Shown: piece after piece, positions 1-34,875 of the stretch
Numbering within the stretch: position 1 is the first letter of the stretch
Layout: the number at the start of each line of letters is the position of its first letter
Assembly (NCBI GenBank): GCA_015488885.1
Contig: WFMW01000015.1
Coordinates: forward strand, 1-34,875
Direction of reading: 5' to 3'
Origin: Gammaproteobacteria bacterium
Lineage (GTDB): Bacteria; Pseudomonadota; Gammaproteobacteria; SZUA-229
DNA: 34,875 nucleotides
Notes under the pieces: model-generated
The model's database searches: none
What the model was told of the DNA's origin: nothing
The model's input: only the letters and a program-made list of their open reading frames with translations
Made by a program: the position numbers and the translations under genes

Positions 1-173
1 GCAAAATATTTTTCTTCAGGGTCGGCTGCATCCAGGGCTTCGGCAGCAGAGGATTTAATCTGTACACAACTGGATGAAAAACGATTACGGCTGCGTTTGG
101 GTACATATACCACGGCATATTCAAGGCCCGATACACTGGTTTCCGGATCTGGAGGGATAATTCCACGCATCAT
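1..173 (-). CDS. Hypothetical protein, N-terminal part, cut by the left edge
   Basis: An open frame runs leftward off the window from two adjacent ATG codons (173 or 170). It gives about 57 residues beginning MMRGIIPPDPETSV and continuing through a basic stretch (VPKRSRNRF) and an Ala/Asp/Glu-rich segment. There is no signal peptide or membrane segment in the visible part. I do not recognise the family. It is divergent from the flavoprotein gene at 265, so the 91 bases between them should carry both promoters. No strong ribosome binding site is visible before either ATG, so the exact start is uncertain. Confidence 0.55.
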   Translation of the reverse strand, partial: MMRGIIPPDPETSVSGLEYAVVYVPKRSRNRFSSSCVQIKSSAAEALDAADPEEKYF

Positions 174-209
174 TAAAGTTGGTTAAACCTGACAGGGGTA
201 GCTGTGTTA

Positions 210-237
210 TTGTACACGGAATCAGCATTGATATTCT
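210..237 (+). promoter_or_regulatory. Candidate sigma-70 promoter for the flavoprotein gene
   Basis: TTGTAC (210-215), a 16-base spacer and TATTCT (232-237) lie 27 bases before the ATG at 265. Each hexamer differs from consensus by one or two bases. An AAGGTG ribosome binding site follows close to the start. Sequence match only. Confidence 0.35.
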
Positions 238-264
238 CTGAGCAACAAAAAAAGGTGTATAAAA

Positions 265-879
265 ATGAAAATAACTATTATCAGCGGCAGTCATCGAGAT
301 CCTTCCCAGAGTGAAAAAGTGGCCCGATATATTGAAAAGACCCTCAATGCCAGGCCTGCAGATATTGAAGCGTCGGTATTCTCACTGGCGAATAATCCCT
401 TGCCGTTGTGGGATCAGAAAGTCTGGGAAGATGATGAAAACTGGAATCATTTACTGTCACCAATAAGAAAACAGCTGGTTGAAAGTGATGGTTTTGTGGT
501 TATTTCTCCTGAATGGCATGGTCAGGTACCGGCTGGCCTGAAGAATTTCTTTTTAATGTTTAACCGCTTCGAACTGGGGCATAAACCGGCATTAATCGTT
601 ACCGTATCATCCGCTGATGGTGGCGCTTATCCGGTAGCAGAGTTACGCATGAGCAGCTATAAAAATAACCGCCTATGTTATATACCGGAACAAATTATCC
701 TGCGTAATGTGGAAACGGTACTCAATGATGACCCCGCTGACAATAATCAATCAGCTGATACATATTATAGAGACCGTATCAGCTGGGCGCTGGATATTCT
801 TACCGGTTATGCGGTGGCGTTAAAATCCATGCGAGAAAATACCTCTATTCATCATGAAATGTTTGGCAATGGTATGTAA
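265..879 (+). CDS. NAD(P)H-dependent FMN reductase-family flavoprotein
   Basis: This 204-residue protein has a flavodoxin-like fold signature. The N-terminal beta strand and phosphate-binding loop are KITIISGSHRDPSQS (residues 2-16). The family's second flavin-contact region is VVISPEWHGQVPAGLKNFF (about residues 78-96), where a typical member has PEYNGS-PALKN. Such proteins (PF03358 family) are cytoplasmic FMN-binding reductases of quinones, azo dyes, chromate or free flavin. The substrate cannot be told from sequence. The start is supported by AAGGTG about eight bases upstream. It converges on the PagL-like gene with a 20-base gap, where CAATA-TGG-TATTG can form only a weak hairpin. Confidence 0.8.
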   Translation: MKITIISGSHRDPSQSEKVARYIEKTLNARPADIEASVFSLANNPLPLWDQKVWEDDENWNHLLSPIRKQLVESDGFVVISPEWHGQVPAGLKNFFLMFNRFELGHKPALIVTVSSADGGAYPVAELRMSSYKNNRLCYIPEQIILRNVETVLNDDPADNNQSADTYYRDRISWALDILTGYAVALKSMRENTSIHHEMFGNGM

Positions 880-899
880 TGCCAATATGGTATTGTTGG

Positions 900-1475
900 T
901 TATTTTATCGGAATACTGACTGAAAAAACCAGTACTTCCGTACCGGGGTTACGGCTGGAAAGCCCGCCATTGGAGATATGAAATAAAGCCAGACCAGCTC
1001 GGTAATCATTATCAAAACGGTAGGCAAGTTCAATACCGGATCTAAATTCTTTATTGTCACCCAGGTTAAAATTATCACCATTACGGAATAAACCGATACC
1101 AAAGCTGGGTGTCAGTAACCATTGGTCATTCATATAAAAATCATGTCTGAGGTCGGTATAAATGAAGTAGGCATTATTATTGGAGGCTGCTGCACCGACT
1201 GATGGAATTAAGCGAAAGCCATATGGGCCAGCAAAAGATTTAAACCTGTATTCCAGACCGTAACGTTGAGAATGGCCGGTATTGTCCAGAATGTTAGTTT
1301 CCCCTGCATTGATATTAAGTAAAGGAAAATCCGTTCTCGGTTTCGCCTGAGCGGGACTGAATGGAATAATGGCAAGCATAATAATGAGGAACTGAGCAAT
1401 CGAATAACATAGTGCTGTCTGTTGTCCGGGGCGTTGAAGAGGGTTGATATTGGAAGCTATTATTCTGGTTGTCAT
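900..1475 (-). CDS. pagL: PagL-type lipid A 3-O-deacylase (outer membrane)
   Basis: This is a 191-residue precursor. A long signal peptide with hydrophobic core FLIIMLAIIPF ends near the AQA motif at residues 42-44. The mature part has alternating beta-barrel strands and ends in a hydrophobic strand. The key evidence is the C-terminal motif HISNGG...NPGTE. His166, Ser168 and Glu180 have the same spacing as the PagL catalytic triad (His126, Ser128, Glu140). PagL enzymes remove the 3-O acyl chain of lipid A at the outer membrane. The gene is transcribed alone, divergent from slyD; AAAGG precedes the ATG. It could be a general acyloxyacyl-hydrolase-family member with other specificity, but the triad is intact. 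Confidence 0.8.
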   Translation of the reverse strand: MTTRIIASNINPLQRPGQQTALCYSIAQFLIIMLAIIPFSPAQAKPRTDFPLLNINAGETNILDNTGHSQRYGLEYRFKSFAGPYGFRLIPSVGAAASNNNAYFIYTDLRHDFYMNDQWLLTPSFGIGLFRNGDNFNLGDNKEFRSGIELAYRFDNDYRAGLALFHISNGGLSSRNPGTEVLVFSVSIPIK

Positions 1476-1655
1476 TTTTTAGCCTTTTCTATTATTATTT
1501 ATTGATCAGGAAATTATGCCATAAACAATTATGAAAGGTTTAATTAATATCACTGGATTAATGCTGATGACAACTTCAATATAACGGGGTTTTCGTTGCA
1601 GTATTTATCTGCTATTCTTTAGTTTTCTAATTATTAATTATAATGAGTCGGCTCT

Positions 1656-2138
1656 ATGCAAATTTCACCCAATTCTGTTGTAACCTTACACTACACCTTA
1701 AAGGATGAGGCGGGCAACCTTATCGACCAGTCAAATGATGGTAGTTTTGTGTATCTTCATGGTGCCGGTAATATTATACCCGGGCTGGAAAATGCGTTAG
1801 CCGGTAAAGTAGCCGGGGACGAATTACAGGTAACCGTATCACCTGAGGAAGGTTATGGGCAGCGAGATCCAGCGCGTGTTCAGTCTGTACCTAAAGAAAT
1901 GTTTGAAGATGCTGGCGGGCTGGTTGTGGGGGCGCAGTTTCATGCACAAAGCCCTGATGGACAGGCTATTGTTGTTACCATTGCGGAGATCAATGATGAT
2001 ACCGTAATGGTTGATGGCAATCATGCTCTGGCAGGCATGGCATTAAGCTTTGATGTTAATGTTGTTGATGTGCGTGACGCTTCGGAAGAAGAAATGTCAC
2101 ATGGTCATGTTCATGGTGCAGATGGTCATCATCATTAG
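1656..2138 (+). CDS. slyD: FKBP-type peptidyl-prolyl isomerase SlyD
   Basis: This 160-residue protein has the split FKBP domain with the IF (insert-in-flap) chaperone domain characteristic of SlyD. It starts VTLHYTLKDEAGNLIDQS, then YLHGAGNIIPGLENAL, the insert with EEGYGQRDPARVQSVPKEMF, and the returning LAGMALSFDVNVVDVR. The C-terminus is short but still metal-binding (HGHVHGADGHHH), much shorter than the tail of E. coli SlyD. It acts in the cytoplasm as a folding catalyst and may help deliver nickel to hydrogenase or urease. Its stop overlaps the end of the convergent hypothetical gene by four bases. Confidence 0.93.
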   Translation: MQISPNSVVTLHYTLKDEAGNLIDQSNDGSFVYLHGAGNIIPGLENALAGKVAGDELQVTVSPEEGYGQRDPARVQSVPKEMFEDAGGLVVGAQFHAQSPDGQAIVVTIAEINDDTVMVDGNHALAGMALSFDVNVVDVRDASEEEMSHGHVHGADGHHH

Positions 2139-2473
2139 AGGTCAACCGGTAAATAAAAAAATACAAACCGACCGTTTTCTATGTCAATTTTCAGGGTCGC
2201 ACCATGGTACAGGCCATAATCCACATAGCCGGGTACCGCGCTGTTAAGGTGACATTCACTGGAATGCTGGGGCGATTCAAAATCCCGGTCACGATCATAC
2301 CAGGACAGTAGCATAGAATTCTCCAGCTTTTCATCGGCAATCGTATTGGCCAGTTTTGTTGCTGCCAGATAATCTTCCGGTGACGGGTCGGGTTTTATTT
2401 CTACAATATCAACACCTTCATACGAAGGTGGTGATAAATTGCAATAGGAACCGGTGGGTTGTTCTTTTTTCAT
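2135..2473 (-). CDS. Small conserved-looking hypothetical protein
   Basis: This 112-residue soluble protein starts MKKEQPTGSY and has central LSPPSYEGVDIVEIKPDPS and ENSMLLSWYDRD segments. It contains a Cys/His-containing stretch (QHSSECHLN) and ends in a beta-rich FVFFYLP. I do not recognise the family with certainty. The frame stays open upstream to 2545, but the ATG at 2473 has a good AAAGGA ribosome binding site nine bases upstream, so this start is preferred. It is the last gene of the leftward efpL-sprT-hypothetical cluster, and its longer frame overlaps sprT. No signal peptide or membrane helix is seen. Confidence 0.65.
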   Translation of the reverse strand: MKKEQPTGSYCNLSPPSYEGVDIVEIKPDPSPEDYLAATKLANTIADEKLENSMLLSWYDRDRDFESPQHSSECHLNSAVPGYVDYGLYHGATLKIDIENGRFVFFYLPVDL

Positions 2474-2505
2474 AGATCGTCCTTTATTTTCAGTTTTGTT
2501 ATTAT

Positions 2506-3054
2506 TCAAAATGAGTCGGCAACAGCCTCGATAAGCTGTTTGCATTGTTTACAGTAATACTTTGCCTGCTTGTTGACAATACGTCGGTGGCGAATAGCGC
2601 TGATTTGATGCTGCCTGCACTCGCATTGATAGGCATAACGCTTCTGGCGACGCTGTGGAATGCCTGCCAGGCTGTAATTGCCGGTCACTTGCGGTTTTGC
2701 GCCCAGTACATGCATTACATTTTTCCATTCTATGCCATGGGGTCGAATCTTTTTCAGGCTATACAGTCGGTCGGTCACATAATGCGCCACTTCATGAGGT
2801 ACAGTGGTGTGCAGGCCGTCAGTAAAATAACGCGCAAAAATATACGGGTTATAACGTATCCAGCGTTGTTGACCACAAACCCGGTACATACCGGCATTGC
2901 GTCCGCTCAGGTTAAATAAAACGTCGATATTTTTAAATGGTCGGGCATAAAAATCGCTTGCCAGCTCGATATATTGCCGGGTTTTTTCTATAACCAGGGC
3001 TTGTTGTTGCTGGTTAATGGGCTCGATATATGTGGGCGTGCAAGTCTCAGGCAC
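2506..3054 (-). CDS. sprT: SprT-family zinc metalloprotease-like protein
   Basis: The central HEVAHY is the zinc-metalloprotease HExxH motif (residues 87-91 counted from the start chosen here) and is followed by HGIEWKNVM with a further His, as in SprT. The C-terminus has the SprT zinc-ribbon pattern: CxC followed by an H-rich segment and YYCKQC. E. coli SprT is about 165 residues; this frame gives 182. The longest frame starts with GTG at 3099, which would overlap efpL by 53 bases. I prefer the GTG at 3054, which overlaps the efpL stop by only eight bases and has GTGAG upstream; GTG 3069 is another option. The family is related to eukaryotic Spartan, but the bacterial role is poorly known. 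Confidence 0.82.
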   Translation of the reverse strand: MPETCTPTYIEPINQQQQALVIEKTRQYIELASDFYARPFKNIDVLFNLSGRNAGMYRVCGQQRWIRYNPYIFARYFTDGLHTTVPHEVAHYVTDRLYSLKKIRPHGIEWKNVMHVLGAKPQVTGNYSLAGIPQRRQKRYAYQCECRQHQISAIRHRRIVNKQAKYYCKQCKQLIEAVADSF

Positions 3055-3610
3055 GAGAAATAAACTCACGTGTTTCGGTATTAATTTTGATTTTTTCACC
3101 TGGTGTGAGATATTCAGGTACCTGAATCACCAGGCCGGTTGGCATGGTTGCCGGCTTGGTACGTGCAGACGATGAGGCGGCTTTCATTGAGGGCGCGCAA
3201 TCCGTAATTTCCATAATGATGGTATTGGGTATTTCAATGCCCAGCAAAGCACTCTCACTGATTAAAGCGGTAATACCCGCCATGCCATCGGTAAGGAAAA
3301 CACTTTCATCTTTAATAGCACTGTCATTAAGGGTGAACTGCTCATAATTTTCAGTGTCCATGAAGGTGTAACCGTCACCATCGTGGTAAAGTAACTGAAC
3401 CGTGCGACGAGCGACATCAACGGGTGTTATGTTCTCATCGCCTTTAAAACTGTGCTCAAATTTTTGCCCTGAATTAATGTTATGCCCGGAAACCTTATAC
3501 AGGGTACTACCACTACGTGATGAGGGTGACTGAACAAAAATTTTTCTTACTAGAATATTTTTGCCATCCAGAGAAAGAATCTGGCCTTTTTTAATTTCAT
3601 TTGCTTTCAT
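3047..3610 (-). CDS. efpL: Elongation factor P-like protein EfpL (YeiP)
   Basis: This 187-residue protein has the three-domain EF-P layout: an N-terminal KOW-like domain (residues 1-65), an OB domain, and a C-terminal OB domain ending in TPGEKIKINTETREFISRA. The tip loop reads SPSSRSGSTLYKV with Arg32 where canonical EF-P carries a modifiable Lys or rhamnosylated Arg. The SP-S-R-G-x-TLYK pattern identifies the YeiP/EfpL subgroup rather than housekeeping EF-P. EF-P-type factors bind ribosomes stalled at polyproline or related motifs in the cytoplasm. It is the first gene of the leftward cluster and its end overlaps sprT, suggesting translational coupling. Confidence 0.9.
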   Translation of the reverse strand: MKANEIKKGQILSLDGKNILVRKIFVQSPSSRSGSTLYKVSGHNINSGQKFEHSFKGDENITPVDVARRTVQLLYHDGDGYTFMDTENYEQFTLNDSAIKDESVFLTDGMAGITALISESALLGIEIPNTIIMEITDCAPSMKAASSSARTKPATMPTGLVIQVPEYLTPGEKIKINTETREFISRA

Positions 3611-3702
3611 AACTGGTTTCGGGGTTTATTATTGATAATATAAATCGTGTTGTATGGCGAAATTGTATTGTATCGCTTTTTTATCCCAAATTTCGACTGT
3701 AA

Positions 3703-4110
3703 ATGAAAATTAAAAATATCCATATCAATGATAATGAAATTGAACTGTCAGCGGTACGTTCACAGGGGGCTGGCGGGCAGAATGTCAATAAAGTTGCCAC
3801 CGCTATTCACCTTCGCTTTGATATTCATGCATCCAGTTTACCGTTGTGGTTAAAACAGCGGTTATTAAGTTTGCCTGATCAGCGTATAAGTAATGATGGT
3901 GTGGTGATTATTAAAGCACAGCAAACACGTAGCCAGCTGAGTAATCGTGAAGCGGCCCTGCAGCGACTGTGTAAATTGATAGCATCAGCAATGGTAAGGT
4001 CGCGTCTGCGTCGTCCTACGCAGCCCACAAAAAATTCACAGCGAAGACGTCTGGAAACTAAAACTCGACATGGTAAAACCAAAAATTTGCGTAAGAAAGT
4101 ATTATTCTAA
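3703..4110 (+). CDS. arfB: Alternative ribosome-rescue factor ArfB (peptidyl-tRNA hydrolase YaeJ)
   Basis: This 135-residue protein has the release-factor GGQ motif at residues 24-26 within SQGAGGQNVNKV. It lacks a codon-recognition domain. The C-terminal tail, from about residue 100, is strongly basic (RSRLRRPTQ, SQRRRLETKTRHGKTKNLRKK). This is the ArfB architecture: the tail enters the empty mRNA channel of a stalled ribosome and GGQ hydrolyses the peptidyl-tRNA. Length matches the family (about 140). It lies 21 bases upstream of fpr on the same strand, so the two may be cotranscribed. Confidence 0.93.
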   Translation: MKIKNIHINDNEIELSAVRSQGAGGQNVNKVATAIHLRFDIHASSLPLWLKQRLLSLPDQRISNDGVVIIKAQQTRSQLSNREAALQRLCKLIASAMVRSRLRRPTQPTKNSQRRRLETKTRHGKTKNLRKKVLF

Positions 4111-4131
4111 AGAACGAATGAGGCAGGGCTT

Positions 4132-4875
4132 ATGGCTAACTGGTTAGAGGGTGTTGTACATAAAAAAATACAATGGAATTACCGTTTATTTTCATTGCAA
4201 ATAGACGTTGAAATTGCACCCTGTAAGCCGGGGCAATTTATCCGGGTGGCGCTGGATATAAACGGTGAGCGCGTAGCACGGCCCTATTCAATGGTTAGTC
4301 TGTCCACGGAACCTTATGTTGAAATTTATTTCAATATTGTCCCTGAAGGGCCGCTATCACCTCATCTGGCAGCACTTGAGAAAGGTGATCAGATTCTGGT
4401 GACAGAGTCAGCGAATGGTTTTCTTACGATTGATGAAGTGCCCGATTGCAGGCATCTATGGATGCTGGCAACAGGAACGGGGCTGGGGCCTTTTCTGGCT
4501 ATTTTAAAATCACCGGCCAGCTGGCAGAAATTTGAAAAACTTGTGCTGGGGTACTCGGTACGTAATGCTTCTGAACTATCTTATCAGGCATTGATAACAC
4601 AGCTACAGCAACAACATCCTGAACAGTTTGTTTTTGTCCCTTTTATTACCCGTGAAGTTGTTGCCGGTGCGATTCATAAACGCATTCCTGCAGCACTGGA
4701 ATCGGGAGAATTTGAAGCACGTACCGGTATTTCCATTAATACGACCGACTCTCATGTTATGATGTGTGGTAATTCGGCAATGATAAGCAGTGTCTCCGAG
4801 GTACTGGCAGGGCGCGGCTTACGTAAACATCTACGCCGTGAACCGGGGCATATTACCACCGAGAAGTATCACTGA
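4132..4875 (+). CDS. fpr: Ferredoxin/flavodoxin-NADP+ reductase
   Basis: This 247-residue protein is close to the 248 of E. coli Fpr. The FAD-binding signature RPYSMVS starts at Arg50, the NADP-binding ATGTGLGPFLAIL loop is near residue 114, and there is a late CGNSAMI segment. The short aromatic-containing C-terminus (EKYH) resembles the subclass I bacterial enzymes. It transfers electrons between NADPH and ferredoxin or flavodoxin in the cytoplasm. GAGGCAGGG precedes the ATG. It follows arfB closely and converges on the unrecognised gene at 4911. Confidence 0.92.
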   Translation: MANWLEGVVHKKIQWNYRLFSLQIDVEIAPCKPGQFIRVALDINGERVARPYSMVSLSTEPYVEIYFNIVPEGPLSPHLAALEKGDQILVTESANGFLTIDEVPDCRHLWMLATGTGLGPFLAILKSPASWQKFEKLVLGYSVRNASELSYQALITQLQQQHPEQFVFVPFITREVVAGAIHKRIPAALESGEFEARTGISINTTDSHVMMCGNSAMISSVSEVLAGRGLRKHLRREPGHITTEKYH

Positions 4876-4910
4876 AATACCTGCTCAAGAGGCTCTTTTA
4901 AAAGGCTCTG

Positions 4911-5588
4911 TTAAATATTTTCCTGCAAAAACTGCTTGAAATGATGGGCATCAATAATCTGTGTGCCATCACAGTTAAACTGCATACGCACAATGCCCTG
5001 CACAATGCAGATGCTAATGTTGCGTAGATAATATTCTTCAATATTGCGCAGGTGGTTGACGGTGGAAAGAATGGCCGGGATATGCTCCTGTTCCAGTGGT
5101 TGCCAGTTATCCGAGCGCTGGTTAAGAATATTTTGCCAGTAATCAGGCATGGCTCGATACTGCTGTGACTGGCGTAACGTGGCATAGAGCTGGCGCATCA
5201 GGTCTATTTTCTCGTTGTAGGCGATGGGCGGAAAATGTCGGTGGATGTATTTGCTATCCACCAGTTTTTCGGCATCATGAATTTCTTTGCGTAACGGGTC
5301 AAAAATTGAGTTGGTGCGAATTTCGCCGCTATTAAAGCCGATAAATAAACGGTATATCCCCCGATGAAGAAATAAGTCCTCAAGCTGTGGTTCAAGTTGA
5401 TCAAACAGACTGTCAACTTTACTGTTATAGCGCTTGCGTAGCGGGGCGCTTTCACGCAGGGAGGGGTCACCTTTGATACCAATAATGACCTGATTCGCTT
5501 TTAATCCGGCAGCGCTGACGATACTTTCCTGTAAAATTTGCTCTTCTACGCTGTCGGGCCGGTGATTTTTGTTATCTGGGGTTTGCAT
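4911..5588 (-). CDS. Hypothetical protein, 225 residues, unrecognised
   Basis: This is a soluble, mostly charged protein starting MQTPDNKNHRPDSVEEQIL. Mixed helix and strand is expected, with an N-terminal VIIGIKGDPSLRESAPLRKRY segment, a middle LYRLFIGFNSG-like strand region and a C-terminal helical part (IPAILSTVNHLRNIEEYYLRN). There is no signal peptide, membrane helix or motif I can assign. Codon use and base composition look like its neighbours. It is divergent from the ExeA-like ATPase gene, with a 210-base intergenic region holding tandem repeats, so the two could be co-regulated. That is only a positional hint. Confidence 0.7.
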   Translation of the reverse strand: MQTPDNKNHRPDSVEEQILQESIVSAAGLKANQVIIGIKGDPSLRESAPLRKRYNSKVDSLFDQLEPQLEDLFLHRGIYRLFIGFNSGEIRTNSIFDPLRKEIHDAEKLVDSKYIHRHFPPIAYNEKIDLMRQLYATLRQSQQYRAMPDYWQNILNQRSDNWQPLEQEHIPAILSTVNHLRNIEEYYLRNISICIVQGIVRMQFNCDGTQIIDAHHFKQFLQENI

Positions 5589-5645
5589 TGTAATAAAATA
5601 TCGGTGTTAGTCGTTGTATGAAAGCTTACATTATTTAAGGGGCGG

Positions 5646-5683
5646 TTATTAAGGAACAGGTCCATTATTAAGGAAATGGTCTA
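5646..5683 (+). repeat. Two tandem imperfect 19-bp repeats upstream of the ExeA-like gene
   Basis: TTATTAAGGAACAGGTCCA (5646-5664) is followed directly by TTATTAAGGAAATGGTCTA (5665-5683), 16 of 19 bases identical. A degenerate third copy begins at 5684 (TTATATGAGGAAT). They lie in the 210-base divergent gap, 116-153 bases before the ATPase start. They could be binding sites for a regulator or simple slippage. Confidence 0.6.
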
Positions 5684-5798
5684 TTATATGAGGAATCATT
5701 TAAAAGATGCATGACATATTTGTTACAAGATACAGACTAAGGCGAACACTGATTAGTAAGTATTTGATATTGAGTGAATAAAACAGGATTTTACCATT

Positions 5799-7823
5799 AT
5801 GTATAAAGATTTTTACGGCCTCAGGGACAAGCCGTTTTCAATGTTGCCCGACCCGGCATTTCTCTATCTGAGTAAAAAGCACCAGACTGCACTGACATTG
5901 CTGGAATACGGGCTGATGAATAACATTGGTTTCTGTGTTATTAGTGGTGAAACCGGTGCCGGTAAAACGACCTTATTAAGGAAGTTGCTTGAGCGGATTG
6001 ATAATTCCTACACGGTGGGGATGATTACCAATACCCACCGTTCGTTTGGTAGTTTGCTGGACTGGGTATTATCAGCATTTAACCAGCATGATGCCAGTCT
6101 ATCCCAGGTTGAAATGCATCAGAAGTTTATGGATTTTCTGATTACCGAATATGCCCGCAACAAAAAAGTTCTGCTAATTGTTGATGAGGCGCAAAATATG
6201 TCGGCGGATACGCTGGAGGAGTTGCGGATGTTGTCGAATGTCAACTCCGAAAAAGACCAGCTTATGCAAATTATTCTTGCCGGACAACCAGCATTAAAAG
6301 ATACCCTGCGTATTCCTGAATTAATGCAGTTTGCACAGCGTATAGGTGTTGATTACCACCTTGGCTCACTGGATTTATCCGAAAGTTGTGCCTATATTCA
6401 GCACCGCCTGTCAACGGCAGGTGCCAGCTATGATATTTTCAGCCCTGCTGCCTGTGCTCGCATTTATAATTTTAGTGGCGGCACACCTCGATTAATCAAT
6501 TTATTGTGTGATACCGTGATGGTGTACGGCTTTGCCGATCAACAAACAGTCATTGATGTTGATCTGGTTGATGAAATGGTTCAGGAGCGGATGAAAGACA
6601 GTGTTGTACCGATTGTGAATCGTGATCATCCCCGACTCAGCCAGCAGAAACTGGACGTACTTGAGGAAGAATTTCACTGGATAAAACCAGAGATTGATGA
6701 AATAAACGTTGATGAACTTGATGTTGATAATGCAGAGAAATTGCCAACGATAGACAATCCAGTCGGCAATGAAAATAATGAACAACCGGGCAGGAAGGAC
6801 AAATCATCGATAGATGAACCCGATGTTGATGCTGTCGTTATACAGAAAGTACCTGTCGATGCACCACTCGATAAAAATCGTTTTTTTAAATCAGCCGAGG
6901 TAGCAGAAGAGACTGAAACGCCTGAGGATAAAAATCGATTTTTTAAACAGCCTGGAGCTGCTGAAACGGATGTAGTGACTGAAAATATTGACGGGGTTAA
7001 CACTGGTTTAAATGCAACACGAACCATTGCTATCGAAACCGCTGTCGATGCTGATACTGAAGTGCCTGATGAGAGTAGCAGTGATCAGCCGCCACCGCTT
7101 AACCGGGTTGAAATAATACATCCTGAACTGGTCGATCAGCCATCCCGGCACTGGGGCTGGTATATCTTTCTTATTCTGATATTAATTATTGTCGGGGCTG
7201 TCTTTTATGTGATTAATTCCCCTCGATCAAAGATGATGTCTGGCCAGTTTCAACAATATTCCCAGATAGAGAAAAGTAATAAAATTCGTCATCAGAAAAT
7301 TCGTCATCAGTTAGAGCAGGTGAAACGTAAACTAAAACAGCAGAATGAAATACTACAGCATCAAAAAGCTATGCTGGCAGCCAGATTGGCTGATGAAAAA
7401 AGACTGGCAAAGCAAGCTGCTCAGGTTAAGGCAGCATTAAATGCGGCGGCACATGAAAAGGCACGGGTCGTTAAAAAAATAACGGCAACAAAAAAAACAC
7501 GTAAAGAACGAGCTAAAAAAGAGGCCAGAAGGGCAAAGCAACGAATACGGGCGCAGCGGCAGGCACAGTTGAAACGTGACAGACTGGCCGCTGAGAAAGC
7601 GAAGGCTGCAGCAGAAGCGGCAAAAAAGCGAGCGACTTTAGCTGAGATAAAACAGCGATTAATTAATAAAAAATTACTGCAGGTGCAACATCAGCAGGAG
7701 ATTAAAGCCGCAACACAACGCGAACTGGCACAACAGCAGACTTTACCGTTAAAGTCAGTAAAGCCAGCAGCATCAACAACAGTGACAGAGTTACCAGCAG
7801 TGGCTATATCAAAAAAAAAATAA
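5799..7823 (+). CDS. ExeA/GspA-like AAA ATPase with membrane segment and basic coiled-coil tail
   Basis: This 674-residue protein begins MYKDFYGLRDKPFSMLPDPAFLYLS-style, the usual ExeA/MshM opening. Walker A GETGAGKT is at 50-57 and Walker B VLLIVDEAQ at about 124-132; a sensor-like AGQPAL follows, and the AAA domain ends near residue 270. Next comes an acidic linker (about 285-445) with the heptad DKNRFFK twice (358-364 and 377-383). One hydrophobic helix follows at about 452-476, then a Lys/Arg/Ala/Gln-rich coiled coil to the end resembling a TolA stalk. A 15-bp perfect tandem duplication encodes KIRHQ twice (7281-7310). ExeA itself carries a peptidoglycan-binding domain after its helix; I do not see one here. 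No pilus or secretion genes are adjacent, so the partner is unknown. Confidence 0.82.
   Translation: MYKDFYGLRDKPFSMLPDPAFLYLSKKHQTALTLLEYGLMNNIGFCVISGETGAGKTTLLRKLLERIDNSYTVGMITNTHRSFGSLLDWVLSAFNQHDASLSQVEMHQKFMDFLITEYARNKKVLLIVDEAQNMSADTLEELRMLSNVNSEKDQLMQIILAGQPALKDTLRIPELMQFAQRIGVDYHLGSLDLSESCAYIQHRLSTAGASYDIFSPAACARIYNFSGGTPRLINLLCDTVMVYGFADQQTVIDVDLVDEMVQERMKDSVVPIVNRDHPRLSQQKLDVLEEEFHWIKPEIDEINVDELDVDNAEKLPTIDNPVGNENNEQPGRKDKSSIDEPDVDAVVIQKVPVDAPLDKNRFFKSAEVAEETETPEDKNRFFKQPGAAETDVVTENIDGVNTGLNATRTIAIETAVDADTEVPDESSSDQPPPLNRVEIIHPELVDQPSRHWGWYIFLILILIIVGAVFYVINSPRSKMMSGQFQQYSQIEKSNKIRHQKIRHQLEQVKRKLKQQNEILQHQKAMLAARLADEKRLAKQAAQVKAALNAAAHEKARVVKKITATKKTRKERAKKEARRAKQRIRAQRQAQLKRDRLAAEKAKAAAEAAKKRATLAEIKQRLINKKLLQVQHQQEIKAATQRELAQQQTLPLKSVKPAASTTVTELPAVAISKKK
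7281..7310 (+). repeat. Perfect 15-bp tandem duplication inside the ExeA-like gene
   Basis: AAAATTCGTCATCAG occurs twice head-to-tail (7281-7295 and 7296-7310). It is in frame and adds five residues (KIRHQ) at the start of the coiled coil. Confidence 0.85.
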
Positions 7824-7951
7824 AAAAGATCAATGATCCAGCCTGTGAAGGGGCTACGGCAAGGTTTAAGTCATTCTGTCGTTAACCCAGAACCCCGGTT
7901 AGATATACCCACGAATTTTGTTATATTTTTATGAACGTTGTTCTAAAAGAT

Positions 7952-8209
7952 TTATTTTTGCCATTGATTATTTTCATCTTTATGACTGAATAAATCGCCT
8001 TTTTCGGTAGAAGGGTTTTGTACGGTTTTTTCATCAGGAAAAAGTGCTTTAAGATCCGCCATTGACAGGGTGCTGCCCTTTTCGTCATAACGCTGCCAGA
8101 TTTTTTCCCAGCGTTCATCATTAAAATAAAAACCCACCGGCAACAGGCATACAGTATGCTGATTAAGGTCGGTGATAACTTTAGGTTCGGTCAGTTTTCC
8201 ACGGGACAT
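7952..8209 (-). CDS. Small hypothetical protein, 85 residues
   Basis: It begins MSRGKLTEPKVITDLNQHTVCLLPVGFYFNDERWEKIW and ends in a polar, probably disordered tail (STEKGDLFSHKDENNQWQK). The N-terminal 60 residues look folded and the Trp-rich WEKIWQRYDEKG segment suggests a small domain. There is no signal peptide or membrane helix. I do not recognise it. No clear ribosome binding site precedes the ATG. It is divergent from the helical-repeat hypothetical gene at 8318. Coding-like amino-acid composition and the absence of any competing frame support it as a gene. Confidence 0.55.
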   Translation of the reverse strand: MSRGKLTEPKVITDLNQHTVCLLPVGFYFNDERWEKIWQRYDEKGSTLSMADLKALFPDEKTVQNPSTEKGDLFSHKDENNQWQK

Positions 8210-8317
8210 TGTATAATTCTACGAGGTTTATAGCTAAATTACCATGACCGGTACGGGTACATTATGTATGGCAGGTTCAGGTATAATAGTGACATTAATT
8301 TTTACCGGTGCAGAACA

Positions 8318-9016
8318 ATGACAGTAAAGCAGAACCCTGATGCAGAAATAGACATCATTGAACCCGATCAGTCGGTGGCAGAAATCCAGAAATATCTACA
8401 GGAAAAACAGGAAGCTTACGCTGCACTGGATGATAATGCCGACCCTCTGGTGCGGGCTCGTTTGCAACTTGATGTAGCTGAAGCACTGGTAGGGGTTGAT
8501 CGTGCAGATGAGGCATGGGAAAAGGCACGCAGTGCGATGCAGGTTTTTATTAATAATGAACAGTGGCAGGCGGCAGTGGAAAGTTGTGATGTGCTTTATC
8601 AAACGGCACAGCCTGCATCGTTAACAGCGCTGGCGCATGGTATCTGGCTGGCAGTTACTTATCCGGTAGAACCTCAGCTAAGTATTAATTTACTGGGTTA
8701 TCTGATCGATGAAACACCTGCTGCTGCGGACGGTGCGGCTATTGCAGCCATTACGGCGCATTATATTGCAGATATTCGTGCCGCGGAAGACCAGCATGAG
8801 AGCCTTATTTTTCTAACGCAACAAATGCTGGCAAATGTTGCCGAAGCGCATTCTTCCGTTAACGATCAGGCGGCCATGGATGCCTGGATGGAGCGGTTGC
8901 AACTGCGTGATCCGGCCATATTCCTGCCCCGGCTATCACTGGTGCTGGGGGCGATTGTGCCCGCTGATAAATGGTGGTTTGATCGTGATGTATTACGTGA
9001 AAAGCTGCCGGGCTAA
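8318..9016 (+). CDS. Alpha-helical (TPR-like) hypothetical protein
   Basis: This is a 232-residue acidic protein. After a polar lead (DIIEPDQSVAEIQKYLQ) it is a run of amphipathic Ala/Leu-rich helices such as RARLQLDVAEALVGV-RADEAWEKARSAM, which looks like a TPR or helical-repeat fold. I cannot assign a family. The frame is open from 8264, but the ATG at 8318 is preferred because the upstream extension (MYGRFRYNSDINFY) looks non-coding and contains a TATAAT (8282-8287). It is followed 20 bases later by thiO on the same strand, so they may form an operon. Confidence 0.65.
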   Translation: MTVKQNPDAEIDIIEPDQSVAEIQKYLQEKQEAYAALDDNADPLVRARLQLDVAEALVGVDRADEAWEKARSAMQVFINNEQWQAAVESCDVLYQTAQPASLTALAHGIWLAVTYPVEPQLSINLLGYLIDETPAAADGAAIAAITAHYIADIRAAEDQHESLIFLTQQMLANVAEAHSSVNDQAAMDAWMERLQLRDPAIFLPRLSLVLGAIVPADKWWFDRDVLREKLPG

Positions 9017-9036
9017 GCGGAACAGGAATTTACATT

Positions 9037-10125
9037 ATGCCTGATTGTATTGTCGTGGGTGGTGGCGTGATCGGTATGTTGACCGCACGTGCCTTATATA
9101 AAGCCGGTATGGATGTTATGCTGCTGGAGCGTGCGGCTTTGGGGGGTGAATCCTCATGGGCAGGTGGGGGCATTATTTCACCGTTGTATGCCTGGAATTA
9201 TGCCGATGCGGTAAATCGGCTTGCGGAACGCAGCAAGCAGCTTTACCCTTTGCTGGTGGCTGAATTACTTGATGAAACCGGCATTGATAGTGAATTACTG
9301 CATAGCGGTCTGTTTGTATTGAATAATACGCCTGTTGAGACTATCCTGACGTGGGGGCAGCATTGGGGTGTCGAGATACAGAAAATTGAGCAACGCAGTC
9401 AGGTAAGCCGTATTGAACCGGCCACTGCCAGCAATGTGACACATGGTCTATGGCTGCCGGCGATTATGCAGATACGTAACCCCAGGCTGGTAAAAGCGCT
9501 GAAAGGCAGTTTTGAACATCTGGGTATCGCCTGTAAAGAACATACACCAGTGGCCGAAATACTGACTGAAAATAATAAAATAACCGGTGTGCGCAGTGAG
9601 AATGAAAGCTTTTTTGCCGATAAGGTTGTGCTGGCCAGTGGCGCCTGGACCGCACAGTTCGGGACTGCCACCCGGGAAATTAGTGTACAGCCGGTAAAAG
9701 GCCAGATGATCATGTTTCATGGTGAACCGGGTTTATTGAAGACGATGGTACTGGCAGAAGGCCATTATGTTATTCCACGTAAAGACGGCCATATACTTGC
9801 TGGCAGCACACTGGAAAAAGCTGATTTTGATAAAACGGTTTCGGTGTCAGCGATGACTGAATTACATCAGGCAGCTGTGTCACTGGTACCCATGCTGGCA
9901 GATTTACCGGTTGAACGCCAGTGGGCGGGGCTGCGTCCGGGTACTGAACAGGGTATTCCCTATATCTGTCCGCATCCACAGATTGAAGGTTTGTTTATAC
10001 ATGCCGGGCATTATCGTAACGGTATTGTACTGGGTGCGGCTTCAGCTGAATTAATGGCAGCTGTTGTACTGGAACAAAATACCCGAATGGATGCCTCTGC
10101 CTATCAGATGAACGCGGAACATTGA
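9037..10125 (+). CDS. thiO: Glycine oxidase ThiO (FAD-dependent)
   Basis: This 362-residue protein of the DAO family carries the N-terminal dinucleotide-binding VVGGGVIGMLTARAL (about residues 6-20) and the following LLERAALGGESSWAGGGIISPLYAW. That is the ThiO form of the FAD-pyrophosphate motif. C-terminal VERQWAGLRPGTEQGIPYI and GLFIHAGHYRNGIVLG are also typical. ThiO oxidises glycine to iminoacetate (dehydroglycine), the C2-N3 donor for the thiazole ring of thiamin. There is no thiS or thiG in this window, but thiD-thiE are 13 kb away. An AGGAA sequence precedes the ATG. Confidence 0.9.
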   Translation: MPDCIVVGGGVIGMLTARALYKAGMDVMLLERAALGGESSWAGGGIISPLYAWNYADAVNRLAERSKQLYPLLVAELLDETGIDSELLHSGLFVLNNTPVETILTWGQHWGVEIQKIEQRSQVSRIEPATASNVTHGLWLPAIMQIRNPRLVKALKGSFEHLGIACKEHTPVAEILTENNKITGVRSENESFFADKVVLASGAWTAQFGTATREISVQPVKGQMIMFHGEPGLLKTMVLAEGHYVIPRKDGHILAGSTLEKADFDKTVSVSAMTELHQAAVSLVPMLADLPVERQWAGLRPGTEQGIPYICPHPQIEGLFIHAGHYRNGIVLGAASAELMAAVVLEQNTRMDASAYQMNAEH

Positions 10126-10225
10126 TGTTGGCAGGCGGTATTATCTACAGGTAATACATCTATAGACAGTAAATTACCACTCTATGATCATTTTCCGCTA
10201 AAATATCCAGAGGTTGTTTAGCACC

Positions 10226-10302
10226 GCCGGAATAGCTCCAATTGGTAGAGCAAGTCACTCGTAATGACGAGGTTGGGAGTTCGATTCTCCCTTCCGGCAC
10301 CA
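10226..10302 (+). tRNA. thrW-like: tRNA-Thr (anticodon CGU)
   Basis: This is a full cloverleaf. Acceptor GCCGGAA pairs with TTCCGGC. The D stem is GCTC/GAGC with GGTA in the loop. The anticodon arm AGTCA-CTCGTAA-TGACG has one mismatched closing pair, and the loop gives anticodon CGT (reads ACG, Thr). The T arm is GGGAG-TTCGATT-CTCCC, followed by discriminator A and an encoded CCA. It closely resembles E. coli tRNA-Thr(CGU). It lies 20 bases before the REC-EAL gene on the same strand, so it may be part of that transcript. Confidence 0.95.
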
Positions 10303-10322
10303 CTTTTAATGGAGTATGATAA

Positions 10323-11516
10323 ATGCAGGATAAACCCCACTTGTTAATTGTTGATGATGAACCCGATATCGGAGAATTCATTCGTAATATTGCGGTTCTC
10401 GCCGGGTTTGATGCCGAATTTATTGATGAAGCTTCACAGTTTGAAGCCTGTTATCATCCCGATACGCGCGTTGTGGTGCTCGATTTATTTATGCCCGAAC
10501 GTGATGGTATCGAGTTGCTGCGCGTGATGGCGGAACTGAATGCAAAAACCGCCATTATTTTAATTAGCGGCTATGATAAAAGTGTTCTTAATTCCGCCAG
10601 GAAACTGGCTAAAGAACAGGGCCTGTTTGTTGCTGGTACGCTGGCCAAGCCTTTTCGATATGATGAGATAGAACTTTTATTGAATAATCTGGCTTTATTA
10701 CCGCTTGAGAATCAGAGTCAGACCGGGCAGACAAGATCAGGTGCTATTAGCGAACAGGCATTGAAAAATGCGCTTGAAACGGATCAGCTGGTTGTACATT
10801 TTCAACCACAGGTAGAATTTGGCAATGGTAAATTAGCTGGTGTTGAAGCCCTGGTACGCTGGCAACATCCCGACCATGGTTTACTCATGCCCGGCCGATT
10901 TATTCCACTGGCAGAGCAGAGTGGCCTGATTGATCGGCTTACCGATGTAGTGATAGAAAAGTCTTTACAGCAGCTTGGTGAATGGCTGCAGCAGGGCTTG
11001 CGGATTAATGTAGCCATTAATATGCCCCCGGTCAGTCTTAAAAACCTGCATTTTCCCGAATATATCAGTGAAAGAATTAACGCCTGTGGTCTGGCCGCGG
11101 AGCAGGTGACATTAGAAGTGACTGAGACCACATTAATGCAGGAACTAGCCCGGTCGCTGGATATTCTTACTCGCATCCGTATGAAAGGGATGTCATTATC
11201 TATTGATGATTTTGGTACCGGCTATTCTTCTCTGGTACAGCTTTACCGTATTCCGTTTACCGAATTAAAAATTGACCTGTCATTTGTGAAACACGCCGTT
11301 TCCGACCCGGAAGCACTGGCAATTGTGAAAATGACCACCATGTTAGGTCATGAACTTGGTATGAGCATTGTGGCAGAGGGTGTTGAAGACCAGTCTACCT
11401 GGCATTTATTAAAGCAACTGGGGTGTGATATAGCGCAGGGGTATTACATTGCCAAACCCATGCCCGGTGAGAAAATTCTGGCCTGGGCGAAAACCATCCA
11501 TGCCCATATCAGTTGA
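10323..11516 (+). CDS. Response regulator with c-di-GMP phosphodiesterase (EAL) output
   Basis: This 397-residue protein has an N-terminal receiver domain (about 1-125) with the acidic pocket DDEPD, phospho-acceptor Asp in VLDLFMPERDG, Ser in ILISGYD and Lys in LAKPF. The EAL domain (about 145-395) has all the usual catalytic positions: EALVRW, the Asn of INMPPVS, EVTET, DDFGTGYSSL, the Lys of ELKID, AEGVED and QGYYI. It should therefore be an active hydrolase of cyclic di-GMP to pGpG, controlled by phosphorylation. No partner histidine kinase is adjacent. GGAG precedes the ATG. The gene begins 20 bases after the tRNA and ends four bases before the convergent DUF4124 gene. Confidence 0.92.
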   Translation: MQDKPHLLIVDDEPDIGEFIRNIAVLAGFDAEFIDEASQFEACYHPDTRVVVLDLFMPERDGIELLRVMAELNAKTAIILISGYDKSVLNSARKLAKEQGLFVAGTLAKPFRYDEIELLLNNLALLPLENQSQTGQTRSGAISEQALKNALETDQLVVHFQPQVEFGNGKLAGVEALVRWQHPDHGLLMPGRFIPLAEQSGLIDRLTDVVIEKSLQQLGEWLQQGLRINVAINMPPVSLKNLHFPEYISERINACGLAAEQVTLEVTETTLMQELARSLDILTRIRMKGMSLSIDDFGTGYSSLVQLYRIPFTELKIDLSFVKHAVSDPEALAIVKMTTMLGHELGMSIVAEGVEDQSTWHLLKQLGCDIAQGYYIAKPMPGEKILAWAKTIHAHIS

Positions 11517-11519
11517 GAA

Positions 11520-12170
11520 TTACAGGCCTTTCTCCTTAAGCAATGCTTTACGCAGGCTGTTTTGTTGTACCTTAAGTGCTCTGAAACGTTTTAGATAATC
11601 ACTAAATTGCTGTTCAATCTGTTGGCGTCGTTTTTTGTCTTCAGCTGCAACCGTGGTATGAAGTTGAACCGTCTGTTTTTCATTGGCTAGTCGTCGAAAG
11701 TAGTCCTTAGGTACAACACGTCCTGATTTTTTAATGTTTTTGATTTGTTGATTTAAGGCTTTTATTTTTGTCGAAGAGTCTTTAATAATTGATTCAGCAA
11801 GTCTGATCTGTGAGTTAATGGCATCCATTCTTGCATCTCTTGCCAGAATCAGATCACGTTCCGTGGTGTAGGTGTCCAGCAGTACGCGGTCACGCAACTG
11901 TTTTTTTCTTTCGATAAGTCTGGCTTTTTCCTGTTCGGCCTGACGGCGTATTCTTTGCTGTTTTTGTGCTGGTGTTTCTGCGGCAGGGAATTGCTTGATT
12001 ATACCGCCTTGCTGATTGAGTTCCTCATGTTTGTTTTTGATATATTCAACCGGAATATTATCACTAAAATGAACCTGCCCCTTTTTATCGACCCACTTAT
12101 ACACTCTGGCCTGTATAGAAGATGTATAACAGGTCAGCAGAAAAATAAAAAATATCATTCTGACAGGCAT
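11520..12170 (-). CDS. DUF4124 domain protein, exported, with coiled coil
   Basis: This is a 216-residue precursor. The signal peptide IFFIFLLTCYTSSIQA is followed by RVYKWVDKKGQVHFSDNIP, the hallmark of the DUF4124 domain (Y-KWVD-xG-xxxYSDxxP). The remainder is a highly charged coiled coil (AEQEKARLIERKKQLRDRV and similar) that probably stays in the periplasm. The role of DUF4124 proteins is unknown. An alternative start is the ATG at residue 5. It is transcribed alone; a 233-base AT-rich gap separates it from the TauE gene, in which I see only a weak TGCC-TGTA-GGCA hairpin. Confidence 0.82.
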   Translation of the reverse strand: MPVRMIFFIFLLTCYTSSIQARVYKWVDKKGQVHFSDNIPVEYIKNKHEELNQQGGIIKQFPAAETPAQKQQRIRRQAEQEKARLIERKKQLRDRVLLDTYTTERDLILARDARMDAINSQIRLAESIIKDSSTKIKALNQQIKNIKKSGRVVPKDYFRRLANEKQTVQLHTTVAAEDKKRRQQIEQQFSDYLKRFRALKVQQNSLRKALLKEKGL

Positions 12171-12403
12171 GATTAACCCGAATATTTCATGGAAACGCTA
12201 TAATTTTTGCTTAACATCATAAATTTAATAGTAAATATTGGTGTCAGAAAAATACACGATGATTAATGTTACTTAAAAAATACATTTTATGATAATAGCT
12301 TGCCTGTAGGCATTTTACACGCTGAATTATAATTTTTAGATCAGAATATACCTGTTAGAAGATTATTAGTACAAAGACAGTGTTTATCAATTAAAATCGA
12401 ATA

Positions 12404-13153
12404 ATGGCTGAACAGCTTATTATTTTTATTATTTCTCTGCTGGCAAATACCTTTTCAGCGCTTTCGGGTGGTGGTGCCGGTCTGATTCAGTTACCGGTGC
12501 TTATTTTTCTTGGCCTGCCATTTTCGATTGCGCTGGCGACGCATAAAGTGGCTACCATCGCATTGGGTATAGGGGCAACCGCCAGGCACCTTAAGGGAAA
12601 TCATCTGGAACGCAAGTTTGCCTGGTTGATGATTATCAGTGGTGTGCCCGGTGTGGTGATTGGTGCCAGTTTTATTCTTCAGATACCCGATAATATCGCT
12701 AAATTTTCACTGGGGATATTAACCATTGCACTGGGTGGTTATTCATTTTTTTCACCCGGGCTGGGGCAGCATTATCAGCCCAGGCACCGAAATGCTTCAG
12801 GCTTTGTTATCGGTGGCCTGGTTCTGTTTGGTATTGGCGTTCTCAATGGCTCGCTTACCTCGGGTACCGGCCTGTTTGTTACGCTGTGGTTAATCCGCTG
12901 GTTTGGTCATGATTATAAACTTGCAGTAGCTTACACACTGGTGTTTGTTGGACTTTTCTGGAATGGAACCGGTGCATTGACGCTGGGTTTGTTAAGTAAT
13001 ATTTACTGGTTGTGGATACCTGCTTTATTGCTGGGTTCGGTTATGGGTGGTTATATTGGTGCGCATCTTTCCATTGTAAAAGGCAATCGAGTCATTAAAC
13101 GCAGTTTTGAGATTGTTACTTTACTCATTGGGCTTAAGTTGATAGTCGGTTAA
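12404..13153 (+). CDS. TauE/SafE-family membrane anion exporter
   Basis: This 249-residue, very hydrophobic protein has about seven or eight membrane helices. It starts with LIIFIISLLANTFSALSGGGAGLIQLP, the Ser/Gly-rich TauE/SafE signature, which is mirrored in the second half by VLNGSLTSGTGLFVTLWLIRWFG. The family moves sulfite, sulfoacetate and related organosulfur anions across the inner membrane. Sulfite export would fit a sulfur oxidiser, but the substrate cannot be assigned from sequence. The ATG has no clear ribosome binding site. It converges on the PfkB kinase gene across a region with two hairpins. Confidence 0.85.
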   Translation: MAEQLIIFIISLLANTFSALSGGGAGLIQLPVLIFLGLPFSIALATHKVATIALGIGATARHLKGNHLERKFAWLMIISGVPGVVIGASFILQIPDNIAKFSLGILTIALGGYSFFSPGLGQHYQPRHRNASGFVIGGLVLFGIGVLNGSLTSGTGLFVTLWLIRWFGHDYKLAVAYTLVFVGLFWNGTGALTLGLLSNIYWLWIPALLLGSVMGGYIGAHLSIVKGNRVIKRSFEIVTLLIGLKLIVG

Positions 13154-13156
13154 AAC

Positions 13157-13194
13157 GATGCTTTTGTAGTGTTAGCTGCTACACATGTGGCATC
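13157..13194. terminator. Hairpin between convergent tauE-like and kinase genes (first)
   Basis: An outer GATGC/GCATC (13157-13161, 13190-13194) encloses TGTAG/CTACA. It lies a few bases after the tauE-like stop. No long T run follows, so this is only a terminator-like structure. Confidence 0.4.
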
Positions 13195-13216
13195 ATTTCC
13201 GATAACAACATTATCA

Positions 13217-13241
13217 ACCTATGCGCTTCCAGTGCATAGGT
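13217..13241. terminator. Hairpin between convergent tauE-like and kinase genes (second)
   Basis: ACCTATGC (13217-13224) and GCATAGGT (13234-13241) form a perfect 8-bp stem with a 9-base loop. It could end transcription from either side; a T-rich stretch is weak. Confidence 0.4.
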
Positions 13242-13269
13242 GTTGAGTTTCATGCTATGCAGCGTTTTC

Positions 13270-14265
13270 TTAGCAACTCAGTGATCCATTAATAAGTAAT
13301 TGATAATCTTCAGTTTTAAGCCGTGGGCCAAACTGGCTGACAATTTTAGATGAGGCCTGGCTGGCAAGATCGCCAGCTCTGGCAAAATCATAACCATGCG
13401 TAATGCCATACATAAAAGCGCCTGCAAACATATCACCTGCACCATTGGTATCAATAGCGTTGACTGAATAGGGGGCTATTTCCAGCAGATTATTGCCATC
13501 AAAAACGACAGCTCCTGCTTTTCCCAGAGTGATGGCAAACTGACGGGCGAAGGTTTTAATACTGTTAATGGCATCGTCAATGGACGTTTTTTGTGTGTAG
13601 CTTAAGGCTTCAGCTTCATTGCAGAATAGCAGGTCGATACCATCGCCGATGGTTTGCGTAAAATCATCACGGAAGTGTTCAACAACAAATGGGTCGGAAA
13701 AGGTCAGTGCTGTTTTAATGCCATTATTTTCAGCTATTTTACGGGCTTCAATATTTGCCTGTTTAGCACTGGGAGACGTAGTGAGATAACCCTCCATATA
13801 ACAGTAGTGGGCATTTTTTATGGCATCTGCATCCAGTTCGGCTGGCGACAGTTCAGAGGAAACGCCAAGGAAAGTGTGCATGGTGCGTTCTGCATCCGGG
13901 GATACCATGACCAGGCATTTACCCGTAATGCCGTTTTTATGTGTATTGTCCCGGTTGCAGTCAACCCCGGCGGCACTCAGGTCATGCAGGTAGAAATGGC
14001 CGAGTTCATCATCGGCAACTTTACAGCTATAACAGGCTTTTCCGCCCATAGCGCTAATGGCGATTAATGTATTGGCCGCTGAGCCGCCACTGGCTTTATT
14101 TCCTCCAAAGGCATCAAGCTGACACATTAAGTCGTGTTGTTGTTTTTCATCAACCAGCGTCATCACGCCCTTATCAATATTATTCTGCTGTAAAAACGCA
14201 TCATGAACTTCAAATTCCATATCCACCAGGGCGTTACCAAGTCCATATACATCATATTTTTTCAT
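13270..14265 (-). CDS. PfkB-family carbohydrate/adenosine kinase
   Basis: This 331-residue protein shows the ribokinase fold. The first PfkB signature is at GGNKASGGSAANTLIAISAMGG and the second near the C-terminus is IDTNGAGDMFAGAFMYG, where the Asp of the NGAGD anion hole is the catalytic base. The start MKKYDVYGLGNALVDMEFEV resembles proteins annotated as adenosine kinases in gammaproteobacteria. It likely phosphorylates a nucleoside or sugar with ATP in the cytoplasm; the substrate is not certain. An AACAGG sequence precedes the ATG. It is divergent from the rssA-like gene. Confidence 0.85.
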   Translation of the reverse strand: MKKYDVYGLGNALVDMEFEVHDAFLQQNNIDKGVMTLVDEKQQHDLMCQLDAFGGNKASGGSAANTLIAISAMGGKACYSCKVADDELGHFYLHDLSAAGVDCNRDNTHKNGITGKCLVMVSPDAERTMHTFLGVSSELSPAELDADAIKNAHYCYMEGYLTTSPSAKQANIEARKIAENNGIKTALTFSDPFVVEHFRDDFTQTIGDGIDLLFCNEAEALSYTQKTSIDDAINSIKTFARQFAITLGKAGAVVFDGNNLLEIAPYSVNAIDTNGAGDMFAGAFMYGITHGYDFARAGDLASQASSKIVSQFGPRLKTEDYQLLINGSLSC

Positions 14266-14398
14266 TGTCTGGCCTGTTGTTGTCTTAAAGTAATGATATT
14301 AACGGGTAATACTGATTCTGTCAGGTAAACCTAAATATTTTGCTGATAAAGTGTAGAATATCTTCAAATGATGGGTAAAAAGTATTGGTGATATTGAT

Positions 14399-15295
14399 AT
14401 GAAAGTTGGTTTGGCACTGGGGAGTGGTGCATCTCGTGGTTGGGCTCATATAGGCATTTTGAATGCATTGTCCAGATATGGGGTTGAGCCTGATATCGTT
14501 TGTGGTGCGTCTATCGGTGCTCTAGTTGGTGCTGCTTATGTGTCGGGCAATCTTGAAAAGCTGGAAAGTTGGGTGCGTTCACTGACAAAATTTGAAACGG
14601 TCAGATTTTATGAAATTCATCCCTCTTTAAATGGTTTTGTTAATACTCGACGGTTACATCGTTTTTTAAACAGATATGTGGTCAATACGGATTTAAAAAT
14701 AGAAGATTTTACACAGCAGTATGCGGCGGTTGCCACTGATCTGGAAGCTGGCAGAGAAGTGTGGTTAACCAGAGGGTCGATATTTAATGCTGCATGGTCA
14801 TCTATGGCGTTACCTGGTATGTTTCCAGCAGTACGAAATAACGATCACTGGCTTATAGATGGCGGTCTTGTCAACCCGGTTCCGGTTTCAATCTGTCGTG
14901 CGCTGGGTGCAGAAGTTGTTATAGCGGTAAATCTGAATGATGATCTCATGAGAAAAAATAAACATAAATCAAAACATGTAACTCGGCAGAAAACGGGTGT
15001 TATACATAAAATTACCGATATAGTGGGCGAGTATGTGCCATCAATATTCACTGAGAAAAGCGGTGAGCAGCCGCCAGGTTTATTTGAGACAATCGCTGAT
15101 GCTATTAATATTACTCAAAACAGAGTTACCCGAAGTCGCATGGCGGGTGACCCACCAGATATTGTACTTTCACCCAAAATTTCTCGGATTCGGCCATTGG
15201 AGTTTTATCGGGCAAAAGAAGCGATAGAAGAGGGAAATAAATGTGTACAACAGAGGCTGGCGGATATACGGTATGTGTTAGGGTTATCCGAATAA
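14399..15295 (+). CDS. rssA: RssA-type patatin-like phospholipase
   Basis: This 298-residue protein has the patatin catalytic dyad. The oxyanion loop GSGASRGWAHIGIL (residues 8-21) comes first, then the nucleophile elbow GASIG with Ser38, and the Asp of DGG at residue 154 in LIDGGLVNPVPV. E. coli RssA is about 300 residues. The protein is a predicted cytoplasmic or inner-membrane-associated serine hydrolase of lipid esters. No rssB-like gene accompanies it here. The C-terminal 100 residues (KHKSKHVTRQKTGV onward) contain a basic segment. It is followed 143 bases later by the YfaZ gene on the same strand. Confidence 0.88.
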   Translation: MKVGLALGSGASRGWAHIGILNALSRYGVEPDIVCGASIGALVGAAYVSGNLEKLESWVRSLTKFETVRFYEIHPSLNGFVNTRRLHRFLNRYVVNTDLKIEDFTQQYAAVATDLEAGREVWLTRGSIFNAAWSSMALPGMFPAVRNNDHWLIDGGLVNPVPVSICRALGAEVVIAVNLNDDLMRKNKHKSKHVTRQKTGVIHKITDIVGEYVPSIFTEKSGEQPPGLFETIADAINITQNRVTRSRMAGDPPDIVLSPKISRIRPLEFYRAKEAIEEGNKCVQQRLADIRYVLGLSE

Positions 15296-15438
15296 ATTCG
15301 GGTGAACGGATAAGCAGGAAAAGTGTCTGTTTTTACAGATCATCGATCGGTTGTTCATGTTCTCTGGAAGCGCATGTTAAAATGGTTTCCAGTATTTTAT
15401 ATTTTCATTATCTCAATATTCACAGAGGGTTGGTATAA

Positions 15439-16029
15439 ATGCTTAATAAAGCAAAAGTTTTTAAAATAATGGTACCGGTATTGTTCGCATGTGGTGTAAG
15501 TAATGCTAATGCGGGTGCCATTGATTTTCGGCTGAGTAGTAATAGTGCAGAACTTAGTTATCTGACACAGAACGCCAGTTTTGGTTATGGCGGTGCTGAT
15601 ATTGGTTTTGGCGCACTGATTAATGATAATAATGATGTGATTGCTCACGGCTCAGTGCTGGTCAGCGGTTCCAATGCTGGTGATGTTAAAGCACTGCATT
15701 TTGGCGTAGGTATAAAGGCTTATGGCGGAACCATTGATAAACCCGGTAGTAATATCAATGGTGGTGCTGTGGCCATTGGGGCACGGGTACGTTATGTCTT
15801 CCCCGGTAAAGTCCCGCTGGCAATACTGGGCGAAGGTTTTTATGCGCCACCTATTACCAGTTTTGCGGAATTTGACGGCGTACGTGAATATCGGGCAGCG
15901 CTGGAATATGAAGTCACCCCAAGTGCACGAGCCTATGTCGGTTACCGGTATTTACGCATCGACCCGAATCGTGGTGATGATCATAATCTGGACAGTAATG
16001 CGAATATTGGCATCCGATTCGAGTTTTAA
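15439..16029 (+). CDS. YfaZ-family outer membrane protein
   Basis: This is a 196-residue precursor with a signal peptide MLNKAKVFKIMVPVLFACGVSNANA cleaved near residue 25. The mature part is a succession of amphipathic beta strands rich in Gly and Tyr, such as SFGYGGADIGFGALI, AYVGYRYLRID and a final NIGIRFEF strand ending in Phe. That is a small beta-barrel with a BAM-type C-terminal signal. It matches the pattern of YfaZ proteins, whose function is unknown. An AGAGGG ribosome binding site supports the ATG. It converges on cbbO. Confidence 0.75.
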   Translation: MLNKAKVFKIMVPVLFACGVSNANAGAIDFRLSSNSAELSYLTQNASFGYGGADIGFGALINDNNDVIAHGSVLVSGSNAGDVKALHFGVGIKAYGGTIDKPGSNINGGAVAIGARVRYVFPGKVPLAILGEGFYAPPITSFAEFDGVREYRAALEYEVTPSARAYVGYRYLRIDPNRGDDHNLDSNANIGIRFEF

Positions 16030-16074
16030 TCAGCATAGCGAGATTTCTCTGGCGGAAGATATCGGTCTGTCGGC

Positions 16075-16092
16075 CTGGTCACCGTTGACCAG
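16075..16092. terminator. Hairpin between convergent yfaZ-like gene and cbbO
   Basis: CTGGTCA (16075-16081), a CCGT loop and TGACCAG (16086-16092) form a perfect 7-bp stem with a tetraloop. It stands in the 135-base gap between two converging genes. There is no T tract, so termination is a guess. Confidence 0.4.
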
Positions 16093-16164
16093 AAGCATGA
16101 CCAGCGATAAATACCTCGATGGAGCCAGACCCACAGGTGCACATCTTAGTATGTATTCTGTTTC

Positions 16165-18417
16165 TCAGGACGTTAAGGCGGTAAATAATAGCGGTAATTT
16201 TTCCGGTAGTTTTTCTATGTTATCAATCACGCTATAGCCGCCCGGGCCAAATATATCCTGAATATAATCATCGGCTTTTTTATCCAGGCTGATGCAATAA
16301 CTGGCGATGCCGTTTGAGGAAATTTCATCGAGGGCTTTTTTGGTGTCGCTGATTAAATACTGGTCGTCATCAACATCAATATCCGCCGGTTCACCATCGG
16401 TGAGAATCAGCATGAGTTTTTTATCTGCTGACTGATTTTCAAGATAATGTGAGGCGTGACGGATGGCTGCACCCATACGGGTTGAATAAGCGGCATCCAT
16501 GGCGGCAAGTCTGGCCTTGACGGTGTCGTCAAAATGTTCGCTATAACCTTTGAAATGATAATAGCGGACATTATGCCGGGTGTCGGAATGAAAACCGGCA
16601 ATGGCAAATTTATCGCCTAGTTGTTCAATGGTCCAGGCCAGTAATGAAACAGCTTCCTGGCTGAGTTGCAGAATACTTTGTGTGGCACCCGGCGGAATGT
16701 CTTTGAGTGATGCGGATAAATCCAGCAATAACATCACCGCAATATCGCGGCCATCATGTTTATGGCTCATATTGATGCGCGGGTCGGGTTGCGCACCGCA
16801 TTTGTAATCAATCAGCGAGCGAATCGCTACGTCCAGATCCAGTTCGCTGCCTTCTTCCTGATAACGCACCCGCACAAACTGCTGTGGTTTGAGCATGTCG
16901 AGTATTCTTTTTAGCTGTTTGGCCAGGTCTTTATGTTTGTCCAGAATGGCATCAATCGTCGCGGCGCTGGCTGATGGGTGAATGGATTCGTACAGGCTGA
17001 CCCAGTCGGGTTTATGGGTTTGGGTGGCGTAATCCCATTCGGCATAATGCCGTGGTGGCAGGCCATCAAGTTCATGTTCTTCGATATCGGTTTCGCGCTT
17101 GTCATCAAAGGCTTCTTCTTCATCGCCTTCTTCAATAAACATCCACATGTGGCGGTTGTCATCACGGTAATCAACCATGGTATCCTCGAAGCGTATATGT
17201 GGAGACTGGTCACTTTGCAGGCGGCTGCGGGCGGTAAATAAAACCGCAATATCGGCCATTTCTTTTGTGCTGCTGCCCGCTTTTTCGACTGCCTGATAAA
17301 AACGTTCGACAAAATCCAGAATAAGCGGGTTACTGTAGCCATGATTTTTGTCCAGAATGGCGCGTGATAACATTGCCAGGCGGTGGCGGACACAGGATTC
17401 TTTTTCCGTATCACAGGCACCTTCGACAGGTTTCGGGTGTAAGGCCAGTAAATATTTGCGCAAGCCCGGCCAGGCCTGCAACATTAGATATTCAACCCGT
17501 GAGTCTTCCAGATGTTCGATGGCAAGGCGCTGAAACGGGCTGAAATTATCGGCAATAATAGCCGTTGTCCATTTTCGGTGAGCGGCAATATGGGCGATGG
17601 TTATGCGGTAACGATTGAGCCCGCTGACACCGTTGAAATCGTCATAGACATCGGGGACACGGATACCCAGATGGTCGTAATAGGGCACCGGTTTGCGCAG
17701 TTCATCAAAACCCGGAGAATAAGGCACAAAATAAGCCTCATCTTCCCACATGCTACGCAAATACATTTCCAGTTGGCGTTCATTGTCCATGTATAAGGTG
17801 CCGTGGCGTTCACGCTGTAACATGGCTTTGCTGTCGGCCGATTGCAGGCTGAAATAATCCTGCTGGCGTTCAGGGTGATTATTGTAATTGCGGACGCCGT
17901 AATCGATCCAGTTTTTCAGCCCTTCCAGCGATAACTGGTTTAACAGATAGGGGCTGTGGTTTAACAGTTCGGTTAATCCGGGACTGGGTATAGTGGTGTG
18001 AAAACCGTGGATAGAACCGGTGGTTTTTTCCATCATATCAAAAATGATCGCAATGAAACGCTGCACCTGTTCCAGTGTGCCGAGGCGGCGGGTGGCTTCC
18101 GGCAGACATTGCATAAAAGGCGGGATGGCATTGCCGTTAGGGGTACGTGACATGTCCCAGACACACTGGGAGACCATTTTCAGCACGGGTTCGCCGAGTC
18201 GATGCGCAATAGCGGGCATTTCTTCCAGGTAAATCATCACCGGTTCCCAACCACGACCAATCATGCAGATGAGTGAGGCACCCGACAGGTAGTGTTCGAT
18301 ACCCTGGTTGCTTAAATTGCGCAGACAGTCCTTGACATAATCTTCGAAGCATTCTTCTATCTGCGGAAAATTACATTGCAGTTTGTCACGGTAAGCCTGA
18401 ATCTGTTCTGTATACAT
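16165..18417 (-). CDS. cbbO: CbbO, von Willebrand factor A component of the RuBisCO activase
   Basis: This 750-residue protein has a C-terminal vWA domain with the MIDAS motif DLSAS (in VMLLLDLSASLKDIPP) and later ILTDGEPADID. The large N-terminal part (about 1-500) is typical of CbbO/NorD proteins, with an acidic patch EEGDEEEAFDDKRET. CbbO binds the MoxR ATPase CbbQ and targets it to RuBisCO to free inhibited active sites. The position, 22 bases after cbbQ and in the cbbM cluster, decides for CbbO against the related NorD. Its end converges on the YfaZ-like gene. Confidence 0.92.
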   Translation of the reverse strand: MYTEQIQAYRDKLQCNFPQIEECFEDYVKDCLRNLSNQGIEHYLSGASLICMIGRGWEPVMIYLEEMPAIAHRLGEPVLKMVSQCVWDMSRTPNGNAIPPFMQCLPEATRRLGTLEQVQRFIAIIFDMMEKTTGSIHGFHTTIPSPGLTELLNHSPYLLNQLSLEGLKNWIDYGVRNYNNHPERQQDYFSLQSADSKAMLQRERHGTLYMDNERQLEMYLRSMWEDEAYFVPYSPGFDELRKPVPYYDHLGIRVPDVYDDFNGVSGLNRYRITIAHIAAHRKWTTAIIADNFSPFQRLAIEHLEDSRVEYLMLQAWPGLRKYLLALHPKPVEGACDTEKESCVRHRLAMLSRAILDKNHGYSNPLILDFVERFYQAVEKAGSSTKEMADIAVLFTARSRLQSDQSPHIRFEDTMVDYRDDNRHMWMFIEEGDEEEAFDDKRETDIEEHELDGLPPRHYAEWDYATQTHKPDWVSLYESIHPSASAATIDAILDKHKDLAKQLKRILDMLKPQQFVRVRYQEEGSELDLDVAIRSLIDYKCGAQPDPRINMSHKHDGRDIAVMLLLDLSASLKDIPPGATQSILQLSQEAVSLLAWTIEQLGDKFAIAGFHSDTRHNVRYYHFKGYSEHFDDTVKARLAAMDAAYSTRMGAAIRHASHYLENQSADKKLMLILTDGEPADIDVDDDQYLISDTKKALDEISSNGIASYCISLDKKADDYIQDIFGPGGYSVIDNIEKLPEKLPLLFTALTS

Positions 18418-18439
18418 GGGGTTATCTCAGGTTTCCAGG

Positions 18440-19243
18440 TTAGCCAAAAATACTGTCAATGGCGTGATCCAGGGTGCTGCGAATATCGGCATCATCGGTA
18501 ATTGGCCGTACCAGTGCCATGCGACAGGCGGCTTTGGTCTCGATACCTTTATTGATTAAGGTGGCGGCATAAACCAGCAGGCGGGTGGAAATGCCTTCAT
18601 CCAGGCCGTGACCTTTAAGGTTACGTGCAGCATGGGCAATTTTTACCAGTTTTTCAGCCATATCCGTGTCGATATCAGCTTCTCTGGCGACAATTTCCGT
18701 TTCTACCTGTGGCTGTGGATAATCAAAATCCAGTGCGCTGAAGCGTTGTTTGGTCGATTGTTTTAAATCTTTCATCAAACTCTGATAACCGGGGTTGTAG
18801 GAGATAACCAGTTGAAAATCAGGGTGCGCGTTCACCAGTTCGCCTTTTTTATCCAGCGGTAACTGGCGGCGATGGTCGGTAAGTGGATGAATGACTACGG
18901 TGGTATCCTGACGGGCTTCGACAATTTCATCCAGATAGCAGATGGCACCAATGCGGGCGGCCACCGTTAATGGCCCGTCCAGCCAGCGGGTACCGTTGGC
19001 ATCGAGTAAATAACGACCGACTAAATCCGATGCTGTCATGTCTTCATTACAGGCGACGGTGATAATCGGTTTACCCAGTTTCCATGCCATGTGTTCAATA
19101 AAACGGGATTTACCACAGCCGGTCGGGCCTTTAATCATGACCGGCAGGCGCGCCGCATAAGCCGCTTCATATAAAGCAATTTCATCTTCCTGTTCAGCAT
19201 AAAAGGGTTGTTCGGTTATTTTGTATTGTTCAATATCGGTCAT
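18440..19243 (-). CDS. cbbQ: CbbQ, MoxR-type AAA+ ATPase of the RuBisCO activase
   Basis: This 267-residue protein has Walker A GPTGCGKS at residues 39-46, Walker B ICYLDEI, and the MoxR sensor and arginine-finger regions (LVISYNPGYQS, KQSTKQRFSALDF). CbbQ hexamers use ATP to remodel RuBisCO through CbbO. The frame is open five codons further to 19258, but the ATG at 19243 (MTDIEQYK) is preceded by GAGAAC at suitable distance and matches the usual CbbQ start. It lies downstream of cbbM behind a strong terminator, so it may be made at a lower level than cbbM by readthrough. Confidence 0.93.
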   Translation of the reverse strand: MTDIEQYKITEQPFYAEQEDEIALYEAAYAARLPVMIKGPTGCGKSRFIEHMAWKLGKPIITVACNEDMTASDLVGRYLLDANGTRWLDGPLTVAARIGAICYLDEIVEARQDTTVVIHPLTDHRRQLPLDKKGELVNAHPDFQLVISYNPGYQSLMKDLKQSTKQRFSALDFDYPQPQVETEIVAREADIDTDMAEKLVKIAHAARNLKGHGLDEGISTRLLVYAATLINKGIETKAACRMALVRPITDDADIRSTLDHAIDSIFG

Positions 19244-19288
19244 GGTGTATGTTCTCATGGGCAGGCTCTAATGAGCAGTTACAGGGTG

Positions 19289-19320
19289 AAAAAAAACCCC
19301 CGGCAGGGCGGGGGTTTTTA
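19289..19320 (-). terminator. Strong rho-independent terminator after cbbM
   Basis: CCCCCG (19297-19302) pairs with CGGGGG (19309-19314) around a 6-base loop. Reading leftward, the stem is followed by an eight-base T run (A run 19289-19296 on the + strand). On the + strand a shorter T run follows as well, so it could act both ways. It separates cbbM from cbbQ. Confidence 0.85.
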
Positions 19321-19339
19321 ACCAGGGTTCGATTTATTT

Positions 19340-19513
19340 AGTTACTGTCCATGAACAACGTCGTCACGAGGGTGATTCCGGTGCATGAGACTCTAAGATA
19401 AACTCCTGGTTACAAGATATAGGCGTTTGGTTATTCCAAATAACTATATCTCGTGGCCGAAAGATTATGCGTCGGAAGTGGCCACAGTAGATGTCTGTTC
19501 ATGGTCGGTAACT
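19340..19513 (-). repeat. 17-bp inverted repeat enclosing the cbbM 3' region
   Basis: AGTTACTGTCCATGAAC (19340-19356) and GTTCATGGTCGGTAACT (19497-19513) can pair at 15 of 17 positions, leaving a loop of 140 bases. The outer arm contains two bases of the cbbM stop codon (19512-19514). The loop includes a perfect GTGGCCAC palindrome. Confidence 0.75.
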
Positions 19514-20897
19514 ATTTATGAACACCCAGTTTTTCACGCCAGCCGGGGAAGATCTGATCGGCATCACCGGGGAAGGATTCGAATGCGCGGGCGAATTCAT
19601 GATGCTCTTTGGCATATTCGACCGGGTCAGCACCTTCTTTCCAGCATTCATACGCCTGACGCAGAGATTTTGCACCAGCTGCCGGGCTGTCAATATGGCC
19701 GTAAGCACCACCACCCGCGGTGTTGATAACATTTCCATGGCCCAGATTCTCGAAGAAGCCAGGTAAACGTAGCGCGTTCATGCCACCGGAAATAATCGGG
19801 GTAGTGGCTTTCATGCCATCCCATTTCTGATAGTAGACAGGACCCTGACACTCATCGCGTTCAATCATATAAGCAATGATTTTGTCATCCTGTGAGCCTT
19901 CCATTTTGCCGTAACCCATGGTGCCGACATGAATACCGGAAGCCCCTTGCAGGCGGGAAAATTTAGCCAGTACATAAGCATCATAACCACGTTTTGCAGA
20001 CGGTGAAGTAACCATCCCGTGACCGGCGCGGTGATAATGCAGGAACTGGTTCGGGTACTGACGACGGGCAGTGGTAATCATCCCCGGGCCACCGACAAAA
20101 CCATCAACCAGGAAAGCGACGTGGGAAGCATTTTCACCAAAAGTTTCGAGGGCAAAATCAGCACGTGCACACATTTCATGGTAATCGTCAGCGGTAATAT
20201 TCATAGAGAACAGTTTGGCTTCACCTGTTTCATCCTGAGCGCGAGCCAGTGCGTCTGCGACCAGAGGAATTACTTCTTTTACCGGGCAGAATAACTGGTT
20301 GCCCTGAGGCTCGTCATTTTTAATAAAATCACCACCCAGCCAGAACTGGTAAGCGGCATCGGCAAATGGCTGTGGGCGTAAACCCAGTTTGGGTTTGATA
20401 ATGGTGCCGGCAACATAACCACCGTTTTCAACCGGGCGACCCAGAATACGCCACATATCGGAAATATTTTTTGCCGGACCGTCAAACAGTTCAAGAAATT
20501 TGGGCGGTATCCAGAAGTCATACATTTTGGCATGTTTTACATCACCCATGCCCTGATTATTACCAATCATCATGGTTAGCATGGAAACCAGCATGGCGCG
20601 ACCATCGATAATATTACGGTCAAATAATTCAACCGGGTAGGCAATACGCATTTCCTCGGTGGCTTCATCAATATGATATACCAGTGCATCAACGCCTTTG
20701 GTGAAGTCGTCAGTGGTGCAGACTTCAACATTGGTACCGGTTGAAGATTCTGCCGCAAAGTGAGCCGCTGTTGCCAGGTAGCCGTGGCCGGCAACGGGTG
20801 CCATTTTATATGCGGCGAGGACGTGTTTGCCTTCAGCCAGCAGGGTATCTTCATCCAGAGTCAGATCTGAATAACGTGCGGTTTGGTCTAATGCCAT
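19512..20897 (-). CDS. cbbM: Form II ribulose-1,5-bisphosphate carboxylase/oxygenase
   Basis: This 461-residue protein is a typical form II large subunit. All key residues are present: Lys168 in [12 protein letters not shown], the carbamylated Lys193 with Asp195 and Glu196 in [14 protein letters not shown], His289 in HYHRAGHG and loop-6 Lys331 in [10 protein letters not shown]. They sit two residues later than in the Rhodospirillum rubrum enzyme. It fixes CO2 onto ribulose bisphosphate in the Calvin cycle; form II has no small subunit, and none is present. A strong AGGAGA ribosome binding site precedes the ATG. It is divergent from cbbR and followed by a terminator, then cbbQ and cbbO. Confidence 0.98.
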
Positions 20898-20957
20898 TGT
20901 GTTGTCTCCTAATTAAGGGTTACGAATTTGATCTGGTAATCATCACCAGTGGTGCTT

Positions 20958-20986
20958 ACTATAATGCTAATAGTGTATAATTAACA
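20958..20986 (-). promoter_or_regulatory. Candidate cbbM promoter (weak -35)
   Basis: Read leftward, TATAGT (20963-20958) is a fair -10 and TGTTAA (20986-20981), 17 bases away, a poor -35. A poor -35 is what one expects of a promoter needing an activator such as CbbR. Inference from spacing only. Confidence 0.4.
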
Positions 20987-20989
20987 CTA
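20971..20989. promoter_or_regulatory. Candidate CbbR operator 1 (palindrome)
   Basis: TAGTGTATAATTAACACTA is a perfect inverted repeat with 6-bp arms and a 7-base centre, the size and shape of a LysR-type recognition site (T-N11-A class). It overlaps the -35 regions of both cbbM and cbbR. Confidence 0.6.
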
Positions 20990-21010
20990 AATGTTTTTGA
21001 TTGTTATAAT
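20981..21010 (+). promoter_or_regulatory. Candidate cbbR promoter
   Basis: TTAACA (20981-20986), an 18-base spacer and a perfect TATAAT (21005-21010) face cbbR, whose ATG is at 21076. The -35 lies inside operator 1, so CbbR bound there would block its own gene, as is usual for LysR regulators. Confidence 0.5.
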
Positions 21011-21024
21011 AAGTAAATACTTAT
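21009..21024. promoter_or_regulatory. Second palindrome in the cbbM-cbbR gap
   Basis: ATAAGTA-AA-TACTTAT has perfect 7-bp arms. It covers the -10/start region of the proposed cbbR promoter and lies 38 bases from operator 1 (centre to centre about 36). It may be another operator half. Confidence 0.45.
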
Positions 21025-21026
21025 GG

Positions 21027-21062
21027 TTTGTTCTTGACATTCTATTTGTTCTTGACGTTCTA
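21027..21062 (+). repeat. Tandem 18-bp repeats just upstream of cbbR
   Basis: TTTGTTCTTGACATTCTA (21027-21044) is followed directly by TTTGTTCTTGACGTTCTA (21045-21062), 17 of 18 identical. Each holds TTGAC. They end 13 bases before the cbbR ATG. Confidence 0.85.
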
Positions 21063-21075
21063 AAGGGAAGCAATA

Positions 21076-21987
21076 ATGGCATTAAATATTACATTCAGGC
21101 AATTACGGGTATTTGAATCGGCTGCCAGACATTTAAGCTATACCCGTGCCGCTGAGGAGTTATACCTTAGTCAGCCTGCTGTTTCAATGCAAATCAAACA
21201 GTTAGAATCGATGGTGGGGCTGGCTTTATTTGAGCAAATTGGCAAAAAAATGCATTTGACTGAGGCGGGCAAGGAAATATACAGCTATAGCCAGAGTATT
21301 AGTCATTTGCTTGCTGATGCTGAAATGGTGATTAATGAGTTAAAAGGTCTGCAATCCGGGCGTCTGGTATTGTCGGTGGCGACAACAGCGAGCCATTTTG
21401 CCACCCGGTTATTGGCCGAATTCACCAAGTTACACAGTGGTATTACCAGCAGTCTGACGATTACCAATCGTGAAGCCCTGCAGCGGCAACTGGAAAATAA
21501 TGAACCTGACCTGGTGATTATGGGGCAGCCACAGGAGGGGGTTGAAGTTGAAGCAGAGGCATTTATGGAGAATCCACTGGTGATGATTGCGCCAGCGGAT
21601 CATCCTCTGGTTAAGCAGAAGAATATCCCGTTATCAGCCATTAAGAATGAAAATTTTGTGGTACGTGAACAGGGGTCGGGAACTCGTGATGCCAGCGAAC
21701 GGTTTTTTACCCGTCACCAGATACATTTTAATACCGCGATTGAAATGAGCAGTAATGAGGCGATTAAACAGGCAGTAGAAGCCGGACTGGGTCTGGGTAT
21801 TGTGTCGATTCATACGCTGGAGCTGGAGATGGAAACCGGTCGTCTGCAGATGCTGGATGTGCAGGGTTTCCCTATTTTACGTTACTGGTATATTTTGCAG
21901 CGTAAAGGCAAACGACTGTCCCCTGCGGCACAGGCATTTAAGCAGTTTGTGCTGGAGCAGGCCAAAACTTTTATTCATCTGCCCTGA
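21076..21987 (+). CDS. cbbR: CbbR, LysR-type regulator of carbon fixation
   Basis: This 303-residue protein has the LysR winged helix-turn-helix at the N-terminus (FRQLRVFESAARHLSYTRAAEELYLSQPAVSMQIKQLE, about residues 7-45) and a periplasmic-binding-like effector domain (about 90-300). The sequence and the head-to-head position with cbbM identify it as CbbR. It binds DNA and activates Calvin-cycle genes in response to metabolites such as phosphorylated sugars or NADPH in other bacteria. An AAGGGA ribosome binding site precedes the ATG. The shared upstream region holds two palindromes and a tandem repeat. Confidence 0.93.
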   Translation: MALNITFRQLRVFESAARHLSYTRAAEELYLSQPAVSMQIKQLESMVGLALFEQIGKKMHLTEAGKEIYSYSQSISHLLADAEMVINELKGLQSGRLVLSVATTASHFATRLLAEFTKLHSGITSSLTITNREALQRQLENNEPDLVIMGQPQEGVEVEAEAFMENPLVMIAPADHPLVKQKNIPLSAIKNENFVVREQGSGTRDASERFFTRHQIHFNTAIEMSSNEAIKQAVEAGLGLGIVSIHTLELEMETGRLQMLDVQGFPILRYWYILQRKGKRLSPAAQAFKQFVLEQAKTFIHLP

Positions 21988-22008
21988 ATCAGGTATTCTC
22001 AGGAAACT

Positions 22009-22599
22009 TTATTCAGATTTTGATGTTGGCTTATAAGTAAATTTTTGCCCGGATATCGCCGCTTCAAACATTAAGCCACCTTTTGCAATAGTAAAAATTG
22101 CCATGCCTCGGTAATAGGCACCGGCTGTTTCAGCGTTATTTTTACCACCACTACCACTGGCTGTTGCACCCAGTGTACCAGCAGACGCCTGTGCGCCGGC
22201 GGTAATGGCAACAGCAGACGCCTGTGCGCTAAATTCAAAATTACCTGAGGTAAATTCATCGAATGCACGTTTGTCTTCAAAGAAAATAATTTCACTGTAT
22301 GCCTGGCCACCAATCTGGAAACCAAGGCTTAACTGTGTGGTCGTAGTGTCGCCAACATAAATATTATGTTTATAAACTCGACCTTCACCATAAGCGCCAC
22401 CAACAACAAAGCCGCCTTTGCCGATAGTGGGAAAAAGGGCGTAACCGTAGTTGTGTTTGAAATATAAATGGCTTTCACCTGCCTGTTGAAAAACTTTGAC
22501 TGTGTCGGCGTATTCATCTGCATGGGCAAAGGCAAAAGGCAGGCTAAGTGAAAAAAACAGGGTGAGGCTGGTAAATAGGCGATTATATTGTTTGTTCAT
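22009..22599 (-). CDS. Exported SYLF/Ysc84-domain lipid-binding protein
   Basis: This is a 196-residue precursor from the ATG at 22599: a basic N-terminus, a hydrophobic stretch (LFTSLTLFFSLSLPFAFAHA) and a likely cleavage after residue 27. The mature protein has the SYLF pattern: a GYALFPTIGKGGFVVGGAYGEGRVY core, TQLSLGFQIGGQAYSEIIFFED, and a C-terminal GLMFEAAISGQKFTY. Bacterial members (Ysc84 domain) are periplasmic or surface-linked and probably bind lipid; their job is unknown. A frame open to 22689 would put extra residues before the signal peptide, so the later ATG is preferred. An unusual Ala/Gly/Ser stretch lies in the middle (about residues 127-155). Confidence 0.85.
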   Translation of the reverse strand: MNKQYNRLFTSLTLFFSLSLPFAFAHADEYADTVKVFQQAGESHLYFKHNYGYALFPTIGKGGFVVGGAYGEGRVYKHNIYVGDTTTTQLSLGFQIGGQAYSEIIFFEDKRAFDEFTSGNFEFSAQASAVAITAGAQASAGTLGATASGSGGKNNAETAGAYYRGMAIFTIAKGGLMFEAAISGQKFTYKPTSKSE

Positions 22600-22850
22600 G
22601 TTGTTACTCGAATAGCTAAAAATAAAGTGATGTCTTTTTATGATACAGGCATGGAAGAAAAAAGCGATAAAATTTCTCTGCTTGAGCAAGAAAACGTGGT
22701 GAATAGCAGGCCATTAACATAATTTCTAACAAAAAGCAGGGGCGTTTTAGTTATTCTTACTGATGAATGTATTGTGCATAAGTTTCCTATAATGGTGTTT
22801 TTTTATTGATCAGTTATTTTCAGGTTAAAAATTTATGCGGATATTGTACC

Positions 22851-23480
22851 TCAGGCATCATAAAATAATTTTGTTATATTATGTGCCGTTTTTCTAATAT
22901 CTGCCTGATTGAACAGGCTGTTGATCACTGCAATCATATCAGCACCAGCAGCAATGGGTTGAATCGCATTATCGACAGTGATGCCGCCAATAGCACAAAC
23001 CGCAATGTTGAGTTGTTTTCTGGCTTTTTTAATTAATGTTAATTCTGCCATTACCGCATCAGGTTTTGTCGGTGAGGGAAAGACAGCGCCAAAAGCAATG
23101 TAATCTGCGCCAGCGTGGACGGCCTTTTCAGCCAGTGAATACTGGTTGTAACAGGAAGCGCCAATAATAGCCTGATTGCCAAGCTGAGTTCTGGCATCGT
23201 TGATGGATGTATCATCCTGTCCCAGATGGACGCCATCGGCATGAACCGCCAGGCATAACTCAATATCATCATTAATAATCAGTAATGCCTGATACTGTTG
23301 GCATAAGTGGTGTAATAATGTTGCCTGCTGCAGGCGTTTTTCAGCATGAGACCTTTTATCACGGTATTGAATAATGCTTGCACCGCCTTCAAGCGCTTCG
23401 ACAAGCTGTTGCTGAAACCGGTTTTCCGGCATAAGTTGTGAATCGGTAATAGCATATAAGCCATGCAATTTTTTACGCAT
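22851..23480 (-). CDS. thiE: Thiamine-phosphate synthase
   Basis: This 209-residue TIM-barrel protein has the ThiE motifs GLYAITDS, IQYRDK, LLIINDDIELCLAVHADGVHLGQDD, GASCYN, IAFGAVFPSPTKP and CAIGGI. It joins HMP pyrophosphate with thiazole phosphate to make thiamin phosphate in the cytoplasm. Length matches the family (about 210). It follows thiD by 38 bases on the same strand and they probably form an operon. I looked for a thiamin riboswitch upstream of the pair and did not find the conserved CTGAGA and ACC-T-GAACCTGAT patterns. Confidence 0.95.
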   Translation of the reverse strand: MRKKLHGLYAITDSQLMPENRFQQQLVEALEGGASIIQYRDKRSHAEKRLQQATLLHHLCQQYQALLIINDDIELCLAVHADGVHLGQDDTSINDARTQLGNQAIIGASCYNQYSLAEKAVHAGADYIAFGAVFPSPTKPDAVMAELTLIKKARKQLNIAVCAIGGITVDNAIQPIAAGADMIAVINSLFNQADIRKTAHNITKLFYDA

Positions 23481-23518
23481 TATGGATGTTCTTTGGCGCA
23501 GCTATGGTGCAAAAGCGG

Positions 23519-24313
23519 CTATTTGTCTTTATCCCAGAAAAAACGATTCGGGTGGTATTGTCCCATGCCCAGTCGGTGAGCGTTCAGCAAGGTTTTGTAG
23601 GTGTAGTCCAGTGCCTGACGTACGGCACCCAACGGTTCCTGACCTAATGCAGTTTGTGCGGCAATGCTCGATGCCAGGGTGCAGCCAGAGCCATGATATT
23701 TGTGTGGCAGGCGGGCATAATGAAAGCTTTCAATTTCACGGTGATTGCAGAATAAAGTGTGGACTACATCCGGCGTTTTACCATGGGTGCCAGTGAGTAA
23801 AATATAGTCAACATCTGATTCCAGTAAACCCATGGCGGCGGCGGTCGGGGTGTCGGAGCCGGGGGCGAGGGCATGAACTTCAAATACATTGGGCGTCAAT
23901 ATTCGGGTTAAAGGTAATAATAATGTTTTTACGCTGTCTATCACTTCTTCGCTACTGAGTGCGCTGTCTTTTTCGGTGCTGAATACCGGGTCGTAAATAA
24001 CCGGTATGTCCGGGTAGTCAGTAAGGATGGAGCGAATAGCCATAACCACTTCAGCACTGCCAACCATGCCGATTTTTATTACTGCAACCGGCATGTCTTC
24101 CAGTACCGCACGTGCCTGTTCAATCAGCAGGTCGGGTGGCATGGGTGAAAACGAGCTGACATCGACAGTATCCTGAACCGTGGCAGCAGTAATGATGGGT
24201 GCCGCGATACAGCCATGACTGCTCAGGGTTTCAATATCGGCAGAAATACCTGCTCCACCCGTCGGGTCGGCACCGGAAAAACATAATACAACAGGTGGTT
24301 GAGTATTTGTCAT
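23519..24313 (-). CDS. thiD: Hydroxymethylpyrimidine/phosphomethylpyrimidine kinase
   Basis: This 264-residue ribokinase-fold protein starts PPVVLCFSGADPTGGAGISADIETLSSHGC, the ThiD signature. It has IPVIYDPVFSTEKDS and the C-terminal KYHGSGCTLASSIAAQTALG anion hole. It phosphorylates HMP twice to HMP pyrophosphate. The frame is open to 24367, but the extension runs into a large hairpin (24348-24508) and the ATG at 24313 places the protein start as in other ThiD. It heads the thiD-thiE operon. Confidence 0.94.
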   Translation of the reverse strand: MTNTQPPVVLCFSGADPTGGAGISADIETLSSHGCIAAPIITAATVQDTVDVSSFSPMPPDLLIEQARAVLEDMPVAVIKIGMVGSAEVVMAIRSILTDYPDIPVIYDPVFSTEKDSALSSEEVIDSVKTLLLPLTRILTPNVFEVHALAPGSDTPTAAAMGLLESDVDYILLTGTHGKTPDVVHTLFCNHREIESFHYARLPHKYHGSGCTLASSIAAQTALGQEPLGAVRQALDYTYKTLLNAHRLGMGQYHPNRFFWDKDK

Positions 24314-24347
24314 AATAGTCAGAGAGTCAGTGTAAATATTGTATTTT

Positions 24348-24508
24348 ACCTGAATCCGTAGGTTCATCGTGGATACAGTGTACGTGATATTGATTTCACA
24401 GTGGTTTAAAAAATCTTAGTTTCACCCATAGATTAAGTGGGCATTTTTTAAACCGCTGTGGGATCAAGAGCTTGTGCAATGTGCTGCGATGAACCTGCGG
24501 ATCCAGGT
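24348..24508 (+). repeat. 161-nt imperfect palindrome between thiD and the rubredoxin gene
   Basis: The left arm 24348-24414 (67 bases) and right arm 24443-24508 (66 bases) are inverted copies. The outermost 22 and innermost 18 bases are nearly perfect and the middle is about two-thirds matched with one gap. The loop is 24415-24442. Most arm differences are of the kind that leaves a G-U pair in a + strand RNA. It could be a structured leader or small RNA, or the remains of a miniature inverted-repeat element. It ends 62 bases before the rubredoxin start. Confidence 0.8.
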
Positions 24509-24570
24509 TTTATATTAAACCAGTCTGTGTAGAATAGCCATTTCAAAAATCATTTTCAAAGAGGGTTCGA

Positions 24571-24741
24571 GTGGCTTACAAAACTTATATCTGTATTGTT
24601 TGTGGTTATATTTATAATGAAAAACGGGGCGATGAGGAACACGGCCTGGCACCCGGCACCCGCTGGGAAGATGTGCCGGATGACTGGGAATGCCCTGAAT
24701 GTGGTGCCGGAAAAGAGGATTTTGAAATGCAGGAGATATAA
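24571..24741 (+). CDS. Rubredoxin (GTG start)
   Basis: This 56-residue protein is complete: VAYKTYICIVCGYIYNEKRG at the start and ECPECGAGKEDF at the end. The two CxxCG knuckles (Cys8, Cys11, Cys41, Cys44) bind one iron. The other rubredoxin hallmarks (GYIYN, GLAPGTRWEDVPDDWECP) are all present. It is a small cytoplasmic one-electron carrier, often serving alkane hydroxylases, superoxide reductase or rubrerythrin; no such partner is nearby. The start is GTG with AGAGGG upstream. The gene is short and easily missed. A TAGAAT with TGTG before it (near 24525) may be its -10. It converges on yjbQ. Confidence 0.95.
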   Translation: MAYKTYICIVCGYIYNEKRGDEEHGLAPGTRWEDVPDDWECPECGAGKEDFEMQEI

Positions 24742-24797
24742 GTACGCCTGTATTAATTGCTTGTGCCCTTAAGGTTCTATCTGTTTTTGAGGGGTAA

Positions 24798-25214
24798 CTA
24801 TTCACCCATAACAGTAACAATAATATTACGTTTATGGCAGTTGGTTCGGTGTTCCCAGAGATAGACACCCTGCCAGGTGCCCAGCTCACAACGCCCCTTG
24901 CTGACCGGAATGGAAATACTGCTCTGTGTTAATGTGGTGCGTACATGAGCAGGCATATCATCTGGGCCCTCATTCATGTGTTCAAACAGCGGGCTGCCGT
25001 CAGGAATCAGTTTGGCCATAAACCTGTCCAGATCTTCGCGCACGGTTTCATCCGCATTTTCACACAGAATAATCGATGCGCTGGTGTGCTGAATAAACAG
25101 CTGGCAGATGCCTGTCTGAATGGCTGATTTAGCCACACAGTCTTCGACCTGACTACTGATATCATAAGTCCCGCGACCACGGGTGGAAAAACGTAATTTC
25201 TGTTGGTAAAGCAT
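24798..25214 (-). CDS. yjbQ: YjbQ/UPF0047 family protein
   Basis: This 138-residue protein has the UPF0047 signature: GICQLFIQHTSASIILCENADETVREDL, an HMNEGPDDMPAHVRTTLT segment and a C-terminal GRCELGTWQGVYLWEHR. The clustered His/Glu/Asp suggest a metal site. E. coli YjbQ shows weak thiamin-phosphate synthase activity that can stand in for ThiE; the true role is unsettled. The thiD-thiE operon 500 bases away makes this an interesting neighbourhood, though yjbQ has its own promoter region. AGAGGTG lies before the ATG. Confidence 0.92.
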   Translation of the reverse strand: MLYQQKLRFSTRGRGTYDISSQVEDCVAKSAIQTGICQLFIQHTSASIILCENADETVREDLDRFMAKLIPDGSPLFEHMNEGPDDMPAHVRTTLTQSSISIPVSKGRCELGTWQGVYLWEHRTNCHKRNIIVTVMGE

Positions 25215-25331
25215 TGCTAGGGCACCTCTGAATAAGTCTATTATACTTCTGGCTTACAGGCTTGTTCGTAAGCAAGGCCGTCTTTTGATAGATACCTGGT
25301 GAAAAAGACTACCCTGGGCTCGTTTGGGGTT

Positions 25332-26258
25332 CTATTTTCGCAGGCATGCGGCCATTCTGTCAGCTGTTTGTTTTAGCACATCAAACCATAAAAAGCGATC
25401 AACCGGGTGGAACAGACCGAGAATATCCAGTTCGACAGCCTTTGCCGACGTATTGGTAATAAGAGTATGAATAAGTGGCGGTTTAACTGGTGCTTCATAA
25501 AAAACACACGTTATATGCCGTTTTTTTATTAACTGTTTGATATAGCGAATCTGTTTTATGCCCGGACTGGCAGCTTCATTTAAATTAACGGAAGCCAGTC
25601 GGTTGAGGTGGTAGTCTTTTTCAAAATACTGGTAGGCATCGTGATAACTGATAAACGGTGTTTGCATGGCGTGAAGTTTATTTTTCAGTTGTGCGTGTAA
25701 CTGTTTTATGCGTAACAAAGTCTGCTGCCGGTTTTTAACATAGATGGCAGCATGAGGCCTGTCCATATGAATTAGCGTGTGGGTAATGGCCTTTACCATC
25801 TGCATGGCATTGTTTGTCGATAACCAGAAGTGAGGGTCGATAGCCGTAGTATCTGTCTGCGCATTTACTTTCTTATGGGTGCCGGTGTGAATGGGGCGAA
25901 TGCTTAAACGTTCAATACCCGGTGCCTGCATCAGGGCGTAAAATGCTGTTTGGGGTGAGTCTTTTTTAATAAGTGCAGGCATAAACGTTTCCATGGCCGG
26001 GCCTGCCCAGAATACAATATCAGCATGGGCAAGCTTGCGGTAATCAGACGGGCGCAGGTTTATATGGTGAGGGGATTGGGTGGTGTTGAGTAATAATACT
26101 GGGTTACCCACACCGTGCATTACCGCTGCAACCAGTGAAAACAGTGGCCGGATAGTCACCACGACATTCAGCCTGTTATGGGCAGCGGCTGGCTGGGCGA
26201 TAATTAAAAACAGACTGCATAACAGATACAGGAAAGGTATGGAATAAAGTCGAGGCAT
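25332..26258 (-). CDS. znuA: Zinc ABC transporter substrate-binding protein ZnuA
   Basis: This is a 308-residue precursor with signal peptide cleaved near residue 26 (IIAQPAAA). The cluster A-I binding-protein fold shows the expected ligands: His in SPHHINLRPSD, His in DPHFWLS, His in ISYHDAYQYFEKDY, and the late acidic VFYEAPVK. The His-rich loop common in ZnuA is replaced by a short segment (HTGTHKKVNAQ). It captures zinc in the periplasm for ZnuBC. It is divergent from znuC, with a Zur-like site in the 70-base gap. The GCTTAC/GTAAGC pair at 25252-25273 downstream is a weak hairpin. Confidence 0.9.
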   Translation of the reverse strand: MPRLYSIPFLYLLCSLFLIIAQPAAAHNRLNVVVTIRPLFSLVAAVMHGVGNPVLLLNTTQSPHHINLRPSDYRKLAHADIVFWAGPAMETFMPALIKKDSPQTAFYALMQAPGIERLSIRPIHTGTHKKVNAQTDTTAIDPHFWLSTNNAMQMVKAITHTLIHMDRPHAAIYVKNRQQTLLRIKQLHAQLKNKLHAMQTPFISYHDAYQYFEKDYHLNRLASVNLNEAASPGIKQIRYIKQLIKKRHITCVFYEAPVKPPLIHTLITNTSAKAVELDILGLFHPVDRFLWFDVLKQTADRMAACLRK

Positions 26259-26264
26259 GGTGAT

Positions 26265-26284
26265 TATGTTATAGTATACGGTGG
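26265..26284. promoter_or_regulatory. Candidate Zur box between znuA and znuC
   Basis: TATGTTATAGTATACGG contains TGTTATAGTATA, which matches 12 consecutive bases of the E. coli Zur half-plus-centre pattern TGTTATANTATAACA. It also includes a leftward TATACT (-10-like) for znuA. The position between divergent znu genes fits zinc repression. Confidence 0.65.
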
Positions 26285-26328
26285 TGAAATAATACCATTT
26301 CCCCTGCTATCAGGATTATTTGCTAACC

Positions 26329-27213
26329 ATGTCAACGTTTTTGCTTCAAGCAGAACATATAAACTTTTCTCGTAAAGGTAAAACCATACTGCATGATGTT
26401 TCCATACAGATTGCCGAGCAGGAAATTATAACTCTGATAGGGCCTAATGGTGCTGGTAAAACCAGTTTGATTCGAATCCTGCTGGGTTTGCTTAAAGCCG
26501 ACTCGGGGCGCATACAGCCACAGAAAAAATTACGCATTGGTTATGTACCGCAAAAAATTGTCATTCCGCAGGTGATGCCGCTACGTGTTTATGATTTTTT
26601 AACTTTATCAGCAAGAGTTTTGTTTGGCAGCAATAAGCTGAGTGATGAACATGTGCATGCTGCCTTAAAAGAACTGGATATCGATTATTTATATGCCGCA
26701 GCCATGCAGGGGCTGTCCGGTGGTGAAGTGCAACGGGTATTACTGGCACGTGCTTTGTTAAAGCAACCGAAATTACTCATTCTGGATGAGCCTGCTGCGG
26801 GCATGGATGTTATCGGTCAGCAGACATTATACAAAACCATACAGATGATTCGTCAGCAGCATCATTGCAGTATTTTAATGGTATCGCATGATTTACATCT
26901 GGTGATGGCCGCCACCGACAAAGTGATTTGCCTGAATACGCATGTATGTTGTACCGGGCATCCTGATGATGTCAGTGAGCATCCTGAATACATTAAACTA
27001 TTTGGCTCGGCATTAGATGGCCTGGCTTTGTATTCCCATCATCACGATCATGAACATGATATTCATGGCAATGTAATCGAGTCGGAACATTGTCTGAGTT
27101 GTGAATATAATAATGGTGAGAAAATTGTACACTCTCACCGGCCGGTTAACAGTGAAATAAAAACGGCAATAGTGCACCAGCATCAGCAGCAACATGAGGA
27201 TGATCATGGATGA
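26329..27213 (+). CDS. znuC: Zinc ABC transporter ATP-binding protein ZnuC
   Basis: This 294-residue ATPase has Walker A GPNGAGKT, the Q loop at VPQK, the ABC signature LSGGEVQRVLLARALL, Walker B LLILDEPAAGMD and the switch His in MVSHD. The C-terminus is extended and His-rich (HHHDHEHDIHG and HQHQQQHEDDHG), likely metal-binding, as in other ZnuC. The frame is open from a TTG at 26320, but the ATG at 26329 is the natural start. It couples ATP hydrolysis to zinc import with ZnuB, whose start overlaps its stop. Confidence 0.94.
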   Translation: MSTFLLQAEHINFSRKGKTILHDVSIQIAEQEIITLIGPNGAGKTSLIRILLGLLKADSGRIQPQKKLRIGYVPQKIVIPQVMPLRVYDFLTLSARVLFGSNKLSDEHVHAALKELDIDYLYAAAMQGLSGGEVQRVLLARALLKQPKLLILDEPAAGMDVIGQQTLYKTIQMIRQQHHCSILMVSHDLHLVMAATDKVICLNTHVCCTGHPDDVSEHPEYIKLFGSALDGLALYSHHHDHEHDIHGNVIESEHCLSCEYNNGEKIVHSHRPVNSEIKTAIVHQHQQQHEDDHG

Positions 27214-28000
27214 ATTTGTAGTCACCGCATTACTGGCTGGTATCGCCCTGGCTCTGGTTGCTGCACCATTGGGTTGTGTCGTGGTATGGCGGCGGATGGC
27301 TTATTTTGGTGATACGCTAGCTCATGCCGCCTTACTGGGTGTGGCACTATCCATAGCCATGCAGATGTTACCAATCATCGGCGTAACATTGATTGGCATA
27401 ACATTGGCCAGTTTACTTTATTTACTGGAACAGCAACGTGATCTTTCAACCGATACCCTGCTTGGTATTTTATCGCACACCGCACTGGCCATCGGTCTGG
27501 TTGTGGTTTCTGTTTTACAGGCCAATGGCCAGGTGATTAATTTAATGGCCTATCTGTTTGGTGATATTCTTGCTATTGATAAAACTGAGCTGTGGTGGAT
27601 GTATGCAGGGGTGGTATTGATTCTCGCTGTATATTATCGTTTGTGGTCGTCGTTGGTGTCCATTTCAGTGAATGAAGAGCTGGCCCGGATTGACGGGGTT
27701 AAGGTTGATCGGGATAAATTTATTTTTATGTTGTTGCTGGCCATGGTCATTGCCGTGGCGATAAATGTGGTGGGTATTTTACTGGTTACTGCCCTGCTGA
27801 TTATTCCCGCAGCCAGTGCAAGACTGTTTGTGCATTCACCACAGCAAATGGTATTTATTTCCATAGTATTTGCCATCGTGGCCGTGACTGGTGGATTATT
27901 CAGCTCATTGCAATGGGATATACCGGCAGGACCGTCAATTGTGGTCATGGCATCACTGCTGTTTTTTGCATCACGCCTTTTGCGTATTAGTCGTGATTAG
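27206..28000 (+). CDS. znuB: Zinc ABC transporter permease ZnuB
   Basis: This 264-residue membrane protein has about eight helices and the family's LGCVVVWRRMAYFGDTLAHAALLGVAL and DILAI segments. GVKVDRDKFIFMLLLAMVIAVAINVVGILLVTALLIIPAASARL is the conserved second half. It forms the channel of the ZnuABC importer. The ATG at 27206 overlaps the end of znuC by eight bases and has GAGGATG before it; the frame is open to 27194 but that start is less likely. Confidence 0.93.
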   Translation: MDEFVVTALLAGIALALVAAPLGCVVVWRRMAYFGDTLAHAALLGVALSIAMQMLPIIGVTLIGITLASLLYLLEQQRDLSTDTLLGILSHTALAIGLVVVSVLQANGQVINLMAYLFGDILAIDKTELWWMYAGVVLILAVYYRLWSSLVSISVNEELARIDGVKVDRDKFIFMLLLAMVIAVAINVVGILLVTALLIIPAASARLFVHSPQQMVFISIVFAIVAVTGGLFSSLQWDIPAGPSIVVMASLLFFASRLLRISRD

Positions 28001-28015
28001 TTCACCCTTTTATTA

Positions 28016-28786
28016 TCATCCCGACTTTATGGTATTGATGGCAGCTGCAACTTCGCGGTAAGCGTATTGGGCCAGCTGTTCTCGGGTTTTGCCGATACTA
28101 CTGGTCGGTTGCAGATAATGCACTTCAACATCAATGCAGGCAGCGCGGAAGATTAAATCGGCAGATTGACGCATACTGGTATCACCGGTAAACAGTACCA
28201 CAGGATTGATTTCAATCTGCCCGGTCTGTGGATGGGGCTGAGGATAAAAAATCGCGACGGGTTGTAACATGGCCTGTGCGTCAATCGCGCTTTGCAGGGT
28301 GCGGCTGTGAAATTTTTTTATAGTGCCATCGGTGGTGGTGCCTTCGGCAAAGACCAGACTGTTATGGTTTTGTTTGAGCGCGGCGGTTATTTCACCGCAG
28401 GCTTCAGAGGCAGAGCGATGGTTGCCACGCTGGATATACAGCGTACCCGCGCGTGTTGCCAACCAGCCAATAACCGGCATGGTTTTGACTTCGTATTTAG
28501 CCAGAAAATGCACAGGTGTAAGGCTACCGAGTATCAAAATATCCAGCCATGAAATATGATTGCTGATAAACAGGGTTTTTGTATTCAAAGGTGTACCATA
28601 AACCTTGATATTAACCCCGAACAGGTGTGCGGCTGCACGCAGCCATTTCGTCACAAACCAGCCAGAAAAATGGCCTGGCCGAATAGTATTTCGCAATAGC
28701 AAAGTGGTAAATATAACAGCGATAATAAGCAGTATAATCAGTATTATCCAGCGGTATATTTTTCTTATTGTGGCCATGCGATGCAT
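28016..28786 (-). CDS. plsC: 1-acyl-sn-glycerol-3-phosphate acyltransferase (PlsC-like)
   Basis: This 256-residue protein has an N-terminal membrane anchor (residues 12-31) and the acyltransferase motifs NHISWLD (His77 and Asp82, the HX4D catalytic pair), LYIQRG and FAEGTTTDG. It adds the second acyl chain to make phosphatidic acid at the inner membrane. A start at the ATG for residue 4 (28777) is possible. It is the last gene of argA-nadC-plsC, 19 bases after nadC. Confidence 0.88.
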   Translation of the reverse strand: MHRMATIRKIYRWIILIILLIIAVIFTTLLLRNTIRPGHFSGWFVTKWLRAAAHLFGVNIKVYGTPLNTKTLFISNHISWLDILILGSLTPVHFLAKYEVKTMPVIGWLATRAGTLYIQRGNHRSASEACGEITAALKQNHNSLVFAEGTTTDGTIKKFHSRTLQSAIDAQAMLQPVAIFYPQPHPQTGQIEINPVVLFTGDTSMRQSADLIFRAACIDVEVHYLQPTSSIGKTREQLAQYAYREVAAAINTIKSG

Positions 28787-28805
28787 CAGTCAGATAGTGT
28801 ATCAA

Positions 28806-29648
28806 TCATCCGTCAAAACGCATGGATAAATCAATCGCCCGGATATTTTTTGTCAGTGCGCCTGTCGAGATATAATCGACACCCGTTGCGGCAAGCTGAC
28901 TAAGTGATTCCAGCGTGACATTGCCAGAAACTTCGGTTCGGGTTTTGCCTGTGCATCGGGCTACCGCCTGCTTCAGGGTTTCTAAATCGAAATTATCCAG
29001 TAATATACGATCGACACCGGCATCAAGGGCAACATCAAGTTCCGTTAAATTTTCTACCTCAATTTCAACGGCCATTTCAGGGTTATAAAAGCGTGCCTGC
29101 TTCACCGCCGCCTGGATACCACCACAGGCATGGATATGGTTTTCCTTAATCAGAAAAGCATCGTATAAACCCAGCCGGTGGTTCTGACAGCCGCCGCAGG
29201 CAACCGCATATTTTTGTGCCAGACGCAGGCCGGGAAGGGTTTTACGGGTATCAAGAATAATGGTATTACTGCCATTTATCTGTGCAGCATAATCCGCTGA
29301 TACGGTAGCGGTGGCCGATAAAGTCTGCAGAAAATTAAGTGCGGTGCGTTCACCACTGAGCAGATTGCTGGCGTTGCCACTGAGTGTGCAGATGATCTGC
29401 CCGGCATCAATATGCTCGCCATCGTCAACACACCAGTCGATGAGAATATCATCATCCAGCTGGCGGTAGGTTTCTTCAAACCAGTCCAGTCCACAAAATA
29501 CACAGGCTTCACGGCTAATCACAGTTGCCAGGGAAACAAGGTTCGCGGGTATTAATGCGGCAGTAATATCACCGCTGCCGATATCTTCCTGCAGGGCAAT
29601 ATGGACATTTTCCTCGATGACGCTTTGCGGTATGGCTGGCACGGTCAT
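28806..29648 (-). CDS. nadC: Nicotinate-nucleotide pyrophosphorylase (carboxylating)
   Basis: This 280-residue protein has the QPRTase signatures GDITAALIP, TRKTLPGLRLAQKYAVACGGCQNHRLGLYDAFLIKENH (given here as the region about residues 131-168), VEIEVENLTEL, ILLDNFDLETLK and EVSGNVTLE. It converts quinolinate and PRPP to nicotinic acid mononucleotide in NAD synthesis. The ATG shares the TAATG junction with the argA stop, so the two are translationally coupled. Length fits the family. Confidence 0.95.
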   Translation of the reverse strand: MTVPAIPQSVIEENVHIALQEDIGSGDITAALIPANLVSLATVISREACVFCGLDWFEETYRQLDDDILIDWCVDDGEHIDAGQIICTLSGNASNLLSGERTALNFLQTLSATATVSADYAAQINGSNTIILDTRKTLPGLRLAQKYAVACGGCQNHRLGLYDAFLIKENHIHACGGIQAAVKQARFYNPEMAVEIEVENLTELDVALDAGVDRILLDNFDLETLKQAVARCTGKTRTEVSGNVTLESLSQLAATGVDYISTGALTKNIRAIDLSMRFDG

Positions 29649-31036
29649 TACAGTGATTTACACAGCACTTTTGAATTACGCTGCCAGTTGTACAGCGATT
29701 TTTTTTCCATCGGCAGGTCTTTTATCCGGCATTCATTAAAGCCTCTTTCAATAAACCAGTGCATGGTCTGGGTAGTGAGGGTGAATAATTTTTTCATGTG
29801 TTTTTTACGTGTCTGCCATTCAATATGTTGCAACAGATCGCTGCCGCGTCCGTGCTGTGCATAATTTTTATGTACGGCAAGGCAGGCAAGTTCCGCTGTC
29901 AGAGATTGTTCGAAGGTGAATAAAGCTGCGCAGGCAATAATCATGCCGTCGCGTTCGATAACGGTAAAATGATCAATGTCCAGTTCCAGTTGTTCACGTG
30001 AGCGTTTTACCAGTACACCTTTTTCTTCCAGTGGCGAAATAAGTTTCATAATGCCACCAATATCGTCAATATCGGCCATGCGCAGGCCTTCATAATTGTC
30101 GGCAGTAACCAGCGTGCCAATGCCATCGCGGGTGTACAGTTCCAGTAATAAAGCACCATCAATTTTACGGCTGATAAGGTGTACCCGTCGAACCCCGCTG
30201 CGGCAGGCTCGGGCGGCATTGTTTAAATGCGATTGCATTAAATGTAGCTGTGTTACATGTGATTGCGTTGTCAGATTATTGTTTTCAGATAGCTTGTTGT
30301 TCTTGCTCTGCCTGTCTTTACCATGCAGGCTCAACCAGTGTTCTGCCTGAGGCAGATTGAGTTGTTGCAGCAACTGCTGGTTTTCATCATAAACACCATT
30401 GTTTTCCATAATGAAAACAAGCTTGTCTGCACTCAGCGCAATCGCGGTTTCAGTGGCCACATCTTCAGCGCGTAAATTAAACACCTCGCCGGTGGAGGAA
30501 TAACCCAGTGGTGAGATCAGCACCACATTATCCAGTTTAAGCTGTTGTTTTATGCTGGTCGCATCAATGTGGCGAACCTTGCCGGTACGTGCATAGTCCA
30601 CCCCGTCACGCACACCATAAGGTTGAGCTGTAACAAAATTACCCGAAACCACGCGTACTGATGCCCCCGCCATCGGCGTATTGGGTAGCCCCATGGACAG
30701 CATGGCTTCAATCTGGCTGCGTACCTGACCAATCGCCTGTTTGACGGCAGGCATGTGTGCTTTAGGGGTAATCCGCAGATGACGGGCAAACTCAGAATTC
30801 AGGCCGAGCGTATCCAGTTGCTGCTTGATCTGTGGGCGGGCACCGTGCACCAGCACAATCCGCACGCCGAGGCTGCCAAGCAGGGCTATATCATGTATCA
30901 GTCTGGCAAAATCAGCGGATATAACCGCTTCACCACCAAATAAAATCACCAGTGTACGTCGGCGCAGGGCACGAATATAGGGTGCTGAATGTCTGAACCA
31001 GTTTATATATTGATGATTGTCAGGTTGTTTTTTCAA
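29648..31036 (-). CDS. argA: N-acetylglutamate synthase ArgA (TTG start)
   Basis: This 462-residue protein has an N-terminal amino-acid-kinase-like domain (WFRHSAPYIRALRRRTLVILFGGEAV, about residues 13-38) and a C-terminal GNAT domain (about 320-462, with LACLAVHKNYAQHGRGSDLL). It acetylates glutamate to start arginine synthesis. E. coli ArgA is 443 residues; the extra length is a polar insert around residues 235-275 with the five-residue pattern TQSHV/TQLHL/MQSHL. The first codon is TTG at 31036 with GAG a few bases upstream; no ATG lies nearby. It heads argA-nadC-plsC. Confidence 0.93.
   Translation of the reverse strand: MKKQPDNHQYINWFRHSAPYIRALRRRTLVILFGGEAVISADFARLIHDIALLGSLGVRIVLVHGARPQIKQQLDTLGLNSEFARHLRITPKAHMPAVKQAIGQVRSQIEAMLSMGLPNTPMAGASVRVVSGNFVTAQPYGVRDGVDYARTGKVRHIDATSIKQQLKLDNVVLISPLGYSSTGEVFNLRAEDVATETAIALSADKLVFIMENNGVYDENQQLLQQLNLPQAEHWLSLHGKDRQSKNNKLSENNNLTTQSHVTQLHLMQSHLNNAARACRSGVRRVHLISRKIDGALLLELYTRDGIGTLVTADNYEGLRMADIDDIGGIMKLISPLEEKGVLVKRSREQLELDIDHFTVIERDGMIIACAALFTFEQSLTAELACLAVHKNYAQHGRGSDLLQHIEWQTRKKHMKKLFTLTTQTMHWFIERGFNECRIKDLPMEKKSLYNWQRNSKVLCKSL
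30224..30268 (-). repeat. Three imperfect 15-bp tandem repeats within argA
   Basis: The units lie at 30224-30238, 30239-30253 and 30254-30268. They encode TQSHV, TQLHL and MQSHL in the loop between the kinase-like and acetyltransferase domains. Confidence 0.8.
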
Positions 31037-31108
31037 GTGGCTACTCGGCTTTTCAGGTTAATTGTCGGCAAGATTATTTGCCTGTCCTCTACACTACATT
31101 CTTATTAT

Positions 31109-31128
31109 AATCGCTAATATACGCGATT
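31109..31128. promoter_or_regulatory. Palindrome between argA and ilvD
   Basis: AATCGC (31109-31114) and GCGATT (31123-31128) are perfect 6-bp arms around an 8-base AT-rich centre. It lies next to TTATAAT, -10-like on either strand. It does not match the arginine-box consensus. Possible operator; function unknown. Confidence 0.4.
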
Positions 31129-31163
31129 GATGGCTGCATTCAATATTAATTTACAAAAATGCA

Positions 31164-31194
31164 TGCAATCCCACGCGGGAGCGGTGGGAACGAA
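31164..31194. repeat. Small palindromic repeat upstream of ilvD
   Basis: CCCAC (31170-31174) and GTGGG (31184-31188), with GC/GC inside, form a GC-rich hairpin in an AT-rich gap. The surrounding TGCAATCCCACGCGGGAGCG and GGGAACGA resemble a short palindromic repeat I recall as dispersed in many gammaproteobacterial genomes. From memory, not a search. Confidence 0.5.
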
Positions 31195-31308
31195 ACACAA
31201 TAAATATTTATGGGAGAAGTCTCGGTGGGCTAACACAGTGGGCTGTCAATGTTGCATACAGGTTTGCGAGGTAGTAGGCTTTGGTAAATTACTTTCTGGA
31301 GGATTTCT

Positions 31309-33153
31309 ATGCCTGTTTACCGTTCTCGAACAACCACCCATGGCCGCAATATGGCCGGTGCCCGTGCTCTCTGGCGTGCAACCGGTACCAAAGAAGGGGA
31401 CTGGGATAAACCGATTATCGCCATTGCCAATTCTTTTACCCAGTTTGTTCCCGGTCATGTTCATCTGAAGGACATGGGGCAGATGGTGGCGCGCGAGATC
31501 GAGGCGGCCGGTGGCGTGGCCAAAGAGTTCAATACCATCGCCATTGATGATGGTATCGCGATGGGGCATGGCGGTATGCTCTATTCGCTACCCAGTCGCG
31601 ATTTGATTGCGGACTCTGTCGAGTATATGTGCAATGCACATTGCGCCGATGCGCTGGTCTGCATCTCCAACTGCGACAAGATTACCCCCGGTATGCTGAT
31701 GGCGGCCATGCGCATCAATATCCCGACCATATTTGTTTCCGGTGGTCCAATGGAGGCCGGTAAAATCACGCTTAACAAACAGGAACTGCACCTGGATCTG
31801 GTCGATGCCATGGTGAAGGCGGCGGATTCGAATGAAACGGATGAGGATATTGCGGCCATTGAGCGTTCGGCATGCCCGACCTGTGGTTCCTGCTCCGGTA
31901 TGTTTACCGCTAACTCGATGAACTGTCTGACCGAAGCGCTGGGGATGTCGCTTCCCGGTAACGGTTCCCTGGTGGCGACACATGCAGACCGCAAGGAATT
32001 GTTTCTGCAAGCCGGTCGTTTAGCAGTGGAACTGGCCAAACGCTATTACGAACAGGATGACGAATCGGTTTTGCCGCGCTCAATTGCCACCTTTGATGCC
32101 TTTGAGAACGCCATTACGCTGGATATCGCCATGGGCGGCAGCACCAACACGGTATTACACCTGCTGGCGATTGCCCAGGAGGCTGATGTGAACTTCACCA
32201 TGGAAGATATTGATCGCATGTCGCGCCAGGTGCCAAATATCTGCAAGGTATCACCATCGTCCCAGTATCATCTGGAGGATGTGCATCGTGCTGGTGGTGT
32301 GATGAATATCCTTGCCGAGCTGAATCGTGCTGGTTTGCTGCATGCCGATGCCGGTTGTGTCCATGCGCCAAGTCTGGGCGCAGCGCTGAAAGCCTGGGAT
32401 ATCACCAACCCTGATAACAAACAGGCACACCAGCTGTTCCTTGCCGCGCCCGCAGGCCGACCTTCACTGAAGGCTTTTTCACAGTCCGAACACTGGAAAG
32501 AACTGGATGAGGATCGCGAGAATGGCTGTATCCGTGATGTGGTGCATGCCTACTCGAAACAGGGTGGGTTAGCTGTGCTTTATGGCAACATTGCAGAAAG
32601 GGGCTGTATCGTCAAAACAGCGGGTGTAGATGCATCCATCTGGCAATTCAGCGGACGTGCGCGCGTGTTCGAGTCACAGGAGGCTTCCGTGGCGGCCATC
32701 CTCAATGATGAAATTGTCGCCGGTGATGTGGTGGTGATTCGTTATGAAGGGCCAAAGGGCGGGCCGGGCATGCAGGAAATGCTGTATCCAACTTCATACC
32801 TTAAGTCAAAGGGCCTGGGCAAGGTTTGCGCCTTGCTCACCGATGGTCGTTTCTCCGGCGGTACCTCAGGCCTGTCCATTGGACACGCTTCACCCGAAGC
32901 AGCCGAGGGCGGCGCTATCGGGCTGGTTGAAGAGGGTGATAGCATCGAAATCGACATTCCCAATCGCAGCATTCATCTCAAAGTTTCCGATGCTGTTCTG
33001 GCGGAACGTAGAAAAGTGATGGCAGCCCGGGGTGCAGCCGCCTGGAAACCGGTCAACCGTGACCGAGCTGTATCCAGAGCCCTGCAAGCCTACGCTGCCC
33101 TGACCACCTCCGCCGACCGTGGCGCGGTACGCGATCTGGCGCAGTTGAAGTAA
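31309..33153 (+). CDS. ilvD: Dihydroxy-acid dehydratase
   Basis: This 614-residue protein is almost exactly the length of the enterobacterial enzyme (616). It has the signatures [16 protein letters not shown] and [21 protein letters not shown] with the cluster-binding cysteines, [11 protein letters not shown], and near the C-terminus [18 protein letters not shown]. It dehydrates dihydroxy acids to 2-oxo acids in valine, leucine and isoleucine synthesis. TGGAGG lies before the ATG. Base composition and codon choice look richer in G+C than in neighbouring argA and the integrase, continuing to about 33250. I saw no Ile/Val/Leu-rich leader peptide. Confidence 0.97.
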
Positions 33154-33284
33154 CCGGTGGAGGTGGGTAGCATCCGCATCCTGACACAGCTGCAGCCGTC
33201 CGTCCTCTACCATACCCTGTTGCATGGTTGGACGCTCTGCGTCGAGTCATGGTAATGGATGACAGCAGCGTGTGGTTTATTATC

Positions 33285-33311
33285 AAAGACTATAGTTTAT
33301 AAAGACTATAG
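33285..33311 (+). repeat. Direct repeat AAAGACTATAG x2 after ilvD
   Basis: AAAGACTATAG at 33285-33295 and 33301-33311, with related CTATAG at about 33345-33351. It marks the start of an AT-rich stretch (to 33415) with no gene. Confidence 0.6.
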
Positions 33312-33415
33312 CGATAACCGGTAAAATACATATAAATCATATAGCTATAGTGATCCTAGCCCAATCCCAATTAATTTATGGGTAGCCTATATCAGATAGT
33401 ATTATTGCTGAAGTC

Positions 33416-33562
33416 TCATTGATCAGGCAGGTTATCAAGCGGACTGTTTACCGAAATACCGGGTTTGTTTAATACATGGGTATAAATCATCGTTGTATTA
33501 ATATCCGAATGCCCCAGCAATTCCTGTACAGTACGGATATCATAGACATTATCTTGCATCAT
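33416..33562 (-). pseudogene. C-terminal remnant of a second integron-type tyrosine recombinase
   Basis: Read leftward, 48 codons encode a piece beginning [20 protein letters not shown] and then [17 protein letters not shown], ending SPLDNLPDQ with a stop. This is the end of a tyrosine recombinase including the active-site Tyr (IYTH) and the LLGH motif. Everything before it is missing. It begins at the stop codon of the neighbouring integrase and is similar to, but distinct from, its C-terminus ([18 protein letters not shown]). Confidence 0.85.
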
Positions 33563-34875
33563 AAAACGTCAAATGGACTTTTAACAGCCAATCCCCCTTT
33601 TTTAATCACATGAGTGTATATCATAGTCGTACTAATATCGGCATGACCTAACAGCTCCTGAATTAAACGAATATCTTTTCCCGATTCCAGTAAATGGGTA
33701 GCAAAGGACTAAATTTTCCTGGAGAAAATTTGAACAGCGTTTAGCTGGCCTGAAAGGCAAAATACATGGATGTATTTTGTAGTGGCGTAGTGTGTGACTG
33801 GTGACTTTTTTAGTAAAGTTTGCTTTTTTAGCCGCATGTCTAATTGCTTTTTGTAAACTGGTTTCATGGATATGGTGTCGGCGTGTTTTGCCTGTACGAT
33901 AATCAAAAGCAAGTCGGGTTGCCGGAAAAACATACTGCCAGGAAAAGCTTTTTGCCGCAGCACCCATTTTTCTGGCTAAAGCGACAGGTAATAAAACCTC
34001 CCCAAAACCTGCAGCGAGGTCACCGTCATGTATAGATTTTACCTGAGACAGGTGAGAGTGCATCAATGGGATAAGTTTTTCCGGTAATGGCACCACCCGC
34101 TGTTTATTTCCTTTGGCTTCTCTAACTGTAATTTGCTGGTAGTCAAAATCAATATCCTGAACTCTTAAACGCGTACACTCCATAATGCGCATACCGGTGC
34201 CATACATCAATGATGCCATCAGTTTTGAACGTCCCTTCATCGCCTCTAATAAGCACTTGATTTCATTAACAGAAAGTACCGTTGGTATTCGTTGCTTTGA
34301 CGTTGCGCGGGTAAAGGACAATATATTTTCAACATCACGTCCAAGAACTTCTCTAAAAAGAAAAATTAAAGCATTCAGCGCAACTTTTTGGGTTGAAGAC
34401 GACACCTTGCGCGATACAGCAAGATGTTCCAGAAAATATTTGATATTTTCAGCACCGAGTTCGTCTATTTTCTGCCAGTTACTATAGAGTAGAAACCTGA
34501 CAATCCATTGTTCATAGGTTTTCTCAGTTTTAACCGCCATCTGGCGAACACGTATCGTTTTTACAAAAGCCAGATGAGTTTCTGCATAACTGGTTCTAAA
34601 ACGAAGAATATATTGATTACTTGATGGCGCGACCAGACTTTCCGGGTCTGCATCCCTCATCAGGGTAGGATGGTCAGCTTCAAGTTCCCTGGCAAATGCC
34701 CGCCATTGGAACCAGTCGTAAGAATTTGACCATTCAGCCTGAACCAGATCAGTGAATAAAAGTCGCAGTGCATCAGCAATCTGCCGAAACTGCCACGCCT
34801 TTAGCTCAGGAAGTCTGCCTTTTGCATTTAGATAGTGATCGACATCATCACCCGTTTGACCACTAAGAAGGGTAC
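33559..34875 (-). pseudogene. intI-like: Integron-type integrase gene broken by a 73-bp insertion, runs off the right edge
   Basis: The leftward frame is a tyrosine recombinase. A SAM-like domain (LAFVKTIRVRQMAVKTEKTYEQW) is followed by YGTGMRIMECTRLRVQDIDF, then the segment peculiar to integron integrases (DLAAGFGEVLLPVALARK, SWQYVFPATRL, RRHHIHETSLQKAIRHA) and SHTLRH. The normal continuation [20 protein letters not shown] to [20 protein letters not shown] is found in another frame from 33708 to 33559. The 73 bases between (33709-33781) cause a frameshift, so the present frame ends at 33632. Removing them joins the two halves in frame, giving 342 residues from the internal Met at 34660. The frame is open from there to the window end (YLNAKGRLPELKAWQF and more), so the true start lies outside. 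Confidence 0.9.
33709..33781. mobile_element. 73-bp palindromic insertion in the integrase gene
   Basis: It contains three perfect hairpins: CAAAATACAT-GG-ATGTATTTTG (33758-33779), GCCT-GAA-AGGC (33748-33758) and AAATTTTC-CTGGA-GAAAATTT (33711-33731). It is bounded by the point where the integrase reading frame stops and resumes. No target-site duplication is evident. Probably a non-autonomous palindromic element; only this copy is in the window. Confidence 0.75.

Follow-up and report, generated by a model that had tools for sequence, protein, structure and literature searches.

The thiD–rubredoxin intergenic region

The window, that is the whole stretch of DNA analysed here (34,875 nucleotides), contains two divergent genes separated by a gap that holds a long near-palindrome. 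thiD lies on the minus strand (23519–24313), and the rubredoxin gene, which begins with GTG, lies on the plus strand (24571–24741). The likely start of thiD is 24313 (MTNTQPP), the position from which the products of six of the seven relatives align at residue 1 of MTNTQ. The longest thiD open reading frame starts at 24367, inside the palindrome described below, so an automatically annotated ThiD may carry a false N-terminus. In the same seven relatives, which have the same gene pair, the gap measures 100–226 nt and holds no such palindrome; here it is 257 nt, falling to 93 nt once the palindromic element and one target-site duplication are removed. Downstream of the element, alignment with the relatives places a −10-like box, TAGAAT (TGTGTAGAATAGC; 24530–24535, plus strand), which is recognisable in most of them and is a putative promoter element of the rubredoxin gene.

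The palindrome is a 159-bp unit (24349–24507, plus strand). Its outer arms (24348–24369 and 24487–24508) are 91% complementary and its inner arms (24375–24414 and 24443–24482) 78% complementary, around a 28-nt loop. A preliminary description of this DNA had reported a near-palindrome at 24348–24508; the arms and loop are confirmed, with the correction that the outermost bases, 24348 and 24508, belong to flanking TTTTA duplications (24344–24348 and 24508–24512, read from the flank sequence), so that the mobile unit is 24349–24507. Motif search places terminal inverted repeats at 24349–24366 (CCTGAATCCGTAGGTTCA, plus strand) and 24490–24507 (minus strand, reverse complement CCTGGATCCGCAGGTTCA). 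Matches to the IHF consensus (WATCARNNNNTTR) occur in both arms: on the minus strand at 24383–24395, with two mismatches here and zero or one in most type A and B copies, and on the plus strand at 24462–24474 (GATCAAGAGCTTG, one mismatch). The apical loop region (24415–24442, plus strand) carries a conserved CACCC (24423–24427), whose distance from the left end is 75–76 nt in most of the family. At 159 bp the unit is too short to encode a transposase, and it has no gene of its own.

The fold is strong and asymmetric. For 24340–24515 the plus strand reaches −89.7 kcal/mol (z −12.1; 0 of 200 shuffles as good) and the minus strand −65.6 kcal/mol (z −10.2), so the differences between the arms favour the plus strand. 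A strand-neutral pair map gives, for the window copy, 13 opposed G-U pairs, two A-C pairs, and five other mismatches. For the element, plus is the more stably folding strand, which corresponds to the left-to-right direction of IS1380 elements. In the Rfam search no family, the TPP riboswitch included, reached its gathering score, so the earlier statement that this is not a thiamin riboswitch was correct; weak matches to miRNA models are as expected of any long hairpin.

A second long hairpin lies at 19339–19514, between the RuBisCO form II gene and a cbbQ-like gene, with arms at 19339–19357 and 19496–19514 (−76.8 kcal/mol, z −8.2 on the plus strand, fold of 19330–19520). It may be a further MITE or a structure involved in operon processing.

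A multi-copy family with target-site duplications

The terminal motif occurs at 26 places in the own genome and at none in the reversed control. Nine other genomes contain it at 9–277 places each; matches are few in same-family relatives. The own genome has one full-length copy (that of the window), one 77-bp copy (contig C36), and otherwise mostly short forms of ~20–36 bp, some with exact 5-bp duplications, while other genomes hold dozens of full copies. Altogether 129 full-length copies, including the window copy, were extracted from Chromatiales/Sedimenticola-type genomes, and nearly all measure 157–163 bp. Of these, 79 have exact 5-bp flanking duplications, against an expectation of 2.3 when partners are shuffled; there is a tendency for the duplicated target to start with T and end with A. 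A third subtype comprises 24 copies from Geothermobacter hydrogeniphilus, 13 of which have exact 5-bp duplications. The window copy is homologous to the full-length copies elsewhere and scores 140 bits on the plus strand and 77 bits on the minus strand with the family covariance model. Among 369 gammaproteobacterial genomes, this model finds the hairpin in 28, at near-constant length; two of these (G103 and G323) are apparently metagenome-assembled genomes (MAGs) already used in building the model.

The phage and plasmid collections yielded no full element, and three pattern matches in viral contigs gave no good covariance-model match. In several unrelated taxa the 18-bp end pattern adjoins a shared sequence, GGTTCATCTCGATGAA and variants, whose reverse strand reads by chance like the FIEMNPRIQVEH motif of biotin-dependent carboxylases; this is a trap for pattern searches. 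Matches of this kind (L044, L049, L050, L056, and similar) seem to fall by chance in carboxylase-like coding sequence; they have no paired end and were left out of the element set.

The unit at 24349–24507 is thus very likely a copy of a multi-copy non-autonomous element (MITE), inserted between thiD and the rubredoxin gene and probably mobilised in trans by an IS1380-type transposase, an identification drawn from the sequence features of multiple copies, 5-bp target duplications, empty sites in relatives, and IS1380-type ends. The preliminary description had offered a decayed inverted-repeat element as its alternative and proposed a genome search for copies with target duplications; that alternative is the right identification, and searches returned the 26 motif places of the own genome and, over all sources, the 79 duplicated targets given above. 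What lies at the thiD–rubredoxin locus is therefore an ordinary kind of thing; the family behind it is unusual. Literature searches, with subscription papers and ISfinder mostly outside their scope, found no published description of the family. As a type the element is already known; what looks like a new variant of it is the core, which is fixed in length, shared across phyla, and strand-biased, with ends that can be exchanged.

Probable mobilisation by an IS1380-family transposase

At its termini (CCTGAATCCGTG) the MITE matches the terminal repeats of the ISAzo40 group of insertion sequences, which belongs to the IS1380 family. Ends of this type are found on plasmid-borne IS1380 relatives in Magnetococcus, Methylomonas, Halomonas, Polaromonas, and Cupriavidus, detected by an inverted-repeat search that was not seeded with the motif, and exact 5-bp duplications flank some of these. 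They also occur on IS1380 elements of Aromatoleum (ISAzo40), Alicyclobacillus, Geobacillus, and Pseudodesulfovibrio, and several of the elements from these nine named hosts have 5-bp duplications. IS1380 copies in MITE-bearing MAGs lack matching ends, so an IS1380 partner first seemed unsupported; it was reinstated on the strength of a contig-edge fragment with the right end, and then of the plasmid-borne relatives. The fragment, from a copy-rich MAG, encodes an IS1380 N-terminal portion with CCTGAATCCGTAAC ~120 bp upstream. The draft assemblies of the own genome and the copy-rich MAGs contain fragments and contig-edge pieces, and no complete IS1380 element with matching ends.

Because the termini match and both kinds of element make 5-bp duplications, an IS1380-family transposase of the ISAzo40 group probably moves the MITE in trans. 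In the proposed mechanism, this transposase would bind the terminal CCTGAATCCGTG repeat of both arms, and the IHF-like sites, one per arm, could bend the DNA and help to bring the ends together. Insertion between thiD and the rubredoxin gene duplicated TTTTA.

Beyond the 12–14-bp ends, the MITE interior has no sequence similarity to IS1380, so a fold-back origin of the palindrome must be read from motif spacing in three to four of the nine elements. CACCC occurs at nt 76–78 of the left end in four of nine IS1380 elements (nt 75–76 in the MITE), and in three of nine a same-strand IHF-like site begins at nt 35–36 (nt 35 in the MITE). None of 2000 shuffles reaches either count, for motifs that were chosen after looking. 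This spacing suggests that the palindrome may derive, by fold-back, from the left end of an IS1380 element.

A conserved core with apparently exchangeable ends

In 42 copies that represent all three subtypes, both partners have changed at 29 of 49 pairs. In this alignment 95.4% of cells are paired, against 82% in column shuffles and at most 44% when the arms are slid. Wobble positions are fixed and kept across phyla; column 26–147, for example, is U-G in 39 of the 42 copies. The IHF consensus, with at most one mismatch, is matched at one fixed right-arm position in 53 of 60 type A copies, whereas ~5% of shuffles reach such a match anywhere in the arm. A site also lies at the matching left-arm position; the sites are strong in types A and B and weaker in type C. 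IHF binding at these putative arm sites is predicted from the consensus matches.

Distant members have other ends (CCCTAATCC, CCTAGAAA, CCTAAA), the same core layout, and mostly 5-bp duplications. Five same-size hairpins (L342, L347, L333, L340, and L345) likewise combine this layout with other terminal repeats (CCTAGAAA, CCCTAATCC, CCTAAATT), again mostly with 5-bp duplications, which suggests that ends are exchanged between elements. In the own genome, a locus at C50:19298–19412 (~305–420 of L020) shows an CCTGAATCCGGGG end followed by a perfect-looking palindrome, GGCACAAATTATTGATT...AATCAATAATTTGTGCC, that contains IHF-consensus-like sites; it appears to derive from the MITE core.

A MITE is usually defined by its ends, and its interior can drift freely. 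In this family the full 160-nt palindrome retains length, wobble positions, and apex across distant hosts, while the ends can change. This also carries a warning: large covarying hairpins returned by RNA-motif scans may be mobile DNA.

Strand bias and a possible folded single strand

The asymmetry seen in the window copy extends to the family. In 125 of 129 full-length copies, and in all 14 distant members, the plus strand gives the more stable fold; the distant members were found with a covariance model that itself favours that strand. G-U pairs outnumber A-C pairs by 282 to 27 across the 42 copies, which bears out, family-wide, the earlier remark on a G-U bias between the arms. On the subtype trees, internal branches carry 52 changes from Watson–Crick pairs to G-U against 7 to A-C (p = 1.4e-9), and terminal, single-copy branches 196 against 140; the two classes differ (Fisher p = 4e-6), and since branches are not fully independent, these p-values serve as guides. 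The counts were made with a strand-neutral pair map, because the plus-strand fold used as a map could favour G-U; that map gave the same result, as did both parsimony tie rules.

The orientation of insertions with respect to genes is nearly random, with no convincing preference, so host-gene transcription does not explain the consistent strand. In a cruciform both strands fold, and G-T and A-C mismatches count alike; the bias therefore points to a folded single strand, whether RNA or DNA. The contrast of descendant-leaving with single-copy branches points to constraint on the plus-strand fold during propagation, not at the thiD–rubredoxin locus. The preliminary description had spoken of selection on an RNA. 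The family-wide bias (52:7 versus 196:140) supports that part of the claim which concerns constraint on the plus fold, now placed in propagation; a role at this locus finds no support, given that homologous gaps lack the element and that it lies upstream of the rubredoxin −10-like box.

Tentatively, the ~160-nt core may be a strand-specific single-strand structure (RNA or ssDNA) needed for propagation and combined with exchangeable IS1380-type ends (CCTGAATCC, CCCTAATCC, CCTAGAAA, CCTAAA) across Gammaproteobacteria and Geothermobacter, a member of a different phylum. If so, a DDE-type MITE would depend on a folded single strand, for which we know of no precedent. The differing substitution patterns of copies that do and do not leave descendants offer a testable case for needs beyond the transposase ends.

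The strongest rival is a purely neutral MITE, rather unlikely in our judgement, whose hairpin would be a by-product of inverted ends and whose G-U excess would come from strand-asymmetric mutation linked to propagation (e.g. if the plus strand is exposed as ssDNA, or if source copies are heavily transcribed). Type A terminal branches are near balance (75:69), and unpaired sites on internal branches also lean 8:1, in tiny numbers, as a propagation-linked mutation bias predicts; the strand bias could thus be partly mutational. Both C>T and A>G changes feed the G-U excess, and transcription-associated mutation would enrich both. Neutrality is harder to reconcile with the double compensatory changes, the positions fixed as wobble across phyla, the far stronger bias on descendant-leaving than on single-copy branches, and the near-random gene orientation.

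A cis-acting regulatory RNA of the rubredoxin gene (or thiD), selected at this locus, is very improbable. The strong plus-strand fold and its agreement with the sense strand of rubredoxin speak for it; the empty sites in relatives led to its rejection. Homologous intergenic regions, proposed earlier as a place to look for a conserved RNA, thus lack the element in all seven cases. Moreover, copies adjoin unrelated genes in every orientation combination, the conserved −10-like box lies downstream of the element, and single-copy changes barely protect the fold.

Short forms

Among the 20-bp palindromes (CCTGAATCCGTGGGTTCAGG), 23 of 63 have exact 5-bp duplications (0.8 expected). Such REP-like palindromes with MITE termini are seen at L014, L016, and L023 of the own genome and at other loci, several with exact 5-bp duplications. 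They are most simply remnants of the MITE; a deletion that joined the left arm's repeated GGRTTCAGG to the right end would account for them, though the 20-bp units may also transpose independently. This is a possible way for REP-like repeats to arise from MITEs. A REP/BIME-type repeat moved by a RAYT (Y1, HUH) transposase was rejected as extremely improbable: the own genome has three Y1-transposase genes (PF01797 matches) and its short palindromes resemble REPs, but the exact 5-bp duplications and IS1380-type terminal repeats do not fit, and no MITE-type ends lie near those Y1 genes.

Comparison with other small elements

Several known elements resemble this family in type. Correia/NEMIS of Neisseria (about 107/155 bp) is likewise a small MITE with stem-loop transcripts, and its 155-bp form binds IHF (PMC2229807); the relation is by type only, since the present MITE has an IHF-like site in each arm and is palindromic over its whole length. 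YPAL/RU-2 of Yersinia (168 bp) and ERIC/RU-1 (127 bp) are palindromic or stem-loop MITEs of similar length. Unlike the family here, YPAL has duplications that vary from 3 to 26 bp and internal inverted repeats; the same paper describes no cross-phylum family (PMC2229807). In QMITE2 of Coxiella and in REP elements, as here, full-length forms exist alongside truncated REP-like ones (PMC5896051); QMITE2 differs in its 7–11-bp duplications (5 bp here) and in having no IHF site. The Chunjie MITE of Geobacter uraniireducens shares a Geobacter-group host and many copies of varied size (PMC10969869); at 235 bp it is longer, the comparison with the present MITE being one of published descriptions.

A further counterpart is the ISAzo40 group of IS1380 itself. 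Its members have the same CCTGAATCCGTG terminal repeats and the same 5-bp target duplication, and some share the IHF-like site (nt 35–36) and CACCC (nt 76–78) of the left end; unlike the MITE, they span ~1.66–1.74 kb (five measured) and carry a transposase gene.
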